Source: Oscillospiraceae bacterium (GTDB taxonomy: Bacteria > Bacillota > Clostridia > Oscillospirales > Oscillospiraceae). From it: a stretch of DNA of 64,000 bases. The notes beneath the pieces were generated by a model that ran no database searches, had not been told where the DNA came from, and saw nothing but the letters and a program-made list of their open reading frames with translations. The stretch is from the NCBI GenBank assembly GCA_017461445.1, contig JAFTXW010000002.1:1-64000 (forward strand), read 5' to 3'. Position 1 is the first letter of the stretch. Every line of letters starts with the position of its first letter. The position numbers and the translations under genes were made by a program. Positions 1 to 64,000 of this stretch are shown here, one piece after another.

Positions 1-888
<888 letters not shown>

Positions 889-1104
889 TGTATCTAAACG
901 ACCTTTCGGCCGCTCAAATCATATCTTTTGAATAATTTGCTCTTAGCAATTTATTACTCAAGAATTTTCGTTGGCTGTTAATTCGATTTCTCGAAACTTA
1001 AACAAATCCATTAATTTGTCCAAGGTGTTTTAGTTTGTCTTTACGTTATTCAATTTACAAGGTACAGACATCGTTCGTTTCGAGGTTTTTCGCTCGCCGC
1101 GAAC
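889..1104 (-). other. rrn leader (pre-16S) with boxA-like antitermination site
   Basis: This AT-rich transcribed leader lies between the promoter-proximal start (about 1104) and the mature 16S 5' end. The minus-strand stretch at 1065-1045 (GTACCTTGTAAATTGAATAA) resembles the boxA-type sequence common in Gram-positive rRNA leaders. No coding potential is seen. The boxA assignment rests on resemblance only. Confidence 0.5.
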
Positions 1105-1110
1105 TTTTAT

Positions 1111-1139
1111 ATATTAGCACATCTTTAATTGTTTGTCAA
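1111..1139 (-). promoter_or_regulatory. rrn promoter P1 (proximal)
   Basis: The minus strand carries a perfect -35 box TTGACA (1139-1134), a 17-bp spacer and a -10 box TAATAT (1116-1111). A/T-rich sequence lies immediately upstream of the -35, as in UP elements. Confidence 0.85.
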
Positions 1140-1218
1140 GAACTTTTTTCGAGTTTTTTCAAACTTTTTTGATGGCCGTTGTGCTCCAGGCTTTCGCCGT
1201 TCATCACACAACTTTTTA

Positions 1219-1247
1219 AGTTTATCACATCTCGTTCGATTTGTCAA
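1219..1247 (-). promoter_or_regulatory. rrn promoter P2
   Basis: TTGACA (1247-1242), exactly 17 bp, then TAAACT (1224-1219) on the minus strand. It is embedded in a repeat of the same A/T tract plus AAGTTCTTGACA module seen at P1. Confidence 0.8.
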
Positions 1248-1317
1248 GAACTTTTTTCGAGCTTTTCAAATCTTTTTCGATGTGTTCGTTGCTTGCCTTG
1301 CTGCACACAACTTGTTT

Positions 1318-1346
1318 AGTATACCTCAGGAATTTCCATTTGTCAA
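1318..1346 (-). promoter_or_regulatory. rrn promoter P3
   Basis: TTGACA (1346-1341), 17 bp, then TATACT (1323-1318) on the minus strand. It is the third copy of the tandem promoter module. Confidence 0.82.
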
Positions 1347-1420
1347 GAACTTTTTTCCAATTTCTGCAAATTTCTTTTCGTTTCGGCATATTTAATGCCG
1401 CCCTCGCGGACAGCTTGGAT

Positions 1421-1449
1421 ATATTAGCACACCAAGCGGGATTTGTCAA
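1421..1449 (-). promoter_or_regulatory. rrn promoter P4 (distal)
   Basis: TTGACA (1449-1444), 17 bp, then TAATAT (1426-1421) on the minus strand. It is the most distal of four promoters spaced roughly 100 bp apart, just downstream (minus sense) of the CBS gene stop. Confidence 0.82.
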
Positions 1450-1502
1450 GCACTTTTTCACAAAATTCGACTTTTCTTTTTGGTGAATTTTACTGAAAGA
1501 CA

Positions 1503-1934
1503 TTAGTCTCTGCTGGAAAGATTGCTGCTGATATCCGCCAGAGCACCCCCGGCAGCAAAGATACTGCCCTCCTTCACTGCCAGATCCCCGAGGCTGACCA
1601 TACCGCAAAGCCGCCCGTTTTCCAGCACCGGCAGGCGGCGGATCTGTTCCCGTCCCATCAGCCCTGCCGCATCAGCGGTGTCCATATCCGGCCGGGCAGC
1701 AACGATGTGGGTGGTCATTACGTCCCGCACCGCCGTGGATGCCGGAGAACGCCCTGCCGCCAAACACCGGGTCACGATATCCCGGTCCGTCACCAGGCCG
1801 CAGACCCGCCCGTCCCCACCGCAGACCGGCAGGATACCGATATTATAGTGGGCCAGCGTCCTGGCCGCCACCGCCACGCTTTCCTCCGGCCGGATGCGGA
1901 TCACCGGGTTCGTCATTACGTCACGCAGTTTCAT
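1503..1934 (-). CDS. CBS-domain pair protein
   Basis: A 143-residue soluble protein made almost entirely of two CBS motifs (about residues 5-60 and 70-125), with the usual DVMT(N/T)PV-type openings and a GLVTDRDIV segment. CBS pairs bind adenine nucleotides and act as energy or redox sensors; the partner of this stand-alone copy is unknown. An upstream in-frame ATG at 1940 sits directly against the GGAGGA site. The ATG at 1934 has a 7-nt spacing and is the better start. The gene lies between the rrn promoters and a divergent sigma factor gene. The function beyond ligand binding cannot be read from sequence. Confidence 0.85.
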   Translation of the reverse strand: MKLRDVMTNPVIRIRPEESVAVAARTLAHYNIGILPVCGGDGRVCGLVTDRDIVTRCLAAGRSPASTAVRDVMTTHIVAARPDMDTADAAGLMGREQIRRLPVLENGRLCGMVSLGDLAVKEGSIFAAGGALADISSNLSSRD

Positions 1935-1998
1935 AGTCATTCCTCCCTGCCCCGATTATTGCCGCTTGCAGGTGGAAATATACGCCCAGATGTGGTAA

Positions 1999-2060
1999 AA
2001 TTAGGAACAAGGAGTTAGGAGTGAGGAATTTCCTTCCCAATACAATTTCTAATTCGTGCG
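1999..2060. repeat. Purine-rich dispersed repeat, copy F1
   Basis: Contains the module TTAGGA..AAGGAGTTAGGAGTGAGGAA followed by an opposite-sense partner (TTTCTAATTC). The same vocabulary (AATTAGGAATGAGGAGTTAG) recurs as a larger palindrome at about 25661-25738. It is intergenic and AT-rich, with no coding content. Confidence 0.6.
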
Positions 2061-2110
2061 TAAGATTTCCATATCAAAACGGTATTATATTAATGAAGGA
2101 GGGATGCGCA

Positions 2111-2668
2111 ATGGAGGACAGCAAGATCATTGGGCTGTTATTTGAGCGGGCAGAGAATGCCATTTCCGCTTTGGCGGAGAAATTTGGGCGGCGGCTGAGA
2201 AGTCTGGCCCTGAACATCCTGGGTTCCATCCGGGATGCGGAGGAAACGGTCAACGATACATATCTTGCCGTCTGGAACGCGATCCCGCCCAAGCAGCCTG
2301 ACCCGCTGGCGGGCTTCGTCTATCAGACCGGGCGGAACCAGGCCCTGAAACGGCTGCGCAGCAACACCGCCCAGAAGCGGAACGGCACCTACGACCTTTC
2401 TCTGGACGAGCTGGCAGGCTGCATCCCCGGCCCGGCTCTGGAGGAAACGGTGGAGGCCCGGGAGCTGGGGCAGGTCATCGACCGCTTTCTGGAGGGACAA
2501 GCAAGGGAGAACCGGATGATCTTCCTGCGGCGGTACTGGTTTGGCGATTCGGTGCGGGATATTGCCAGGGCCTTTGGCATGAAGGAAAACGCCGTCAGTG
2601 TGCGGCTCAGCCGCATCCGGGGACAATTAAAGGACTATTTAATAAAGGAGGGCTACCACGATGCGTGA
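2111..2668 (+). CDS. ECF-type RNA polymerase sigma factor
   Basis: A 185-residue sigma-70 family protein of ECF size. Region 2 (about residues 20-85) carries an LNILGSIRDAEETVNDTYLAVW segment that binds core polymerase and the -10 element. Region 4 (about 125-180) carries the helix-turn-helix around GDSVRDIARAFGMKENAVSVRLSRIR. The start at 2111 is chosen because GAAGGAGGG lies 7 nt upstream; a longer in-frame reading to 2021 lacks a site. The stop overlaps the serpin start by 8 bp, so the two are translationally coupled and should be read as a sigma plus membrane regulator pair. The target promoters are unknown. Confidence 0.9.
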   Translation: MEDSKIIGLLFERAENAISALAEKFGRRLRSLALNILGSIRDAEETVNDTYLAVWNAIPPKQPDPLAGFVYQTGRNQALKRLRSNTAQKRNGTYDLSLDELAGCIPGPALEETVEARELGQVIDRFLEGQARENRMIFLRRYWFGDSVRDIARAFGMKENAVSVRLSRIRGQLKDYLIKEGYHDA

Positions 2669-4085
2669 GAAATTAGCGGATGCTCTGGGGTACATTCGGG
2701 ACAGCTTCATTGCCGAAGCGGCTCAGGGCAGGAAAAAACGCCGTCCCCTGTGGGTCGGCGCGGTGGCAGCGGTGCTGGCCGTTGTGATCCTAATGAACTG
2801 GGGCGGGCTGCCTATGGCGGTGCAGGCTACGGTGGTGGCAGAGGCTTCAGCATCCCGGGTTCTGGAATTCAAAAGGTCCAACCAGTTTGCCAGCGATGAC
2901 GAATGGTGGGAATACTACGAGCTGCGCCTGTCCCAGTCCGAGGACCGGGAAGCCGCCGTGGACGAGGTGCTGGCAGGCTCTGACTTTTTCTCCGATGCCA
3001 CAAACATTTTCCTCTGCGGCAGCGGCAGCGAAAACCGGGTCTGGTCGCCCGTCAACGGCTACATCGGCCTTGCTATGCTGGCGGAGACCGCCGGGGGCAG
3101 CTCCCGGCAGCAGATTCTGGACGCGCTGGGGGCGGACAGCATCGAGACACTGCACACCCAGGTCTGTGCCGTCTGGGAATCCTGCTACGATGATGGCAAC
3201 AACCCTTGCACCCTTGCCAACTCCCTGTGGCTGGACGAAGGGCTGGAATACGACCAGCAGATCATGGACAATCTGGCCTACTACCACTATGCCTCGGTCT
3301 ACCAGGGGAACCTGGGCAGCAGCAGGACGGACAGAGCCATGCAGGCCTGGCTGAATAACAACACTGCCGGGATGCTGAACGATTCCGTCAACAAAGTCAC
3401 CCTGCCCGACGACACGGTGCTGGCCCTGGCCTCCACCATTTATTTCCAGGCCAAATGGGTGGACGAATTTAATCCCCTGAACAACACACAGGATAGCTTC
3501 CACGCGCCCGATGGGGACATCACCTGCACCTTTATGAATAAGGAGAAGATCCAGGGCTATTACTACTGGGGCGACAGCTTTGGGGCCGTGAAGCTGAATC
3601 TGAAGGGCAACGGCTGTGTCTGGCTGTTCCTGCCCGACGAGGGCAAGGCTGTGGACGACGTTCTGGCCGAGGAGCAGTATATGGATATGATCACCGGGAA
3701 TTACGGCGACCCGGAAAGCTACAGCAAATACATGATGATCAACCTGACCATGCCCAAATTTGACGTTGGCTCCTCCGGCGATCTGAAGGAGGGGCTGCAG
3801 GAGCTGGGCATTACCGATGTATTTGACATTGGGCGGGCGGATTTTACCCAGGCTGTTCAGAGTAAAACCAACGTTCCCGTCCACATCACCAGCGTCAACC
3901 AGGCGGTGCGGGTGCAGGTGGATGAGCAGGGCGTGAAGGCCGCCGCCTATATTGAAATTCCCGGTGCCGGTGCAGCCGCACCCCCGGAGGAGATCATCGA
4001 TTTTGTGCTGGACCGTCCCTTCCTGTTCGTCATTGCGGATTATTCCGGTATCCCCCTGTTTGCGGGAGTGGTGAATGAGCCGTAG
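2661..4085 (+). CDS. Membrane-anchored serpin (probable anti-sigma-like partner)
   Basis: A 474-residue protein. Residues 1-26 are a charged cytoplasmic tail, 27-50 a hydrophobic membrane segment, and the rest (about 75-474) an extracellular serpin domain. Serpin hallmarks are NSLW, the ..TIYFQAKWVDEF.. block, the hinge EQGVKAAA near residue 420 and the C-terminal DRPFLFVI..GIPLFAGVV. By alignment to alpha-1-antitrypsin the P1 region is GAGAAA, with small residues that suggest an elastase-like target (inference). It is coupled by an 8-bp overlap to the sigma factor and has its own AAAGGAGGG site. The position after a sigma factor plus the short cytoplasmic tail suggests signalling as well as inhibition; this is not proven. 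Confidence 0.88.
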   Translation: MREKLADALGYIRDSFIAEAAQGRKKRRPLWVGAVAAVLAVVILMNWGGLPMAVQATVVAEASASRVLEFKRSNQFASDDEWWEYYELRLSQSEDREAAVDEVLAGSDFFSDATNIFLCGSGSENRVWSPVNGYIGLAMLAETAGGSSRQQILDALGADSIETLHTQVCAVWESCYDDGNNPCTLANSLWLDEGLEYDQQIMDNLAYYHYASVYQGNLGSSRTDRAMQAWLNNNTAGMLNDSVNKVTLPDDTVLALASTIYFQAKWVDEFNPLNNTQDSFHAPDGDITCTFMNKEKIQGYYYWGDSFGAVKLNLKGNGCVWLFLPDEGKAVDDVLAEEQYMDMITGNYGDPESYSKYMMINLTMPKFDVGSSGDLKEGLQELGITDVFDIGRADFTQAVQSKTNVPVHITSVNQAVRVQVDEQGVKAAAYIEIPGAGAAAPPEEIIDFVLDRPFLFVIADYSGIPLFAGVVNEP

Positions 4086-4096
4086 AATACCATCCA

Positions 4097-4155
4097 GCGC
4101 GGTGTGCGAAGCATGCCTTGTGCTGAGCGCCCAAGGCACAGCTCGCACACCGCGC
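4097..4155. other. Long nested inverted repeat
   Basis: GCGCGGTGTGCGA (4097-4109) pairs with TCGCACACCGCGC (4143-4155). Inside it a second pair, TGCCTTG with CAAGGCA, forms an inner stem. It follows the serpin stop directly and precedes the terminator at 4163, so it probably folds at the 3' end of the sigma-serpin mRNA. Confidence 0.6.
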
Positions 4156-4162
4156 CAGTACA

Positions 4163-4194
4163 AACAGCCCCGAAGCGTACGCTTCGGGGCTGTT
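4163..4194. terminator. Bidirectional terminator hairpin, serpin/asd
   Basis: A perfect palindrome of AACAGCCCCGAAGC, GTAC and its complement, between two convergent genes. It probably terminates the serpin transcript on plus and asd on minus. Confidence 0.8.
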
Positions 4195-4221
4195 GCTATA
4201 CATTATATATAATAGTATATC

Positions 4222-5226
4222 TTATTCCTTCACCAGCAGCTCGGCGATCTGGATGGCGTTGGTGGCTGCGCCCTTGCGGACCTGGTCGCCACAGCACCAC
4301 AGGCAGATGCCGTTATCATCGGTCAGGTCGGGACGGATACGGCCAACGAAGACGATATCCTGGTTCGAAGTCTCCAGAGGCATGGGATACTGCTTATTCT
4401 TCAGGTCGTCAACCAGCTTGACGCCGGGGGCATCGGCCAGAACCTCCCGAACCTCAGCCACGGTGACGGGCTTGTCGAAGTGGCAGGAGACGGAAATGGA
4501 GTGGCTGCGGACAACGGGGACACGTACGCAGGTGCAGGAGACCTTCAGCTCGGGCAGGTGCATGATCTTGCGGCCCTCGTTCTGCATCTTCATTTCCTCG
4601 CTGGTGTAGCCCTCGAACTGCTCGCCGCCGATCTGGGGGATCAGGTTGTAGGCGATCTGGTGGGAGAACACCTTGGGCTCGTAGGTCTTACCCTCCCGGA
4701 GGGCCTCCACCTCGTTCATCAGCTCGATGGGGCCGCCTGCGCCGGCACCGGAAACGGCCTGGTAAGTAGAAGCGGTCATGGTCTTGATGGGGGACAGCTT
4801 ATTCAGGGCGTTGACGGCGGTGATGGTGATGATGGTGGAGCAGTTGGGGTTGGAGATGATGCCCTTGTGGTTCTTCACGTCCTCGGGGTTGACCTCGGGC
4901 ACGATCAGGGGCACGTTGGGATCCAGACGGAAGGCGGAGGAGTTGTCAACAAAGACAGCACCGGCCTTGACGATGGCGGGAGCGAACTTCTCGGCGATGT
5001 CATTCTCGGCTGCGCCCAGGACGATGTCCACGCCCTCGAAGGCGGTGTCACAGGCTTCCTGGATGGTCACATCCTCGCCCTTAAACTTCAGGGTCTTGCC
5101 TGCGCTCCGGGCAGATGCCAGGGGAATCAGCTTGCCGACGGGGAAGTCGCGCTCCTGCAGAATTTTGATCATTTCCTGTCCCACGGCACCGGTGGCACCC
5201 AGGACGGCTACGGTATAGGTTTTCAT
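4222..5226 (-). CDS. asd: Aspartate-semialdehyde dehydrogenase
   Basis: A 334-residue cytosolic NADPH enzyme that reduces aspartyl-4-phosphate to aspartate semialdehyde, the second common step to Lys, Thr, Met and diaminopimelate. The nucleotide-binding loop GATGAVGQEM is at residues 10-19 and the catalytic Cys is C129 in SNPNCSTI. The start at 5226 follows TGGAGGTAATTACC. An in-frame extension to 5313 runs into repeat DNA and has no binding site. It is in line with lysC and hom on minus, separated from lysC by repeat element E1. Length and motifs are normal for the family. Confidence 0.96.
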   Translation of the reverse strand: MKTYTVAVLGATGAVGQEMIKILQERDFPVGKLIPLASARSAGKTLKFKGEDVTIQEACDTAFEGVDIVLGAAENDIAEKFAPAIVKAGAVFVDNSSAFRLDPNVPLIVPEVNPEDVKNHKGIISNPNCSTIITITAVNALNKLSPIKTMTASTYQAVSGAGAGGPIELMNEVEALREGKTYEPKVFSHQIAYNLIPQIGGEQFEGYTSEEMKMQNEGRKIMHLPELKVSCTCVRVPVVRSHSISVSCHFDKPVTVAEVREVLADAPGVKLVDDLKNKQYPMPLETSNQDIVFVGRIRPDLTDDNGICLWCCGDQVRKGAATNAIQIAELLVKE

Positions 5227-5250
5227 GGTAATTACCTCCACATTAAAAAA

Positions 5251-5453
5251 TGTAGGGGAGGGCGGTGCGTCACGCAGCGAATCAAAATATCTATGATTGC
5301 CGGTGGCAATCATACCTTAATTCACATTGACCCTCCCGGTGATTTTGTGAAGCAAAATCACATCGCCGTAAGGCGATAACATATTTATTTTCCTTCGGAA
5401 AATCCAAAAATCCTTTTGGATTTTTGGCGGGAGGGTCAAGACCCTCCCCTACA
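5251..5453. repeat. Multi-hairpin palindromic element E1
   Basis: About 203 bp bounded by the inverted termini TGTAGGGGAGGG (5251-5262) and CCCTCCCCTACA (5442-5453). Inside lie serial small hairpins: GATTGCC/GGCAATC, GATTTTG/CAAAATC, ATCGCC/GGCGAT, ATTTTCC/GGAAAAT and CCAAAAATCC/GGATTTTTGG. The core recurs at 9803-9943 (opposite orientation) and 32003-32148. It looks like a non-autonomous, MITE- or REP-like unit between asd and lysC; no transposase is in the window. Confidence 0.85.
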
Positions 5454-5463
5454 AGGTGAATTG

Positions 5464-6783
5464 TTACTTGGTAACGAAGCTGTTGTACAGCACCTTGATG
5501 GCGGCTTCGAAGTCCTTATTGTCCACGCCGAAGATGATGTTCAATTCGTCGGGGCCCTGGTTGATCATGCGGATGTTGATGCCGCTTTCGCCCAGTGCGG
5601 CGAAGATCTTACCGGAAATACCGGGACGGAAGGCCATCTTCCGGCCAACGGCGGCGACCACGGCAATGTTGTGGTGGACTTCAAGGGTGTCGGGCTCCGC
5701 CTCCTGCTTGATCTCGGCCATGATGGTGTAGAGCTCCTTCTCAATGGCCCGGGTGGGCAGGACGACGGAAACGTTGTCGATGCCGTTGGGAACATAGTCC
5801 ACAGAAATCTTATGCCGCACCAGCACCTTCAAGACCTTGTACAGCACGCCAACCTGGTTGCTCATGCCCCGCTTGGACAGGGAGATGATGGAGAAATCCT
5901 TCTTGCCGGTGATGCCGGTGATGAAGCGGTCGGGGTCATGATCGCCCTCAAAATTCTCCTTGATCATGGTGCCGGGGGCCTGGGGATCGTTGGTATTGCG
6001 GATGTTGACAGGGATGTTCTTCTCGCGGACGGGGAAGATGGAATCCTCATGGAGCACCTGGGCACCGGAGTAGCTCAGCTCCCGAAGCTCGTCGTAGGTG
6101 ACCTCGGGAATGGCCTGAGGATCGTCCACGATCCGGGGATCGGCCATGAGAATGCCGGAAACGTCGGTCCAGTTCTCATAAACGTCCGCATCCAGCGCGG
6201 CGGCGGCCAGGGAGCCGGTGATATCGCTGCCGCCACGGGAGAAGGTGTGGATGGTGCCGTCGGGCATGGCTCCGTAGAAGCCGGGGATCACCGCACCTGC
6301 ACCGGGGGTCACACGGCCCCGCAGCGCATTGTAGGATTCCTCCTGATTCACGGTGCCGTCCATGTTGAACTTCACCCAGTCGGCAGCATCGATAAACTGG
6401 AAGCCCAGGTAGGCCGCCATCAGCTTGGCGGAGAAATACTCGCCCCGGCTGACCAGCTCCTCACGGGAAACCTCCTTGGCATCGATACGCTTTTTCAGGG
6501 CCTTCAGCTCGGGCTCCAGGTTCAGATCCAGATCCAAGTCGCTCTGGATGTCCAGATACCGGGACATGATCATCTTGAAGATACGGCTGCAGTCAACGCC
6601 GTACTTGACATGGGAATAACACAGATACAGCAGGTCGGTCAGCTTGTGGTCGCCGCTGTAACGCTTGCCTGCGGCGGAAACAATGACGACCTTCCGGTCA
6701 GGGTCGGCCAGCAGAATCTCCCGAATCTTGCGGTACTGGCCCGCATCGGCCATGGAGCTGCCGCCAAATTTTACTACTTTCAT
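5464..6783 (-). CDS. lysC: Aspartate kinase
   Basis: A 439-residue enzyme phosphorylating L-aspartate, the committed step of the aspartate family. The N-terminal ATP/aspartate site KFGGSS is at residues 5-10, and a central GRGGSD-type block (FSRGGSDITG) follows. About the last 140 residues form tandem ACT domains for allosteric feedback. The start at 6783 is supported by AGAGGA upstream; the longer frame to 6924 reads through repeat E2. The protein is monofunctional, not fused to homoserine dehydrogenase. It is flanked by repeats E1 and E2, which separate it from asd and hom on the same strand. Confidence 0.96.
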   Translation of the reverse strand: MKVVKFGGSSMADAGQYRKIREILLADPDRKVVIVSAAGKRYSGDHKLTDLLYLCYSHVKYGVDCSRIFKMIMSRYLDIQSDLDLDLNLEPELKALKKRIDAKEVSREELVSRGEYFSAKLMAAYLGFQFIDAADWVKFNMDGTVNQEESYNALRGRVTPGAGAVIPGFYGAMPDGTIHTFSRGGSDITGSLAAAALDADVYENWTDVSGILMADPRIVDDPQAIPEVTYDELRELSYSGAQVLHEDSIFPVREKNIPVNIRNTNDPQAPGTMIKENFEGDHDPDRFITGITGKKDFSIISLSKRGMSNQVGVLYKVLKVLVRHKISVDYVPNGIDNVSVVLPTRAIEKELYTIMAEIKQEAEPDTLEVHHNIAVVAAVGRKMAFRPGISGKIFAALGESGINIRMINQGPDELNIIFGVDNKDFEAAIKVLYNSFVTK

Positions 6784-6817
6784 TTTCTGTTCCTCTTTCC
6801 AATTTCCTGACGGTGCG

Positions 6818-7015
6818 CGTAGGGGCGACCCATAATACATTATGGTGCGATTGCCCCCGGCAATCGATTTATCTCGATTCCCTGCGGGTGCACCACGGTC
6901 GACCGGGCATCGGTCGGATGCCATTGCCCGTCAGGGCAATCATTTGGGCATTTTCCGCCTGTCGGCGGTGCGATGCGTTCCGCATCGCCGGGCGACCGCG
7001 AGGGTCGCCCCTACG
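6818..7015. repeat. Multi-hairpin palindromic element E2
   Basis: About 198 bp with inverted termini CGTAGGGGCGACCC (6818-6831) and GGGTCGCCCCTACG (7002-7015). Internal hairpins include GATTGCC/GGCAATC, ATTGCCC/GGGCAAT and CGATGCG/CGCATCG. It has the same architecture as E1, E3 and E4 but different terminal sequence, so it is a sister family. It lies between hom and lysC. Confidence 0.82.
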
Positions 7016-7031
7016 CGATACGTTTCAGAAT

Positions 7032-8141
7032 TTAGGCGCGAATGGCGGCAACAAATGCCTCGGAGTTTTCCTTCAGCCAGGCGTGCATATCGGTGACGGA
7101 AACATCCTTCACGATAACGGCATTGCCCCAGCTTTCAGCGGTCTCACCCTGCCAATTGCCCCGGACATACCAGGTCAGCTTTTCGGAGTTGTCGGCAGCA
7201 ACCTTCTCGCCGTAGGGAGCGTAGAAGCCCTTGCCCTCCAGCACATCCACCAGGTCCTGCACCACGTTGTATGCGGTGGGATACCGGCCCGCGCCCTGGC
7301 CGTAGAAGCTCATACGCTCGGAGGTATCGCCGATGAAGGTGATCAGGTTGTAGTTCATGGGAACGGCGGCCTCGGGCTCGCCCTCCTTCACCAGGGTGGG
7401 CTGGACATAGACGCTGCAGCCATTTTCCGTCCGCTTGCCGGTGGAAATCAGCTTGCACACCAGCCCGTGGGCCTTGAAGTTCTCCACGTCCTGGGCCTGG
7501 ATGTTGCGGATGCCCGCCACGGGGACGGTGCTCTTGTCAACGGTCACGCCGAAGGCAATGTTGGAGGACAGGATCACCTTGTGCCAGGTGTCGATGCCGT
7601 CCACGTCGGTGGAGGGGTTGGCCTCGGCGTAGCCCAGCTTCTGGGCCTGCTTCAGCACATCATCGTAATTCAGGCCCATACGGGTCATGTTGTCCAGAAT
7701 GTAGTTGCAGGTGCCGTTCATGATGCCGCCCACCTGGCTGATGGTCTGGACACGGCGGGAACGCTCCAGCTCAGAGAGCCAGCCGATGCCGCCGCCGACA
7801 GCAGCGGTGGAGCGGAACTTGACCCCCTTGCTCTGTGCCAAGGGCAGCAGCTCATCATAGAAGGTACACACCAACGCCTTGTTGGAAGTGACCACATTCT
7901 TCCCGGCCTCGATGGCGGCCCGGACGAACTCGTATGCGGGATGCAGGCCGCCCATGGCCTCCACCACCGTATCAATGGAATCATCATTCAGAATTTCCTT
8001 GAAATCCTTCACTGCCTCCGCATCGGGGAGGGAAATATCTTCAAGGCACAGCACCTTGGTGACCTGCATATCATCCCGGGCGCAGGTGATCTCATAGACA
8101 CCTCTGCCGACGACGCCGAAGCCCAAAAGTCCGATCTTCAT
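7032..8141 (-). CDS. hom: Homoserine dehydrogenase
   Basis: A 369-residue enzyme reducing aspartate semialdehyde to homoserine. The Rossmann motif GFGVVGRG is at residues 7-14. The catalytic domain includes GTCNYIL and the GRYPTAYNVVQDL segment near residue 280. It is shorter than the usual 400-430 residues because the C-terminal ACT domain is only a stub of about 60 residues. The start is decided by the binding site: AGGAGG touches an ATG at 8150 but lies 9 nt before the ATG at 8141. It is divergent from thrC. Confidence 0.95.
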   Translation of the reverse strand: MKIGLLGFGVVGRGVYEITCARDDMQVTKVLCLEDISLPDAEAVKDFKEILNDDSIDTVVEAMGGLHPAYEFVRAAIEAGKNVVTSNKALVCTFYDELLPLAQSKGVKFRSTAAVGGGIGWLSELERSRRVQTISQVGGIMNGTCNYILDNMTRMGLNYDDVLKQAQKLGYAEANPSTDVDGIDTWHKVILSSNIAFGVTVDKSTVPVAGIRNIQAQDVENFKAHGLVCKLISTGKRTENGCSVYVQPTLVKEGEPEAAVPMNYNLITFIGDTSERMSFYGQGAGRYPTAYNVVQDLVDVLEGKGFYAPYGEKVAADNSEKLTWYVRGNWQGETAESWGNAVIVKDVSVTDMHAWLKENSEAFVAAIRA

Positions 8142-8340
8142 GCAAAACATCCTCCTGCACGTTTTTGTGTCATAGTATAAAAACAGTTGTATTCATAGCG
8201 AAAACACTTGCTTTTTTACGAAAAACAGTATATCATATAGCTACTCAAATTTCAACTGCACCAAAAAGCCAATCATTTTCCCAGATTTGGCGACTTTTTG
8301 TGCAATTGGTAAAGAAAAGCTTGTTTTTCAGGAGGACACT
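8142..8340. promoter_or_regulatory. Divergent hom/thrC promoter region
   Basis: About 200 bp, AT-rich. On plus, TTGCTT (8208-8213), 17 bp and TATCAT (8231-8236) is a plausible thrC promoter. On minus, TATACT (8179-8174) is a plausible hom -10 with a poor -35. No T-box or riboswitch core was recognised. A GGAGG site precedes each gene. Confidence 0.5.
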
Positions 8341-9786
8341 ATGTTATATCATTCTACCCGCAGCCAGGATTTCCGGGCCGACAGTGCCCAGGCAGTGTTG
8401 GAAGGTCTCGCCCCCGATGGAGGCCTGTATATGCCCGAAAGTCTGCCCGCCTTTGACTGGAAAAAGTGCCTGAAGGGCGATTCCCTGTCCATGGCCACCG
8501 ATATTCTCTCCGCACTGCTGCCCGATATCCCCGATATGCCCCGGCTGGTGAAGAACGCCTATACCGGGAAATTTGAAACCGAGGATCTGACTCCCACCGT
8601 TCCCGTGGGCGGTTTCCATGTGCTGGAGCTGTTCCGGGGCCCCACCTCCGCCTTTAAGGATGTGGCCCTTTCCATGCTGCCCCAGCTGCTGACCGCCGCT
8701 AAGTCCGCCAAGGGGATGCAGGAGGATATTCTGATCCTCACCGCCACCTCCGGCGACACCGGAAAGGCCGCGCTGGAAGGCTTCCACGATGTGCCCGGCG
8801 TGCGTATCTGCGTATTCTACCCCTACGGCGGCGTATCCCAGGTGCAGCGGGCCCAAATGGTGACCCAAGAGGGCAATAATGTTGCCGTCTGCGCCATCCA
8901 CGGCAATTTCGACGATGCCCAGACCGGCGTGAAGAATGTTTTCGCCGCCTGCCGGGATAAGGAGCTGCCCTTCAAGCTGTCCAGTGCCAACTCCATCAAC
9001 ATTGGCCGTCTGGCTCCTCAGATCATGTACTATTTCCGCTCCTACCGGGATCTGCTGGACGCGGGCAAAATTACGCTGGGTGACGAAGTGAACTTCTCCG
9101 TTCCCACCGGAAACTTCGGCGATATTCTGGCGGGCTATCTGGCAAAGCAGCTGGGTCTGCCCGTGGGTAAGCTGATCTGCGCTTCCAACGCCAACAACGT
9201 GCTGACGGACTTCATCCGCACCGGCACCTATGACCAGAAGCGTCCCCTGCTGAAAACCACCTCCCCCTCCATGGACATTCTGGTGTCCTCCAATCTGGAA
9301 CGGCTGCTGTACCTGCTGTCCGGCGACACGGAACTGGTTGCCAAGCTGATGAAGCAGCTGAATACCGAGGGTTCCTACACTGTCCCCGCTGATCTGCTGG
9401 ATACCATTCAGCGGGAATTCTGGGCCGCTTACTGTGACGATGCCCGGGCAGCAGAGATCATGGGCCGTGTCTACAAGGATATGGGCTACCTCTGCGATCC
9501 CCACACCGCCTCCGGCTGGGCCGCGGCGGAGGATTATGTAGCCGAAACCGGCGACAGCCGCCCCATGGTGGTGCTGTCCACCGCATCCCCCTACAAGTTC
9601 CCTGTGGCCGTCCTCACCGCTATCGGCGGCGACACCAGCGGCAGTGAATTTGAGCAGATGGAGCGCCTGTCCCAGATCACCGGCGTGCCCGTCCCCAAGA
9701 ATCTGGCAGGCCTTCAGGGCAAGGAAGAAAAGCACACCGGCGTGATCGCGAAGGAGACCATGCTGGATTACGTCCTGGGACTGTAA
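8341..9786 (+). CDS. thrC: Threonine synthase
   Basis: A 481-residue PLP enzyme converting O-phosphohomoserine to threonine. The PLP lysine is K106 in PTSAFKD. An ATSGDTGKAALEG block and a late NFGDILAGY glycine-rich phosphate loop follow. The N-terminal YHSTR..F segment and GLAPDGGLYMPE are typical of the long bacterial form. The start at 8341 follows CAGGAGGACACT. It is followed by repeat E3 and then thrB on the same strand, so the two probably form one transcript spanning the repeat. Confidence 0.96.
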   Translation: MLYHSTRSQDFRADSAQAVLEGLAPDGGLYMPESLPAFDWKKCLKGDSLSMATDILSALLPDIPDMPRLVKNAYTGKFETEDLTPTVPVGGFHVLELFRGPTSAFKDVALSMLPQLLTAAKSAKGMQEDILILTATSGDTGKAALEGFHDVPGVRICVFYPYGGVSQVQRAQMVTQEGNNVAVCAIHGNFDDAQTGVKNVFAACRDKELPFKLSSANSINIGRLAPQIMYYFRSYRDLLDAGKITLGDEVNFSVPTGNFGDILAGYLAKQLGLPVGKLICASNANNVLTDFIRTGTYDQKRPLLKTTSPSMDILVSSNLERLLYLLSGDTELVAKLMKQLNTEGSYTVPADLLDTIQREFWAAYCDDARAAEIMGRVYKDMGYLCDPHTASGWAAAEDYVAETGDSRPMVVLSTASPYKFPVAVLTAIGGDTSGSEFEQMERLSQITGVPVPKNLAGLQGKEEKHTGVIAKETMLDYVLGL

Positions 9787-9802
9787 CGCTACATACATCA
9801 CC

Positions 9803-9943
9803 GTAGGGGAGGGTGTTGACCCTCCCGCCCAAAATCCGCCAGGATTTTGGGATTTCCCGAAGGGAAATAAAATATTTATCGCCTGCGGCGATGTGATTTT
9901 GCCTGCGAGCAAAATCACCGGGAGGGTCAAGACCCTCCCCTAC
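9803..9943. repeat. Multi-hairpin palindromic element E3
   Basis: A 141-bp element with termini GTAGGGGAGGG and CCCTCCCCTAC. Its internal modules (CCAAAATCC-type, ATTTCCC/GGGAAAT, ATCGCC/GGCGAT and GATTTTGC/GCAAAATC hairpins) are those of E1 and E4 in reverse orientation. It sits between thrC and thrB. Confidence 0.85.
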
Positions 9944-9964
9944 TGTTTATAATGGAGAAACAAC

Positions 9965-10855
9965 ATGAACAAAGTAACCATCCGCGTGCCGGCTACTACG
10001 GCAAACCTGGGGCCGGGCTTTGACGCTTTCGGCTGTGCCCTGGGGCTTTACACCGACGTGACCTTCGAGGAAACGGAGGAGGGGCTGGAAATCACCGGCT
10101 GTCCCGAGGAATTCACCGGGCCGGACAATCTGGTTTACACCTCCTACTGTGCCGTCCTCAGCACCATGAGTGAGGAGATCCGGGGTGTGAAAATTCACAT
10201 CGATTCCCAGATCCCTATCTGCCGGGGCCTTGGCTCCTCCGCCGCGCTGCTGGTGGCAGGTGCCATGGGTGCCAATGTGCTGCGGGGCAACAAGCTGTCC
10301 ACCCAGGGCCTGCTGAATATCACCAACGCCATGGAGGGTCACCCGGACAACCTGGCCCCCGCCTTCTATGGCGGCCTGACTGCCTCCATGGTGGACGGCG
10401 GCCTGCCCGTCACCGTCAATTTTCCCCTGCATCCCGACTGGCAATTTCTGGCCCTGATCCCGGATTTTGACCTGCCCACAACGCTTGCAAGAAGTGTTCT
10501 GCCGGAGCAGATCAACCGGGCGGATGCCATCTACAACATCGCCCACGGCGCGCTGGTCTTAAAAGCCCTGGAATTGGGTGACGAAAAGCTGCTGCGCACC
10601 GCCATGCAGGACCGGCTCCACCAGAACTACCGAAAAAAGCTGATCCCGGACTTTGAGAAGATCGAAGCCCTGGTGCGCACCACCGGGGCAGGCTTCTGCC
10701 TCAGCGGCGCGGGCCCCACCCTTCTGTGCATCACCCGCCACCCCAAGCTGGAGGAGACGCTCTCCAAAAAGCTGGACAGCATCACCGAAAAGAATTGGCA
10801 GATGCTGCCGCTGCATGTGGAATTCCAGGGGGCGCACGTCATTTATCAGGAATAA
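9965..10855 (+). CDS. thrB: Homoserine kinase
   Basis: A 296-residue GHMP-superfamily kinase making O-phosphohomoserine for ThrC. The ATP-binding GLGSSAALLVAG motif is at residues 88-99, the N-terminal strand reads RVPATTANLGPGFD, and the C-terminal GAGFCLSGAGPT glycine motif is present. Length is normal. A GGAG site lies just upstream. It completes the aspartate-to-threonine set asd, lysC, hom, thrC, thrB in 6.6 kb. Confidence 0.96.
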   Translation: MNKVTIRVPATTANLGPGFDAFGCALGLYTDVTFEETEEGLEITGCPEEFTGPDNLVYTSYCAVLSTMSEEIRGVKIHIDSQIPICRGLGSSAALLVAGAMGANVLRGNKLSTQGLLNITNAMEGHPDNLAPAFYGGLTASMVDGGLPVTVNFPLHPDWQFLALIPDFDLPTTLARSVLPEQINRADAIYNIAHGALVLKALELGDEKLLRTAMQDRLHQNYRKKLIPDFEKIEALVRTTGAGFCLSGAGPTLLCITRHPKLEETLSKKLDSITEKNWQMLPLHVEFQGAHVIYQE

Positions 10856-10858
10856 TTA

Positions 10859-10891
10859 AAAAGCCTGTCATCCCGACGATGACAGGCTTTT
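10859..10891. terminator. Terminator, thrB/rqcH convergent
   Basis: AAAAGCCTGTCATC (10859-10872) pairs with GATGACAGGCTTTT (10878-10891). An A/T tract flanks both sides, so it can act in both directions. Confidence 0.85.
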
Positions 10892-10895
10892 GCTT

Positions 10896-12641
10896 TTATT
10901 CTTTCTTTTCAGCGTTCAGCGCGTCCACCACGATATCGGCGTAGGGGTTGGCGATGACGGTTTTATAGGTATGGTAGATGACCATTCCGGGCTTGCCGTT
11001 GGGAATTTTCTTCACCTGCTTCACGGGGGTCACATCCACGGGGATGTTCTGGCCGCCGGAGGTTTCGGAATAGTAAGCCGCCAGCTGGGCTGCCTGGGTG
11101 ATGGTGTCGTCGGGGGGCGTGGTGCCGCCGCAGGAGATGATGACGTGGGAGCCGTGAACCTTGGAGGCATGGCACCAGATGTCGTCCTTCCGCGCCAGCT
11201 TAAAGGTCAGCTCGTCGTTCTGCCGGTTGTTGCGGCCCACATAGATGGGGTAGCCGTCGGTACTCTCAAAGCGCATGGGGGCCAGCTTCGCCTGCTTGAC
11301 TTTCCGCTTCCCGGCCTCGGCCCGGAGATAACCGCCCTCCTGCAGCTCCCGGCGGATTTCTTCCAGCTCAGCCTCGGTCTGGGCCCGGTTCAGCTCATCG
11401 AGAACGCTTTTAAGATAATGCAGCTCGTTTTCACCCAGCTCGATCTGCCGTGTCAGCTCTTTTTCGGCGTTCTTCATGCGGGCGTAATCCTTGTAGAATT
11501 TTGCCGCGTTCTGCTGGGGGGACAGGATGGGAGAGATGGGAATGTCAATGACCTTCATTTCCTCATCGTAAAAGTCCTCGCACTGGATCACGGTCTGGCC
11601 CTTGACGATGCGGTGGATGTTGGCGGTGACGATATCGCCCAACTGGCGCAGCCGCTCCCGGTCGTAGGTGGCTTCCAGCTCCTTTTCCTGGATCGCCAGT
11701 TTTTTCGTCAGGCGGGTGCAGAGGTTCTGCACTGTCTTGCGCACCGCCTGGCTTTTCTGGCGCATGGCATCTTTGCGGTCCCGGACGGCGTAATACATAT
11801 CCAGCAGTCCGCCGAAGCTCTCCGCCTGCTGACAGCCGCCGTACTGCCGGATGGGACAGAAGGCGAACTGCTTGGGGGTGCCGTCAGCCTGGGCGTAGTA
11901 ATAGGGGGCGGGATGGTGCAGATGCTCCCGGAAGAACAGGGTCAGCTTTTCCGCAGTGCTGTCCACATCCAGGGGATCGATACGGGCATCGGTGCTGCCC
12001 GCGGCAAACAGTGCCGCCTCCCGGCATACCAGAGGAGACAGGCCGCCGATGGTATCCATCAGCCGGTCGGACAGGACATCCGCCCCCGGCTGGCGCAGTA
12101 GGTTGACATAATCTTCAAAATCCATAGGATCCTGCTTTGCCACCGGTTCCGGCTCCACATAGTTCAGGCCCGGCAGGGCGGCACGCTTCGCGCTTTCGTC
12201 CAGGCCGATGCGCCGCAGGCAGTCCAGGATGCGCCCGTCAGGGCCCAGCAGGTACAGATTGCAGGTGCGACCCATCAGCTCCGCCACCAACCGCTTCTGA
12301 ACAGGATAGCCCATCTCGTCGGTGCAATCAAAGGTGAAGGTGGCCGCCCGCTCCATGGGGGGCTGGGAAATATCCGCCAGCTTCGCGCCCATCAGGTGCT
12401 TGCGCAGCAGCATACAGAACATGGGCGGCTCCGCCGGATTCTCCGGGGAGGCGGTTGTGAGATGAAGCCGGGGCGCGGTGGGGTTGGCGGCGAACAGCAG
12501 CTTTTCCCGTCCCTCCCGGCATTTCAGGTGCAGGATCAGGGTATCCCGGCTGGGCTGGTGGATCTTGTCGATCCGCGCTCCGATACAGCGGTTACGGACT
12601 TCGTCCAGTACCGCCGATAAAAACATAGCATCAAAGGCCAT
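10896..12641 (-). CDS. rqcH: Ribosome quality control protein RqcH (NFACT family)
   Basis: A 581-residue NFACT protein. In Firmicutes, RqcH binds obstructed 50S subunits and directs C-terminal alanine tailing of stalled nascent chains; older annotations call it fibronectin-binding protein. The N-terminal NFACT-N part covers residues 1 to about 270, a charged coiled-coil about 280-430 and the NFACT-R domain about 440-560 (with VGRNNRQNDELTFK and DIWCHASKVHGSHV). The start at 12641 follows GGAGGAACT. It is convergent with thrB through a shared terminator. Confidence 0.93.
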   Translation of the reverse strand: MAFDAMFLSAVLDEVRNRCIGARIDKIHQPSRDTLILHLKCREGREKLLFAANPTAPRLHLTTASPENPAEPPMFCMLLRKHLMGAKLADISQPPMERAATFTFDCTDEMGYPVQKRLVAELMGRTCNLYLLGPDGRILDCLRRIGLDESAKRAALPGLNYVEPEPVAKQDPMDFEDYVNLLRQPGADVLSDRLMDTIGGLSPLVCREAALFAAGSTDARIDPLDVDSTAEKLTLFFREHLHHPAPYYYAQADGTPKQFAFCPIRQYGGCQQAESFGGLLDMYYAVRDRKDAMRQKSQAVRKTVQNLCTRLTKKLAIQEKELEATYDRERLRQLGDIVTANIHRIVKGQTVIQCEDFYDEEMKVIDIPISPILSPQQNAAKFYKDYARMKNAEKELTRQIELGENELHYLKSVLDELNRAQTEAELEEIRRELQEGGYLRAEAGKRKVKQAKLAPMRFESTDGYPIYVGRNNRQNDELTFKLARKDDIWCHASKVHGSHVIISCGGTTPPDDTITQAAQLAAYYSETSGGQNIPVDVTPVKQVKKIPNGKPGMVIYHTYKTVIANPYADIVVDALNAEKKE

Positions 12642-12654
12642 AGTTCCTCCAAAT

Positions 12655-12720
12655 TGAAAATTGATAATTGAAAATTGAAAATTCTTGCCTTAATTTTCAA
12701 TTTTACATTTTCAATTTTCC
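12655..12720. repeat. TTTTCAATTTTCAA-type dispersed repeat, copy G1
   Basis: Tandem AATTGAAAATTGAAAATT units on one side face AATTTTCAATTTTAC units on the other, giving an imperfect palindrome. Related copies lie at 29865-29902 and 33740-33768. Its right edge supplies the last codons and stop of mrnC. Confidence 0.75.
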
Positions 12721-13112
12721 ATTACATTTTTGAACAGTTCATTCAATCTATCCGTCCTGCCTGCCAGGTACAGGGCACCGAACAGGGCTTCCAGGCCGGT
12801 GGCTTTGGCGTATTCGGCGGGGGTGCAGGATTTGGGGACGGCGTGGACGTGGGAATTTTTGCCCCGGCGGTAGTAGCTCAGCTCCTCCTCGGTGAGCAGG
12901 GGCAGGAGCTTGTCCACGAATTTTGCCTGGGAGGTGGCCTTCACCATCTGGATGGTGTCACTGTGGAGCTTCCCCACATTCTTCCCACCCTGGGCGCACA
13001 GGTAGCCCCGGCAGAGAATTTCAAAGACGCAGTCCCCCATGTGGGCCAGGCCTAAGTTGGAGATGGCGTCGATCTCCTGCTTGCTCAAATTCATTTTAAA
13101 ATAGTTTTCCAT
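12711..13112 (-). CDS. mrnC: Mini-ribonuclease III
   Basis: A 133-residue member of the MrnC family, which in Bacillus trims 23S rRNA precursors. It is a lone RNase III domain without a dsRNA-binding domain. Signature blocks are NLGLAHMGDCVFEI (with the catalytic-type Asp) and the C-terminal ATGLEALFGALYLAG. The start at 13112 has a GGAGGAAAG site and overlaps the upstream Gx transporter gene by 22 bp. The final residues MEN and the stop come from repeat G1. The family is usually next to cysS; that is not so here. Confidence 0.9.
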   Translation of the reverse strand: MENYFKMNLSKQEIDAISNLGLAHMGDCVFEILCRGYLCAQGGKNVGKLHSDTIQMVKATSQAKFVDKLLPLLTEEELSYYRRGKNSHVHAVPKSCTPAEYAKATGLEALFGALYLAGRTDRLNELFKNVMEN

Positions 13113-13600
13113 ATCTTTCCTCCCCGGTTCACCAGGAATTGGGCGCACAGCCCGGTAAAGAGACCCGTCACAATACTGATGGCGATCATGATCGGCAGAT
13201 AGACGGCAAGCCCCGGCGTGCCCGTAAGCAGAATCGCCATAGCCATCTGCCCCACGGAATGGGCGATGGCACCGACGCTGCCCGCTACCCAAAGCTGGTT
13301 TTCGTTCAAGACTTTTCTCAGCAGGATGGTCACGCCGATGGCAGCGGCACCTCCCGCGGCGGAATAGAAAATGGTACTGAAATTCCCCGCGAACACCGCG
13401 CCCAGGAAGATGCGGACAAACAGCACCGCCGCCCCCTCCTTCGCCCCGATGGCAAAAACGGTAAACACCGTTACGATATTGGCAAGGCCCAGCTTCACGC
13501 CTGGCAGGGGCACCACAGGGGGAATCTGGGCTTCCACCATGAAAATGGTCAGCGCGATGGCACTGAGCAGTGCCAGGGTGGTCATTTTTCTCACCTTCAC
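13091..13600 (-). CDS. Gx transporter family membrane protein
   Basis: A 169-residue protein with about five or six membrane segments, alternating small and hydrophobic residues, and the PLPGVKLGLANIVTVF motif. This is the Gx transporter/heptaprenyl diphosphate synthase component I-like family, related to ECF-type S components. The substrate is unknown. In many anaerobes the family neighbours ApbE or NusG-II proteins linked to flavinylation of Rnf. Here it is divergent from rnfC, in keeping with that link (inference). Confidence 0.85.
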   Translation of the reverse strand: MKVRKMTTLALLSAIALTIFMVEAQIPPVVPLPGVKLGLANIVTVFTVFAIGAKEGAAVLFVRIFLGAVFAGNFSTIFYSAAGGAAAIGVTILLRKVLNENQLWVAGSVGAIAHSVGQMAMAILLTGTPGLAVYLPIMIAISIVTGLFTGLCAQFLVNRGGKIWKTILK

Positions 13601-13634
13601 GGCAGCACGGTCCTTTCTTTTTTCTTAAAGATAT

Positions 13635-13663
13635 AGTATACCAATTTTTTACCCGGTTGTAAA
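13635..13663 (-). promoter_or_regulatory. Promoter of Gx transporter-mrnC operon
   Basis: On the minus strand: TTTACA (13663-13658), 17 bp, TATACT (13640-13635). The position and spacing fit a sigma-A promoter for the two-gene operon. Confidence 0.75.
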
Positions 13664-13769
13664 GCATCCGCATCGAAGGAAGATTTGCCGAAAAGGTTTC
13701 CAGTCCGTCTTTTTGTATCGATATTAATTTATTTTCTACAAAGAAACTGTTCAAAATGCCAAAACAAGG

Positions 13770-13798
13770 TGGACAAATGCACAAAAATGCGTTATTAT
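13770..13798 (+). promoter_or_regulatory. Promoter of rnf operon
   Basis: TGGACA (13770-13775), 17 bp, TATTAT (13793-13798), about 50 bp upstream of rnfC. It is the only convincing sigma-A promoter before the six-gene operon. Confidence 0.7.
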
Positions 13799-13851
13799 AG
13801 GTAGTGGAATAATGCGGTTTTTTCCGCAAACTTTGAAAGAGGTGAAGTAAA

Positions 13852-15174
13852 ATGGCGTTTTCTTTTTTCGGCGGGGTCCATCCCAAAGAAAATAAGGCGT
13901 ATGCCTGTGACAAGGCCACCCAGGAATTCCCCGCACCGGACCTGGTCGTGATCCCCATGTCCCAGCATATCGGCGCCCCCTGCAAGCCCCTCGTCAAGAA
14001 GGGCGACCTGGTTACTGTCGGTCAGAAGATCGGTGACAGCCAGGGTCTGTGTGTTCCTGTTCATGCTTCTGTCTCCGGCAAGGTCAAGGCCGTTGAGGCA
14101 AAGGCCCACACCAGCGGCACCAATGTCATGAGCGTGGTCATCGAGAATGACCATCTGGACACTCTGTGCGAGGATATCAAGCCCCGCACCCAGGCGGAAG
14201 TGGATGCCCTGTCCAACGATGAGCTCATCAACATCATCCGGGAAGGCGGCATCGTCGGTATGGGCGGCGCGACCTTCCCCACCCATGTGAAGCTCTCCGG
14301 CGGCATCGGCAAGGTGGACACCGTCATCGTCAATGCCGGCGAGTGCGAGCCCTACATCACATCCGACGACCGGCTGTGCCGGGAGCACCCCGCCGAGCTG
14401 ATCTCCGGTCTGAAGATCATCATGAAGATCTTCGGACTGAAGGAAGGCCACATCGGCATCGAGGACAACAAGCCCGAGGCTGTCAAGGCTCTGAAGGCCA
14501 ACCTGGCCGCCTCCGACGGCATCACCGTGGACGTGCTGCCCGCCAAGTACCCCCAGGGTGCTGAAAAGCAGCTGATCTACGCCGTTACCGGCCGGGAAGT
14601 CCCCTCCGGCGGTCTGCCTGCCGCTGTTGGCTGCGCCGTATTCAACGCCGCAACCTGCAAGGCCATCCACGATGTGGTCTACGAAGGTATGCCCCTGATC
14701 AAGCGTATCGTCACCGTCTCCGGCGATATCCTGATGGAGCCCAAGAACCTGCTTGTCCCCATCGGCACCAGCTTCAATGAGCTGATCGAGGCCTGCGGCC
14801 ACTCCGAGAATCCCTATAAGGTTCTCTCCGGCGGCCCCATGATGGGTGCCGCCCAGTATGACCTGAGCGTTCCCACCATCAAGGGCGTCAATGCCATCAC
14901 CGTGCTGGGCGAGAAGAACAAGTACAATGTGGAGGATTCCCGCTGCCTGCGCTGCGGCAAGTGCATCGACGCCTGCCCCATGAAGCTGATGCCCGTGCTG
15001 ATGTATAAGGCCCTGCAGTCCAACGATATTGAGGAAATGAAGGCTACCCACCTGATGGACTGCATCGAGTGCGGCAGCTGCGCATACACCTGCCCCGCCA
15101 GCGTTCCTCTGGTCCTGGGCTTCCGTGCCGGCAAGCATGTCCTGCGTGACGCCGCTGCCAAGGCCAAGAAATAA
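13852..15174 (+). CDS. rnfC: Electron transport complex subunit RnfC
   Basis: A 440-residue peripheral subunit of the Rnf complex, which oxidises reduced ferredoxin, reduces NAD+ and pumps Na+ or H+. RnfC carries the NADH/FMN site (GMGGATFPTHVK and VNAGECEPYITSDD, about residues 140-180). Two [4Fe-4S] motifs are present: CLRCGKCIDAC from about residue 365 and CIECGSCAYTC from about residue 404. It is first in a tight plus-strand operon. The GAGGTGAAGTAAA site fits the ATG at 13852. Length is typical of clostridial RnfC. Confidence 0.97.
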   Translation: MAFSFFGGVHPKENKAYACDKATQEFPAPDLVVIPMSQHIGAPCKPLVKKGDLVTVGQKIGDSQGLCVPVHASVSGKVKAVEAKAHTSGTNVMSVVIENDHLDTLCEDIKPRTQAEVDALSNDELINIIREGGIVGMGGATFPTHVKLSGGIGKVDTVIVNAGECEPYITSDDRLCREHPAELISGLKIIMKIFGLKEGHIGIEDNKPEAVKALKANLAASDGITVDVLPAKYPQGAEKQLIYAVTGREVPSGGLPAAVGCAVFNAATCKAIHDVVYEGMPLIKRIVTVSGDILMEPKNLLVPIGTSFNELIEACGHSENPYKVLSGGPMMGAAQYDLSVPTIKGVNAITVLGEKNKYNVEDSRCLRCGKCIDACPMKLMPVLMYKALQSNDIEEMKATHLMDCIECGSCAYTCPASVPLVLGFRAGKHVLRDAAAKAKK

Positions 15175-15189
15175 GGAGGTGGAGATCAA

Positions 15190-16185
15190 ATGGCACAGAT
15201 GAAATACTTTTATGAGCTGACGATTTCCAGCTCTCCCCACGTACATTCCCCCGTTACCACCCAGACCATCATGCGGGACGTGCTGATCGCCCTCTGCCCC
15301 GCGCTGGTTGGCTCCGTCTACTTCTTCGGCTTCCGTGCCCTGACCGTCACCCTGGTCTCTATGGCTGCCTGTATGTTCTTCGAGTGGGGCTGGTGCAAGC
15401 TGATGAAGCAGAACTGCAAGATCTACGACCTGTCCGCTGCCGTCACCGGTATGCTGCTGGCCTTTGTCTGCCCCGTCACCATCCCCTACTGGACCATCAT
15501 CCTGGGCGACCTGTTTGCCATCATCATCGTCAAGATGCTCTTTGGCGGCCTGGGCCGCAACATCGTCAACCCCGCCCTGGCAGGCCGTGCCTTCATGTTC
15601 AGCTGGCCCGTGCTGATGAGCACCTGGGTCAAGGTTGGCTTTGAGAATGCTGCCGCTCCCCTCTTCCCCGTTGATGTGGTCACCGCCGCTACCCCCCTGG
15701 CCAATATGCACCAGGGCCTGATGCCCGAGGATTCCATCCTGGATATCTTCCTGGGCAACGTGGGCGGCTGTATCGGCGAGACCTCCGCGCTCCTGCTGCT
15801 GGTGGGCTTTGCTTACCTGCTGTGGCGCAAGGTCATCACTGTTCGGATCCCCGCTGCTTATATCGCCACCGTAGCCGTCCTGACCTTCCTGTTCCCCATG
15901 GGCAATCCCCGTATCAGCTGGATGCTGGCACAGGTCTTTGGCGGCGGTCTGATGCTGGGTGCCATCTTCATGGCTACCGACTATGTTACCTCCCCCATCA
16001 CCAAGCTGGGCCAGATCATCTACGGCATCGGCTGTGGTGTCCTGACCGTTCTGATCCGCTACTTCGGCGGCTACAACGAGGGCGTTTCCTATGCCATCCT
16101 GTGCATGAATGCCTGTGTTGTCCTGCTGGATAGAATTGGCCGTCCTACCAAGTTCGGCGCACCCAAGAAGGAGGCGGCGAAATAA
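15190..16185 (+). CDS. rnfD: Electron transport complex subunit RnfD
   Basis: A 331-residue integral membrane subunit with about nine membrane helices. Related to NqrB, it carries a covalently linked FMN through the Thr of the TAATPLA motif near residue 166. An AAGGAGGTGGAGATCAA site precedes the start. The stop overlaps the rnfG start by one base (TAATG), showing coupling. It forms part of the membrane electron and ion path with RnfG, E and A. Confidence 0.96.
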   Translation: MAQMKYFYELTISSSPHVHSPVTTQTIMRDVLIALCPALVGSVYFFGFRALTVTLVSMAACMFFEWGWCKLMKQNCKIYDLSAAVTGMLLAFVCPVTIPYWTIILGDLFAIIIVKMLFGGLGRNIVNPALAGRAFMFSWPVLMSTWVKVGFENAAAPLFPVDVVTAATPLANMHQGLMPEDSILDIFLGNVGGCIGETSALLLLVGFAYLLWRKVITVRIPAAYIATVAVLTFLFPMGNPRISWMLAQVFGGGLMLGAIFMATDYVTSPITKLGQIIYGIGCGVLTVLIRYFGGYNEGVSYAILCMNACVVLLDRIGRPTKFGAPKKEAAK

Positions 16186-16739
16186 TGAAGACTGAATCTA
16201 CTCCCATGTATGTTCTGCGGCTGGCTCTGACCCTGCTGATCATCACCTCCGTGGTGGCAGCTCTGCTGGCCGGTGTCAACTCCATCACCAAGCCCGCAAT
16301 TGATAAGCTGAACGCCGAAAAGACCCAGGAAGCCATCGCGGCTGTCCTGCCCGGCGGCTACGACACCGAGATCACCGACTACGCTGACGCCACCGGCCTG
16401 GTCTCCAAGGTCTACGCCGGTGCCAACGGCTACGCCTTCGAAGTCACTCCCGGCGGCTTCGACAACACCATCACCATGATGGTGGGCATTGACCATGATG
16501 GCAACGTTCTGGGCATCTCCATCGTCTCCCACACCGAGACCGCAGGCCTGGGTGCTGTGGCAGCCGCTTCCACCTCCGCAGGTGAAGCCTTCCGCAGCCA
16601 GTTCGCAGGCAAGAGCGGCTCTGTGGCTGTCTCCAAGGACGGCGGCGAGATCGATGCCATCACCGGCGCAACCATCACTTCCCGCGCAGTCTGCACCGGC
16701 GTAAACGCCGCGCTGGCCTGCGCCGCAGGCTTAGGTTAA
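16185..16739 (+). CDS. rnfG: Electron transport complex subunit RnfG
   Basis: A 184-residue subunit with one N-terminal membrane helix (about 10-32) and an extracytoplasmic FMN-binding domain. The flavinylation motif ITGATITSRAV (about 158-168) provides the Thr that takes covalent FMN from ApbE; no apbE lies in the window. It starts within the rnfD stop codon. It is somewhat shorter than proteobacterial RnfG, as is usual for Clostridia. Confidence 0.96.
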   Translation: MKTESTPMYVLRLALTLLIITSVVAALLAGVNSITKPAIDKLNAEKTQEAIAAVLPGGYDTEITDYADATGLVSKVYAGANGYAFEVTPGGFDNTITMMVGIDHDGNVLGISIVSHTETAGLGAVAAASTSAGEAFRSQFAGKSGSVAVSKDGGEIDAITGATITSRAVCTGVNAALACAAGLG

Positions 16740-16750
16740 GGAGGTACCCC

Positions 16751-17395
16751 ATGAATTTCAAAAAGCAATTTAACGAGGGCCTGCTGACCAAGAACCCCGT
16801 TACCGTTCAGCTGCTGGGTATGTGCTCCACGCTGGCCATTACCACCAGCCTGTTCAACGGCATCGGCATGGGCCTGTCCGTTACCATCATCCTGATCTGC
16901 TCCAACATGCTGATCTCCGCCCTGCGGAAGGTCATCCCCAACCAGATCCGTATTGCCGCTTACATTACCATCATCGCCGGCTTCGTTACCGTGGTCGACC
17001 TGGTGCTGCAGGCATTTATCCCCGCCCTGTCGGAAAACCTGGGCGTGTTCATCCCTCTGATCGTCGTTAACTGTATCGTCCTGGGCCGTGCCGAAGCATT
17101 CGCTTCCAAGAACGGCGTCCTTGCTTCCGCTGTTGACGGTCTGTGCCAGGGCATCGGCTACACCGTGGCACTGGTCATCATGTGCGTCATCCGGGAACTG
17201 CTGGGCTCCGGCACCTTCGGCGGCGGTCTGCTGAACGGCGGCGAAGGCATCCGCATCATTCCCGCCCAGTTCCCTGCCATGCAGATGGTCATGCCCGTGG
17301 GCGGCTTCCTGGTCCTGGGCTTTGTCATCGCAGGCTCCCAGTGGCTGATGCAGCACCTGGAAAAGAAGAATAAGAAGAAGGAGGCTGCTAAGTAA
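16751..17395 (+). CDS. rnfE: Electron transport complex subunit RnfE
   Basis: A 214-residue, six-helix membrane subunit of the RnfA/RnfE (NqrD/NqrE) pair. The NPVTVQLLGMCSTLA opening and the paired Cys positions buried in the inverted half-helices are family hallmarks; these Cys bind an intramembrane Fe-S cluster in related complexes. A TAAGGAGGTACCCC site precedes the start. Its stop (TAATGG) overlaps the rnfA start. Confidence 0.95.
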   Translation: MNFKKQFNEGLLTKNPVTVQLLGMCSTLAITTSLFNGIGMGLSVTIILICSNMLISALRKVIPNQIRIAAYITIIAGFVTVVDLVLQAFIPALSENLGVFIPLIVVNCIVLGRAEAFASKNGVLASAVDGLCQGIGYTVALVIMCVIRELLGSGTFGGGLLNGGEGIRIIPAQFPAMQMVMPVGGFLVLGFVIAGSQWLMQHLEKKNKKKEAAK

Positions 17396-17976
17396 TGGTT
17401 ACAGAGATCTTAGGTATTATTATTGCCGCCCTCCTGAGCCAGAACTTCATTCTGGTCAAGTTCTACGGCATCTGCCCCTTCATGGGCGTTTCCAAGAAGA
17501 TCGACACCGCTCTGGGCATGGGCATGGCCGTTACCTTCGTTATGGCCCTGGCCTCCGCTGCCTGCTGGGCTGTCAACTGGCTGCTGGTGAAGCTGAACAT
17601 CACCTATATGCAGACCGTGGCTTTCATTCTGGTCATTGCCACCCTGGTTCAGGTGGTGGAAATGTTCCTGAAGAAATCCATCCCCGCCCTGTATAAGGCT
17701 CTGGGCGTGTTCCTGCCCCTGATCACCACCAACTGCGCCGTTCTGGGCGTGGTTCTGGTGAACGTGCAAAACAACTACAACTTCCTGCTGAGCGTCCTGA
17801 ACGGTGCCGCAGGCGGCCTGGGCTTCACCCTGGCCATCGTTCTGTTCGCCTCCGTCCGGGAGCGCGTCAACAAGGCTGATTGTCCCGAGTGCTTCAAGGG
17901 CTTCCCCATCGCGCTGATCGCCGCCGGTCTGCTGGCTCTGGCCTTCATGGGCTTCTCCGGCCTGAGCATTTCTTAA
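17395..17976 (+). CDS. rnfA: Electron transport complex subunit RnfA
   Basis: A 193-residue, six-helix membrane subunit, pseudo-symmetric partner of RnfE. The motif FYGICPFMGVSKKIDTALGMG and the later TTNCAVLGVVL Cys region are typical. It overlaps the rnfE stop by one base and is followed after 14 bp by rnfB. With RnfE it forms the intramembrane electron-transfer core. Confidence 0.96.
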   Translation: MVTEILGIIIAALLSQNFILVKFYGICPFMGVSKKIDTALGMGMAVTFVMALASAACWAVNWLLVKLNITYMQTVAFILVIATLVQVVEMFLKKSIPALYKALGVFLPLITTNCAVLGVVLVNVQNNYNFLLSVLNGAAGGLGFTLAIVLFASVRERVNKADCPECFKGFPIALIAAGLLALAFMGFSGLSIS

Positions 17977-17990
17977 GGAGGGCGTAGAGT

Positions 17991-18881
17991 ATGGAAATTC
18001 TGATGCAAGTTCTGATTGCTGTTGCAGTCCTGGGTGGTCTGGGCCTGGCCTTTGGTCTGGTGCTGGCTGCCGCCTCCAAGATCTTCTATGTGGAGACTGA
18101 CCCCCGCCTGGATCAGCTGAACGAGTGCCTGCCCGGCGCGAACTGCGGCGGCTGCGGCTATGCCGGCTGCGGCGGCTACGCGGAGGCGGTTCTGAATGGC
18201 GAAGCTCCGGTGGGTAAGTGCGCCTCCGGCGGCAATGAGTGCGCCCAGGCTATGGCTGCCATCATGGGCATCAAGGCCGAGGCCGTTACCCGCAAGGTGG
18301 CCCTGGTCCGGTGCTCCGGTGAAAAGACCTACGACAAGGACGGCAACCAGATCAAGGGTGCCAAGGTCAAGGCCAACTACGAAGGCTTCCGTGACTGTCT
18401 GGCCGCCTCCAAGGTCGGCGGCTCCGGCCCCCTGTCCTGTAAGTTTGGCTGCCTGGGCTACGGCACCTGCACCAAGGCCTGTAAGTACGGTGCCATCAAG
18501 GTGGTCAACGGTGTTGCCAAGGTGGACGAGGATCTGTGCGTCGGCTGTATGGCCTGTGCTGCCGTCTGCCCCCGCCAGCTGATCGTGCCTGTTGAGCCCA
18601 ACCGGAACGTGGTCATCGCCTGTAACTCCATGGCGAAGGGTGCCGTCACCACCCGTTCCTGCACCGTCGGCTGTATCGGCTGCGGCCTGTGTAAGAAGAT
18701 CTGCCCCAACGATGCCATCACCGTTGAAAAGGGCCTGGCCCGGATCGATTACACCAAGTGCGACAACTGCGGCCTGTGCGCCACCGTTTGTCCCAAGCAG
18801 CTGATCAAGGACTCCAAGGTAGAGACCCTGAGCGATCCCGCTATCAAACAGCCCACCAACAGCCCCGAAGTGAAGGTATAA
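17991..18881 (+). CDS. rnfB: Electron transport complex subunit RnfB
   Basis: A 296-residue ferredoxin-accepting subunit. One N-terminal membrane helix (about 3-25) is followed by the Fe-S module CLPGANCGGCGYAGC from residue 46. Three ferredoxin-like CxxCxxCxxxC groups then fill about residues 150-270. This rich Fe-S content marks RnfB as the entry point for electrons from reduced ferredoxin. AAGGAGGGCGTAGAGT precedes the start. It is last in the operon, ahead of a strong hairpin. The order C-D-G-E-A-B matches other Clostridia. Confidence 0.96.
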   Translation: MEILMQVLIAVAVLGGLGLAFGLVLAAASKIFYVETDPRLDQLNECLPGANCGGCGYAGCGGYAEAVLNGEAPVGKCASGGNECAQAMAAIMGIKAEAVTRKVALVRCSGEKTYDKDGNQIKGAKVKANYEGFRDCLAASKVGGSGPLSCKFGCLGYGTCTKACKYGAIKVVNGVAKVDEDLCVGCMACAAVCPRQLIVPVEPNRNVVIACNSMAKGAVTTRSCTVGCIGCGLCKKICPNDAITVEKGLARIDYTKCDNCGLCATVCPKQLIKDSKVETLSDPAIKQPTNSPEVKV

Positions 18882-18895
18882 CCCCCACAAATACG

Positions 18896-18923
18896 AATCC
18901 CCTCCCGGTTTTGGGAGGGGATT
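18896..18923. terminator. Terminator after rnfB
   Basis: AATCCCCTCCC pairs with GGGAGGGGATT across a 6-nt loop, followed on plus by TTTCC. It separates rnfB from the convergent Cys-rich small gene. Confidence 0.82.
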
Positions 18924-18929
18924 TTCCTG

Positions 18930-19103
18930 TTATTCTGTGAGAGCTGCTTCGATTTCCTTTGCGATGGGGCAGTTGGGCTGGTAGACGCAATTGCCGTAGC
19001 AGCAATCCACTTCGGCAAGTTCACCGTCCTCCAGGATAACTTCCACCATGCGGCTGGCATCCAGCTGGCGGCAGTAACCTGAGATAAATTTTTCGATCTC
19101 CAT
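18930..19103 (-). CDS. Small Cys-rich protein, unknown function
   Basis: A 57-residue acidic protein with five Cys: C11, C34, C35, C39 and C45. The cluster is DCCYGNCVYQPNC, which could bind a metal or an Fe-S cluster. It starts 2 nt after the stop of the GH13 gene, and its GGAGGGATAAGG ribosome site lies across that stop, so translation is coupled to the amylase. No membrane segment or signal is seen. The codon choice matches its neighbours. I do not assign a function. Confidence 0.72.
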   Translation of the reverse strand: MEIEKFISGYCRQLDASRMVEVILEDGELAEVDCCYGNCVYQPNCPIAKEIEAALTE

Positions 19104-19105
19104 CC

Positions 19106-20947
19106 TTATCCCTCCACCACGCAGAAGCCTCTGGGTGCCAGTGTCAGGCAGTCGGGAGTAATGGTCTGAATGTTCTGGCCAAAGACCACTTTGCCTGCGG
19201 GAATGTCCCAGGGATCGCCGCTGCGGTTTACATAAATCTTATATTCCACACCGTTCAGGGAACGGGTAAAGCCCAGGTGCTTGTCCCCGGCTTCGAAGAA
19301 CCGGATGTCGCCCAGCCGCAGGGCCTCGCAGTCCCTGCGCAGGCGGCCCAGCCGCCGGAAATAGGCCACCAGCTCCCAGTCCTCCCGGCCCCAGGGGTAG
19401 GTGCGGCGGTTAAAGGGATCCTTGTAGCCCTCCATCAGGGCCTCGTCGCCGTAGTACAGGCTGGGGCTGCCGGGGAGGGTGTACTGCAGGAAGGAGGCCA
19501 TCATCAGCCGGTCACGGGCCACCTCCAGGTTATTCCGGGACAGGCGGCGTTTCGCCTTCTCCTCCCGGGTGCCATCAAAATCGTCCACGAGGGCGGTAAG
19601 GATCCGGGGGGTGTCGTGGGTACCCAGAAGGTTCATATTGCATTTCCACACCTGGGGCGGATAGTTCTCCACAATGGACATGACCGTGTCCCGGAAGCCC
19701 CGGCCGCTGTCCCAGCCACGCATGAAGTTGATAATAGCAGTGCGGAAGGGGTAATTCATGACGCTGTCCAACTCCGCATTGGTGAAGTAGCTGCGCCGGG
19801 AGCCATAGGCCATCTTGTTGGAGGCATCCTCCCACACCTCGCCCAGCACCAGGGCATCAGGATTCAGCTCCTTCACCCGGTCGTAAAGCAGCTTCAGAAA
19901 TCCGTCGGGCAGTTCGTCGGCTACGTCCAACCGGAAACCGTCGGCTCCCAGCTTCAGCCAGTGAGCGATCACGCTGTCCTCCCCGGAAATGATATATTCA
20001 ATAAACGCCGGATCCATCTTGTTGACGGTGGGGAGGGTATCGAAATTCCACCAGGAATGGTAGTTGTTGGGCCACTGGTAGAAGGTGTACCAGGATGCGT
20101 AGGGAGATTGCTGGGACTGGTACGCGCCCACGTCGGAGAACGCACCCTCCCGGTTGAAATAGCGGCTGTTGGAGCCGGTGTGGGAGTACACGCCGTCCAG
20201 GATCACCTTGATGCCATATTCATGTGCCGTCTCGCACAGCTTTACAAAATCCGCCTCGGTGCCCAGCATGGGGTCGGGGGTCTTGTAGTCGCCGGTGTCA
20301 TAGCGGTGGTTAGAAAAGCTCTTGGAGATGGGGTTCAGATATAGGATGGTGGTGCCCAGGCTGGCAATATAGTCCATCTTCTCGGCGATGCCCTTAAAAT
20401 TTCCCCCGTAGAAGTCGTTATTCAGCACTACACCCTCGGGGGTGGGCTTCCAGTCCACATCCTCATACCAGTTTTTGTGGACGGTATAGGGCTCCAGCTT
20501 GCCGGTCAGGTCGCATTGGCCGCTTTTATAGAAGCGGTCAGGGAATACCTGATAGATAATGGCTCCCTTGGCCCAGTCGGGAGTGTTGAAATCGGCGGGA
20601 ACGCAGCTGACCTGCCACAGGTCGCCGGCCTCCATATTGGTATCGTCACCCTCCTTAAACAGGCGGAAGCTGCCTTCATGGTTGGTGATGCGGAAATAGT
20701 AAAAGTAAAGTCCCGTGTAGGGGATGGAAAAGGTGCCCTGGAAATGGTCGTAGGGGCCTTTGGTCTCCAAAAAGTCCAGCACCGCGGTTTGGGCATGGGA
20801 GCCGTTTTCGTATTGCAGCTCGCAGGTGACCCGGTTGGCCCGGACGGTGGAGGGGATATGAATGGTCAGGGTGCAGGCCTCATTGGGTGTCAGGGTGCCG
20901 AAGGGCATTTTAAACTGGGGAAGCTTGCTGTCGTAGAGGATTCTCAT
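19106..20947 (-). CDS. GH13 alpha-amylase family enzyme (neopullulanase/cyclomaltodextrinase type)
   Basis: A 613-residue intracellular glycosidase without a signal peptide. An N-terminal beta-sandwich (about 1-130) precedes the TIM barrel. Family motifs are DGVYSHTG, GFRLDVADE with nucleophile D341, GEVWED with acid E370, and GTHDTPR with D445. The N-terminal domain and the length fit maltodextrin- or cyclodextrin-cleaving GH13_20-like enzymes. The start at 20947 is the likely ATG; AAGGAG lies 14 nt upstream, a long spacing, and an in-frame extension to 21064 crosses the terminator. It lies downstream of glgCDA, in line with glycogen or dextrin breakdown. Confidence 0.88.
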   Translation of the reverse strand: MRILYDSKLPQFKMPFGTLTPNEACTLTIHIPSTVRANRVTCELQYENGSHAQTAVLDFLETKGPYDHFQGTFSIPYTGLYFYYFRITNHEGSFRLFKEGDDTNMEAGDLWQVSCVPADFNTPDWAKGAIIYQVFPDRFYKSGQCDLTGKLEPYTVHKNWYEDVDWKPTPEGVVLNNDFYGGNFKGIAEKMDYIASLGTTILYLNPISKSFSNHRYDTGDYKTPDPMLGTEADFVKLCETAHEYGIKVILDGVYSHTGSNSRYFNREGAFSDVGAYQSQQSPYASWYTFYQWPNNYHSWWNFDTLPTVNKMDPAFIEYIISGEDSVIAHWLKLGADGFRLDVADELPDGFLKLLYDRVKELNPDALVLGEVWEDASNKMAYGSRRSYFTNAELDSVMNYPFRTAIINFMRGWDSGRGFRDTVMSIVENYPPQVWKCNMNLLGTHDTPRILTALVDDFDGTREEKAKRRLSRNNLEVARDRLMMASFLQYTLPGSPSLYYGDEALMEGYKDPFNRRTYPWGREDWELVAYFRRLGRLRRDCEALRLGDIRFFEAGDKHLGFTRSLNGVEYKIYVNRSGDPWDIPAGKVVFGQNIQTITPDCLTLAPRGFCVVEG

Positions 20948-21069
20948 GGTCGTCTGGTAGTCTCCTTGATTAATTTTCAGTAAAGGGGCTTGCCAACGAT
21001 CATTATATACTATTTTCCAGAAAAATGGAAGGGGGATTTCGTATGATAAATTATTGGGCAGCACAAAAA

Positions 21070-21095
21070 ATCCCGCCTGATTTCTCAGGCGGGAT
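21070..21095 (-). terminator. Terminator of glgCDA operon
   Basis: ATCCCGCCTGA and TCAGGCGGGAT form an 11-bp stem, and on the minus strand the stem is followed by TTTTTT. It lies about 100 bp beyond the glgA stop. Confidence 0.85.
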
Positions 21096-21197
21096 CTTCA
21101 ATTAACCTATAAAACCATGTAACGAATCAAGCGGTACCCAATGGACTGACGACCTCAGACCAAGTTCGTAACACATTGGGTGTCGGCCTTGCCGACC

Positions 21198-22643
21198 TTA
21201 CCAGGAGAGCATCTGGTTGAACAGATCCATGTACCGGCCAGCGGGAACATCCCAGCTGAAGTCGGTCTCCATCTCCCGCTTCTGCAGGGCGCGGAAGCCC
21301 TCGCGGTTGTTGTTGTACAGGTTCAGGGCGCGCTTCAAGGAAGCCATGAAGTCGTCGGCGTTGTAGCTCTGGAAGGTGAAGCCCAGGCCGCCTTCGCCGT
21401 TCTCGTCAGCGGGAGGAACGGTGTCTTTCAGGCCGCCGGTGGCGTGAACAACGGGCACGGTGCCGTAGCGCATGGCGTTCATCTGGCTCAGACCGCAGGG
21501 CTCAGACTTGGAGGGCATCAGATAGATGTCGCCGCCGGCGTAGATGCGGGCTGCCAGACCCAGATTGAAGGTGATCTTCGCGGCCACCTGCTCGGGGAAC
21601 TGGTTGGCCAGATCCCGGAAGAAGGTCTCGTACTGGGCTTCGCCGGTGCCCAGGATCAGCAGCTGGGCGTCCTCCTCCCACATCAGGCGGCGGGCAATAT
21701 AGCACAGCAGATCCAGGCCCTTATGACCGGCCAGGCGGGTAACCATGACCATCAGAGGCACATCGGGCTTCACGGGCAGGCCAACCTCTTCCTGCAGGGC
21801 GGCCTTCACAGCGGCCTTGCCTTCCACGAAGGTCTCGGCGTTGTAGTGGGCGGGCAGAGCCTTGTCGGTCTCGGGGTTGAAGGTGTTGGTGTCGATGCCG
21901 TTGGTGATACCGGTCAGCTTCCAGGAATTGTTGGACAGGATGCCGTCCAGGCCGTGGGCATAGTAGGGATACATCAGCTCCCGTGCGTAGGTCTCGGAGA
22001 CGGTGGTGACCAGGTCAGCAGTCTCGATGGCACCCTTCATCACGTTGACGGAGTTGTTCATATCCAGGGTACCCCGGTACTCCCAGGGCAGACCCAGCAC
22101 ATCATCGAAGAAGCCGGCGTTGGCCCAGCCCTGGTACTCGATGTTGTGGATGGTGTACATGCAGCGGGTGTTGGGGAACACACCGTGGTACAGGGACTTC
22201 AGGTACACGGGGATGGGGCCGCACTGCCAGTCGTTGCACTGGATCACATCGGGGATATAGCCGATGGCAGCCATGGCATCCAGGCAGCCACGGGAGAAGT
22301 AAGCAAACCGCTCGCCGTCATCCATATCGCCATAAATGGCACCGGTACGGCCGCCGAAGTAATACTCGTTATCCAGGAAGTAGACCTGCACGCCGTCGGT
22401 CCGGTTTGTCAGCTTCATAACGGCGCAGTACTGCTGCCGCCAGCCCAGCTGGACACGGAATTCGGCCACCTTCTCGGTGGGGTATGCGGCGTTGGACTTG
22501 ATCTTATTGTAGTAGGGCAGGAACAGGGCCACCTCGTTGCCCTCGATGCGGGCCAGCGCGGCAGGCAGAGCCTCCATTACGTCGCCCAGGCCGCCGGACT
22601 TGGCGTAGGGTGCGCCCTCAGAGGCGCAGACGGCGATTCTCAT
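21198..22643 (-). CDS. glgA: Glycogen synthase (ADP-glucose)
   Basis: A 481-residue GT5 glycosyltransferase that extends alpha-1,4-glucan from ADP-glucose. The N-terminal KSGGLGDV motif (residues 15-22) contacts ADP-glucose. The C-terminal domain carries the PSKSEPCGLSQMNAMRYG acceptor and nucleotide site. The start overlaps the glgD stop by 4 bp (ATGA), so the two are coupled. It is the last gene of glgC-glgD-glgA. Confidence 0.95.
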   Translation of the reverse strand: MRIAVCASEGAPYAKSGGLGDVMEALPAALARIEGNEVALFLPYYNKIKSNAAYPTEKVAEFRVQLGWRQQYCAVMKLTNRTDGVQVYFLDNEYYFGGRTGAIYGDMDDGERFAYFSRGCLDAMAAIGYIPDVIQCNDWQCGPIPVYLKSLYHGVFPNTRCMYTIHNIEYQGWANAGFFDDVLGLPWEYRGTLDMNNSVNVMKGAIETADLVTTVSETYARELMYPYYAHGLDGILSNNSWKLTGITNGIDTNTFNPETDKALPAHYNAETFVEGKAAVKAALQEEVGLPVKPDVPLMVMVTRLAGHKGLDLLCYIARRLMWEEDAQLLILGTGEAQYETFFRDLANQFPEQVAAKITFNLGLAARIYAGGDIYLMPSKSEPCGLSQMNAMRYGTVPVVHATGGLKDTVPPADENGEGGLGFTFQSYNADDFMASLKRALNLYNNNREGFRALQKREMETDFSWDVPAGRYMDLFNQMLSW

Positions 22644-23752
22644 ACGGTTTCACCCCGCTTGACGATGATGGGGTTCTTCTTGGTGCCGATGAGCTTTGCG
22701 CCGGGAGTAACGGTGACGTTCTTGTCCAGGATGGCATACTTCAGCTCAGCACCCTCGCCGATGACAGCGTCGTTCATGATAACGCAGTTCTCGACCTCAG
22801 CACCCTTGCCGACGGTGACCTGACGGAACAGAACGGACTCCTCGACCTCGCCTTCCAGGATGCAGCCGTCAGCAATGACACAGTTCTCAACCTCGCAGCC
22901 CTCACCGTAGTAGGTGGGAACGCGGTCGCGGACCTTGGTGTAAACGGGGTGGTTACCGTTGAAGATGTCCTTGCGGACGTCCTTCTTGATCAGGGACAGG
23001 GAGTTGTTGAAGTATTCCTCAACAGACTCATTGAACATGGCAACGCCGTCGAACTGGTAAACGTTGACGGACACGACACCGCGCTGCCAGCCGCCCATAA
23101 CCAGGTCACGGTCCATATGGAACTTGTCCCGGGCGATCATTTCCTTGACGGACTTCATCAGCCAGGCCTTGTTCAGGACGAAGATGTCCATGGAAGCGAC
23201 GTAGTCCTTGTCGGCAACATAGTCAACGACCATATCGGTGACTTCGCCGTTCTCGTCCAGCTTCAGGGCCAGATCCAGCTTCTTCTCGCCGTTGGCGATG
23301 CCGGCCTTGGTAACGACGGTGACATCCTTGCCGGAAGCAACGTGCTTGTTCAGAACGTCGGTCAGGTCGACATTGGACAGGATGGCGGAGTCGATCATAA
23401 CGACCAGCTCGTCGTCAGCACCGTACTCCAGGAAGTCCCATGCGTTGTTCAGGGATTCCAGCTTGCCACGGTAGGTGTGGGTGGTGGTCATAGCGTAGGG
23501 AGTCAGGAACTCCAGGCCGCCCTCTTCCAGCTCCAGGCCCCACTCTTCGCCGTCGCCAATGTGGTTCATCAGGGACTGGTAGTTATAGCGGGAGATAATG
23601 CCCACATGGCGGACACCGGCGCAGCTCAGGTTGGACAGTGCGAAGTCAACCTGGCGGTAGCGGCCGCCGAAGGGCAGAGATGCCATGGTGCGCTTGTTGG
23701 TCAGCTCACCCATGGTAGCGTCATTGGTAAAAATAATACCCATTACGTTCAT
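22640..23752 (-). CDS. glgD: Glucose-1-phosphate adenylyltransferase, GlgD regulatory subunit
   Basis: A 370-residue homologue of ADP-glucose pyrophosphorylase. The N-terminal nucleotidyltransferase fold retains FGGRYRQVDFALSNL but lacks the GGxGxRL catalytic loop at the start (it reads IFTNDATMGELT). That is the defining feature of the catalytically weak GlgD partner. A C-terminal left-handed beta-helix follows. It sits 15 bp after glgC and overlaps glgA by 4 bp. It probably forms a heterotetramer with GlgC. Confidence 0.95.
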   Translation of the reverse strand: MNVMGIIFTNDATMGELTNKRTMASLPFGGRYRQVDFALSNLSCAGVRHVGIISRYNYQSLMNHIGDGEEWGLELEEGGLEFLTPYAMTTTHTYRGKLESLNNAWDFLEYGADDELVVMIDSAILSNVDLTDVLNKHVASGKDVTVVTKAGIANGEKKLDLALKLDENGEVTDMVVDYVADKDYVASMDIFVLNKAWLMKSVKEMIARDKFHMDRDLVMGGWQRGVVSVNVYQFDGVAMFNESVEEYFNNSLSLIKKDVRKDIFNGNHPVYTKVRDRVPTYYGEGCEVENCVIADGCILEGEVEESVLFRQVTVGKGAEVENCVIMNDAVIGEGAELKYAILDKNVTVTPGAKLIGTKKNPIIVKRGETV

Positions 23753-23767
23753 TGCGGAATCCTCCTC

Positions 23768-24958
23768 TTACAGCATGTCACCGGGCAGGAGCACGGTGTT
23801 GGCTTCTACGACAGCGCCCTTGGAAGTAACGCTGATGCTCTTCTTTTCGCCTTCGGCAAACGCGCCGCCGACAACTGCGTTCTTGCAGACCTTGGAGTTT
23901 TCGCCCAGGATGGCGTTGCGGACGATGGCACCGGCCTCAATGACGACACCGGGCATCACAACGGTATCCTCGATACGGGCACCCTCGCCGATGGTGCAGC
24001 CCACGGAGATAACGGAATGCTTGACGGTACCGTAGACCTCGCAGCCCTCAGCCACGAAGGAGTTGACGATCTTGGCTTCCTCGTCGATATAGGAGGAGGG
24101 CAGAGCGGAATTACGGGCATAGATGGTGGCGTTCTTGCCGCCGCGCAGGTCGAACTCAGGGTTCTTGCCCAGCAGCTCCATGTTGGCTTCCCACAGGGAG
24201 TCGATGGTGCCCACGTCCTTCCAGTAGCCGTCGAAGGGATAAGCCATCATCTTGTGACCGGCGTTCAGCAGGTTGGGGATGATGTTCTTGCCGAAGTCCT
24301 TGGAGGAGTTGGGATCCTCTTCGTCAGCCATCAGGGCCTCACGCAGGACCTTCCAGTTGAAGCAGTAGATGCCCATGGAAGCGTTGGTGGACTTGGGAAC
24401 GGGGGGCTTCTCCTCGAACTCGTAGATGGAGTTGTCGGGGTTGGTGTTCAGGATACCGAAGCGGGAAGCTTCTGCCAGAGGAACGTTACGGACAGCGATG
24501 GTGCAGGAAGCGTTGTGGGCAACATGGTACTCCACCATGGCGTTGTAGTCCATCTTGTAGATGTGGTCGCCGGACAGAACGACAACGTAATCGGGATCGA
24601 AGCGGTCCACGAAGTCGATGTTCTTGTAGATGGCGTTGGCGGTGCCTTCGTACCAGCCGGACTTCTTGTCGTTACGCTCATAGGGGGGCAGGACCTGAGC
24701 GCAGCTGTGGGTCTTGTTCAGGCCCCAGGGCTGGCCGTTGCCGATGTACTCGTTCAGCTCCAGAGGCTGATACTGGGTCAGGATACCGACGGTGTCGATG
24801 CCGGAGTTGACACAGTTGCTGAGGGGGAAGTCGATGATGCGGTACTTACCGCCGAAGGGAACGGCAGGCTTGGCGGTCTTCTGGGTCAAGACCTTGAGAC
24901 GGCTGCCCTGGCCACCGGCCAGCAGCATTGCAATTACGCGCTTTTTCTGAAAATACAT
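23768..24958 (-). CDS. glgC: Glucose-1-phosphate adenylyltransferase, GlgC catalytic subunit
   Basis: A 396-residue enzyme forming ADP-glucose from ATP and glucose-1-phosphate, the committed glycogen step. The catalytic loop [14 protein letters not shown] is near residue 12, the [14 protein letters not shown] block follows, and the C-terminal half is a beta-helix. The start at 24958 is preferred over a GTG at 24964 because AAGGAG lies 8 nt before the ATG but only 2 nt before the GTG. It is first of the glg operon. Confidence 0.95.
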
Positions 24959-25066
24959 GGTCACAGCTCCTTATATAAATTGTTTATTGCTATGAAGTTA
25001 AGAGGAGAAAATACCACAAAAATGGGCGCACTTTTCCCCACGCATAACATAACATATTTTCGTCAT

Positions 25067-25648
25067 TTAGGAAAGGGACAAATTATCTAAAATATCAGAA
25101 ATTCTTTGGATATCCTGCACAAGTACCCTCCATGGCACGGGCATATTGCTGGGGATTTCGACAGATTTCAGCCGTTTTTCCATCCAGATAAGCCCCAGCC
25201 ACCGTCCAAATTTAAATCCGCAGTCAGCAAAATGCACAGACCGAACATAACCCTGCTTTTCGTGGAAACGGAGGGAGGGAATATTCTCTGCAGTGATAAG
25301 GGCGTAAAGCACCTGATAGCCCTGGAGCTTCAGAAGCTCCTCCAGGGCGGCATAGAGCCTTTGAGCAATCCCCCTGCCCCGGGCCTCCGGCTTCAGATAT
25401 ACCGACGGCTCCGCGCACCAGGAAAAGGCCGCCCGCTCATAGGGCGCGGCGGCATAGGCATAGCCCAGGATTTTCCCATTCTCCTCCCATACCAGCCAGG
25501 GGAATTGGGCAGTGATGCTCCGGAAACGGCGCAAAAAAGCCTCTTCTGAGGGAACGTCGTACTCAAAGGTGGCCGTGGAGGTCAAAATATAAGGAGCGTA
25601 AATATTCAGGATGGCGGATACATCGGATTCTAAGGCGATGCGGATCAT
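25067..25648 (-). CDS. GNAT N-acetyltransferase, phosphinothricin-acetyltransferase-like
   Basis: A 193-residue GNAT protein. The acetyl-CoA loop is in the VYLKPEARGRGIAQRLY segment (about residues 83-99). The opening IRIALESDVSAILNIYAPYI and the ITAENIPSLRFHEKQGY block fit the PAT/Bar-like subfamily, which acetylates small amines or amino-acid analogues. The true substrate is unknown. A CAGGAGGTTCCC site fixes the start. It lies alone between glgC and repeat F2. Confidence 0.85.
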   Translation of the reverse strand: MIRIALESDVSAILNIYAPYILTSTATFEYDVPSEEAFLRRFRSITAQFPWLVWEENGKILGYAYAAAPYERAAFSWCAEPSVYLKPEARGRGIAQRLYAALEELLKLQGYQVLYALITAENIPSLRFHEKQGYVRSVHFADCGFKFGRWLGLIWMEKRLKSVEIPSNMPVPWRVLVQDIQRISDILDNLSLS

Positions 25649-25660
25649 GGGAACCTCCTG

Positions 25661-25738
25661 AGTTAGGAATTAGGAATGAGGAGTTAGGAGTTTTCCGATT
25701 GGGAGCATTCCTCACTCCTAACTCCTAATTCCTCATTT
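25661..25738. repeat. Purine-rich palindromic repeat, copy F2
   Basis: The left arm is GAGTTAGGAATTAGGAATGA and the right arm is its approximate complement (CTCACTCCTAACTCCTAATT), giving a stem of roughly 30 bp. The same words occur at 1999-2060. It is non-coding and lies between GNAT and mgtE. Confidence 0.75.
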
Positions 25739-25783
25739 GCAGCTATGCCTACATTTTAACTGGCGGGAGGGCCATCGTCAAGG

Positions 25784-25812
25784 TTGACATTTTTGAAAAA
25801 CAGGGGTAAAAT
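25784..25812 (+). promoter_or_regulatory. Promoter of leader peptide-mgtE
   Basis: TTGACA (25784-25789), 17 bp, TAAAAT (25807-25812). Transcription would begin near 25819, leaving a leader of about 158 nt before mgtE. Confidence 0.78.
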
Positions 25813-25850
25813 ATTTATAACTATGACCAAGCAAAAAAGGAGGGAACACC

Positions 25851-25922
25851 ATGGAAGCGGGCAGTAGCGGCAATATACCGGGTCGAAGTAGCAAGGGGCT
25901 TGCTTTCCGGGTGAGCCTGTGA
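25851..25922 (+). CDS. Leader peptide upstream of mgtE (23 residues)
   Basis: A short ORF with a near-perfect site, AAGGAGGGAACACC, directly before its ATG. The peptide begins MEAGSSGNIPGRSSKG and ends FRVSL. It lies about 30 nt from the predicted transcript start and 54 nt before mgtE. Its last third overlaps the hairpin AGCAAG-GGG-CTTGCT, which competes with a second pairing (GCAAGGGG with CCCCTGC). That layout suits translation-coupled attenuation of a Mg2+ transporter. A structured RNA that merely contains an ATG is the alternative. Confidence 0.6.
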   Translation: MEAGSSGNIPGRSSKGLAFRVSL

Positions 25923-25970
25923 CCTTCCCCTGCGTATGATTGCTTCTTATTTCATCAAATAATAAGGAGG
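25890..25970 (+). promoter_or_regulatory. mgtE 5' leader with alternative hairpins
   Basis: Three candidate stems are seen: AGCAAG/CTTGCT near 25890, GCAAGGGG paired with CCCCTGC near 25930 (mutually exclusive with the first), and CTTATT/AATAAG (about 25947-25967) directly before the AAGGAGG site of mgtE. No canonical M-box core was recognised. Confidence 0.45.
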
Positions 25971-25976
25971 AAAATC

Positions 25977-27356
25977 ATGGCAGAACGTTTTGAAATCGTA
26001 GAAAAGGCCCTCCTGGCAATGCTGGAGGAGAAAAAATATTCCACCCTGAAGGACATCCTGGTGACCATGAACCCCAGCGATGTGGCAGGCCTGTTCGACG
26101 GCCTGGAAGAAAAGCAGATCCCCCTGCTGTTCCGGCTGCTGAACAAGGAGCAGGCCGCCGAGACCTTCGTGGAAATGGATCCTGAGGCCCAGGAGCTGCT
26201 GATCCGGGGCTTTTCCGACAATGAGCTGAAGGAAGTTCTGGACGAATTATACGTTGACGACGCGGCGGATATTGTGGAAGAGATGCCCGCCAATGTGGTC
26301 AAGCGCATCCTGAAGGCTGCCGACCCGGAGATGCGCAGCTCCATCAACCAGATCCTGCGCTATCCCGAAAATTCCGCAGGCTCCATCATGACCACCGAAT
26401 ATGTTTCCCTGCGTCCCACCATGACGGTGGAGGAGGCCATCCTCCGCATTCGCCGCCAGGGCGTGGACAAGGAGACCATTTATACCTGTTACGTCACCGC
26501 CAAGGACCGGACCCTGATCGGTCTGGTGACCGTCAAGGATCTGCTGCTGGCGGAAGACGATGAGATGAAGATCGAGGACATCATGCTGACCAACATGATC
26601 TTCGTCAACACCCGGACCGACCAGGAAGAGGTCGCCCACATGCTGTCCAAATACAACTTCCTGGCCCTGCCCGTTGTGGACGGTGAGGGGAGAATGGTCG
26701 GTATCGTCACCTTCGACGATGCCATGGACGTCATGGAAGAAGAGGCCACCGAGGATATGGAGCTGATGAGTGGTATGACCCCCTCGGAGAAACCCTACCT
26801 CCGAAGCTCCCCCTTTGACCTGTTTAAAAACCGTATCCCCTGGCTGATGCTGATGATGGTATCCGCCACCTTCACCGGGCTTATTATGACCGCCTTTGAG
26901 GACGCTCTGGCGGCCCAGATCGCCCTTTCCGCCTTTATCCCCATGCTGATGGGTACCGGCGGCAACTCCGGCTCCCAGTCCAGCGTCACCGTCATCCGCG
27001 GCCTGAGCCTGGGCGAGCTGGAATTTTCCGACATCGGCGAGATATTGTGGAAGGAGCTGCGGACAGCCCTGCTCTGCGGACTGTCTCTGGCTGCTGTATG
27101 CTTCGCCAAGATCTGGTTCATCGACCATCTGCTGCTGGGGAACGAAAGCATCACCCTGATGGTAGACCTGGTGGTCTGCTGCGCCCTGGCGGTAACGGTC
27201 ATTCTGGCCAAAGCCGTGGGCTGTCTGCTGCCCCTGGGCGCGAAGGCCCTGAAGCTGGACCCCGCCGTCATGGCAAGCCCCTTCATCTCCACCATTGTGG
27301 ATGCCCTGAGCCTGTTGGTGTACTTTATGTTCGCCAAGGCACTGCTGAAAATTTAA
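25977..27356 (+). CDS. mgtE: Magnesium transporter MgtE
   Basis: A 459-residue Mg2+ channel or transporter. The N-terminal superhelical domain (about 1-130, with MNPSDVAGLFDGL and LYVDDAADIVEEMP repeats) and a CBS pair (about 135-255) form the cytosolic Mg2+ gate. Five membrane helices fill about 285-455, with the pore-lining GTGGNSGSQSS motif. All family hallmarks are present. AAGGAGGAAAATC precedes the start. The upstream leader peptide and hairpins suggest Mg2+-responsive regulation. Confidence 0.96.
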   Translation: MAERFEIVEKALLAMLEEKKYSTLKDILVTMNPSDVAGLFDGLEEKQIPLLFRLLNKEQAAETFVEMDPEAQELLIRGFSDNELKEVLDELYVDDAADIVEEMPANVVKRILKAADPEMRSSINQILRYPENSAGSIMTTEYVSLRPTMTVEEAILRIRRQGVDKETIYTCYVTAKDRTLIGLVTVKDLLLAEDDEMKIEDIMLTNMIFVNTRTDQEEVAHMLSKYNFLALPVVDGEGRMVGIVTFDDAMDVMEEEATEDMELMSGMTPSEKPYLRSSPFDLFKNRIPWLMLMMVSATFTGLIMTAFEDALAAQIALSAFIPMLMGTGGNSGSQSSVTVIRGLSLGELEFSDIGEILWKELRTALLCGLSLAAVCFAKIWFIDHLLLGNESITLMVDLVVCCALAVTVILAKAVGCLLPLGAKALKLDPAVMASPFISTIVDALSLLVYFMFAKALLKI

Positions 27357-27365
27357 AAAACATAC

Positions 27366-27394
27366 AAGGCCCGGTGCATGACGCACCGGGCCTT
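27366..27394. terminator. Terminator between mgtE and glyQS
   Basis: AAGGCCCGGTGC (27366-27377) pairs with GCACCGGGCCTT (27383-27394) across a 5-nt loop. It is shared by the two convergent genes. Confidence 0.83.
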
Positions 27395-27409
27395 ATACTT
27401 GCTATTCAA

Positions 27410-28837
27410 TCAAAACTCGCACTTCTTGGCGATGTAATCCTTCAGCTCGCTGATAGGGATTCTCACCTGCTCCATGGTGTCGCGGTCACGGACGGTGACG
27501 CAGTTGTCTGCTTCCACCTCGCCGTCGCCTACGGTCTGGAAGTCCACGGTGATGCACAGGGGGGTGCCGATCTCGTCCTCACGGCGGTAACGCTTGCCGA
27601 TGGAACCGGCATCGTCGAAGTCCACCATGAAGTCCTTCTTCAGCATCTTGTAAACTTCCTCCGCCTTGGGGCTCAGCTTCTTGCTCAGGGGCAGGACAGC
27701 GGCCTTGAAGGGAGCCAGAGCGGGATGCAGGTGCAGGACGGTACGGATGTCGGGGTTGCCCTTCTTGTCGGTGCCGACCACTTCCTCGTCGTAAGCCTCG
27801 CACAGGAAGGCCAGAGCCACACGGTCGCAGCCCAGGGAGGGCTCGATGACGTAGGGGATGTAGTGCTCATTCTTTTCCTGATCGTAGTATTCCAGGCTCT
27901 TGCCGGAAGCCTCCTGATGGCGGCCCAGGTCGTAGTTGGTACGGTCGGCAATGCCCCACAGCTCGCCCCAGCCGTTGCCGAAGGGGAACTGGTACTCGAT
28001 ATCGGTGGTAGCACGGGAATAGAAGGCCAGCTCAGCGGGATCGTGGTCACGCAGACGCAGGGAATCTTCCTTGATGCCCAGGGAGATCAGCCAGCTCTTG
28101 CAGAAGTCCTTCCAGTAGGCGAACCACTCCAGATCGGTGCCGGGCTGGCAGAAGAACTCGCACTCCATCTGCTCAAACTCACGGGTACGGAAGGTGAAGT
28201 TGCCGGGGGTGATTTCGTTACGGAAGGCCTTGCCCACCTGGCAGACGCCGAAGGGCAGCTTCTTGCGGGTGGTGCGCTGGATGTTGGCGAAGTTGACAAA
28301 GATGCCCTGGGCGGTCTCAGGCCGCAGGTAGGCGGTAGAGGAGGAATCCTCGGTAACGCCGATCTTGGTCTGGAACATCAGGTTGAAGTTACGGATGGAG
28401 GTGAAGTGATGCTTGCCGCAGTTGGGGCAGACCACGTCCTCGTGATCGGCGATGAAGTCGTTCATCTCGTCGGTGTTCATGGCGTCCACGTTGACCTGCT
28501 TGCCGGACTCGGAGGCGGCGATCAGCTGGTCGGCACGCTGGCGGGAGCCGCAGCCCTTGCAGTCCACCAGAGGATCGGAGAAGGAGCCCACATGGCCGGT
28601 GGTGACCCAGGTCTGGGGGTTCATGATGATGGCGGCATCCAGGCCCACGTTGTAGTCGGATTCCTGCACAAACTTCTTCAGCCATGCTTTCTTGACGTTG
28701 TTCTTAAATTCCACACCCAGGGGGCCATAGTCCCAGGAGTTGGCCAGACCGCCGTAGATCTCGGAGCCGGCGTAGACGTAGCCGCGGTTCTTGCAGAGAT
28801 TTACGATCATGTCCAAGGTTTTTTCGCTGTTTTTCAT
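27410..28837 (-). CDS. glyQS: Glycyl-tRNA synthetase (homodimeric type)
   Basis: A 475-residue class II synthetase of the alpha2 type, charging tRNA-Gly. Class II motif 2 lies in the [11 protein letters not shown] region, and motif 3 in the [14 protein letters not shown] segment. The opening [26 protein letters not shown] is characteristic. A Cys-containing insertion ([17 protein letters not shown]) is likely a zinc site. The anticodon-binding domain covers about the last 110 residues. The start follows GGAGGAAATACA. Confidence 0.96.
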
Positions 28838-28919
28838 TGTATTTCCTCCAATTTGTTGGGTTATTTACGCAATGTCCATTCATTATACAGAGATTGCATA
28901 GGGAAATCAAGTGTTTTGT

Positions 28920-29738
28920 TTATTCTTCCGCCCGGAAGCTTTCGCCCAAATCGGCGATCATCGTTTCGTAGACCCGGTCGCTGATCTCCACGGTGGTCTT
29001 GCCCTTTAATTCCTCCGCAGGGATCACATCCACCAGGTGGAGCTCCACGTCGGTATGCTTCAGCTTGGCAAGGTTCTTGAAGATCTGCCGGGTGCCCTGG
29101 ATGGTGCAAACCACGATAGGCACATTCGCCTTCTGTGCGATTTTGAACGCACCGGGGCGGAAACGGTGGAGCTTGCCGTCCTTGCTGGTATAGCCCTCGG
29201 GGAACACGCCCACGGAGACCTTGTCCTCCTTGATCAGCTGGATGCACTTGAGGATGGTTTTCAGAGCGGCCCGGTCATTTTCCCGGTCCAGGGGCTGGCA
29301 GAGGATCTTGTGCATGATCTTTCCCACCACGAACATCTGCTGGTTCTCCTTCTTGGTGATGAAAGCCAGCTGGCTCTTTTTGAAGCAGTGGAGCAGGATG
29401 CCCGGGTCTGCCAGAAACAGGTGGTTGCACACCAGCAGGAACCGCCCCTCCTTGGGGGTCTTTTCCAGCCCGGTGGCTTTCAGCCGCACCAGTACCAGAG
29501 AGATCAGGGCCTCGACGTAAAGGTACATGACGGCCCGGTAGAAGGGGTCGTCCTCCTCCTGCTCCTTTTCCAGGTCCACCAGATTGCAGACGGTCACCAG
29601 AAACAAGAAGGCGATCAGCATCAGCACCAGGTACGCCCCGGCAAAGACCAGCAGCCCCGCCCACAGAGCCCCCTGGCCCAGAACACAGAACAGCAGGGCC
29701 AAAATCAGCGAAACAACGGCGATGCCGCCCAAAAGCAT
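28920..29738 (-). CDS. plsC: 1-acyl-sn-glycerol-3-phosphate acyltransferase (PlsC family)
   Basis: A 272-residue phospholipid acyltransferase. Two hydrophobic segments fill about residues 1-55. The catalytic HX4D motif is in CNHLFLADPG, and the glycerol-phosphate site is FPEGYTSKDG. The second position of the usual NHxSxxD is Phe here instead of Ser. It makes phosphatidic acid at the membrane. GGAGGAAATTCT precedes the start. It stands alone 80 bp from glyQS. Confidence 0.88.
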   Translation of the reverse strand: MLLGGIAVVSLILALLFCVLGQGALWAGLLVFAGAYLVLMLIAFLFLVTVCNLVDLEKEQEEDDPFYRAVMYLYVEALISLVLVRLKATGLEKTPKEGRFLLVCNHLFLADPGILLHCFKKSQLAFITKKENQQMFVVGKIMHKILCQPLDRENDRAALKTILKCIQLIKEDKVSVGVFPEGYTSKDGKLHRFRPGAFKIAQKANVPIVVCTIQGTRQIFKNLAKLKHTDVELHLVDVIPAEELKGKTTVEISDRVYETMIADLGESFRAEE

Positions 29739-29864
29739 AGAATTTCCTCCAATATGATCAATATGGAAATATTATACTCCGATTTTCTGCGCGAAACAAG
29801 GATAAATAGTGCCCAAAGAGTTTTTTCGCAAAGGGCTGGAAATTGGGGGAATAGACTGGTATAA

Positions 29865-29902
29865 TGAAAAATTGAAAGTGGAAAGTTGAAAATTGAAAAT
29901 TG
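29865..29902. repeat. TTTTCAATTTTCAA-type dispersed repeat, copy G2
   Basis: GAAAAATTGAAAGTGGAAAG, TTGAAAATTGAAAATTG in tandem. It belongs to the same family as 12655-12720 and 33740-33768. It begins at the -10 region (TATAAT, 29860-29865) of the next gene. Confidence 0.65.
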
Positions 29903-29932
29903 TGTTTTCTTGTCATTCCTCGGAGGGGTATT

Positions 29933-30694
29933 ATGAAAAATGTGTTTGATGTAAAAAAAATGCCCATTGGTATTTTGGGCCTGGGCATCCTGGGATTTGC
30001 TTTGCGGGCCGGGCTTTATGTAGCTGCCATGGACGAAAAGAGCCTGCTGCTGCGCTTCCATCCGCTGGAATGGGCATTGTGGCTGGTAGCTGCCCTGACT
30101 GCCGGGCTGGTGGTGTGGGGCGTATGGGGCCTGTGCGGCTCCCAAAAGTATGAACACAATTTCGGCCCCTCCAAAGCTGCTGCCTGGGGCTCGGGCCTGT
30201 TTGCCGGGGGCATCGGGGTTACGGTGCTGCTGTCGGGCCTGCCTGTGGCCCGGCTGGATCAAGCCTGCTGGCTCTTTGGCGTTCTGGCAGCCGCCTCCCT
30301 TGCCGCTGGGGCGGTGTGCCGGGCAAGAGGTCAGAAGCCCTTCTTCCTGCTGCACTGCGCGGTATGCGTGTATCTGGCCCTGTATATGGTGAACCATTAC
30401 CAGCCCTGGAGCAGCACCCCCCAGCTGCAGCACTATGTGTTCCAGCTGCTGGCTGTGGTGTCCATGACCATGTTCGCCTATTACCAGGCAGCCTTCGCGC
30501 TGGGCCTGGGACGGCGGCGCAGATATCTGGCCCTGGGCCTGCTGGGGGGCTTCTGCTGCGTCACTTCCCTGGCCCATACTCAGGACTTTCTTCTGTACCT
30601 GACGGGCGCAGTGTGGTGCCTGACGGGGCTGTGCAATTGGGAGCCTGTCCCCGCGGAGCCCGCGAAGGAAGCACCCAAAGAGGACGGCGTATGA
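29933..30694 (+). CDS. Polytopic membrane protein, unknown function
   Basis: A 253-residue protein with about six or seven hydrophobic segments. A cytosolic loop near residues 70-85 contains CGSQKYEHNFGPSK. It is Leu-, Gly- and Ala-rich, and no catalytic motif is recognised. GGAGGGGTATT fixes the start at 29933, and TATAAT at 29860 gives a promoter. The stop overlaps the cca start (ATGA), so it is co-transcribed with cca. The function is not assigned. Confidence 0.8.
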   Translation: MKNVFDVKKMPIGILGLGILGFALRAGLYVAAMDEKSLLLRFHPLEWALWLVAALTAGLVVWGVWGLCGSQKYEHNFGPSKAAAWGSGLFAGGIGVTVLLSGLPVARLDQACWLFGVLAAASLAAGAVCRARGQKPFFLLHCAVCVYLALYMVNHYQPWSSTPQLQHYVFQLLAVVSMTMFAYYQAAFALGLGRRRRYLALGLLGGFCCVTSLAHTQDFLLYLTGAVWCLTGLCNWEPVPAEPAKEAPKEDGV

Positions 30695-32019
30695 AGCTGC
30701 CCCAATATGTAACGGCCTGCCTGGACGCACTGGAAAGTGCGGGCTTCGCCGCCTACTGCGTAGGAGGCTGCGTCCGGGATGCCTGCCTGGGGCTGGAGCC
30801 CCACGACTTTGACCTGTGTACCGCCGCCCTTCCCGAGGAGACGGAGCGGGTATTTTCCGACCACAAGCTGGTGCTGGCGGGCAAAAAACACGGCACCGTG
30901 GGCGTTGTCACGGACTTCGGCGTGGTGGAGATCACCACCTTCCGCACGGAAGGTGCGTACCGGGACAACCGCCACCCGGACTGGGTGAAATTTGTGCCCG
31001 AGATCGAAAAGGACCTGGCCCGGCGGGATTTTACCGTCAACGCCATGGCTTACTCCCCGAAGCGGGGCTTCGCCGATCCCTTCGGAGGGCGGGAGGACTT
31101 GGAAAATTACATCCTGCGGGCCGTTGGTGACCCTGTGACCCGCTTTCAGGAGGATTCCCTGCGGATTTTGCGAGGCATTCGCTTTGCCGTTCGCTACGGC
31201 CTGAGGGTGGAAGCGGAAACGGAAAAAGCCATGCTGTCCCAAGCCCATCTCATGGACAATCTGGCAAGGGAGCGGGCATTTGAAGAATTATGTAAACTTC
31301 TCCCGCTGGTTTCCGCCAATGACCTGCTCCGCTTTGGGCCTGTCCTGGCGGCGGTCATTCCCGAGCTTCGCCCCATGCTGGGCTTTGACCAGCATTCCCC
31401 CCACCATGCCTACGACCTGTTCACCCACACCGCCCATGTGGTGGAGGGTGTCCCGGCGCGGCTGCCCCTGCGGTGGGCGGCACTGCTCCATGACATCGGG
31501 AAAATTCCCTGCTTCACGCTGGACGAAGCAGGCCGGGGCCACTTTTACGGCCACGCCAAGGTAGGGGCAGAGATGGCGGACGCAGTGCTCCGCCGCCTGA
31601 AGGCTCCCACCCAGCTGCGGGAGCAGGTGGTGACGCTGATCGACCGGCACATGACCAAAATCGAGCCCAACAAAAAGAACGTCCGCCGCTGGCTCAGCCG
31701 CCTGGGCTGGGTGACCATGGACATGCTCCTGTGCTTACAGGAGGCGGACATGGGCAGCAAAGGCACCGGGAGACCTGCGGAAATGGTGCAGTTCCCCCAA
31801 CTGCGGGCACTTCTGGAAGAAATTCAGGCAGAAAACGCCTGCCTGTCCCTGAAAGACCTGGCGGTGAACGGAAACGACCTGATGGCCCTGGGCTTCCGGG
31901 GAAAAGAGATCGGTCAGTGCCTCAACGCCCTGCTGGAACAGGTGCTGGACGAGCAGCTGGAAAATGAACGGACTGTGTTACTTGATTTTGTACAGCAACA
32001 CTGTAGGGGAGGGTCTTGA
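30691..32019 (+). CDS. cca: CCA tRNA nucleotidyltransferase with HD domain
   Basis: A 442-residue nucleotidyltransferase of the poly(A) polymerase/CCA family. The catalytic motif VGGCVRDACLGLEPHDFDL (residues 24-42) holds the metal-binding D39 and D41. A DFTVNAMAY block and an HD phosphohydrolase domain (HHAYDLFTHTAHVV..LLHDIGK, about 235-275) follow. It repairs tRNA 3' CCA ends. The start at 30691 overlaps the upstream stop. The last residues, CRGGS, and the stop are encoded by repeat E4, so the original C-terminus was probably altered. Confidence 0.92.
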   Translation: MKLPQYVTACLDALESAGFAAYCVGGCVRDACLGLEPHDFDLCTAALPEETERVFSDHKLVLAGKKHGTVGVVTDFGVVEITTFRTEGAYRDNRHPDWVKFVPEIEKDLARRDFTVNAMAYSPKRGFADPFGGREDLENYILRAVGDPVTRFQEDSLRILRGIRFAVRYGLRVEAETEKAMLSQAHLMDNLARERAFEELCKLLPLVSANDLLRFGPVLAAVIPELRPMLGFDQHSPHHAYDLFTHTAHVVEGVPARLPLRWAALLHDIGKIPCFTLDEAGRGHFYGHAKVGAEMADAVLRRLKAPTQLREQVVTLIDRHMTKIEPNKKNVRRWLSRLGWVTMDMLLCLQEADMGSKGTGRPAEMVQFPQLRALLEEIQAENACLSLKDLAVNGNDLMALGFRGKEIGQCLNALLEQVLDEQLENERTVLLDFVQQHCRGGS

Positions 32020-32148
32020 CCCTCCCGGTGATTTTGCCTCAAAAGCAAAATCACATCGCCGTAAGGCGATAACATATATTTTATTTCCCTTCGGGAAATC
32101 CAAAAATCCTAACGGATTTTTGGCGGGAGGGTCAAGACCCTCCCCTAC
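32003..32148. repeat. Multi-hairpin palindromic element E4
   Basis: A 146-bp element with termini GTAGGGGAGGG and CCCTCCCCTAC. The internal order (GATTTTGC/GCAAAATC, ATCGCC/GGCGAT, ATTTCCC/GGGAAAT, CCAAAAATCC/GGATTTTTGG) is the same as in E1. Its left end supplies the stop codon of cca. Confidence 0.85.
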
Positions 32149-32170
32149 GCACCTTTTTGGGAGGTTTTGT

Positions 32171-33217
32171 ATGAAACACAAATTTTTTGCACTCCTGCTG
32201 GCCCTTTCTCTGCTGCTTTGCGGCTGTATGGAGGTGCCTGCCGGCACGGAAGCTCCTGTTGCCGGCGATGGCCTTACCGTCCACTTCATCGACGTGGGGC
32301 AGGCGGACTGCGCACTGCTGGAATGCGATGGGGAATATATGCTCATCGACGGCGGCAACAAGGAGGACGGCCAGCTGGTGGTCTCCTATTTGGAACAGCA
32401 GGGGGTAGAGCAGCTGAATACCGTCATTTGCACCCATGCCCATGAGGATCATGTGGGCGGCCTGCCCTCGGTGCTGGCGGTTTATCCCACCGCGTCGGTC
32501 TATGCGCCCACCAAAACCTATTCCTCCAATGTTTTTGACGATTTCGTCTATTACACCGACCAGCAGAGGCTGGAGATCACCATCCCCTCCCCCGGCGACA
32601 CATTTACTCTGGGCGGCGCGGAGATCACTGTCCTGGGCCCGGTGAAGAGCTACGCCGAGACCAACGACACCTCCATCGTGGTGCGGGTGGACTATGGCAA
32701 CAATTCCTTCCTGTTCACCGGCGACATGGAGACTGCCGCGGAAAACGACATGCTGGACTACTGGGAGGGCCGCATAAACTGGAATGTGGATGTCTTAAAG
32801 GTGGGCCACCACGGTTCCGATACCTCCACCGGCTACCGCTTCCTGTACGAGGTCGATCCTACCTACGGCGTGATCTCCGTGGGGGCGGGGAATTCCTACG
32901 GCCATCCCCATGAGGAGCCTATGTCCCGCTTAAAGGACGCGGGTGTAGTGCTGTTCCGCACGGACGAGCTGGGCACCATCCTGGCCCATGCCGACGGAAC
33001 CGAGATCACCTTCACCTGGGAAAATCAGAACGCCGTCCCCGAGGACGTGGAGCCCGCCGAAACCAAATCCCAGACCTACATCGGCAATATCAACTCCAAA
33101 AAGTTCCACACAGAGGACTGCGCCAGCCTGCCCGCTGAAAAGAACCGGGTGGAATTCTCCTCCTATGAGGAAGCCATTGAAGAAGGCTATACCCCCTGCG
33201 GGAGCTGTTTGGGCTAA
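32171..33217 (+). CDS. Secreted MBL-fold lipoprotein (ComEC/Rec2 metallohydrolase-like)
   Basis: A 348-residue protein. The signal peptide and lipobox LLLCGC give a lipidated Cys near residue 19. The metallo-beta-lactamase fold (about 45-285) has HAHEDHVGG and GHHGSDTST metal-binding motifs, as in the ComEC C-terminal hydrolase domain. The tail (about 305-348) is a separate module, YIGNINSKKFHTEDC ... CGSC, resembling small His/Cys metal-binding repeats on surface nucleases. It could be an extracellular nuclease or phosphodiesterase; the substrate is unproven. GGGAGG lies just upstream, right after repeat E4. Confidence 0.82.
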   Translation: MKHKFFALLLALSLLLCGCMEVPAGTEAPVAGDGLTVHFIDVGQADCALLECDGEYMLIDGGNKEDGQLVVSYLEQQGVEQLNTVICTHAHEDHVGGLPSVLAVYPTASVYAPTKTYSSNVFDDFVYYTDQQRLEITIPSPGDTFTLGGAEITVLGPVKSYAETNDTSIVVRVDYGNNSFLFTGDMETAAENDMLDYWEGRINWNVDVLKVGHHGSDTSTGYRFLYEVDPTYGVISVGAGNSYGHPHEEPMSRLKDAGVVLFRTDELGTILAHADGTEITFTWENQNAVPEDVEPAETKSQTYIGNINSKKFHTEDCASLPAEKNRVEFSSYEEAIEEGYTPCGSCLG

Positions 33218-33498
33218 GGCAGAAAATCCTCCGCCCCAACCAGGGCCTCTGTAGTGATGCGGGCACCCATGCAGAACCCGGTGCAGAAGATTTGCTCACC
33301 GTAAACGATCCCGTATTCTTCGATGAGGTCTGTATACCGTTTCAGCAGCTCCCCCTGCTGAGGCGTCAGCGTATCCTCCAGCTTTTCCAGATTGCGCCGC
33401 ATCAGATTTTCCAAGTCCGCCAGTTCCGGGCTGCTCCCACCACTGGGATGCGGCGGCACCAAGTCCCCTTGCCAAAATTGGGTCAATGCGTTTTTCAT
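33214..33498 (-). CDS. Small DUF6809-like protein
   Basis: A 94-residue acidic, helical protein (EDTLTPQQGELLKRYTDLIE) resembling DUF6809 proteins common in gut Firmicutes. It ends with a FCTGFCMGARI segment. The stop overlaps the convergent MBL gene stop by 4 bp. An AGGAGG site precedes the start. The function is unknown; no DNA-binding or catalytic motif is seen. Confidence 0.7.
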   Translation of the reverse strand: MKNALTQFWQGDLVPPHPSGGSSPELADLENLMRRNLEKLEDTLTPQQGELLKRYTDLIEEYGIVYGEQIFCTGFCMGARITTEALVGAEDFLP

Positions 33499-33739
33499 GT
33501 AGGTTTCCTCCTATATGTTGTGGTATGGTGTTTGCGTTTCCGCTTGCATATCCCATTCAAACAGCATTATATGTCAAATTTGCACAAAATTCAAGGTCCC
33601 ACAGTGGTACCATCTTGGTACCATTTAGCTATTATACGCATATTTTAAGGCACCTTCTTTGCGGAAGGTGCCCTATTTTTGCGTTCTCCCTGCGGAGCAC
33701 ATTGTCTTGGGTAAGGGAAAGCCGTCATTCCCGAAAATA
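33499..33739. other. Intergenic region with terminator-like hairpin
   Basis: No convincing gene. A direct repeat (TGGTACCATCTTGGTACCAT, about 33605-33624) is followed by GGCACCTT/AAGGTGCC (33649-33672) and CTATTTTT, a plus-oriented terminator-like hairpin. Confidence 0.55.
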
Positions 33740-33768
33740 ATTTTCAATTTTCAACTTTCAATTTTCAC
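33740..33768. repeat. TTTTCAATTTTCAA-type dispersed repeat, copy G3
   Basis: TTTTCAATTTTCAACTTTCA plus TTTTCACC. It supplies the last two codons and the stop of the glycosidase gene on the minus strand (GAA AAT TGA), just as copy G1 does for mrnC. Confidence 0.7.
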
Positions 33769-34852
33769 CTTCCCCCGCTCTCACCATCCAGAAATTCGGC
33801 ATCCTTCTCGGCTCGGACTGCATCAGGGAGTAGCTGTTCATCATCTGCACCTGTCCCGGTTCACCGTAGCGGCCGTAGGTGTCCCGGTAGAGCATGACGG
33901 AGGAGGAGCCGCCGTCCATGTTGCAGGCGTTCACCGCCCCAAACTCCACCATGATGTCGATGATGTCCGCGTATTCGCCGCCGAGAGAGCCTGCCTGCCG
34001 CCCGTCGATGCACACAAAAATCACCGCGCCGTCTGCCCGCTGGCCGATGGCTGTCCGGGGGTTCAGGCCGGAGGTGGTGACATAGGCCTCCTGGTTCACT
34101 TCCCCGTTCATGATCAGGACAGGGCCAAAGCAGCAGCCGTCCCGGATGTTCAGCTCCTCCGCCTGGGCCTTGGTGATGTTGTCCTTATGTACCACCAGCA
34201 CGTTGTCCTCGTTGAAGCCCCCGAAGCCGCTGGTTTCCGTGGGCTTTCCCGAAGTCCAGACGCATTCCCCTTCGGAGTACACCAGGCCCATGGGAATGGA
34301 ATCGATGGGGTCGGCAAAGGCACCGCCGTTCACCGCCGCGACGGCTCCTTCATCCTCGATGGCCACATTCAGCCGCTTGCCGGGGATGGACGTGGAAAAG
34401 CCCTTCTGGGTGGAGATGCCCAGATACACCTGGGAAGGGTCCCGGACGATCATTACATGGGCGGTATAGGTTCCGCCCTGAACCTCCTCGAAGCGGATGC
34501 CGTCGGGGTAGTCGGCCCATTCGTCCATGGCGGCAGGGTCGTTTTCCTGGCGGATGATGATGGCATCGGCATCGCTCACCTCCTCCGTCAGTTTCTTTCC
34601 CTCGCTGGCCGCCCGGATCTGCGCCACCCCCTCCTCCCCGATGAACAGGGCGGGCACCCATTTGGTGGCACTGGCCTCAATAAGGGCCATTGCCAGCTGG
34701 TTCCGGGCGGTGGGGGACGGGCCGTTGAACACCAGGTTCAGCACCAGCACCAGGGCCGTCACCGCCAGTACGATCACCGTAAACACCACCAGCGCAGTGC
34801 GGCGAAGGATACGCCCCACAAGGCCGCTGCGGTTCTTTTTCTTCTGTTTCAT
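33758..34852 (-). CDS. Phosphodiester glycosidase (NAGPA-domain) membrane protein
   Basis: A 364-residue protein. The N-terminal basic tail and membrane helix (about 15-42) anchor an extracellular NAGPA domain (about 140-360). Family motifs are AVNGGAFAD, GRQAGSLGGEYADI and the catalytic-region NACNMDGGSSSVMLY. These domains cleave GlcNAc or other sugars from phosphodiesters in cell-wall or exopolysaccharide material. AAGGAAAATTGC precedes the start. An out-of-frame ORF with a stronger site begins 91 bp upstream and overlaps it. The C-terminal residues come from repeat G3. Confidence 0.87.
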   Translation of the reverse strand: MKQKKKNRSGLVGRILRRTALVVFTVIVLAVTALVLVLNLVFNGPSPTARNQLAMALIEASATKWVPALFIGEEGVAQIRAASEGKKLTEEVSDADAIIIRQENDPAAMDEWADYPDGIRFEEVQGGTYTAHVMIVRDPSQVYLGISTQKGFSTSIPGKRLNVAIEDEGAVAAVNGGAFADPIDSIPMGLVYSEGECVWTSGKPTETSGFGGFNEDNVLVVHKDNITKAQAEELNIRDGCCFGPVLIMNGEVNQEAYVTTSGLNPRTAIGQRADGAVIFVCIDGRQAGSLGGEYADIIDIMVEFGAVNACNMDGGSSSVMLYRDTYGRYGEPGQVQMMNSYSLMQSEPRRMPNFWMVRAGEGEN

Positions 34853-34943
34853 GCAATTTTCCTTCTTTTCGGGTAGTTTCGGCGGACAGGACGTACGCGT
34901 CCTCTGCCTCCGCCATCAGCTCCAGCAGATCCTCAGGATCCAT
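34677..34943 (-). CDS. Overlapping small ORF with strong RBS (doubtful)
   Basis: An ATG at 34943 follows GAAGGAGGACTTTCC, a better site than that of the glycosidase gene it overlaps. The first 35 or so residues (MDPEDLLELMAEAEDAYVLS...) look like real acidic, helical protein. The last two thirds are out-of-frame glycosidase sequence and look like noise. It may be a short leader, or the true N-terminus separated from the glycosidase by a frameshift. Confidence 0.3.
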   Translation of the reverse strand: MDPEDLLELMAEAEDAYVLSAETTRKEGKLHETEEKEPQRPCGAYPSPHCAGGVYGDRTGGDGPGAGAEPGVQRPVPHRPEPAGNGPY

Positions 34944-35042
34944 GGAAAGTCCTCCTTCATGGTAAAATAAAGGCCTTCATTCCTATACACGAAAAAGAAA
35001 GGGAAATATTGCGTAAAAAGACTGCTTCACAACAAATTTGAC

Positions 35043-35066
35043 AACATCTTTCCCAGAGATGTTTTT
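35043..35066 (+). terminator. Hairpin upstream of type III TA locus
   Basis: AACATCT pairs with AGATGTT, followed by TTTTT-like sequence. It would insulate the toxin-antitoxin promoter from upstream transcription. Confidence 0.5.
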
Positions 35067-35075
35067 CAAAATAAC

Positions 35076-35104
35076 TTGACATTTTCACTTGAACTTCATA
35101 TAAT
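35076..35104 (+). promoter_or_regulatory. Consensus promoter of type III TA locus
   Basis: TTGACA (35076-35081), exactly 17 bp, TATAAT (35099-35104): all twelve bases match sigma-A consensus. The predicted start, about 35111, is at the first antitoxin repeat. Type III systems need strong antitoxin RNA synthesis, so this fits. Confidence 0.88.
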
Positions 35105-35110
35105 ATTAAT

Positions 35111-35264
35111 GAACCGCTTCACAATGTGCGGCAAAATACATTGTTTATTCAAATGTGTTTCGCAATGTACACCAAGTCACATTGCTTACACAAATACGCT
35201 TCACAATGTGCGGCAAAGAAACATTGTTTAACAACAGCCTTCGGTGATTCCGAGGGCTGTTGTT
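35111..35264 (+). ncRNA. Candidate type III antitoxin RNA with terminator
   Basis: The RNA would begin at the repeats, run through about 2.8 units of a 41-nt tandem repeat (starting at 35115, 35156 and 35197), and end in a strong hairpin (AACAACAGCC at 35230-35239 with GGCTGTTGTT at 35255-35264). In known ToxIN, CptIN and TenpIN loci the same order of promoter, tandem repeat, attenuating terminator and toxin is found; each repeat is cut by the toxin into one antitoxin RNA. The terminator would let a little read-through make toxin mRNA. Confidence 0.8.
35115..35229 (+). repeat. Tandem 41-nt repeats of the antitoxin RNA
   Basis: Unit 1 is at 35115-35155, unit 2 at 35156-35196 and partial unit 3 at 35197-35229. 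Shared words are TTC(A/G)CAATGT, (G/A)C(G/A)(G/C)CAA and ACATTG(T/C)TTA. Units 1 and 3 are nearly identical and unit 2 is more diverged. There are no spacers, so this is not a CRISPR. Confidence 0.85.
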
Positions 35265-35287
35265 ACATAGAGAAAAGAGAGATATTT

Positions 35288-35791
35288 ATGATTGAACGCG
35301 GTTTATATTATGCTACAGAAGAGTTTGGTGAAATGATTCGTAGTTTGGGTGGTGTCTGGAACGACACTAAGCACAGACCGATTGTTTGTCTTATTAAGTC
35401 AAGCGAACATGAAAATCTATATTGGGCTATTCCCATGGGAAAATTGAATCATCGAGATAGTAACCAACTGAATCGTTTGAATTTCTTTTTGAATTTACCT
35501 GATAGTGATTTGCGCTCCTGCTACTACCACGTTGGGCGAACTACTACGCGCTCTATCTTCTTTATTAGCGATGCAATCCCAATCACAGATAAATATATCG
35601 ATTCTGCTCATGTGGGCGGGGATAATAACCACTTTATCATTAAGAATCCAAATCTAATTGCCGAGTTGGAGCGCAAGCTCTTCCGTATCCTGTCCGTGGA
35701 AAATTCTCGTAAGAATTCTTTCAGGCAAAAAATTACCGCCGTCAAGGAACATTTGATTGCTGAACTCGATGCCGAAACGGTTTCTGAATAA
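35288..35791 (+). CDS. cptN: Type III toxin, CptN/ToxN-family endoribonuclease
   Basis: A 167-residue basic protein beginning MIERGLYYATEEFGEMIRSL. Blocks typical of CptN-type toxins are RPIVCLIKS, LYWAIPMGKLNHRD, SCYYHVGRTTTRSIFFISD and HFIIKNPNLIAELERKL. These enzymes cut mRNA and their own repeat RNA, and stay inactive when bound by it; several cause phage abortive infection. The family was recognised from memory of motifs and from the locus layout. The start at 35288 has only a weak AGAGAGA site, which fits low toxin expression; an in-frame extension through the repeats is ruled out. Codons are AT-rich, unlike the neighbours, suggesting transfer. Confidence 0.82.
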   Translation: MIERGLYYATEEFGEMIRSLGGVWNDTKHRPIVCLIKSSEHENLYWAIPMGKLNHRDSNQLNRLNFFLNLPDSDLRSCYYHVGRTTTRSIFFISDAIPITDKYIDSAHVGGDNNHFIIKNPNLIAELERKLFRILSVENSRKNSFRQKITAVKEHLIAELDAETVSE

Positions 35792-35839
35792 TCAGGAAAA
35801 GCAGTTTCTGTAAAAATATAATAATAAACTTGATAAAAA

Positions 35840-35869
35840 GCAGAGAGTCCTGTTTGACGAACTCTCTGC
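35840..35869 (+). terminator. Terminator after toxin gene
   Basis: GCAGAGAGT (35840-35848) pairs with ACTCTCTGC (35861-35869), followed by CTTTTGCTTTTTT. It closes the toxin-antitoxin unit and can also serve the convergent ABC gene. Confidence 0.82.
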
Positions 35870-35900
35870 CTTTTGCTTTTTTACTGCTTTTGTTTGGTTC

Positions 35901-37733
35901 TCAGGAGACGGAATCGAACTGGGATTCATAGAGCTTCCGGTAGAAGCCGTTCTGGGCCATCAGGGTTTCGTGAGTGCCCTGCTCCACGATCCTGCCGCCG
36001 TCCAGCACCAGGATGTGGTCAGCGGAGCGGATGGTGGAGAGCCGGTGGGCAATGACGAAGCAGGTCTTGCCCTTCATCAGCTCCCGCATGGCGGCCTGGA
36101 TGTGTTCCTCGGTGCGGGTGTCCACGTTGGAGGTGGCCTCGTCCAGGATCAGCATGTGGGCATCCAGCAGCATGGCCCGGGCGATGGTCAGCATCTGCTT
36201 CTGGCCCTTGGAAATGGAGGTGCCGTTGTCGGAGAGCACCGTGTCATAGCCCTGGGGCAGGCGGGAGATGTGGGAGTGGATGTGGGCGGCTTTCGCGGCC
36301 CGGATGACCTCCTCCCGGGTGGCTCCCGGCTTGCCGTAGGCGATGTTTTCGTAAATGGTGCCGTGGAACAGCCAGGTATCCTGCAGCACCATGGTGTAGG
36401 CCTTCCGCAGGGAATCCCGGGTCAGGGTACGGATGTCCTTGCCGTCCACATAGATGGTGCCCCCGTCTACGTCGTAAAAACGCATCAAAAGGTTAATAAT
36501 GGTGGTCTTGCCTGCGCCGGTGGGGCCGACAATGGCCGTCAGGCTGCCCGGCTCCGCGTGGAGGTTCAGATCCCGGATGATGGGCTTTTCCGGCTCATAG
36601 GAGAAATCCACATGTTCCAGCCGCACGTCGCCCTTCACATCGGTCAGAACTTCAGCATTTTCCGCGTCCGCAGGCTCCGGCTCCGCGTCGATGAGGGTGA
36701 AGACCCGCTCCGCCGCAGCGAAGGCACTTTGCAGCTCCGCGATGATATTGGCGATCTCATTGATGGGGCCGGAGAATTTCCGGGAATACTGGACAAAGCT
36801 GCTGAGATCGCCCAGCCGCACCTGGCCCTTCAGGAACAGCAGGGAACCAAAGACGCAGATCAGGGCCAGGGAAACATTGTTGATGAAATTCACCGAGGGG
36901 CCGGTAACGGTGCCGTTGGCCTCCGCCACGGTGTAGGCATCCACGGCGGCCTGGTTCTTTTTGTCGAATTCCTCCAGCACCACATCCTCCCGGCCATAGG
37001 CCCGGATGGATTTCTGTCCGGAGAGCATCTCCTCCACAAAGCCGTTCAGTTCGCCCAGCCGTGCGCTGCGGCGGCGGAACAAGGGCCGCACCCGGGCAGT
37101 GAGCCAGCGGGTGAAGAAAAAGGTGCCCGGAATGGTCACCACGAACACCAGCACCAGCTTCGGGGCAATGGTCAGCATCATGATAAAGGAAACGGTGATG
37201 GTGACGGTGCTCTGCAATACTTGCAGCATATCCGAGGACAAGGACTGGTTCACCGTGTCCACATCGTAGGTGATGGTGCTGATGATATCGCCGGTCTGGT
37301 AACGGTCAAAGTAGCTGACCGGCAGCCGGGTGAGGTTTTCAAACACATCGTGGCGCATCTGCTTGGAGATGGATCGGGACAGGCGGATCATGACCACGTT
37401 CAGAAGATAGGTCAGCGCGGCGGAGCAGATGTAAAAAACGGTCATCAGGGCGGCGCAGCGGAAGACGGTATCGAAATCCACCCGTCCTGCGCCCAGCTCG
37501 ATCGCGTTGATGGCTTCGCCGGAGAGCTTGGGGCCATAGAGGGCCAGCAGGCTGGAGGACACACTTAGCACCAACGCCAACACCAGCAGCAGCCGGTTTC
37601 GGCCGATGTACCGCCACAGCCGCAGCAGCAGTGCGCCCATATTCAGCTTTTTGCCCTCAAAACGCCGCTTGTCGCCGCTGGTTTCTGCCCGGGTCATGCG
37701 TCCGCCGCCAATCAGATTGGGATTTCCTGCCAT
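35901..37733 (-). CDS. ABC exporter half-transporter (catalytic-site subunit)
   Basis: A 610-residue fused permease-ATPase. Six membrane helices lie in about residues 30-340. The ATPase has Walker A GPTGAGKTT, signature ISKGQKQ (degenerate) and Walker B LILDEATSNVD with the catalytic Glu. It is second in a two-gene operon; its ATG shares a base with the upstream stop (TAATG). It should pair with the 571-residue subunit as a heterodimeric type IV exporter of the BmrCD/TM287-288 kind. The substrate is unknown. Confidence 0.9.
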   Translation of the reverse strand: MAGNPNLIGGGRMTRAETSGDKRRFEGKKLNMGALLLRLWRYIGRNRLLLVLALVLSVSSSLLALYGPKLSGEAINAIELGAGRVDFDTVFRCAALMTVFYICSAALTYLLNVVMIRLSRSISKQMRHDVFENLTRLPVSYFDRYQTGDIISTITYDVDTVNQSLSSDMLQVLQSTVTITVSFIMMLTIAPKLVLVFVVTIPGTFFFTRWLTARVRPLFRRRSARLGELNGFVEEMLSGQKSIRAYGREDVVLEEFDKKNQAAVDAYTVAEANGTVTGPSVNFINNVSLALICVFGSLLFLKGQVRLGDLSSFVQYSRKFSGPINEIANIIAELQSAFAAAERVFTLIDAEPEPADAENAEVLTDVKGDVRLEHVDFSYEPEKPIIRDLNLHAEPGSLTAIVGPTGAGKTTIINLLMRFYDVDGGTIYVDGKDIRTLTRDSLRKAYTMVLQDTWLFHGTIYENIAYGKPGATREEVIRAAKAAHIHSHISRLPQGYDTVLSDNGTSISKGQKQMLTIARAMLLDAHMLILDEATSNVDTRTEEHIQAAMRELMKGKTCFVIAHRLSTIRSADHILVLDGGRIVEQGTHETLMAQNGFYRKLYESQFDSVS

Positions 37734-39448
37734 TATGCCCCCTCCTTTTCCGCGCCCATCTGGGTCTGGGCGATGATGCGGTATTCTTCGCAGGTCTCCA
37801 TCAGGTCATCATGGCTTCCCGCGCCGATGACACAGCCATCCTGGAGCACCAGGATCAGATCCGCGTGGCGCAGGCTGCTGACCCGCTGGGCCACCAGCAC
37901 CGTGGTGGTATCCCGATAGCCGCTGCGCAGTGCACGGCGCAGCTTGGCGTCGGTCTGGTAGTCCAGGGCGGAGGAGCTATCGTCCAGAATGAGAATTTCC
38001 GGGTCTCCCGCCAGTGCCCGGGCGATCAGCAGACGCTGCTTCTGGCCGCCGGACAGGTTGTTTCCCCGAACTACCACCTCCGCGTCCATGCCGCCCTTTT
38101 CTGCGATGAAGGAGGCCTGGGCCGCTTCCGCGGCGCGGGTCAGGGCATCCGCGTCCAGCTCCCGGAAGAAGCGGATATTGTCCGCCACAGTGCCCTCGGT
38201 GAGGAAATCGTTCTGGAACACCACGCCGAATTTTTTCCGCAGCTCCTCATAGGGGATGGTGCGGATATCTTGTCCGTCAATGAGGACGGTTCCGGAATCC
38301 GGGTCATAAAGCCGCAGCAGAAGGTTCAAAATGGTGGACTTTCCCGAGCCGGTGGGGCCCAGGATACCCAGGGTCTGGCCCCGTTTCAGGGAAAAGCTGA
38401 GACAATCGATGTTTTTGCCGATGCCGGTATAGGAGAAGCTGACATCCCGGAATTCGATGTGGGGGGCCTTGTCCTCCGACGCTTCGGCGGGCAGGACGGT
38501 CAGATCCTCGGGGGTTGCCAGCACGTCGGCAACCCGGTTGGCACTGGCCTCCCCCTTGGACCACATGACGAAGATCCGGGTGATGCCCAGCATGGCGTTT
38601 AGGATCATGGTAAAATACTGCAAAAAGGCCACGATCACGCCGCTGCGGATGGCTCCGCTGTTGACCCGGTACGCGCCGATCAGCACCACCAGTGTCAGGC
38701 CCAGGTTCAGCACCAGGCTGGCGGTGGGGTTTGTGATGGCGGTGACGATGCCCGCCTTCATATCCACCTGGGTCAGCTCGCCGTTGACGGCATGGAACCG
38801 CTGTTTTTCATAGTCGGTCTTGCTGAGGGCTTTAATGAGACGGATACCAGTGATGTTCTCCTGAACGGTGCGCACCACCTTGTCCAGCACCGTCTGCTGG
38901 CGGGTATACAGGGGGATGCTGGTCTTGGTGACGAAGTACACTACCAACGCGATGATGGGCAGCAGGGCCAGCAGAACAAGGGCCAGCGTGGCATCCATTG
39001 CCAGCATCATAGCCCCGCCGCCCACCAGCAGAATGGGGGCCCGAACGCCCATGCGCTGCAAGCGGGCCAGCAGCTGATTGATGTTGTAGGTATCACTGGT
39101 CAGCCGGGACTCGGCGGAGGGCACCGTCAGCTCGTCCATCTGCCGGGCGGACAGGTGCTGGAGCCGCTCAAACAGGTCATGGCGGATGGCCTTGGTGATC
39201 CTGCCGGAGCTGATGGCGGACATGCGGTTTGCCAGAATATTGCCGCCGAGACAGCCCAGGGCGCACAGCAGCATCAGCCCGCCGTAAAGATAGATGGCGG
39301 CGGTATCCCCGGCTGGAACCTTCTCGTCCAGCATGATCTCCATCAGCCAGGGGATCATCAGTTCTGTTACCGCACCCAAAAGCTTGATCAGCAATGTGAG
39401 AAAAATGAAGCCCCAATAGGGGTGGATATATCGTTCCAAACGGGTCAT
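37733..39448 (-). CDS. ABC exporter half-transporter (degenerate-site subunit)
   Basis: A 571-residue fused permease-ATPase with six membrane helices (about 1-310). Walker A is GPTGSGKST and the signature LSGGQKQRL is intact, but Walker B reads ILILDDSSSALD, with Asp in place of the catalytic Glu. That is the mark of the degenerate-site partner in heterodimeric exporters. It is first in the operon with the 610-residue subunit. The likely cargo is drugs or peptides; nothing nearby decides which. Confidence 0.9.
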   Translation of the reverse strand: MTRLERYIHPYWGFIFLTLLIKLLGAVTELMIPWLMEIMLDEKVPAGDTAAIYLYGGLMLLCALGCLGGNILANRMSAISSGRITKAIRHDLFERLQHLSARQMDELTVPSAESRLTSDTYNINQLLARLQRMGVRAPILLVGGGAMMLAMDATLALVLLALLPIIALVVYFVTKTSIPLYTRQQTVLDKVVRTVQENITGIRLIKALSKTDYEKQRFHAVNGELTQVDMKAGIVTAITNPTASLVLNLGLTLVVLIGAYRVNSGAIRSGVIVAFLQYFTMILNAMLGITRIFVMWSKGEASANRVADVLATPEDLTVLPAEASEDKAPHIEFRDVSFSYTGIGKNIDCLSFSLKRGQTLGILGPTGSGKSTILNLLLRLYDPDSGTVLIDGQDIRTIPYEELRKKFGVVFQNDFLTEGTVADNIRFFRELDADALTRAAEAAQASFIAEKGGMDAEVVVRGNNLSGGQKQRLLIARALAGDPEILILDDSSSALDYQTDAKLRRALRSGYRDTTTVLVAQRVSSLRHADLILVLQDGCVIGAGSHDDLMETCEEYRIIAQTQMGAEKEGA

Positions 39449-39581
39449 TGCGCATCTTCCTCTCAGTTCATTACAAATTCCTTTTATTTTAGCATATTTT
39501 TACCCGCTTGACAAAGAAAAGTTTTGTGCAGGCGGGGGCACTGTGGTATAATGGCAAAAACCATTTGGGAAGGTATTGTTT

Positions 39582-40316
39582 ATGGCGGAATTTCGCATTC
39601 GGATCGCCGGGCGGGTGGCGGCGGTCAGCTCCCTTTTTGAAAGCACCCGGGACTACTGCCGGGCCTATCTGACGGAGGACAGCCCGGATTTCTCCGTGGC
39701 TGTGACCCGGGAGGATCTGGCCTTTGAGCAGGAGGATGCCATCCGGGAGGCCCGGGAGGAGGGCTTCCGCGTCCGCATTTTCCCGGAGCCCTTCCTGGAC
39801 CGGGCGGCTATTCAACGTAAGGTAGCGGAAAACCTGTTCCGGTGGGACACCCTCCTGCTCCACGGCAGCACTGTCGCGGTGGACGGGGAGGGGTATCTCT
39901 TCGCCGCCAAAAGCGGTACGGGAAAATCCACCCACACCCGGCTCTGGCGGGAGGCCTTCGGGGAGCGGGCGGTGATGGTCAACGACGACAAGCCCTTCCT
40001 GCGGATCACCGGCGAGGAAATTCTGGTCTGCGGTGCCCCCTGGAGCGGCAAACACGGACTGGATACCAACATTTCCGTCCCGTTAAAGGGCATCTGCCTT
40101 CTGGAACGGGGCCCCGAAAACCGTATCCGCCCGGCAGAGCCCGGGGAGATCGTGCCGATCCTGCGCCATCAGGGCTGCTGTCCCCGGGGCCCCGCCTGCC
40201 GCAGCCGCTACGGGGAGCTGATAGACATCCTTGCCGCCAGAACGCCCCTGTGGCGCATGGAATGTAATAAGGACATCCGGGCCGCATGGGTGGCCTACGA
40301 AGCCATGTCCCGCTGA
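39582..40316 (+). CDS. HPr kinase-like P-loop protein
   Basis: A 244-residue protein with the C-terminal kinase fold of HPr kinase. Walker A AAKSGTGKSTH is at about residues 109-119, followed by MVNDDKPFLR and a GAPWSGKHGLD block. It lacks the N-terminal domain of HprK. Such short homologues occur near PqqD-like and peptide-maturation genes and some phosphorylate amino acids or peptides, but no such partner is seen here. The start at 39582 has an AAGG site 10 nt upstream. The role is unknown. Confidence 0.75.
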   Translation: MAEFRIRIAGRVAAVSSLFESTRDYCRAYLTEDSPDFSVAVTREDLAFEQEDAIREAREEGFRVRIFPEPFLDRAAIQRKVAENLFRWDTLLLHGSTVAVDGEGYLFAAKSGTGKSTHTRLWREAFGERAVMVNDDKPFLRITGEEILVCGAPWSGKHGLDTNISVPLKGICLLERGPENRIRPAEPGEIVPILRHQGCCPRGPACRSRYGELIDILAARTPLWRMECNKDIRAAWVAYEAMSR

Positions 40317-40568
40317 GCCCCACGAGACAGCCTATCGTGGCCCGGATCAGGGCGTACCGCCTCTGATATCCAGAACGCTTTCCCGCTGGATCAGCCGCGG
40401 GTCAGGTTTACATGGGAAATGGAGCCGGAATGGTCGTTCAGCCGCTGCATCAGCAGCGGGCAACGCCGTCAGGCGGTGTCTTTCAAATTGAAATTAAAGA
40501 TTTCAATTTGAAAATAGTATTAAACAACATTCAAAGCATTGGGCATTGCAACAGAGCGCAGGGGGTTG
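40317..40568. other. Intergenic remnant region
   Basis: About 250 bp without a supported gene. It contains the hairpin CCACGA/TCGTGG, the hairpin GCCGCTGC/GCAGCGG, and a near-perfect AT palindrome at 40481-40513 (TTTCAAATTGAAAT, TAAAG, and its complement) resembling half of a G-type repeat. It looks like decayed sequence. Confidence 0.5.
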
Positions 40569-40691
40569 TCATCTGTCAAAGGCGAAGCTGCCCACAGTCG
40601 CCTCTGCAGCAGTCTCCGCCGACTGAGCATGCAGCACCGGCAAGCCTGCCAGCAGCACAACGGCCAGGATCATCGTCAAAATTCGTTTCAT
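40569..40691 (-). CDS. 40-residue signal-peptide protein (small or truncated)
   Basis: An ATG at 40691 behind an AAGGGAGCACTGTT site encodes 40 residues. MKRILTMILAVVLLAGL is a clear signal-peptide core, with a probable cut after HAQSAE. Only about 18 residues remain after it, ending in FAFDR. It is either a genuine small secreted peptide or the 5' stub of a deleted exported protein. The surrounding decayed DNA favours a stub. Confidence 0.5.
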   Translation of the reverse strand: MKRILTMILAVVLLAGLPVLHAQSAETAAEATVGSFAFDR

Positions 40692-40791
40692 AACAGTGCT
40701 CCCTTCGCACGAATATGCAACTTTTTACCAAATACATCCTGTTCTTCAATTTTTTAGCGAAGAACGCACCCGTTTTGTGTCTTCGACGTTT

Positions 40792-40826
40792 AGGAGCTGC
40801 CTCACTTATTTCGTGAGGCAGCTCCT
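40792..40826. terminator. Hairpin downstream of galT
   Basis: AGGAGCTGCCTCAC (40792-40805) pairs with GTGAGGCAGCTCCT (40813-40826). The stem is strong but no T tract follows on either strand, so terminator function is tentative. Confidence 0.55.
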
Positions 40827-40867
40827 TCCGAATTATAAATTGAAAAAAGTATTAATCCATTTGCTGG

Positions 40868-42364
40868 TTATTTCTGTTGGTTTACATAATTCAAAAACCG
40901 GATAAATGCCGCATTGCCTGCTTCGTCTCTCTTATATACACCGGCATACTCCAGGACTTTGGAGAAGATGATCCCCACCTCCTCCCGAAGGATACCGGTG
41001 ATGTTTTCCTCCGTGAAGGTATATGTTTCCTTCAGCTCCGCCACCCACGGCGCGTGTTTTGCCAGGACCTCATCCTTCGTAATATCCGCACCTGTAAGGA
41101 TCGCGGTCTCCAACGCCGCCAGTTCACCCTTTAACCGGGCGGGCAGCACCGCCAAACCCATGACCTCAATCAGACCGATATTCTCCTTTTTGATGTGATG
41201 CAGCTCAGCATGGGGATGATAGACACCCAGCGGATGCTCGTCCGTGGTGATGTTGTTGCGCAGCACCAGATCCAGCTCATAGTCGCTGCCCCGGCGCCGG
41301 GCAATGGGAGTGATGGTGTTGTGGGGAACACCATCGGTCTGCGCATAGATGAAAGCGGACTCGTCTGTGTAGCCCCGCCAGGCCTTCAGGATCTTTCCTG
41401 CCAGCTCCACCAGCCGCTCCTTGACCGGACCATTCAGACGGATCACGCTCATGGGCCACTTTACGATACCGGCCTTTACATCCTCAAAGCCGCGGAAGGA
41501 AAGCTCCCGCACCACAGGCGAGCGTTCCATGGGAAAGCAATAGTTGCCGCCCTGGAAATGCTCATGACTGAGAATGCTGCCGCCCACGATGGGCAGATCC
41601 GCATTGCTGCCCACAAAATAATGGGGGAACACCGTCACGAAGTCCAGCAGCTTGGCAAAGGCGACCTTGTCGATGACCATGGGGGTGTGTGCCCCATTGA
41701 ACACGATACAGTGCTCGTTGTAGTACACATAGGGGCTGTACTGCAGGTACCAGTCGGCTCCCGCGATGGTGACGGGTACGATCCGGTGGTTCTGCCGGGC
41801 CGGGTGATTCATTCGGCCCGCGTAGCCCTCGTTTTCCGGGCACAGCTGGCACTTGGGATAGCCGGACTGGGGTGCTGCCTTGGCTGCCGCGATGGCCTTG
41901 GGATCCTTCTCCGGCTTACTCAGGTTGATGGTAATATCCAGCTCACCGTATTCCGTTGCCGTTTTCCAGTGCAGATCCTTCTTAATGCGGTAGCGGCGGA
42001 TATAGTCCGTATCCTGAGACAGCCGGTAGTACCAGTCCGTGGCCTCCCTGGGCGACTTTTCATACAGCGCGGCAAATTTACCCCGCACCTCTCTGGGCAT
42101 CGGTGTCAGGATCCCCATCAACCCGGTATCAAACAGATCCCGGCTGGTGATGCCGTCACCGCAAACTCCCCGGCTCACCGCGTCATCCAGCAGGCCGCAC
42201 AAGATATCCTCCAGGGGCACATTCTGGGGCTGCGCTTCTTCGAAGCTGTCCAGCTGCATAGCTTGAAGAAGCCGGTTTCTGATAAAAGTTCTATCGCAGT
42301 TCTCGATCAGGCCCTTATCCAGGCCGTATTGCACCAGAGAAGCGATCCATGTATTCACATTCAT
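40868..42364 (-). CDS. galT: UDP-glucose--hexose-1-phosphate uridylyltransferase (GalT type 2)
   Basis: A 498-residue enzyme of the Leloir pathway swapping UMP between UDP-glucose and galactose-1-phosphate. It is the long Firmicutes form (GalT family 2), with GYPKCQLCPENEGYAGR and the HEHFQGG active-site region. A GGAGGATACC site precedes the start. It lies 12 bp after the remnant of galK and downstream (minus sense) of the mgl galactose importer, so galactose use is the evident context. Confidence 0.93.
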   Translation of the reverse strand: MNVNTWIASLVQYGLDKGLIENCDRTFIRNRLLQAMQLDSFEEAQPQNVPLEDILCGLLDDAVSRGVCGDGITSRDLFDTGLMGILTPMPREVRGKFAALYEKSPREATDWYYRLSQDTDYIRRYRIKKDLHWKTATEYGELDITINLSKPEKDPKAIAAAKAAPQSGYPKCQLCPENEGYAGRMNHPARQNHRIVPVTIAGADWYLQYSPYVYYNEHCIVFNGAHTPMVIDKVAFAKLLDFVTVFPHYFVGSNADLPIVGGSILSHEHFQGGNYCFPMERSPVVRELSFRGFEDVKAGIVKWPMSVIRLNGPVKERLVELAGKILKAWRGYTDESAFIYAQTDGVPHNTITPIARRRGSDYELDLVLRNNITTDEHPLGVYHPHAELHHIKKENIGLIEVMGLAVLPARLKGELAALETAILTGADITKDEVLAKHAPWVAELKETYTFTEENITGILREEVGIIFSKVLEYAGVYKRDEAGNAAFIRFLNYVNQQK

Positions 42365-42376
42365 AGGTATCCTCCT

Positions 42377-42478
42377 TCACTCCACCCCAATGCCGCCCTC
42401 CGGGCGGATGGACAGCACACAGCCGTGCCGGTGGCCGGTGATCTCCGTGCGCCCCGGAGCCGAAAATGCATATTTCAT
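42377..42478 (-). pseudogene. galK: galK (galactokinase) N-terminal remnant
   Basis: Only 33 codons remain. The residues FSAPGRTEITG match the opening of galactokinase (APGRTEIGGNHTDHQHG). The NHTDHQ stretch is missing, HGCVLSI follows, and the frame then stops after PEGGIGVE. An AAGGA site and ATG are still intact. The rest of galK (about 390 residues) is gone and galT begins 12 bp later. A functional galactokinase must be elsewhere if galactose is used through GalT. Confidence 0.75.
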
Positions 42479-42503
42479 GATACATAATTCCTTAGAATGA
42501 ATA

Positions 42504-42529
42504 GAAGGGCGCACCGCAGTGCGCCCTTC
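42504..42529. terminator. Hairpin at end of mgl operon
   Basis: GAAGGGCGCAC (42504-42514) pairs with GTGCGCCCTTC (42519-42529) across CGCA. It lies just beyond the stop of the small membrane gene that ends the mgl operon. The minus-strand T tract is weak. Confidence 0.6.
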
Positions 42530-42536
42530 ACCGTTT

Positions 42537-42743
42537 TTAAAACACACCCATGGCATCCAGGGCAATCACAATTGCCAGAATGATCATTCCGGCGATGCCA
42601 CAGCCAATGATGATGTCCAGCTGCTTCAGGGTGAGTGGAACCTTATCATACCAGCTCTCCTTTTTCAGCTGCCACGGAGACTTCACAGGAGTCTCAGCCG
42701 GGGAGGTATCCCCTTCCGGGCGGATGTTTTCCTGCTCTTCCAT
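42537..42743 (-). CDS. Small single-pass membrane protein of the mgl operon
   Basis: A 68-residue protein. An acidic, Pro-rich N-terminus (1-25) and a WQLKKESWYDKVPLTLKQ stretch precede one membrane helix (about 45-65). Its ATG shares a base with the mglC stop (TAATG), so it is coupled to the permease. It may be an accessory or stabilising subunit of the importer; no homologue function is known to me. Confidence 0.7.
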   Translation of the reverse strand: MEEQENIRPEGDTSPAETPVKSPWQLKKESWYDKVPLTLKQLDIIIGCGIAGMIILAIVIALDAMGVF

Positions 42744-43762
42744 TACTTCTTCGCCACGTACTTGCGGATGTCCAGAGCGACAGCCGTGATAACCACCAGG
42801 CCCTGGGCGATGTAGTTGTAGTTGGGGTTCACACCCAGGAAGATCAGAATGATCTTCAGCAGCTCAAACACCAGCACACCCACGAGGATGCCGCCAACAG
42901 TGCCGATGCCGCCGGTGGTGGAAACGCCGCCGATGGTACAGCCCGCAATGGCTTCCAGCTCGTAGGAAACACCCATGGATGCGGATGCGCCGCCGGACTT
43001 GCCGCACATCAGCCAGCCGGCAATGGCATACATGATGCCTGCGGTGGTATAGATGGCGGTCAGTCTGCCGCGGACGTTAACACCGGAAACTTCCGCAGCA
43101 CTCTCGTTGCCGCCGATGGCGTACATGTACTTGCCGTGGGTAGTTTTGTTGTAGATAAACCAGAAGATAAGGCCTGCGAACAAGGCAAACACAATGTAGA
43201 AGTTGAAGCCTCTGAAATTTGCAAAGGTCTCGCTCAGGACCTTGAACCGGAAGAAATTATTGAAGCCGTTGCTGAAGCCGCCGATGGGCTGGGAGTTGGT
43301 ATAGATCAGGTTGATGCCGTAGACGATGGTCTGGATACCCAGGGTGGCAATGAAGGGAGGAACCTTCAGATAGGCGATGATCAGGCCGTTGCACAGGCCG
43401 ATGACAGCACCAATGGCAACAACGATCAGAAGAACCGCCCACATATTCATTTCGGGCATCCATTTGAACAGCTTGCCGGAGTAATCGGCAGCCTGCACCA
43501 TGACAGCGGTCAGAGTCGCGGACAATGCGGCCTGACGGCCTGCGGACAGGTCGGTACCCTTGGTGATCAGACAGCCGGAAACACCCAGTGCGATCAGGAA
43601 ACGGATGGTGGTGTTGGTTGCCAGGTCGTTCAGGTTATCCAGAGTGGCAAAATTGTCAACGAAACACATGGGGATGCAGGCAATGACCAGCATCACAACA
43701 ATGGGATTATCCTTGATAAGGGTCCAAAGCTTCTGACCAAAGGATTTGGTTTGTGTATTCAT
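42743..43762 (-). CDS. mglC: Galactose/methyl-galactoside ABC importer permease
   Basis: A 339-residue permease of the MglC/RbsC family with about ten hydrophobic segments. It includes GTDLSAGRQAALSATLTA near the N-terminus and the GGNESAAEVSGVNV EAA-like loop. The start at 43762 follows AAGGAGGTAACAGAT; a start at 43783 would swallow that site. It forms the membrane channel with MglA (ATPase) and MglB (binding protein). Confidence 0.92.
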   Translation of the reverse strand: MNTQTKSFGQKLWTLIKDNPIVVMLVIACIPMCFVDNFATLDNLNDLATNTTIRFLIALGVSGCLITKGTDLSAGRQAALSATLTAVMVQAADYSGKLFKWMPEMNMWAVLLIVVAIGAVIGLCNGLIIAYLKVPPFIATLGIQTIVYGINLIYTNSQPIGGFSNGFNNFFRFKVLSETFANFRGFNFYIVFALFAGLIFWFIYNKTTHGKYMYAIGGNESAAEVSGVNVRGRLTAIYTTAGIMYAIAGWLMCGKSGGASASMGVSYELEAIAGCTIGGVSTTGGIGTVGGILVGVLVFELLKIILIFLGVNPNYNYIAQGLVVITAVALDIRKYVAKK

Positions 43763-43775
43763 ATCTGTTACCTCC

Positions 43776-45287
43776 TTAAACAAACTGGGTTTCCAGTTCC
43801 ATTAGCTTTTCCTGGGTGGCATCCCGGCCGTCGACAAAGCCGGTGACGCGGCCGTCGCACATAACCATGATCCGGTCGGACATACCCATCAGCTCTGCCA
43901 TCTCGGACGAGATCATAATAATGGACTTGCCCGCTCGTGCCAGTTCCTCAATGATGCAGTAGATCTCGTACTTGGCACCAACGTCGATGCCGCGGGTGGG
44001 CTCGTCCAGGATCAGCACATCCGGGCTGTTGGCCAGCCAGCGGCCGATCAGAACCTTCTGCTGGTTACCGCCGGAAAGGCTCTTGATCTGGGTCTTACTG
44101 GAGGGCGTCTTGATGTTCATTTTCTTGACGTTCTCCTGGACCAGGTTCTCGACCTTCTTGTCGTTGATCATAACGCCCAATTCCAGATACTGCTGCAGAG
44201 AAGCCACAGATACGTTATCGGCAACGCTCAGAACGCCCATGATACCGGTGGCGCGTCGATCCTCCGTCAGCATGGCAATGCCGTTGTCAATGGCATCCTT
44301 GGGCCGCCGGATATTCAGTTCCTTTCCCATATATTTGATGGAACCGGTGGTATGGGAGCGGATACCGAAAAGGCCCTCCATCAGCTCGGTACGCTGGGCA
44401 CCCACCAGGCCGCCCACACCCAAAATCTCACCCCTGCGCAGCTGGAAGGAGACATTGCGGAAGCTCTTGGGGTTGATGGAGCTAAAATTCTCCACCTCAA
44501 ATACCACCTCACCGGGCACATTGTGCCGCTCGGGGTACAGGTTGGTCAGGTCACGGCCCACCATCTTGGAGATGATAAAGTCGGTGGTCAGCCCTGCGGC
44601 ATCCCAGGTACCGATGTACTTGCCGTCACGCATGATGGTAACTTCATCGGATATCCGCAGAATCTCGTCCATTTTGTGGGAGATGTATACAATGGCAACG
44701 CCGTCACGCTTCAGATCCTCGATGATGCGGAACAGGGCCTCCACCTCGTTGGCAGTCAGCGAGGAGGTTGGCTCGTCCAGGATCAGAACCTTACAGTTGG
44801 CGGAAACCGCCTTGGCGATCTCCACGGACTGCATCTGAGAAACGCTAAGCTCACCCAGCATCTGCCTGGGGTCAAAGTTCATGCGAACCTTCTTCAGCAG
44901 GATCTCCGTGTCCTCATACATCTTCTTGTGATCCACAACGGGGATAAAGCCCAGCAGCTTCTTCATGGGATAGCGGCCAAGGAAGATATTCTCACCGATG
45001 GTTCTGGCGGGAATGGGCTGCAGCTCCTGATGCACCATGGCGATGCCCATTTTCAGAGCTTCCAGAGGATCCTTGATGCTGACCTTCTGCCCCTCGTAAT
45101 AAACCTCGCCCTCGTCCATCTTGTAGATGCCGAACATGCACTTCATCAGTGTAGACTTGCCTGCACCGTTCTCGCCCATCAGCGCGTGGACTTTACCGGG
45201 GCGCAGGCAAAGCCGGGCATTATCCAGTGCTTTCACACCGGGGAAGGACTTGCACACACCGCGCATTTCCAAGCGGTACTCGCTCAT
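43776..45287 (-). CDS. mglA: Galactose/methyl-galactoside ABC importer ATPase
   Basis: A 503-residue protein with two tandem ATPase domains, as in MglA/RbsA. The first has Walker A GENGAGKST (about residue 38) and ILDEPTSSL. The second has VGAQRTELMEG in place of a full Walker A, signature LSGGNQQKV and ILDEPTRGIDVG. An AGGAGGTTTGCTCT site fixes the start. It follows mglB after a strong intergenic hairpin. Confidence 0.94.
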   Translation of the reverse strand: MSEYRLEMRGVCKSFPGVKALDNARLCLRPGKVHALMGENGAGKSTLMKCMFGIYKMDEGEVYYEGQKVSIKDPLEALKMGIAMVHQELQPIPARTIGENIFLGRYPMKKLLGFIPVVDHKKMYEDTEILLKKVRMNFDPRQMLGELSVSQMQSVEIAKAVSANCKVLILDEPTSSLTANEVEALFRIIEDLKRDGVAIVYISHKMDEILRISDEVTIMRDGKYIGTWDAAGLTTDFIISKMVGRDLTNLYPERHNVPGEVVFEVENFSSINPKSFRNVSFQLRRGEILGVGGLVGAQRTELMEGLFGIRSHTTGSIKYMGKELNIRRPKDAIDNGIAMLTEDRRATGIMGVLSVADNVSVASLQQYLELGVMINDKKVENLVQENVKKMNIKTPSSKTQIKSLSGGNQQKVLIGRWLANSPDVLILDEPTRGIDVGAKYEIYCIIEELARAGKSIIMISSEMAELMGMSDRIMVMCDGRVTGFVDGRDATQEKLMELETQFV

Positions 45288-45381
45288 AGAGCAAACCTCC
45301 TATCTGCAAATGAAAATAAGACCATGATCTCAGTCTCAGCGGAAGGCAGACCCGCTGCCCTCCGCTCAAACGGAGAGAATC

Positions 45382-45419
45382 CTCAAATGGGTGGGCTGCA
45401 AGCAGCCCACCCATTTGAG
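45382..45419. promoter_or_regulatory. Perfect hairpin between mglB and mglA
   Basis: An 18-bp perfect inverted repeat, CTCAAATGGGTGGGCTGC, with a 2-nt centre. It has no following T tract in the mglA direction. Such hairpins typically stabilise the upstream mRNA so that binding protein outnumbers ATPase and permease. Confidence 0.72.
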
Positions 45420-45434
45420 CATGAAATTTAAAAA

Positions 45435-46457
45435 TTAGCCGTTTGCCTCAACGTAAGCCTTGTCAACCTTGACGTAGTCGACCCAGTAGTAGTTCTCGAT
45501 GGCTTCGCCCTTCAGCAGCTGGACAGCAACATCAACAGCCTTATGGGACTGGCCGATGTGGTCGTTCAGAACGGTACCGGTCATGGTGCCCTCGCCGACT
45601 CTCTTGACAGCCTCGTCCAGAGCGTCAACGCCCAGCAGCAGGATGTCTTCGCCGACAACGCGGCCAGCCTGCTCGATAGCAGCGGCAGCACCCAGAGCCA
45701 TAGCATCGTTGTTGCAGAAGACCAGATCCAGGTCAGCACCGAACTGAGTCAGAGCGGAAGCGGTGATCTCCTGGCCCTTGCCCTGATCCCAGTTACCAAC
45801 CTGAGTCAGCAGGCACTCGGAGTTGATGCCGGCATCGTCCAGAGCCTTCACGGAGAACTCGGTACGGTACTGAGCGTCAATATTCTCGGGATCGCCCTGA
45901 ACCATGATGTACTTGACAACGCCGTCACCGTTCATGTCGCCCTTGTTCTCCAGAGCAGCGACGATCTCGCCCTGGTAGGTACCGGACTGACGGGCGTCAG
46001 CACCGACGTAGCAGACCTTAGCGTTGTTCAGGATACCCTCATAGGCCTCATCCAGAGTGTTGCCATCAGCGTCATAAGCCAGGGGCTCACGGTTGATCAG
46101 AACCAGGGGGATGTCCGCAGCGACGATCTTGTCGATCAGAACGTCAGCAGAGGAAGTCTGGACCAGGTTCAGAATGATAACGTCCATCTTCTGGGTGATG
46201 AAGTTATCGATCTGGCCGGACTGGGTGTTCATGTCGTTGCCACCGTCGACCATGGTGATATCGTACTTAACAGTATCGGTCTCCAGGGTCTTGAAGTAAG
46301 CCTCGATCTCTTCACGGTACAGGGTCATGAAGTTGTCGTTGTACTGGTAGATAGCAACGCCGACCTTGTAAGTGGTGACATCGCTGCCGCTGGCACCGCA
46401 GGCTGCCAGGCTGAATGCCATAACCAGAACCAGCAGGATTGCAAGAATCTTTCTCAT
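45435..46457 (-). CDS. mglB: Galactose-binding lipoprotein MglB
   Basis: A 340-residue periplasmic-binding-fold lipoprotein. The signal peptide ends in a lipobox, SLAACG, with the lipidated Cys near residue 20. A calcium-loop-like DMNGDGVVKY sequence occurs where E. coli galactose-binding protein has its Ca2+ site. VGADARQSG and FCNNDAMALGAA are ligand-contact regions of the glucose/galactose family. AGGAGGAACAACA fixes the start. It is first in the mglB-mglA-mglC operon. Confidence 0.92.
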   Translation of the reverse strand: MRKILAILLVLVMAFSLAACGASGSDVTTYKVGVAIYQYNDNFMTLYREEIEAYFKTLETDTVKYDITMVDGGNDMNTQSGQIDNFITQKMDVIILNLVQTSSADVLIDKIVAADIPLVLINREPLAYDADGNTLDEAYEGILNNAKVCYVGADARQSGTYQGEIVAALENKGDMNGDGVVKYIMVQGDPENIDAQYRTEFSVKALDDAGINSECLLTQVGNWDQGKGQEITASALTQFGADLDLVFCNNDAMALGAAAAIEQAGRVVGEDILLLGVDALDEAVKRVGEGTMTGTVLNDHIGQSHKAVDVAVQLLKGEAIENYYWVDYVKVDKAYVEANG

Positions 46458-46506
46458 TGTTGTTCCTCCTTTAATGTTGAGTGGCTTGCCCACTCAGGGT
46501 AAAAAT

Positions 46507-46535
46507 AATCTACCACTTTCCGCAACATTTGTAAA
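46507..46535 (-). promoter_or_regulatory. Promoter of mglBAC
   Basis: On minus: TTTACA (46535-46530), 17 bp, TAGATT (46512-46507), about 50 bp before mglB. Confidence 0.65.
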
Positions 46536-46820
46536 GAGGTTATTCACATTTCCTATAATCCACACAAAATAGCACATTGTTGTTTGTGCATTTTACCCAT
46601 TTCTTTGTGAGCTTTCATCGCCGCTCAAAACCTCCGGATAACAGGAATTCGCGTTGATTACCCGAATCTCCCGAGATAAAAAGAATCCATCCAGAAGCAC
46701 ATCGGCCCTCCTGCGTGAATGACACAGGAGGGCCGATCAATTCGTTCGACGCACGAAGATAACCAGACACAAGGTGTGCCCTATGGGCGGGTAAGATTAG
46801 GGAAACGCTGCAAAAATCTC
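46536..46820. other. Intergenic region with one strong hairpin
   Basis: About 285 bp without a gene. ATCGGCCCTCCTG (46701-46713) pairs with CAGGAGGGCCGAT (46725-46737), a terminator-like stem without a clear T tract. No other structure is seen before repeat copy A. Confidence 0.55.
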
Positions 46821-47136
46821 CTGCTGACTATCTCGACGGAAGTCTGTTTTTCGTGCTATAATGCCTATACATAAGCGCAAAAGGAGGCTCCTGCTATGGG
46901 TAAGCAGCTAAAAAACAACATATTAGTGTTGGTCTGTTGACCCATGTTCGTGCAAGCAGACGAGACCCACGCAAAACAGCTAAATCCCCGGTCCAAAAAC
47001 CGGGGATCTTCCATGTCCTGCGGAAGCGAAACTATTTCAAGGGTCAAAAATACCACCATATGTTGTGGTTCTTCTCTTACAGAAACCGCAGCATATGGCG
47101 GTTGATTTTCAAGTTTCGGCTTTGTAGCCGTTTTCA
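46821..47136 (+). repeat. About 320-bp element, copy A (left flank of cassette)
   Basis: Closely similar to 57391-57709 in the same orientation. Features in order: TATAAT box (46857-46862) with TCGACG upstream; AGGAGG followed by ATGGG; CATATTAGTG; CATGTTCGTGCAAGCAGACG; a terminator-like CCCCGG/CCGGGG hairpin (about 46986-47006); TATTTCAAGGGTCAAAAAT; and a long hairpin pairing CCATATGTTGTGG with CCGCAGCATATGG. Indels between copies shift reading frames, so the element is probably non-coding. Confidence 0.8.
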
Positions 47137-47164
47137 TACTGATATTCAATTAAAAACTTTCCCC

Positions 47165-47644
47165 TTACAGCAGCATCATGAGCAGTCCCACAAGGGGCGC
47201 AAAAACGATGCCCAAGACCGTCCCTCTCAGGCTCCCCTTTAGGTGGAACCGGACAGCACTTTTTTCAAAGGCACTGACGCCCGATGCTTTGTAGAATTTA
47301 TCGAAGGGAGCCAGCAGAATATCCATCACCAGAAAATCATACCAGTCCACCACCAGCCAAAGGCCGTACACGGTCAAGGCGGCTTCCCAGAAGGTTTCGA
47401 TGCCATTGACATGGCGCATCAGCAAGGCGAACAGGAGGGCAAAGACAATCATAGCCGTCAGCTTGCGGATAATATCCTTTTTCTTTGCCGGGGGCTTCTC
47501 TGCGATCAGGCCCAGCTCCCGGAGCTTGTCGGTCACCACAGGCGGATAATCGTTGGTGAATACCTCCTGCCGGTTATGGGAGATCAGCTTGATCAGAATT
47601 GTAAATATAGCGCAAGCCACTACAGATTCGATGAAAAACAGCAT
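47165..47644 (-). CDS. Membrane protein, unknown function
   Basis: A 159-residue protein with hydrophobic segments at about 1-20, 63-82, 88-108 and 140-159, and a cytosolic loop rich in Lys (PPAKKKDIIRK). It is last in the minus-strand methyltransferase cluster, one base after the 228-residue methyltransferase stop. No catalytic motif is seen. It may be an accessory membrane protein of the cassette. Confidence 0.7.
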   Translation of the reverse strand: MLFFIESVVACAIFTILIKLISHNRQEVFTNDYPPVVTDKLRELGLIAEKPPAKKKDIIRKLTAMIVFALLFALLMRHVNGIETFWEAALTVYGLWLVVDWYDFLVMDILLAPFDKFYKASGVSAFEKSAVRFHLKGSLRGTVLGIVFAPLVGLLMMLL

Positions 47645-47645
47645 A

Positions 47646-48332
47646 TCATTCTCCCTTCACGCAGGTGAAGCAGCCCATGGATTCCACGGTGTTCACGGTC
47701 ACGCTTGCATACATACTTTCCAGTCTGGCTTTTAAACTGTCCGTCGTTTCATAAGGCGGCGTGAAGAAGCCCTTGGGGGTGTACAGGTTTTCAATGAACC
47801 AGTCGGTGCGCTTATTCTCGCCCTTGATGTAGAAGCATCCGCAGAAGATACCCCCGGGTTTCAGAACCCGGAAAACCTCCCGATGGGCTGCTTCCTTGTC
47901 AGGGAAGGCATGGAAGCCGTTCAGAGACAGTACCAAATCAAAGCACCCGTCCGCAAAGGGCAATGCACCCACATCCCCCTGTCGGAACTGCACATTGCTA
48001 AGGCCCATTTTCTCTGCCCGGTGCCGGGCAACCGCCATCATATCCGCAGAATAATCCAGACAGGTAATATCTGCATTGGGCAGCGTCCTGTACACCGGCA
48101 TGGTCAGCACACCGGTGCCCACCGGGACTTCCAGCATTACGCCGCTGAAATCCTCTGGAATGCCTGCCATGGCTAAATCCAAATACCGGGTATTCTCTTC
48201 TTTTCCCATGTTCCAGACCACTTTACAGACGGCCTTGCCGGGGATGGTGGAGCAGGTGATCATGCCGTCATAAAAGGAAGCTTCCTTGCCTAAATACTTG
48301 TAGGCGTTTTGAATTTCCGCTTTTCTGCTCAT
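47646..48332 (-). CDS. Class I SAM-dependent methyltransferase (1)
   Basis: A 228-residue protein. Motif I is LEVPVGTGVLTMP (slightly atypical), with LDYSADMM as the ribose-binding acid and the LVLSLNGFHAFPDK post-motif. It resembles UbiE/MenG-type small-molecule methyltransferases. AGGTGG lies before the start. It is clustered with two more methyltransferases that differ in sequence; the substrates are unknown. Confidence 0.82.
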   Translation of the reverse strand: MSRKAEIQNAYKYLGKEASFYDGMITCSTIPGKAVCKVVWNMGKEENTRYLDLAMAGIPEDFSGVMLEVPVGTGVLTMPVYRTLPNADITCLDYSADMMAVARHRAEKMGLSNVQFRQGDVGALPFADGCFDLVLSLNGFHAFPDKEAAHREVFRVLKPGGIFCGCFYIKGENKRTDWFIENLYTPKGFFTPPYETTDSLKARLESMYASVTVNTVESMGCFTCVKGE

Positions 48333-48341
48333 GGCACCACC

Positions 48342-48950
48342 TCATTTTCTTGCGGTTACGCAGATCCAGCCCTTGTTATTCTTGGAAACCTTCGCATCGG
48401 AGAAGCCTGCCTGATTCAGGGCAGTCAGAATCTGTGAAGCATTATAGATGGTCATACCGCCGATCTTTTCCACCCATTTCTCGTCCTTGGTGGTTTCGCC
48501 GTTGGACTCGTTGCAGATAAAGAAGGTACCGCCGGGTTTGGTGACCCGGTACACTTCCCGGAAGCAATCTGCCAGACCGGGCCAGAAATAGATGGTCTCA
48601 AAGGCTGTGACCAGATCTAAGCTGTTTTCATCAAAGGGCAGCTCGGCAACACTGCCCTGCAGCACCTCACATCGGCCTGCTGCGATGGCCCTTGCATTGA
48701 CCTTCCGGGATTTTTCCACGCTGACCTCGGAATAATCGATGCCCTTTACGATTCCTTTGGGGCACTTTTCAAGCAGCTTTTTGATGTTGGCACCACCGCC
48801 GCAGCCTGCGTCCAAAATGCTGGCATCCTCAGCAATGGTGATATGCCCAAATCCCCAGTCTGCCATGGCGCCGTGTCCGGAATTCATCATGGCAACCATG
48901 ATCTTGCCGCCGAAGCCCACTGGCTTGCGGGTATTTTCAAAGAAAGACAT
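48342..48950 (-). CDS. Class I SAM-dependent methyltransferase (2)
   Basis: A 202-residue protein with motif I LDAGCGGGANI, GIDYSEVSVEKSRK and a LVTAFETIYFWPGL post-motif. GGGAGGAAATAAA precedes the start, one base from the stop of the next methyltransferase gene upstream. It is of the size and type that methylates small metabolites. Confidence 0.85.
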   Translation of the reverse strand: MSFFENTRKPVGFGGKIMVAMMNSGHGAMADWGFGHITIAEDASILDAGCGGGANIKKLLEKCPKGIVKGIDYSEVSVEKSRKVNARAIAAGRCEVLQGSVAELPFDENSLDLVTAFETIYFWPGLADCFREVYRVTKPGGTFFICNESNGETTKDEKWVEKIGGMTIYNASQILTALNQAGFSDAKVSKNNKGWICVTARK

Positions 48951-48951
48951 T

Positions 48952-49719
48952 TTATTTCCTCCCTAAAAGCAGTGTAGAACCGGCCAGCATCATCAGCTTT
49001 GCCTCGCCGGGTTTCATAAACATACCATTCGTTGTCTTGATAAGCTGGACATCCTGATATCCTTCATCTTTCAGTTCTTCCATGAACTTTTCCATATCCC
49101 CATATCGCACAGGTTCCATCAGATCGTGGATCGCAAAGGTGCCGCCCTTTTTCAGGACACGAAGCGTCTCACGCAGCAATTCCTGCTTGTTCTTTCCCGT
49201 GATGTTGTGATAGACATAGTTGCTGGTGACGGCATCGAAGGTCTCGTCTGGGAAGTCCAGCTTGCAGGCATCGCCCTTTTGGAAGCTGACATTGTTGACA
49301 CCCTCCGCCTGGGCATTCTGTTCGCAGAGTACCTTACTGAAGGATGCGTATTCAGCACCCCAACGGTCGATACCGACCATTCTGGCTTGGGGATTGCGTT
49401 TCGCACAGGCAATGGTCAGCGCACCGCTGCCACAGCCAACGTCCAGTCCAACACCGCCCTCGGGCAGTGTGACATACTCTGCGGTTCCTTCGACGATCTG
49501 TCTGGACAGCTTTCTCTTTCCGTCGTAGGAGAATTGATCATTGGCATAGATACACCAGGCGGTAAAAGCTCCGCAGCCTAACGCACCTGCACTTAAAATT
49601 GCGGAGAGGGCCTTGTTCTTAACAACACCTGCTACGGCCGCCAATCCTGCCGCAGCCCCGCCGAACCCATAGATCATACCATTGGGCACCCAATTTTTAT
49701 AATCAGCTTTATATTTCAT
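48952..49719 (-). CDS. Class I SAM-dependent methyltransferase (3), membrane-associated
   Basis: A 255-residue protein. Residues 10-55 contain Gly/Ala-rich hydrophobic stretches that may anchor it in the membrane. The SAM domain has LDVGCGSGALTIACA and MVGIDRWG. The start at 49719 follows AAAGGAGCAGCGAAA; the frame stays open to 49848 but crosses the remnant described next. It is first of three methyltransferases in a row. Confidence 0.82.
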   Translation of the reverse strand: MKYKADYKNWVPNGMIYGFGGAAAGLAAVAGVVKNKALSAILSAGALGCGAFTAWCIYANDQFSYDGKRKLSRQIVEGTAEYVTLPEGGVGLDVGCGSGALTIACAKRNPQARMVGIDRWGAEYASFSKVLCEQNAQAEGVNNVSFQKGDACKLDFPDETFDAVTSNYVYHNITGKNKQELLRETLRVLKKGGTFAIHDLMEPVRYGDMEKFMEELKDEGYQDVQLIKTTNGMFMKPGEAKLMMLAGSTLLLGRK

Positions 49720-49747
49720 TTTCGCTGCTCCTTTCAAAGTCCGATTA

Positions 49748-49861
49748 TCATCTGTCCAGCCTAAAGAGGAAATCGCAGCAGTCGCCGCCGGTTCCCAGGG
49801 TCTTCGCCCTTTCAAAACGAATATTGGTGAGATCAAAATACATAGCAACTCTGTGGGACAT
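49748..49861 (-). pseudogene. C-terminal remnant of an ATC-hydrolase-family gene
   Basis: A short minus-strand frame ends with ERAKTLGTGGDCCDFLF. This resembles the conserved C-terminus of L-2-amino-thiazoline-4-carboxylate hydrolase family proteins (a T..TGG..CDF motif). Full members are near 200 residues; only about 37-49 codons remain, directly after the ketopantoate-reductase-like stop. An AAGGAG touches the ATG, too close to be useful. It is most likely a deletion scar. Confidence 0.5.
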
Positions 49862-49871
49862 CTCCTTGTGG

Positions 49872-50762
49872 TTATGTATCCGCTGTCCCTTTCTCATTCA
49901 GATATCCGTAAAACACCTGATGCAACCTTGTCATCTCTTCCTGCGCCTTAATTGCGTGCTGGTACATGAACATATCTCCGAAGGTGCTGTTATATACTAT
50001 GGGCAAAATTGCGGCCATCAGAGGAACCGGGCATAGCCGGAACAAATTCAGCTTTGGAGGAGAAATGGCATCACCGTATTTCTTCAATTCGGCAAAGTTA
50101 TCGTGCAGTGTCTGTGCAGTCTTTCGCATGACGGCTATGTCCTTATGTACCAGTTTCGGATCATCTACCATGTAAAAAGCGTCCGCTAGTGGAACCACCA
50201 TGGCAAGATGGCAGATTTGCCATGCGTGCATATCCGGAACGATTTGGCAAGGGATTCCTGCATTGTTCAAGAGCTTCTTTAAGGTGATGACTCGCTCGCT
50301 GCGTTCCCCATTGATTTCTGCGAAAGTAGTTGGCTGGATGATACGCGGTGTCAGTTTTGCTTCCAGAATACCGTCTTTGATACTGCCACCCGCACCGGGA
50401 AAAGCAGGAAGGATACGGCCTTTTCCACACAGCTTCTCCCACTCCGCGTAATTTTCCAGAGTATTAACCATCGTGACAATGGTCGGACTTACATTCTCCT
50501 GGAGGGATTTCAGTGCCGTGTGCAGTTGATCCGTGCGAACTGAAAGAATAATATAATCATAGCAGTCCAAGGGTTCCAAATGATCAAGTATGGTTACGTT
50601 AGCACGCCTTATATCCGTACCATGCAGGTAAAGCAGTCCATTTTCACGCAGTTCCATCAGCCGATGTCCTCTGGCAAACACAGAAACCGCACATCCGCTT
50701 CGGGACAAATAGGCTGCATACAAACTGCCAATAACACCTGCTCCGTAAATCAGGACTCTCAT
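49872..50762 (-). CDS. Ketopantoate reductase family (ApbA/PanE-like) oxidoreductase
   Basis: A 296-residue protein with the NADP(H)-binding GAGVIGSLYAAYLSRSG at residues 6-22 and the ApbA-type C-terminal helical domain. The PanE catalytic Lys and Asn region is only partly conserved, so activity on ketopantoate is not assured. The start at 50762 overlaps the hydrolase stop by ATGA, which supports it over ATGs further upstream. It is second in the hydrolase operon. Confidence 0.8.
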   Translation of the reverse strand: MRVLIYGAGVIGSLYAAYLSRSGCAVSVFARGHRLMELRENGLLYLHGTDIRRANVTILDHLEPLDCYDYIILSVRTDQLHTALKSLQENVSPTIVTMVNTLENYAEWEKLCGKGRILPAFPGAGGSIKDGILEAKLTPRIIQPTTFAEINGERSERVITLKKLLNNAGIPCQIVPDMHAWQICHLAMVVPLADAFYMVDDPKLVHKDIAVMRKTAQTLHDNFAELKKYGDAISPPKLNLFRLCPVPLMAAILPIVYNSTFGDMFMYQHAIKAQEEMTRLHQVFYGYLNEKGTADT

Positions 50763-51529
50763 TTGCATATCCGCCTCACTTTTTCTACCCATTTCTCCGG
50801 GCAGCAAATCAGCAATTCCTCGTGCAACATATCGACCCTGTGAATAACCGGGTCTTTGAAATGCTTTTGATATCTCAGTAAATATTCTTCGCCCATTTTT
50901 GCGGCATAGAAGCAATGCACCGTAGTGCCGGGTACCTGGATATGTTCATCCAGCGGTGTCACCAAATCGGAATAGAATTGATTATAAACGCTCCGCTTTT
51001 TCATAAAGGGCAGGCCGCCATTGCCAATGCCGAACATCGCCATGAACTTATCCCGATAGGGTGTCCGCTTCTTTTCCATCAGGCCCTGCAGCACTTTCGG
51101 ATACTCGCCCGTGCTGACGACCTTGTGCAGCAGTGGAATGGCAATGGCACATTTCAGCTTTGCTTTCCATTCCGCATCCTGATCCAGATCGGAACTGCCC
51201 AGAATGGCATGGTCGATGTGAATATTCCTCCGCTGTACCAGCAGCCCCACGAAGGAACCGCCAAGCGAACAGCCGTAGGCAGCACAAATATAGCCATTAA
51301 ACTGTTCCCGGATGTACCGCTCGATTTTCTCCGTTTCTGTCAGCATATCCGGGAAGATCGTCTCCTCGGTTTCATCGAAACCGTCATAGGACACACAAAC
51401 AATATGAAAGTCCCGCTCCAACAGGGGTATTACTTCCCCAAAATTCTTCTGCCAATGACAGCAGGTGCCGGGGAGCAGCAGGATGACAGGTTTCCTTTTA
51501 TCTCCAAAGGTATAGAACTTCATAATCAT
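50759..51529 (-). CDS. Alpha/beta hydrolase
   Basis: A 256-residue cytosolic protein. LLLPGTCCHWQKNF forms the oxyanion-loop region, and AYGCSLGGS is the nucleophile elbow with the catalytic Ser near residue 93. A late HRVDMLHEEL holds a candidate His. An AAGGAAGGC site serves ATGs at 51529 or 51523. It leads a minus-strand operon whose promoter and candidate TetR operator lie at 51542-51597. The substrate is unknown. Confidence 0.8.
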   Translation of the reverse strand: MIMKFYTFGDKRKPVILLLPGTCCHWQKNFGEVIPLLERDFHIVCVSYDGFDETEETIFPDMLTETEKIERYIREQFNGYICAAYGCSLGGSFVGLLVQRRNIHIDHAILGSSDLDQDAEWKAKLKCAIAIPLLHKVVSTGEYPKVLQGLMEKKRTPYRDKFMAMFGIGNGGLPFMKKRSVYNQFYSDLVTPLDEHIQVPGTTVHCFYAAKMGEEYLLRYQKHFKDPVIHRVDMLHEELLICCPEKWVEKVRRICK

Positions 51530-51541
51530 GCCTTCCTTTTG

Positions 51542-51557
51542 GTTAGACGCCGCTAAC
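51542..51557. promoter_or_regulatory. TetR operator O1 (hydrolase operon)
   Basis: GTTAGACGCCGCTAAC has the form GTTAG-N6-CTAAC. It lies just downstream of the minus-strand -10 at 51574-51569, so binding would block hydrolase transcription. Confidence 0.7.
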
Positions 51558-51568
51558 TATTCACCATC

Positions 51569-51597
51569 ATCATAGCACCAAGAAAATTCCATGTCAA
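51569..51597 (-). promoter_or_regulatory. Promoter of hydrolase operon
   Basis: On minus: TTGACA (51597-51592), 17 bp, TATGAT (51574-51569). Confidence 0.78.
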
Positions 51598-51619
51598 TGC
51601 GAAAATACGAAAATTCCTA

Positions 51620-51648
51620 TTGACAATTCCATTTTCTTTCGCTAAGAT
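51620..51648 (+). promoter_or_regulatory. Promoter of tetR
   Basis: TTGACA (51620-51625), 17 bp, TAAGAT (51643-51648), divergent from the hydrolase promoter. Confidence 0.75.
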
Positions 51649-51654
51649 AACACC

Positions 51655-51664
51655 GTTAGCTAAC
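51655..51664. promoter_or_regulatory. TetR operator O2 (autoregulation)
   Basis: GTTAGCTAAC joins the same two half-sites as O1 and O3 without spacer and lies at the expected transcription start of tetR. Confidence 0.55.
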
Positions 51665-51694
51665 AATGTTATCTCATTTAAGGAGGCGTATCAA

Positions 51695-52318
51695 ATGTCC
51701 GAAAGTAGGACTGTTCATGAAGCCATCTTGCAGGCAGCAGAGGAAGAGTTTCTTGAGAAGGGCTTCCAAAACGCATCCCTGCGGAACATTGTAAAGATCG
51801 CCGGAGTGACCACCGGGGCGTTTTACCGCTACTATTCCTCTAAGGATGCCCTTTTTGCAGCTCTTGTGGAACCCCATGCGGCCCAGGTGAAGTATCTGTT
51901 CCTGTCTGACATCGAAAGGTGGGACGCACTTGCCTCTGAGGATAAGCTGAAGCATATGACCGATATTTCCAAGCCCTGCATCGGTGCTATTCTGGATTAC
52001 ATTTACGATCATTACACAGGCTTCAAGCTGCTGGTCTGTGCTTCCGGCGGTACGGTGTATGAGAATTTCATTCACGATCTGGTGGTGGAGGAAGTGGCCT
52101 CCTCTTTCCGCTGTGCCGAAGTATTGCGGGAAATGGGCTATGATGTGCCTGAAATGGACCCGGAGCTGTGCCATATGGTGTCCAGCGCCATGTTCTCCGG
52201 GATCTTTGAGATCGTTGCCCACGATATGAACAAAGAGGACGCCAAGCGTCGGGTGGCACAATTACAGGAATTTTTCACCGGCGGCTGGTGCCGCCTGATG
52301 AACTATGAATTCAAGTAA
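51695..52318 (+). CDS. TetR/AcrR family repressor
   Basis: A 207-residue regulator. The N-terminal helix-turn-helix (about residues 25-47; NASLRNIVKIAGVTTGAFYRYYSSKDAL) is typical TetR, and the C-terminal domain would sense a ligand. AAGGAGGCGTATCAA fixes the start. GTTAG..CTAAC sites occur before its own gene, before the divergent hydrolase operon and before the downstream ABC genes, so all three are the likely regulon. Confidence 0.9.
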   Translation: MSESRTVHEAILQAAEEEFLEKGFQNASLRNIVKIAGVTTGAFYRYYSSKDALFAALVEPHAAQVKYLFLSDIERWDALASEDKLKHMTDISKPCIGAILDYIYDHYTGFKLLVCASGGTVYENFIHDLVVEEVASSFRCAEVLREMGYDVPEMDPELCHMVSSAMFSGIFEIVAHDMNKEDAKRRVAQLQEFFTGGWCRLMNYEFK

Positions 52319-52364
52319 AATATTGGGGAATACGCCCTGTATTCCCTGTTATTTTAGATATTTA

Positions 52365-52380
52365 GTTAGCAATCGCTAAC
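52365..52380. promoter_or_regulatory. TetR operator O3 (ABC genes)
   Basis: GTTAGCAATCGCTAAC is a perfect inverted repeat, GTTAGC-AATC-GCTAAC, of the same form as O1. It lies 21 bp before the first ABC gene and after a hairpin (GGGAATAC/GTATTCCC, about 52325-52346) that follows tetR. Confidence 0.72.
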
Positions 52381-52401
52381 CTCGAGGAGGATCGAATCAA
52401 T

Positions 52402-54168
52402 ATGAATCAGCAAGCAAACAAATCCCCGATTGGATGGGTCATGTCCTTCGCCGGACGGAAAAAGAGCCTGTATACTATCAGCGTGGTGCTGGCAGTGATC
52501 GGTGTTCTGTGCGGCATTCTCCCTTTCATCATCACTGGCAATATGATCCGTAATCTGATTGAGGGTAACAGGGAATGGTCTTTCTATCTGGTCCAAGGCG
52601 GCCTGATGGCAGTCTGCTGGATAGGAAAGCTCCTTTGCCACAATATATCCACTACCTGCTCCCATGTGGCGACCTTCCATGTGCTGGGGGAAATCCGCAA
52701 GCAGCTTTGCGATAAGCTGTCCCGTGTTCCCTTGGGCTATGTGAAGGACACCCCTTCCGGCTCCCTGAAAAACATCATGGTGGAGCGTTTGGACAGCATT
52801 GAAACCACCCTTGCCCATATTCTCCCGGAGTTTACTTCCAACCTGCTGGCCCCGGCCTGCGTGTTCGTGTATATGCTGACCATCGACTGGCGCATGGCTC
52901 TGATTTCCCTTATTTCTCTGGTGCTGGGTCTGCTGTGCTATTGCACCATGATGTTCGGCTATGCGGAAAACTATCAGAACGCCATCAACAAGACGAAGAT
53001 CCTCAACGACACCGCTGTGGAATACATCAACGGCATCCAGGTCATTAAGGCATTCGGCAAGGCAGGTGCTTCCTACCAGCGGTTCGTTGTGGCTGCGAAA
53101 GAGGGTGGGCAGTGCTATGTGGACTGGATGCGGCGCAACAACATCCCCTTCTCTCTGGCTATGGTTCTGGCTCCCTGCACCTTGATTACCGTACTTCCCT
53201 TCGGTGGTCTGTTCGTTATGAACGGCAGTCTGGCAGCTATGGATCTTATTATGATCATCATTCTCTCCGTCGGCCTGATCCAGCCTCTCATCACCTGCAT
53301 GAGCTATTCCGATGATCTGGCACGACTGGGAACCATCGTGAGTGAGGTCACCGGCATCATGACCCAAGAGGAACTGGCGCGCCCTGAGCAGGACAAAGCT
53401 GTGCCTGCGGACAGTTCTGTGGTGCTGAAAGACGTGACCTTCGGCTACCACGAAAAGGAAGTGCTCCACAGTATCAATATGGAAATTCCCAGCGGCAGCG
53501 TCTGCGCTCTAGTAGGCCCAAGCGGCAGCGGCAAATCCACCATCGCCAAGCTGATCGCCTCCCTCTGGGATGTGAAGGGCGGCAGTATTGAGATCGGCGG
53601 CGTGGATATTCGCGATCTGTCTCTGGAAGGCTATAACCGCCGTGTCGCTTATGTGGCACAGGACAATTATCTGTTTGACGAAACCATCCGGGAGAACATC
53701 CGTATGGGCCGTGCAGGTGCCACAGACGCGGAAGTAGAAGAAGCGGCAAAACGCAGCGGCTGCCATGAATTTATCATGGGCCTGGAAAACGGCTACGACA
53801 CCGTTGTGGGCGGCAGCGGCGGACACCTCTCCGGCGGTGAACGTCAGCGGATCGCCATCGCCCGTGCCATGCTGAAGGATGCCCCCATCGTCATTTTGGA
53901 TGAAGCCACCGCCTATACCGATCCCGAAAACGAAGCCGTTATTCAGGCCTCTGTGGCCAAACTGGTACAGGGTAAGACCCTGATCGTTATCGCCCACCGC
54001 CTGTCAACCATCGCCGACGCAGACCGTATTTTCGTGATTCGCGATGGCATCGTTGCGGCGGCAGGCACCCATACGGAGCTGCTGGCAGGAAGCAAGCTGT
54101 ACCGGGATATGTGGGAGGCTCATATATCCGTCAAGGATACTGTGGAAGGAGGAAACGTCCATGCTTGA
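52402..54168 (+). CDS. ABC exporter half-transporter (cassette, first)
   Basis: A 588-residue fused permease-ATPase. Six membrane helices fill about 20-310. The ATPase carries Walker A GPSGSGKST, signature LSGGERQRI and Walker B IVILDEATAYTD with the catalytic Glu. The GAGGAGG site lies 13 nt before the ATG. It overlaps the next ABC gene by 8 bp, and the two should form a heterodimer. A TetR-controlled exporter pair suggests efflux of a toxic or self-made compound. Confidence 0.9.
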   Translation: MNQQANKSPIGWVMSFAGRKKSLYTISVVLAVIGVLCGILPFIITGNMIRNLIEGNREWSFYLVQGGLMAVCWIGKLLCHNISTTCSHVATFHVLGEIRKQLCDKLSRVPLGYVKDTPSGSLKNIMVERLDSIETTLAHILPEFTSNLLAPACVFVYMLTIDWRMALISLISLVLGLLCYCTMMFGYAENYQNAINKTKILNDTAVEYINGIQVIKAFGKAGASYQRFVVAAKEGGQCYVDWMRRNNIPFSLAMVLAPCTLITVLPFGGLFVMNGSLAAMDLIMIIILSVGLIQPLITCMSYSDDLARLGTIVSEVTGIMTQEELARPEQDKAVPADSSVVLKDVTFGYHEKEVLHSINMEIPSGSVCALVGPSGSGKSTIAKLIASLWDVKGGSIEIGGVDIRDLSLEGYNRRVAYVAQDNYLFDETIRENIRMGRAGATDAEVEEAAKRSGCHEFIMGLENGYDTVVGGSGGHLSGGERQRIAIARAMLKDAPIVILDEATAYTDPENEAVIQASVAKLVQGKTLIVIAHRLSTIADADRIFVIRDGIVAAAGTHTELLAGSKLYRDMWEAHISVKDTVEGGNVHA

Positions 54169-55894
54169 GATCTTAAACAAATTCTTTAATTTCTGCGGTC
54201 CGGAAAACAAGCGGAAATTCCAGCTGTCCATCGTCTGCGGCGTGGTGATGGCCTTGTTTGAAGCTCTGAAGATCCCCGCCATCATGGTCATGCTCAGTGC
54301 TTTACTGGCAGGAACCGTGACCCCGGCAACCATCTGGAGCTGTCTGGGGATCTGTGTGGTCAGCGTTGCCGGTGCGTCCATCGTGAAATACCGCTCCACC
54401 ATGCTGCAATGCGAAGCAGGCTACGGCACCGCCGCAGGCAAGCGAATCGAGATTGCGGAGCATCTGCGCTATGTCCCCATGGGCTACTTCAATAACAACA
54501 GTCTCGGTTACATCACCTCCGTCACCACCAACACCATGGAACAGCTTGGCGATATCGCCACAAGAGTTGTCATGCTCACTACGCAGGGTGTCCTGACTTC
54601 CCTGCTGATCGCCTGTATGCTGCTGTCCTACGACTGGCGCATCGGTCTGGTTGTCTTTGTGGGCATCGGCCTGTTCTTCCTGGTCAACAGCCAGATGCAG
54701 AAAAAGTCCGAGAGCTTGTCTCCCCGGAAGCTGGCAGCAGACTCCGCCCTGGTGGAAAAGCTGCTGGAATATATTCAGGGCATTACCGAGGTGAAAGCAT
54801 ACAACCTCACCGGCTCCACCTCCAAAACGCTGAATCATGCCATTGACGAAAATGTAGATGTGAATATCACACTGGAAAAGACCTTCATCCCCTATATGGG
54901 CGTGCAGAATTTAGTAACCAAGATGACTGGCGTGGTCATGGTGCTGCTGTCCATCTGGTTCTATCTGAACGGCAGCATGGAACTGATCGTGTGCATCAGC
55001 ATGATGATCTGTGCGTTTATGGTCTACGCCAGTCTGGATTCTGCCGGAAACTATTCCGCGCTGCTTCGCACCGTGGATGCCAGCGTGGATAAGGCACAGG
55101 CGATCCTAGATGTGCCCCACATGGATATCGACGGTGCTGACAAGACTCCGGAGTCCTTTGATATCGATGTAGAGAACATTCAGTTCTCCTATGACAAGCG
55201 AACCATCATCGACGGCATCAGCGTACATATTCCCGCCAAAAGCACCACGGCCATTGTCGGCCCCAGCGGCGGCGGTAAGACCACCCTTTGCAATCTGATC
55301 TCCCGGTTCTGGGATGTGGACAGCGGCTGCGTGAAGCTGGGCGGCGTGGATGTGAAGCAGTACAGCATGGATGCCCTGATGCGGAACTTCAGCTTTGTGT
55401 TCCAGAATGTGTATCTGTTTCAGGATACCATCGCCAACAATATCCGCTTCGGTCAGCCGGACGCCCCCATAGAGCAGGTCGTGGAAGCTGCTAAGAAAGC
55501 CTGCTGCCACGATTTCATCATGGCACTTCCGGATGGGTACGACACCGTCATTGGCGAAGGCGGTGCAACACTTTCCGGCGGTGAAAGACAGCGAATCTCC
55601 ATCGCCCGTGCCATGATGAAGAATTCGCCCATTATCATTCTCGACGAGGCCACCGCCAATGTGGACCCGGAAAATGAAAAAGATCTGGTCACCGCCATCG
55701 AAGCACTGACCAAGGAAAAAACCATCATTATGATCGCCCACCGGTTGAAAACCGTCCGAAATGCTGACCAGATCCTGGTTGTGGATCAAGGCAGAATCGT
55801 CCAGCAAGGTAAACACGAAGAATTGATACAGCAGGACGGCATCTACCGCCGTTTTGTAAACGCAAGAGAAACCTCCGCAAGCTGGAAACTGTAA
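54161..55894 (+). CDS. ABC exporter half-transporter (cassette, second)
   Basis: A 577-residue fused permease-ATPase with six membrane helices (about 20-310). Walker A is GPSGGGKTT, signature LSGGERQRI and Walker B IIILDEATANVD; the site is fully catalytic like its partner, unlike the pair at 35.9-39.4 kb. AAGGAGGAAACGTCC fixes the start within the end of the first ABC gene. A strong terminator follows. Confidence 0.9.
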   Translation: MLEILNKFFNFCGPENKRKFQLSIVCGVVMALFEALKIPAIMVMLSALLAGTVTPATIWSCLGICVVSVAGASIVKYRSTMLQCEAGYGTAAGKRIEIAEHLRYVPMGYFNNNSLGYITSVTTNTMEQLGDIATRVVMLTTQGVLTSLLIACMLLSYDWRIGLVVFVGIGLFFLVNSQMQKKSESLSPRKLAADSALVEKLLEYIQGITEVKAYNLTGSTSKTLNHAIDENVDVNITLEKTFIPYMGVQNLVTKMTGVVMVLLSIWFYLNGSMELIVCISMMICAFMVYASLDSAGNYSALLRTVDASVDKAQAILDVPHMDIDGADKTPESFDIDVENIQFSYDKRTIIDGISVHIPAKSTTAIVGPSGGGKTTLCNLISRFWDVDSGCVKLGGVDVKQYSMDALMRNFSFVFQNVYLFQDTIANNIRFGQPDAPIEQVVEAAKKACCHDFIMALPDGYDTVIGEGGATLSGGERQRISIARAMMKNSPIIILDEATANVDPENEKDLVTAIEALTKEKTIIMIAHRLKTVRNADQILVVDQGRIVQQGKHEELIQQDGIYRRFVNARETSASWKL

Positions 55895-55902
55895 AATAGG
55901 AA

Positions 55903-55934
55903 AAAGGTACCGTTCAAGCACGAACGGTACCTTT
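55903..55934. terminator. Terminator between ABC genes and ohrR
   Basis: AAAGGTACCGTTC (55903-55915) pairs with GAACGGTACCTTT (55922-55934), flanked by A and T tracts; it serves both convergent units. Confidence 0.85.
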
Positions 55935-55960
55935 CAGCTTGCCAACGGCAGGTGCGAATA

Positions 55961-56395
55961 TTACGTTTTGCTTGACCCGAGCATTTTGTACAGAATACGA
56001 TACAGCATCGCAGCCTCTTCCGGTTCCAGGTTAGAGCATTTAGCGATTGCTGTAGGAACCGTCACTGCCTTTTCCTTCAGTGCCTCACCCATATCGGTAA
56101 TGGTAACGATCAGATTCCGCTCATCGGATGCACTTCGCTGACGGGTAACAAGGCCTTTACTTTCCAATTTTTTCAGAACCGGGGTCAGAGTGCCGGAGTC
56201 CAGATACAGGATCTCGCCCATAGCCTTGACATTCATTATCTTTTTATCCCACAGAACCATCATGGCAATGTATTGGGTATAGGTCAGATCGATCTCATCC
56301 AGAAAGGGCTTATACTGCTTGATGATCTCCCGGGAGCAGGCATACAGCGGGAAACATATCTGATTTTCGATTTTCAGGGCATCGTACTTACTCAT
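55961..56395 (-). CDS. ohrR: MarR/OhrR-type peroxide-sensing regulator
   Basis: A 144-residue winged-helix MarR protein. The opening ENQICFPLYACSREI places Cys14 where OhrR has its reactive peroxide-sensing Cys, with a second Cys at 20. The recognition region DSGTLTPVLKKLESKGLVTR and the wing SASDERNLIV are standard. The start at 56395 follows AAGGAGGGCGTACC. It is third in an operon with gpx and a TSCPD protein behind a palindromic operator, so it probably represses them until oxidised. Confidence 0.85.
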   Translation of the reverse strand: MSKYDALKIENQICFPLYACSREIIKQYKPFLDEIDLTYTQYIAMMVLWDKKIMNVKAMGEILYLDSGTLTPVLKKLESKGLVTRQRSASDERNLIVTITDMGEALKEKAVTVPTAIAKCSNLEPEEAAMLYRILYKMLGSSKT

Positions 56396-56431
56396 GGTAC
56401 GCCCTCCTTGTGACTGGTTATGCAATATAAT

Positions 56432-56695
56432 TTAGCACAATTCGTCTGATTTTGCAACTGCTGCCCGCACAGCTTTCGCCAACTGATCCGCACAGGAGGT
56501 TGTACGTCTGCCGCAGGTGTTGCCCAGTAGCATTTCTTCGATTTTGTCAACTGTCCAGCCGTCTACCAGCTTCGTAACAGCTTTGAGATTGCCGTTACAG
56601 CCACCCAGAAAGGAAATATTGGTGACCACATCACCTTCAATATCAAAGCAGATCATCTGGGCACAGGTATTTTCCGTTTTGTAATCGTACCGCAT
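56432..56695 (-). CDS. TSCPD-domain protein (TIGR03905-like)
   Basis: An 87-residue protein with the TSCPD pattern: SFLGGCNGNLKAV, a central GNTCGRRTTSCADQLAKAV and four or more conserved Cys. The domain also occurs at the C-terminus of some class II ribonucleotide reductases, where it may bind a metal; the stand-alone form has no settled role. Its ATG shares a base with the gpx stop. Co-expression with gpx and ohrR suggests a part in redox defence. Confidence 0.85.
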   Translation of the reverse strand: MRYDYKTENTCAQMICFDIEGDVVTNISFLGGCNGNLKAVTKLVDGWTVDKIEEMLLGNTCGRRTTSCADQLAKAVRAAVAKSDELC

Positions 56696-57237
56696 TACAG
56701 CACCGCCTTGACCTTTTCTATAACAGACTTCATAGATGCAGTCGGCTCGAACCGGGCAAGAATCTCACCGTCACGGCTGATCAGGAACTTGGTAAAATTC
56801 CACTTCACATTGCCATTTTTCTTGTAATCCTTGTCCATTTTCTTGGCAATACCGCTCATAGCCAAACCCATGGGGCTCATACCGAAGCCCACAAATTCGG
56901 TATTCTCAGACAGCCACTTATATAGGGGAATTGCGTTCTCACCCAGCACATCGATTTTAGAGAATTGGGGGAAAGTAATGCCAAATCGGCCGGTGCAGAA
57001 GGAGTGGATCTCCTCGTCATCGCCGGGGGCCTGCTCGCCGAACTGGTTGCAGGGGAAGTCCAGGATCTCCAAGCCCTGGTCATGGCAGGCTTCATACAGA
57101 TCCTGCAATTCGTCATACTGAGGTGTAAAGCCGCAGCCGGTTGCGGTGTTGACGATCAGCAATACCTCACCCTTGTAGTCGGAAAGTCGTACCTCACTGC
57201 CATCCTGTTTTTTTACCTTGAAATCATAGATGCTCAT
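56695..57237 (-). CDS. gpx: Glutathione peroxidase-family thiol peroxidase
   Basis: A 180-residue thioredoxin-fold peroxidase. The peroxidatic Cys is C35 in NTATGCGFTPQY; the conserved LDFPCNQFGEQ and WNFTKFLI (Trp/Asn of the catalytic tetrad) follow. It is a Cys form, not a selenocysteine form, and in Clostridia it probably uses thioredoxin. GGAGGAACGATT fixes the start. It leads the gpx-TSCPD-ohrR operon. Confidence 0.94.
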   Translation of the reverse strand: MSIYDFKVKKQDGSEVRLSDYKGEVLLIVNTATGCGFTPQYDELQDLYEACHDQGLEILDFPCNQFGEQAPGDDEEIHSFCTGRFGITFPQFSKIDVLGENAIPLYKWLSENTEFVGFGMSPMGLAMSGIAKKMDKDYKKNGNVKWNFTKFLISRDGEILARFEPTASMKSVIEKVKAVL

Positions 57238-57250
57238 AATCGTTCCTCCA

Positions 57251-57300
57251 TAATTAAATTGAGTTCAATTTAATTATATGCAAATCATCCAAATTGTCAA
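57251..57300 (-). promoter_or_regulatory. OhrR-regulated promoter and operator of gpx operon
   Basis: A perfect palindrome of TAATTAAATTGA (57251-57262), GT and its complement (57265-57276) covers the -10 region. On minus, TTGACA (57300-57295), 16 bp and TATAAT (57278-57273) form a promoter overlapped by the palindrome. AATT-rich palindromes of this kind are typical OhrR/MarR sites. Confidence 0.78.
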
Positions 57301-57390
57301 TAGGCATCATCAGGAAATATATCCTCACCCTTGCTTGAAAACAAAGAAGCACCCGCTATGTGCAGCAAAAGCTGGAATTTTACCCAAAAT

Positions 57391-57709
57391 CCCCTGTCTG
57401 CTATCGACGAAAGCCCATTTTCATGCTATAATGATGCGTACTTAGACGCAAAGGAGGGCTTCTATCATGGGCGAGCAGCGGTCAAAACATCATATTAGTG
57501 CTGGTCTGCTGGCCCATGTTAGTGCAAGCAGACGAGAACCACACTTTTATAGCTACATCCCCGGCCCCAAAACCGGGGATTTTTCCTGCCCTGCGGAGTC
57601 AAAGCTATTTCAAGGGTCAAAAATGCCACCATATGTTGTGGTTTCATTAAAGCAGAAACCGCAGCATATGGTGGTTGATTTTCAAGTTTTGGCTTTGTAG
57701 CCGTTTTCA
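57391..57709 (+). repeat. About 320-bp element, copy B (right flank of cassette)
   Basis: Second copy of the element at 46821-47136, same orientation. TCGACG (57404-57409), 17 bp and TATAAT (57427-57432) form a promoter. AGGAGG-ATGGG, CATATTAGTG, GTGCAAGCAGACG, the CCCCGG/CCGGGG hairpin followed by TTTTT (about 57558-57582) and the CCATATGTTGTGG/CCGCAGCATATGG hairpin are all kept. A frame of 77 codons is open here but is shifted in copy A. Confidence 0.8.
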
Positions 57710-57793
57710 GAGCCGGAAACGAGGTAGGCATCGACGAAAACATTTCTGTCGGCTACAAAGGCCAATCTCGACATTGTAATACAGATGCACAAT

Positions 57794-57811
57794 CCCCCAG
57801 AAATCTGGGGG
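57794..57811. terminator. Hairpin downstream of gtrA
   Basis: CCCCCAG-AAAT-CTGGGGG. It lies about 45 bp beyond the gtrA stop on minus; the T tract is weak. Confidence 0.5.
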
Positions 57812-57856
57812 AGATTGCACGGGGGGAGAAATGAAAAAGATTGCATCACAGCAACT

Positions 57857-58417
57857 TTACTTTTTATCTGTGGGGTGCGTATCACTGAAAACGATTTTAT
57901 TTACCACAAAGAATACTACCATGGACACACCACCATTCAGGACAGTGGTACCGATGTTGTACAGCCAGCCGGGAACAAAATGACCGGCCACCGCGACCCA
58001 GATACAGTTGATGGAATTGACCACACAGGTGACCACACAGAAGGCCAGCAGATACCACATGCCCTGATACAGGATGTTACCCTTGGAGCGGAACACCCAG
58101 GACCGCTGGATGAAGAAGTTGATTACTTCACCGATGACCATGGCGATCATGTAGGCGGTGAAGTAGGCCAAACCACCCTGATCCGCGCCGTAGCCGATGA
58201 TGTACCACTTGAACTGGATGCCGAACAGATTCAGGTCGATGCCCGGAAAGCCGAAATCCTGACTGCCCATAAATGCGAAAGCCGCAGGCAGGAAGGTCAG
58301 CAGTGCGTACTTGAACACCGTAATAAGGTTACTCACAAGGACGAACAGGCCGCCCTCCCGGATCCACTGGGCGATTTTGGGATTGCTCTCAGCCCAGGTT
58401 TTGATTTTCTCTAACAT
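57857..58417 (-). CDS. GtrA-family membrane protein
   Basis: A 186-residue protein with four hydrophobic segments (about 22-45, 85-105, 118-140, 150-172) and the family motif EVINFFIQRSWVFRSKG. GtrA-like proteins help move lipid-linked sugars across the membrane for wall or teichoic-acid glycosylation. It lies 4 bp after the GH3 gene stop, so the two are co-transcribed. Confidence 0.85.
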   Translation of the reverse strand: MLEKIKTWAESNPKIAQWIREGGLFVLVSNLITVFKYALLTFLPAAFAFMGSQDFGFPGIDLNLFGIQFKWYIIGYGADQGGLAYFTAYMIAMVIGEVINFFIQRSWVFRSKGNILYQGMWYLLAFCVVTCVVNSINCIWVAVAGHFVPGWLYNIGTTVLNGGVSMVVFFVVNKIVFSDTHPTDKK

Positions 58418-58420
58418 ACA

Positions 58421-60835
58421 TCAACCCTCCAGTTTCTTGACGAATTTACTATTGGCGTTAAGATTCTTGAAGAAATCCACGATCAGGCGACCCAAACCAC
58501 GGAAGAAGTGACCATTGACGATGAACAGGATATCATCCACCATCTGGTCGCTGACCATGCCGCCTGCCATCTTGCCGATTGCCCGGAAGGGCATATTGTA
58601 GATGAACAGGATGTTCAGGTCGGGTTTTCCCTTGTCCTCTGCCTTGCTCTTCAAGGACGTCAGGATCTTGTAGACCAGCCGTGCCACCGGGTTCTTTGCA
58701 TAGTAGAGCTGGCAGATAGCATCATTCTTTCCCAGAAGTCCGCTCCACTTGCCGTCGGGAATAGAGCGGCCTAGCAGGGACTCGAACTCGGCATCGGAAA
58801 CGTTTTCGATGCCGCCGCTTTCATAGGCGGGCAGTTCTCCGTAGGGCATAGGCGCTTCGGTGCCCAGAACTCGGATGGTCTGAGACAGCTTCACATCGCT
58901 AACGCTGGCGGCGACCATGATCTCGTAATCCGCAGTCTCGATCTCCCAGCGGTCAGTCTTCACGTTGAAGTAACGGAAAGCCTTGTCGTCCAGCTTCACG
59001 GTAACGGTCTTGCTCTCACCAGCTTTCAGGAACACCTTGGTGAAACCCTTCAGTTCCTTCTTGGGGCGGAATATCTTGCCGTCAACGCAGGAAACGTAGA
59101 CCTGGGCGACTTCTGCGCCATCCACCTTACCGGTGTTCTTAATGGTGAAGATTACTTCGTCCTTGGTGGCCTTGATGTCGCTGTACACGACGGTGGTATA
59201 GCTCAGGCCATAACCGAAGGGGTAACGAACTTCCTTGCCCACGGTATCGTAGTAACGGTAACCAATATACGGGCCCTCACGGTGCTCGGAAGTGCGCTCC
59301 TTGCTGGGATAATAGGGATAACTGGGGTTATCCGCCAGCGCAATAGGCCAGGTCTCGTTCAGCTTACCGCTGGGGTTGACCTTGCCGATGATGGCATCCA
59401 CCATGGCACCCGCACCTGCCTGTCCGCCCAGGTAGCCATGGATGGCGGCACGATAGGTGCTTCTCTCGGGCATCACGAAGGGAGAACCGCCGTAGAGCAC
59501 CAGAATAATGTTTTTATTTACCTTGGACACGGCTTCGACCAGCGCCTGCTGTCCCTTGGACAGTTCCGTGGACAGGCGATCCATACCCTCGGACTCAGCG
59601 ATCTCGTCCAAACCCACACAGAGAAGGATGGTCTCGTTGGATTCTGCCAGCTTCACCGCTTCCGTGATCAGGTCATTCTGCGGATGAGGATCAGTCCGGG
59701 AGAAACCCTTAGCAAAACCAGTGATATTCAGTCCTGCAGCCTTTGCACAGTCCAGCAGATTATCCAGCTTGGTAGGATTGACCTGAGAGGAGCCTGCACC
59801 CTGATACCGGGGCGTCTGGGCAAAGTCACCGATGACGGCTACACTCGCATTGGGAGCCAACGGCAGAATGCCGTCATTGTCAAGCAGCACGATGGAACCT
59901 TCTGCGCACTTCCGGGCGATCTCATTGTGGGCATCCACATCAAAGGTCTTGGGGGCCTTGGCAACGGCTTCGGTGCGTTCAAAGGCCACTTTCAGGAACT
60001 CCTTGACCCGAAGATCCAGTTCCTTTTCACTGATCTTATCGGCCTTCACGTCTTCCACAAGGCCGATGGCACAGCCGGGGCCGGGAGCGGGCATCACCAG
60101 ATTGGATCCTGCACGGACACCCTCCGTGTGTTCATTGTCACCACCCCAGTCGGTAACAACAAAGCCATCAAAGCCCCATTCATTACGGAGAATTTCAGTA
60201 AGCAGATGGTAGTTTTCGTTGGCATACTCGCCGTTGACCATATTGTAAGAGGACATAATGGACTGGGCATGGCCCTCCTGCACGGCGATTTCAAAACCGG
60301 TCAGGTAGATTTCCCGGAGGGTTCGCTCGTCCACCACAGAATCCATAGCCATTCTGCGCAGTTCCTGAGAATTGACAGCAAAATGCTTGGGACAGGCGGA
60401 TGGACCCTTAGACTGAATACCCTTGATATAGGCGGCAGCCATTTTGCCTGCCAGATAAGGATCCTCGGAGAAATATTCAAAATTACGGCCGCACAAGGGG
60501 CTGCGCTTCATATTCAGACCGGGACCAAGCACCACATGGACATCGTTGGCCGCTGCTTCTTCGCCCAGCGCTTCACCCAGCTTTTCGCCCAGTTCCGGGT
60601 CCCAACTGTTTGCCATGGTGGCAGATGTCGGGAAACAAGTAGCAGGAACGGACGCATTCAGGCCCAGATGGTCACCAGCACCTGCCTGTTTACGAAGCCC
60701 CGTAGGGCCGTCGGACAGAAAGATAGCTGGGATACCCAAGCGTTTGACTTCCCGGGTAGTCCAGGTACTCCAGCCCTGAAGCAATGCAGCTTTTTCTTCC
60801 AACGTCAGCATTTCGAGATAACGATCCACATTCAT
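58421..60835 (-). CDS. GH3 beta-glucosidase (cytosolic)
   Basis: An 804-residue family 3 glycoside hydrolase without a signal peptide. The N-terminal barrel holds GRNFEYFSEDP, KHFAVNSQE and the nucleophile Asp in VVTDWGGDN. The second domain and a fibronectin-III-like domain (about 570-670) follow in the normal order. A further tail of about 100 residues (AFRYFNV... to the end) is less usual. It probably hydrolyses imported beta-glucosides or other oligosaccharides. It is co-transcribed with gtrA. Confidence 0.92.
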   Translation of the reverse strand: MNVDRYLEMLTLEEKAALLQGWSTWTTREVKRLGIPAIFLSDGPTGLRKQAGAGDHLGLNASVPATCFPTSATMANSWDPELGEKLGEALGEEAAANDVHVVLGPGLNMKRSPLCGRNFEYFSEDPYLAGKMAAAYIKGIQSKGPSACPKHFAVNSQELRRMAMDSVVDERTLREIYLTGFEIAVQEGHAQSIMSSYNMVNGEYANENYHLLTEILRNEWGFDGFVVTDWGGDNEHTEGVRAGSNLVMPAPGPGCAIGLVEDVKADKISEKELDLRVKEFLKVAFERTEAVAKAPKTFDVDAHNEIARKCAEGSIVLLDNDGILPLAPNASVAVIGDFAQTPRYQGAGSSQVNPTKLDNLLDCAKAAGLNITGFAKGFSRTDPHPQNDLITEAVKLAESNETILLCVGLDEIAESEGMDRLSTELSKGQQALVEAVSKVNKNIILVLYGGSPFVMPERSTYRAAIHGYLGGQAGAGAMVDAIIGKVNPSGKLNETWPIALADNPSYPYYPSKERTSEHREGPYIGYRYYDTVGKEVRYPFGYGLSYTTVVYSDIKATKDEVIFTIKNTGKVDGAEVAQVYVSCVDGKIFRPKKELKGFTKVFLKAGESKTVTVKLDDKAFRYFNVKTDRWEIETADYEIMVAASVSDVKLSQTIRVLGTEAPMPYGELPAYESGGIENVSDAEFESLLGRSIPDGKWSGLLGKNDAICQLYYAKNPVARLVYKILTSLKSKAEDKGKPDLNILFIYNMPFRAIGKMAGGMVSDQMVDDILFIVNGHFFRGLGRLIVDFFKNLNANSKFVKKLEG

Positions 60836-60913
60836 ATACTATCACTCCTCAATAGGGACACTATTTATGTATTGATTCCACAGTTGCCTTGAATGTAAAT
60901 TGCAAAAAGAAAA

Positions 60914-60942
60914 GACCAGCCTCCCAAAAGTGGAGGCTGGTC
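60914..60942 (-). terminator. Terminator after esterase gene
   Basis: GACCAGCCTCC pairs with GGAGGCTGGTC; on minus the stem is followed by TTTTCTTTTT. Confidence 0.85.
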
Positions 60943-60960
60943 CCGAATAGCGAGCGGATT

Positions 60961-62313
60961 TTACTTGCTTTGCTCTGACAGCCACTGCCACATATTCACA
61001 TCTCCATCTTCACATTCATTATTGAAGAAGTAGATCCAGGACCAGTGACCATTGTATTGATAAGGATTGCCATCCTCTTCTGTGTAGGTTTCTGATGTAT
61101 CATGTACATCCTCAAATACGCTGACACGCACATCCGATCCGATTGACTTCAGTCGGTCGATCGTCGGAATCTCATGTTTTTGAGGATCAACGGTTTCGTC
61201 GTTTTCCGCATAGACGAACCAAATGGGCAGATCCTTGATGCTTTCCAACTGCTGATCCGTAATGCCGGCGTCCTGATAAGATTCGCAGATGGGGAATGCG
61301 GCAGCGAAATACTCAGGATTGTTGAGGATCAGATCCATGGTCATGTAACCGCCATTGGAGCAGCCGCCCACATAGATCCGGTCAGGATCGATATTCTGAT
61401 TCTCGGCCACATAGCCCTCGATCAGTTCCATCAAGGTAGCCAGATACACGGAAGATGTGCCCGGATTATCCTGCCAGTCGCCTTTCTCGTTGTAAACCAT
61501 CCAGAATTCCGGGGTCTGGGGTGCCAGGACATAGGCACCTCCCATAACGGACTGGAATTCCTCGCCGAACAGCACCGAAACCTCGTTGCCCAAAAGCGCC
61601 ACGACAGGGTTCGTACCACCTTCACCCGCACCGTGGAGCCAGATCACCAGCGGATGCTTTTCCCCGTCATCCGCAGGGGCGTAAGACGCATAGGTAAGTA
61701 CCCGGTCATCTTCTCCTGTAAAGGTTCCGGACAAGTTCACGCCCTCCAACTGGGGCATATGGGCAGCGGACAGATTGATGGTTTGGGTCACAGCCAGACC
61801 GGTAATGGCGCTTCCATCTGCATCCGTCAGCGAACAGCCCTCCGCCAGGGATATCTTCAGCTCATAGGGTTCACAGATGGTATTTTTACTGGTCATCAGA
61901 CCATAGCAGAAGGGGGAACCGACGCTGGGTGCATAAGCCAGCTCCAGGGCAATCATGTTGGATGCTCCCTCCACAGGATTTCCCTGTTCATTGCAGACAT
62001 ATGCCGCAGTGACCGTACGGTCACTGTCTCCGGTAAAGTGGATACCAAAAGGCAATCCTTTCAAATTTTCCTTATGCTCAATGACTGTAAAGTTTTCTGC
62101 TTTCACGGAATCGGCTTCTACGGTCCGATTCAGGGTAATGACCGTCTTTGTGACGGCAGGGCCCCAGTCAAAGCCCTCGACCACCACCGTCTGGGTGCCG
62201 CTGGCCACATCCGGGCTATTGGGATCCGGGCCTTCTTCATTCCCGCCGCAAGCTGTCAGACTCAGCAGCAATGCCGCGACAAGAAGAAACGTAAAAAATC
62301 TGTATCTTTTCAC
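60961..62313 (-). CDS. Secreted lipoprotein esterase (alpha/beta hydrolase, PHB-depolymerase/prolyl-oligopeptidase-like)
   Basis: A 450-residue protein. The signal peptide ends in lipobox SLTACG (Cys near 22). An N-terminal beta domain (about 45-190) precedes an alpha/beta hydrolase. The hydrolase has IWLHGAGEGG as oxyanion region, VGGCSNGGYMTM as nucleophile elbow, and YAENDETVDP plus a later His for the triad. Such two-domain lipoproteins act as carbohydrate or feruloyl-type esterases in gut bacteria. Its place between two GH3 genes supports glycan work. Confidence 0.85.
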   Translation of the reverse strand: MKRYRFFTFLLVAALLLSLTACGGNEEGPDPNSPDVASGTQTVVVEGFDWGPAVTKTVITLNRTVEADSVKAENFTVIEHKENLKGLPFGIHFTGDSDRTVTAAYVCNEQGNPVEGASNMIALELAYAPSVGSPFCYGLMTSKNTICEPYELKISLAEGCSLTDADGSAITGLAVTQTINLSAAHMPQLEGVNLSGTFTGEDDRVLTYASYAPADDGEKHPLVIWLHGAGEGGTNPVVALLGNEVSVLFGEEFQSVMGGAYVLAPQTPEFWMVYNEKGDWQDNPGTSSVYLATLMELIEGYVAENQNIDPDRIYVGGCSNGGYMTMDLILNNPEYFAAAFPICESYQDAGITDQQLESIKDLPIWFVYAENDETVDPQKHEIPTIDRLKSIGSDVRVSVFEDVHDTSETYTEEDGNPYQYNGHWSWIYFFNNECEDGDVNMWQWLSEQSK

Positions 62314-62339
62314 GATGATTCCTCCTGATCAATTTCCTA

Positions 62340-62364
62340 GGGTTCCCCGTATTGCGGGGAACCC
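62340..62364. terminator. Hairpin between GH3 and esterase genes
   Basis: GGGTTCCCC (62340-62348) pairs with GGGGAACCC (62356-62364), just beyond the GH3 stop. No strong T tract is seen. Confidence 0.55.
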
Positions 62365-62378
62365 GGAGAATCAATATT

Positions 62379-64000
62379 TTATGCCTGCGCAGCCAGAGCC
62401 TTCTGCTCCTTCTTCCACTTGCGGTGCTTGATGCATCTGCGGACCACCTTCACAACGCCCAGAACAAAGAGGGCATAGAACAGGCCAATCACCACATAAA
62501 CGATGATCTTCCACATAGCAGGAGTGTAGGTAAAGGTGCTGCCGGGAACGATGCCGTTCATGGCATAGCTGTTCACCAGAGAGTATGCGTAGTTATGGAC
62601 CGCATTTCTTGCCGCCTGAACATAGGTTGCTTCTTCTGTATCCAAAGTACCTGTACCGATCAGATAGGCCATGGCTTCCAGATTCAGGTTGCCATCCTCA
62701 CCTGCCAGCAGGGACTGACTCAGATTGCCCGTCATACCGTCGGAGATAATGGCGCCTTCAAAGCCCCACTCGCCTCTGGTCACCTCAGTAAGCAGGGCGT
62801 AGGAGCCACCAGAGTAGGTGGTACCGATGGAGTTGTAGGAGGTCATCATGGCAATGGTCGCGTCGATGGTCTTGGTCTCCAGTTTGCCGCCGCAATCCTC
62901 ATCGGGATAATAGGAGACAGTAGTCTCAGCATTCTTCACTGCGATTTCAAAGGGCTTCAGATAGATTTCACGGATGGCCTGCTCGTTTGCCCAGGTACAC
63001 ACACCGTGGCGGTTGGTCTCCTGCTCATTCAGGGCGAAGTGCTTAATGTAAGTGGTAACACCGTTTTCCATCATACCCTCGATACAGCTCTTGGCGATCC
63101 AGCCTGCCAGAACGCCGTCCTCGGAGTAATACTCATAGTTTCTGCCGCAGAAAGCAGAACGATGGGTATTAACTGCGGGGGAGTACCAGCCTGCGTAGTT
63201 CAGGGTGTCGTTGGCGATGCTTTCCTCAGACAGGGTCACGCCGAATTCGTAGGCCAGTTCCTGGCTCCAGGTATAGCCGGTAACGGAGCCGGAGCTATAG
63301 GCACAGCAGCCGGTCTCCTTATGCCATCCTGCACTGCCATCCTGAGCGTTAGTTGCAGGAAGGCCAATAGACAGCATGGGATCGTTGCCATAGCCCAGCC
63401 AAGCCAGACCTGTCATGTCCTCCAGCGTCAGCTGATCCAGAAGCAGCTCCCACTTGGGATCGTCATAGGCCAGGCCACGCATATCGATCAGGGACAGGCC
63501 GTTGTCAGCCCCCAGAGTGGGCATCACTGCATTGGGGTCGATATGGGCATCGGGGTCAAATTCCTGAAGTGCTTCAGAAAGCTTCACTCCGCCGATTTCC
63601 CGATTTATATCGGTCAGGGAATGATCAGGAGCCTTGGGGAACGTGCCGGCAAAGTCGTTTCTGGACATATTCTGAACCAGACCGTCGGTCTGCTCATCGG
63701 TAAACATAGCAGACACATCGTCAAACTGGTTGACAGCAACCACAGCATCGCTGCTGCGGGGATTGCTCTCGTCATAGACAGTGGCAGTGACTTCTACATC
63801 CACACTGTCCAGCACGGTATGGGAATCTGCGCGGACGGAGATAGTGTAGGTACCGCCACTCAGAACATAGCAGCCTGCGTTCTTATAGTCGTAGGAGGCC
63901 ATATCTTCCTCAGCAAAGGTCAGGGTCACTTGGATAGACTGGCCTGCGGGGATCTCTTCAGTTTTGGCAAAAGCCACCAGATTGACCTCTGCCTTTTCGA
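62379..64000 (-). CDS. GH3 glycoside hydrolase, membrane-anchored, N-terminus outside window
   Basis: The frame stays open to the window edge, so at least 540 residues are present and the true start is missing. A fibronectin-III-like domain (about the first 80 residues seen) precedes the GH3 barrel, which has CGRNYEYYSEDG, KHFALNEQE and AIISDGMTG with the nucleophile Asp (Trp of the usual SDW replaced by Gly). A membrane helix and basic tail (KHRKWKKEQK) end the protein. The domain order, with Fn3 before the barrel, is the reversed GH3 layout known from some Ruminococcus and Butyrivibrio enzymes. Confidence 0.9.
   Translation of the reverse strand, partial: EKAEVNLVAFAKTEEIPAGQSIQVTLTFAEEDMASYDYKNAGCYVLSGGTYTISVRADSHTVLDSVDVEVTATVYDESNPRSSDAVVAVNQFDDVSAMFTDEQTDGLVQNMSRNDFAGTFPKAPDHSLTDINREIGGVKLSEALQEFDPDAHIDPNAVMPTLGADNGLSLIDMRGLAYDDPKWELLLDQLTLEDMTGLAWLGYGNDPMLSIGLPATNAQDGSAGWHKETGCCAYSSGSVTGYTWSQELAYEFGVTLSEESIANDTLNYAGWYSPAVNTHRSAFCGRNYEYYSEDGVLAGWIAKSCIEGMMENGVTTYIKHFALNEQETNRHGVCTWANEQAIREIYLKPFEIAVKNAETTVSYYPDEDCGGKLETKTIDATIAMMTSYNSIGTTYSGGSYALLTEVTRGEWGFEGAIISDGMTGNLSQSLLAGEDGNLNLEAMAYLIGTGTLDTEEATYVQAARNAVHNYAYSLVNSYAMNGIVPGSTFTYTPAMWKIIVYVVIGLFYALFVLGVVKVVRRCIKHRKWKKEQKALAAQA

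What the first reader, a model, noticed from the sequence alone, without database searches (positions are those of the whole stretch)
35076..35869. Compact type III toxin-antitoxin locus (CptIN/ToxIN-like)
The sequence shows, in order, a 12/12 consensus promoter, about 2.8 tandem 41-nt repeats beginning at the predicted transcript start, a strong hairpin, a 167-codon AT-rich gene with a weak ribosome site, and a terminator. That is the layout of type III systems, where repeat RNA neutralises an endoribonuclease. The protein motifs fit the CptN branch. The repeat sequence and the diverged middle unit may define a new RNA variant, and the system may act in phage defence.
Basis: partly seen in the sequence, partly recalled or inferred. 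Interest (0 to 1): 0.85.

Follow-up and report, generated by a model that had tools for sequence, protein, structure and literature searches.

The report
Type III toxin–antitoxin, new RNA branch
A small bacterial gene pair looks set to make an RNA-cutting toxin and a repeated RNA that should hold it in check; the repeat belongs to an RNA family that Rfam files as a regulatory element, and look-alike single copies without a detected toxin turn up in phage sequences.

Summary
Window 35076-35885 holds a perfect sigma-70 promoter, three 41-nt repeat units, a hairpin, a 167-aa CptN-like gene and a terminator. The protein matches the NCBIfam CptIN model (2e-12, below its cut-off) and solved CptN toxin 4RMO (1e-5).

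Three results go further. (1) The array is Rfam RF02920 'Fusobacteriales-1', filed as cis-regulatory. Of 12 genomes positive in RNA searches, 10 have a CptN-like gene or remnant downstream; 18 of 24 loci found by the protein carry the RNA. (2) Each unit is an H-type pseudoknot with a 3-bp helix that Rfam's structure line lacks. It pairs fully in 45 of 46 distinct units (shuffled mean 19) and 15 of 16 later ones. The 'diverged' middle unit is a compensated version of the same fold. (3) Single units with intact helices and no detected toxin lie in viral contigs, some near tRNA genes. Three lie 14 to 322 nt from a second, TenpI-like type III antitoxin unit.

[quoted passage not shown] Its RNA differs in stem plan from solved CptI, and its toxin has glycine where CptN has a catalytic serine. 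Phage decoy function is inferred.

The parts
35076..35104 (+). sigma-70 promoter, TTGACA-17-TATAAT
   Evidence: 12 of 12 consensus; the only other 12/12 site in the window is at 57300 (-)
35110..35227 (+). antitoxin repeat array, Rfam RF02920 Fusobacteriales-1
   Evidence: 87 bits, E 4.2e-12; again in the whole-window scan
35114..35144 (+). unit 1 pseudoknot core: S1 CCGC/GCGG, L1 UUC, S2 ACAAUGU/ACAUUGU
   Evidence: coordinates; pairing rule
35155..35185 (+). unit 2 (the 'diverged' unit): S1 GUGU/ACAC, S2 GCAAUGU/ACAUUGC, both helices kept by compensated changes
   Evidence: identical 31-nt core in sister genome G811 (L099)
35197..35227 (+). unit 3 pseudoknot core: S1 CGC/GCG, S2 ACAAUGU/ACAUUGU
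35229..35265 (+). hairpin between array and toxin (attenuator; poor U-tract here)
   Evidence: 16-nt arms 94% complementary, -27.2 kcal/mol
35288..35791 (+). CptN-like toxin gene, 167 aa
   Evidence: NCBIfam CptIN 2e-12, 47.2 bits against cut-off 90; PDB 4RMO 1e-5
35836..35885 (+). terminator hairpin with U-run
   Evidence: -14.7 kcal/mol; not listed by the scan, whose loops are limited to 3-8 nt

Best explanation
A type III toxin-antitoxin module. One strong promoter makes an RNA of three pseudoknot units. The hairpin lets only part of transcription run on into the toxin gene. The toxin is an endoribonuclease that cuts the array in the single-stranded spacers and is then held inactive in a complex with the ~41-nt units. 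When transcription stops or the RNA is lost, the free toxin cleaves cellular or phage RNA. SHOWN here: the anatomy, homology of the toxin to CptN, linkage of RNA and toxin across genomes, and the pseudoknot by covariation. INFERRED from solved CptIN (PMC4627078): toxicity, processing, neutralisation. The toxin belongs to a sister clade of CptN (100/100 support) whose RNA has S1 of 3-4 bp, L1 of 3 nt and S2 of 7 bp with abutting stems, where E. rectale-like CptI has S1 of 5-6 bp, L1 of 1 nt, S2 of about 5 bp and a gap.
For: Toxin homology. RF02920 over gathering lies upstream of the CptN-like gene in 18 of 24 protein-found loci (a few loci are near-copies). RNA searches in 391, 348 and 121 genomes gave 12 positive genomes, 10 with a CptN-like gene or remnant downstream on the same strand. 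Four of the 12 were already known from the window or the protein side (G000, G391, G655, G661); of the other eight, six have one. S1 pairs 3 of 3 in 45 of 46 distinct units, shuffles mean 19.2, max 30 in 10,000; later units 15 of 16. Four S1 helices use G-U, which fits the + strand only. Units from 19 loci with an intact toxin ORF: 0 of 35 have a broken helix; from 8 loci with a broken toxin ORF: 3 of 14. Toxins with units of this class form one clade, 19 rows, 100/100.
Against: No expression data. The toxin is below the CptIN model's curated cut-off (47.2 against 90 bits). Where 4RMO has catalytic Ser51 the clade has an invariant glycine (10 of 10 rows), so ribonuclease activity is not certain. 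The window protein has Lys148 where its nine relatives have His. The hairpin lacks a clean U-tract. Two orphan arrays without any detected toxin exist in sister genomes, which a strict pair would not predict. The fold of the toxin could not be modelled.
Confidence: 0.92

Rival explanations
1. The repeats are a cis-regulatory leader (attenuator or riboswitch) of an unrelated gene, as Rfam's label 'Cis-reg' says.
For: Rfam type of RF02920 is Cis-reg; the array does lie upstream of a gene behind a hairpin.
Against: The gene behind it is a toxin homologue or its remnant in 10 of 12 RNA-positive genomes (and follow-ups 31, 47, 51, 56, 66). The unit recurs in tandem with period 41 and as a pseudoknot. 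Two genomes keep the array with no match of this toxin family, so it can persist apart from the gene.
Confidence: 0.04
2. The window's locus is a decayed, inactive copy.
For: Decayed relatives exist: L012 (start codon reads ACG), L015, L016, L020/L045, L023, L042, L046. The hairpin lacks a good U-tract. The window protein departs from its nine relatives at the otherwise conserved H148 (Lys).
Against: The window's ORF is full length, all three units keep S1 and S2, and the promoter is perfect.
Confidence: 0.06
3. About the phage units: solitary units in viral contigs are relics of lost toxin-antitoxin loci, or retained anti-addiction RNAs, and not decoys against host toxins.
For: Phage ES-S-0107-01 keeps units 1-2 of a CptIN locus whose toxin was swapped for ToxIN. 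L202 has half of a preceding unit. L110, L191 and L228 keep an array-like 5' spacer, perhaps a trace of a lost unit. L126 keeps a terminator-like hairpin.
Against: None of the 98 isolated hits of scan 1 had a second recognisable unit within 150 nt. Three have S1 pairs not seen in any array unit (GGC/GCC, AGU/ACU, GGU/ACC) yet fully paired. Three lie 14, 34 and 322 nt from a solitary unit of a second, TenpI-like antitoxin. Five of 11 families have a tRNA gene 54 to 1437 nt away.
Confidence: 0.35

Closest known systems
CptIN of Eubacterium rectale (PDB 4RMO; PMC4627078, Results and Discussion sections read)
   Same: Gene order, array then hairpin then toxin; toxin homologous over residues 1-137; units are H-type pseudoknots; small number of repeats
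   Different: Unit 41 nt, not 45; S1 3-4 bp, L1 3 nt, S2 7 bp, no gap between stems, against S1 5-6, L1 1, S2 about 5 and a gap in E. rectale-like loci. Other CptN-side arrays vary (S1 3-6, S2 4-7 bp), so this plan lies at one end of a range. Ser51 replaced by Gly and a short insertion before the conserved Arg; 47 bits on a model whose cut-off is 90
Rfam RF02920 Fusobacteriales-1 RNA
   Same: The array is a full-length match, 1-113 of 113, 87 bits
   Different: Rfam files it as cis-regulatory and its structure line draws only three hairpins (S2); here it is read as the antitoxin array and each unit has the extra helix S1
pseudo-ToxI of phage PhiTE (PMC3475682, passages read)
   Same: A phage carries sequence like a type III antitoxin unit without the toxin; expanded copies let PhiTE escape ToxIN
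   Different: PhiTE's wild-type 1.5 repeats do not make a full unit. The units here are complete in S1 and S2, belong to the CptI branch, and three stand near TenpI-like units
abiF RNA RF03085 / AbiF (PMC12373285, passages read)
   Same: RNA motif that neutralises a toxin protein; one copy sits in the viral contig L254 near a TenpI-like unit
   Different: Different RNA and toxin families; score 38.5 against gathering 37, so marginal

Membership tests
type III toxin-antitoxin system (as a class; features as given in PMC5086642, sections 2 and 7 of that paper read) | toxin gene preceded by a tandem array of short RNA repeats | tested here: met
   RNA-toxin linkage
type III toxin-antitoxin system (as a class) | hairpin terminator between array and toxin | tested here: met
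   hairpin 35229-35265, -27.2 kcal/mol, though its U-tract is poor in the window
type III toxin-antitoxin system (as a class) | antitoxin unit folds as an H-type pseudoknot | tested here: met
   covariation of S1 and S2; no 3D model
type III toxin-antitoxin system (as a class) | toxin is an endoribonuclease neutralised by the processed RNA | not testable with these tools
   needs kill/rescue and small-RNA sequencing
CptIN family | toxin homologous to CptN | tested here: met
   NCBIfam CptIN 2e-12, 4RMO 1e-5, class-only profile 5.7e-8
CptIN family | score over the curated NCBIfam cut-off (90 bits) | tested here: not met
   47.2 bits; the seven relatives with units of this class that were scanned scored 50-65 bits, none over the cut-off
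CptIN family | catalytic Ser-[Ser/Thr]-Arg triad named in PMC4627078 | tested here: not met
   Gly51 where Ser51 aligns, invariant in 10 of 10 rows; the Arg may be kept as R56. Sequence alignment only
CptIN family | stem plan of the solved 45-nt CptI unit | tested here: not met
   41 nt with S1 3-4, L1 3 and S2 7 bp against S1 5-6, L1 1 and S2 5 in E. rectale-like loci; other CptN-side loci vary
RF02920 Fusobacteriales-1 RNA | covariance-model score at or over gathering | tested here: met
   87 against 52.1 bits

The most novel reading that the evidence does not exclude
Phages carry 'RNA antitoxin islands': single, complete antitoxin pseudoknots of several type III families (this CptI branch, TenpI-like, perhaps ToxI-like and abiF), some set near tRNA genes and without their toxins, which soak up the host's RNA-guarded toxins during infection. 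The window's locus would then be one of the defences that these islands answer.
Probability: 0.5. Interest if true: 0.88.

Novelty: new variant of a known kind. Interest (0 to 1): 0.74.

Why it matters
It gives a likely function to an Rfam family filed as a cis-regulator. It adds a branch of type III systems that Pfam did not detect (window protein; the seven relatives of this class scanned), that PADLOC did not detect (window protein only), and that stays under NCBIfam's CptIN cut-off. It supplies a further antitoxin stem plan for asking how RNA and toxin co-evolve. If the phage units are decoys, the RNA mimicry seen in evolved PhiTE would be a standing, many-family counter-defence, testable unit by unit.

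Tried and rejected
Chance repeat: rejected (RF02920 E 4.2e-12; linkage; covariation). Strict CptIN membership: not filed, because the curated cut-off, the serine and the solved stem plan were tested and not met. Middle unit as a new RNA variant: rejected, compensated changes. Empty-site comparison in the genus: 31 of 31 genomes match parts of the region, but in the four compared (L095-L098) the homology starts only at 35896-35938 and the left flank was not found beside it, so no clean empty site. Plasmid carriage of the array: no DNA match in 72,556 plasmid records. Named phages: CptN-like protein in 1 of 50,697 records, array DNA in 2. TenpI-like unit as a bacterial array: 0 of 160 genomes of the family of G391. 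TenpN-like protein of L251 in named phages: none. ToxI-like elements near solitary units: 4 of 11 islands against shuffled mean 0.65 (0 of 400 shuffles as high), but also 4 of 24 control sites (Fisher 0.19), so only suggestive. The [AT]CAA spacer separates hits in scan 1 (7 of 14 outside long frames, 0 of 26 inside) but not in scan 2, where 5 of 24 hits inside long frames have it. Class C CptN L054 has an intact ORF with no array next to it, against a simple rule that an intact toxin needs an adjacent array; it is outside the RF02920 class. Rfam scan of the L240 island found no ToxI family and RF02920 only below gathering. Fusobacteriales themselves could not be searched. The open-frame cut of 120 codons used was chosen after the hit list had been seen; scan 2 was analysed with the same cut afterwards.

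Full report
OBSERVATION. A 12/12 promoter lies at 35076-35104. Three repeat units follow at spacing 41, 41, with cores at 35114-35144, 35155-35185 and 35197-35227. A hairpin of -27.2 kcal/mol lies at 35229-35265, a 167-aa ORF at 35288-35791, and a terminator at 35836-35885. The islet has 37.7% G+C against 55.4% for the window; 0 of 632 stretches of its length, sampled every 100 bases, are as low. The hairpin is followed by ACAUAGAG and not by a U-run, so its termination strength is uncertain.

THE PROTEIN. For the window protein, Pfam and PADLOC gave nothing up to E = 1. NCBIfam gave CptIN at 2e-12, 47.2 bits against a curated cut-off of 90. The PDB gave CptN 4RMO at 1e-5. A profile made only of the window protein and relatives with this RNA class reached 4RMO at 5.7e-8. 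A wider profile, which includes two canonical CptN rows and so is partly circular, reached 2.4e-42. Of ten relatives scanned all hit CptIN first and one, the canonical L035, passes its cut-off; of the nine below it, seven carry units of this class and two (L030, L019) carry other repeats. PHROGs family 33519, of unknown function, matched all six proteins scanned.

THE RNA IS RF02920. cmscan put 35110-35227 in Rfam RF02920, 'Fusobacteriales-1', type Cis-reg, 87 bits (again). This was tested in both directions. Protein first: of 24 loci found with the toxin (L001-L005, L007-L025), 18 have RF02920 over gathering. The six without are two collapsed arrays (L015, L023) and four loci with other repeats (L019, L021, L022, L025). 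RNA first: 391 genomes of the class gave 2 hits, 348 genomes of the family of G391 gave 7, and 121 genomes of the window's genus gave 4, the window among them. That makes 12 different genomes; G000 and G391 were search centres known beforehand, and G655 and G661 hold loci already found by protein (L007, L020). Ten of the 12 have a CptN-like gene downstream on the same strand: seven full length (G000, G225, G391, G430, G655, G699, G811), one cut to its first ~40 residues (G546), one without its N-terminus (G661), and one split from the array by a 528-aa transposase and frameshifted (G742). Two sister genomes, G756 and G798, keep a two-unit array and no CptN match by a profile that does ring in G811 and G742; G756 is only 78% complete. 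The large searches used stricter filters that lose weak matches.

A PSEUDOKNOT THAT THE RFAM MODEL LACKS. Rfam's structure line shows one hairpin per unit, here called S2 (7 bp). I asked whether the three bases that stand three bases before S2 (S1) pair with the three bases right after the 5' arm of S2. Units were picked by S2 alone. In 28 loci there were 74 units, 46 distinct; the triplets pair 3 of 3 in 45. Dealing the 3' triplets among units gives mean 19.2 and at most 30 in 10,000 shuffles; sliding the partner gives 0 to 26. An earlier, filtered count dropped units by their loop and is superseded. Pair types include CGC/GCG, CGU/ACG, CCU/AGG, UGC/GCA, UGU/ACA, CAU/AUG and CCC/GGG. Six later loci gave 15 of 16, with the S2 pattern slightly widened (some of these had been seen before the count). 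On a hand-picked alignment of 20 units, all three S1 pairs change on both sides, 28 cells with such changes over both helices against 7.9 in shuffles. The two misses are L012 unit 2, whose toxin reads ACG at the start codon, and L101 unit 1, in an orphan array. Units of 19 loci with an intact toxin ORF have 0 broken helices in 35 distinct units; those of 8 loci with a broken ORF (L012 counted among them) have 3 in 14 (the lists contain a few duplicate loci). Related sequences are not independent, so shuffle figures are not probabilities.

WHAT THE MIDDLE UNIT IS. In the window unit 2 has S1 GUGU/ACAC and S2 GCAAUGU/ACAUUGC: both helices intact by paired changes. The same 31-nt core recurs in G811 (L099). 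It is the same fold, not a different RNA.

CLADE AND DIFFERENCES FROM CptIN. In a tree of 45 toxins the 19 with units of this class form one group, 100/100, and a 1.37-long branch (100/99) separates them, with six further sequences, from the canonical CptN side (the tool warns of long branches). E. rectale-like arrays here have S1 of 5-6 bp, L1 of 1, S2 of about 5 bp and a gap, in line with 4RMO's 45-nt unit (PMC4627078, Results and Discussion). In the window's clade S1 is 3-4 bp, L1 3 nt, S2 7 bp and the stems abut. Other CptN-side arrays, a greedy scan, span S1 of 3-6 and S2 of 4-7 bp, so the window's plan lies at one end of a range. Catalytic Ser51 of 4RMO aligns with a glycine that is invariant in 10 of 10 rows; His55 and Arg56 are invariant in those rows. 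The window protein itself has Lys148 where its nine relatives have His.

MECHANISM. By analogy with 4RMO, the toxin cuts the array after an adenine in the spacer and stays bound to the product. Toxicity, processing and neutralisation are inferred. CptIN of E. rectale stabilised plasmids but did not stop over 200 coliphages in E. coli (PMC4627078), so phage defence by this branch is open.

PHAGE UNITS. A pattern scan of viral contigs for one form of S2 with its UUC loop gave 106 stretches, 104 of them held as L102-L205. Six held loci are full CptIN loci already known. The 98 other hits cluster into 40 families. S1 pairs fully in 11 of 14 that lie outside stop-to-stop frames of 120 codons and in 3 of 26 inside such frames (Fisher 4e-5; the cut was set after the hits had been seen, and two families lie close to it). 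A second scan with another S2 form gave 28 families, 2 of 4 against 0 of 24 (p 0.016); together 13 of 18 against 3 of 50. From these I take 11 solitary families: L154, L110/L102 (six contigs), L143, L159, L145, L191, L202, L126, L163, L240 and L228. I leave out L104 (an AAA/TTT case) and L178, both paired and outside long frames, because they lack other array features. Seven of the 11 also have the array's [AT]CAA spacer on the 3' side, a motif that also occurs in 5 of 24 long-frame hits of scan 2. No CptN profile match occurs in the 14 records tested, which do not include those of L240 and L228; they may be fragments. Of ten large ORFs scanned, one per locus, PHROGs named a terminase (L163), portals (L126, L202), PhoH (L159), an exonuclease (L110) and a transposase (L145); L228 and L240 matched phage families of unknown function, L143 only weakly a tail fibre, L154 nothing; L191 was not scanned. 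tRNA genes lie 54 to 1437 nt away in five of the 11 families. Between the diverged phages L110 and L191 a 62-nt stretch over the unit is 93.5% identical while the bases next to it found no BLAST alignment; other conserved stretches lie further off.

A SECOND ANTITOXIN BESIDE THEM. L163, L159 and L240 share another element 14, 322 and 34 nt behind the CptI-like unit. A pattern written from these three occurs in 9 viral contigs, themselves included. In one of the others, L251, it forms a two-unit array with, by eye, a promoter-like sequence, a hairpin and a downstream gene that matches TenpIN (2.4e-7, below cut-off). Its S1 (4 bp) does not vary in the 8 units checked; its S2 (6 bp) pairs fully in all 8 with compensated changes. 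So it is very likely a type III antitoxin itself. A TenpIN search rings in L251's contig and in none of the other eight. L254, one of the nine, also has an abiF RNA, marginally over gathering, with tRNAs. ToxI-like elements are only suggestive. L202 has a unit like the canonical CptI of L025 behind the solitary unit; a pattern written from these two found no other viral contig.

A NATURAL SWAP. Phages pCD1602_4 and ES-S-0107-01 share 184 nt at 97.8% with promoter and units 1-2. In the second, the rest of the cassette is replaced by a ToxIN cassette (three ToxI-type pseudoknots by my scan; ToxN PF13958, 2.5e-35; no NCBIfam match), and homology resumes behind it. The two remaining CptI units keep their helices (sequence). 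A kept antitoxin after loss of its toxin fits either a decoy or an anti-addiction RNA.

PRIOR ART. 'Fusobacteriales-1' and 'RF02920' occur in 0 held papers; the papers I recall as the sources of RF02920 and of the CptIN family are not held, so prior recognition cannot be excluded. Searches on phage mimicry of RNA antitoxins led to PhiTE's pseudo-ToxI (PMC3475682, passages) and, from the listings only, TifA (PMC10853763) and a DarTG antitoxin mimic (PMC11481870); one search matched 888 papers of which 20 were listed. Candidate RNAs upstream of ToxN have been proposed as ToxI in microbiomes (PMC8040213, passages).

Noticed in passing
L110, L163, L159, L154, L240, L228, L143, L145, L191, L202, L126 (viral contigs): Solitary CptI-like pseudoknot units without a detected toxin (toxin search not run for the records of L240 and L228), five of the 11 with a tRNA gene on the fetched locus
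   Followed up: partly
L251:1788-2252 (-) and the array upstream of it: A two-unit pseudoknot array before a TenpN-like gene in a 160-kb viral contig; the same unit occurs without a TenpIN match in eight other viral contigs
   Followed up: partly
L257 (CP067347.1 93500-98500) against L024: ToxIN cassette has replaced CptN and the third unit while two CptI units were kept
   Followed up: partly
L100 and L101 (G756, G798): Orphan two-unit RF02920 arrays with promoter-like and hairpin sequences by eye and no CptN match in the genome, with similar flanks in two species of the window's genus
   Followed up: partly
L159:2422-2508 (-): RF02924 skipping-rope RNA lies between the CptI-like and TenpI-like units of a viral contig; its role might be of the same kind
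   Followed up: no
L254:977-1013 (+): abiF RNA (RF03085, 38.5 bits) on the same 3.7-kb stretch as a TenpI-like unit and tRNAs; AbiF itself was not searched for
   Followed up: no
L099 (G811): A 22-nt direct repeat (CAGCCGCCGACCTGATGGAGGC) flanks the CptIN islet, as if the islet had duplicated part of a terminator on insertion
   Followed up: no
window 12651-12730, 29863-29902, 33739-33771: Short A+T-rich tandem repeats of related 7-nt and 14-nt units in several places
   Followed up: no
window 1-887 (-): 16S rRNA fragment that runs off the window (RF00177)
   Followed up: no
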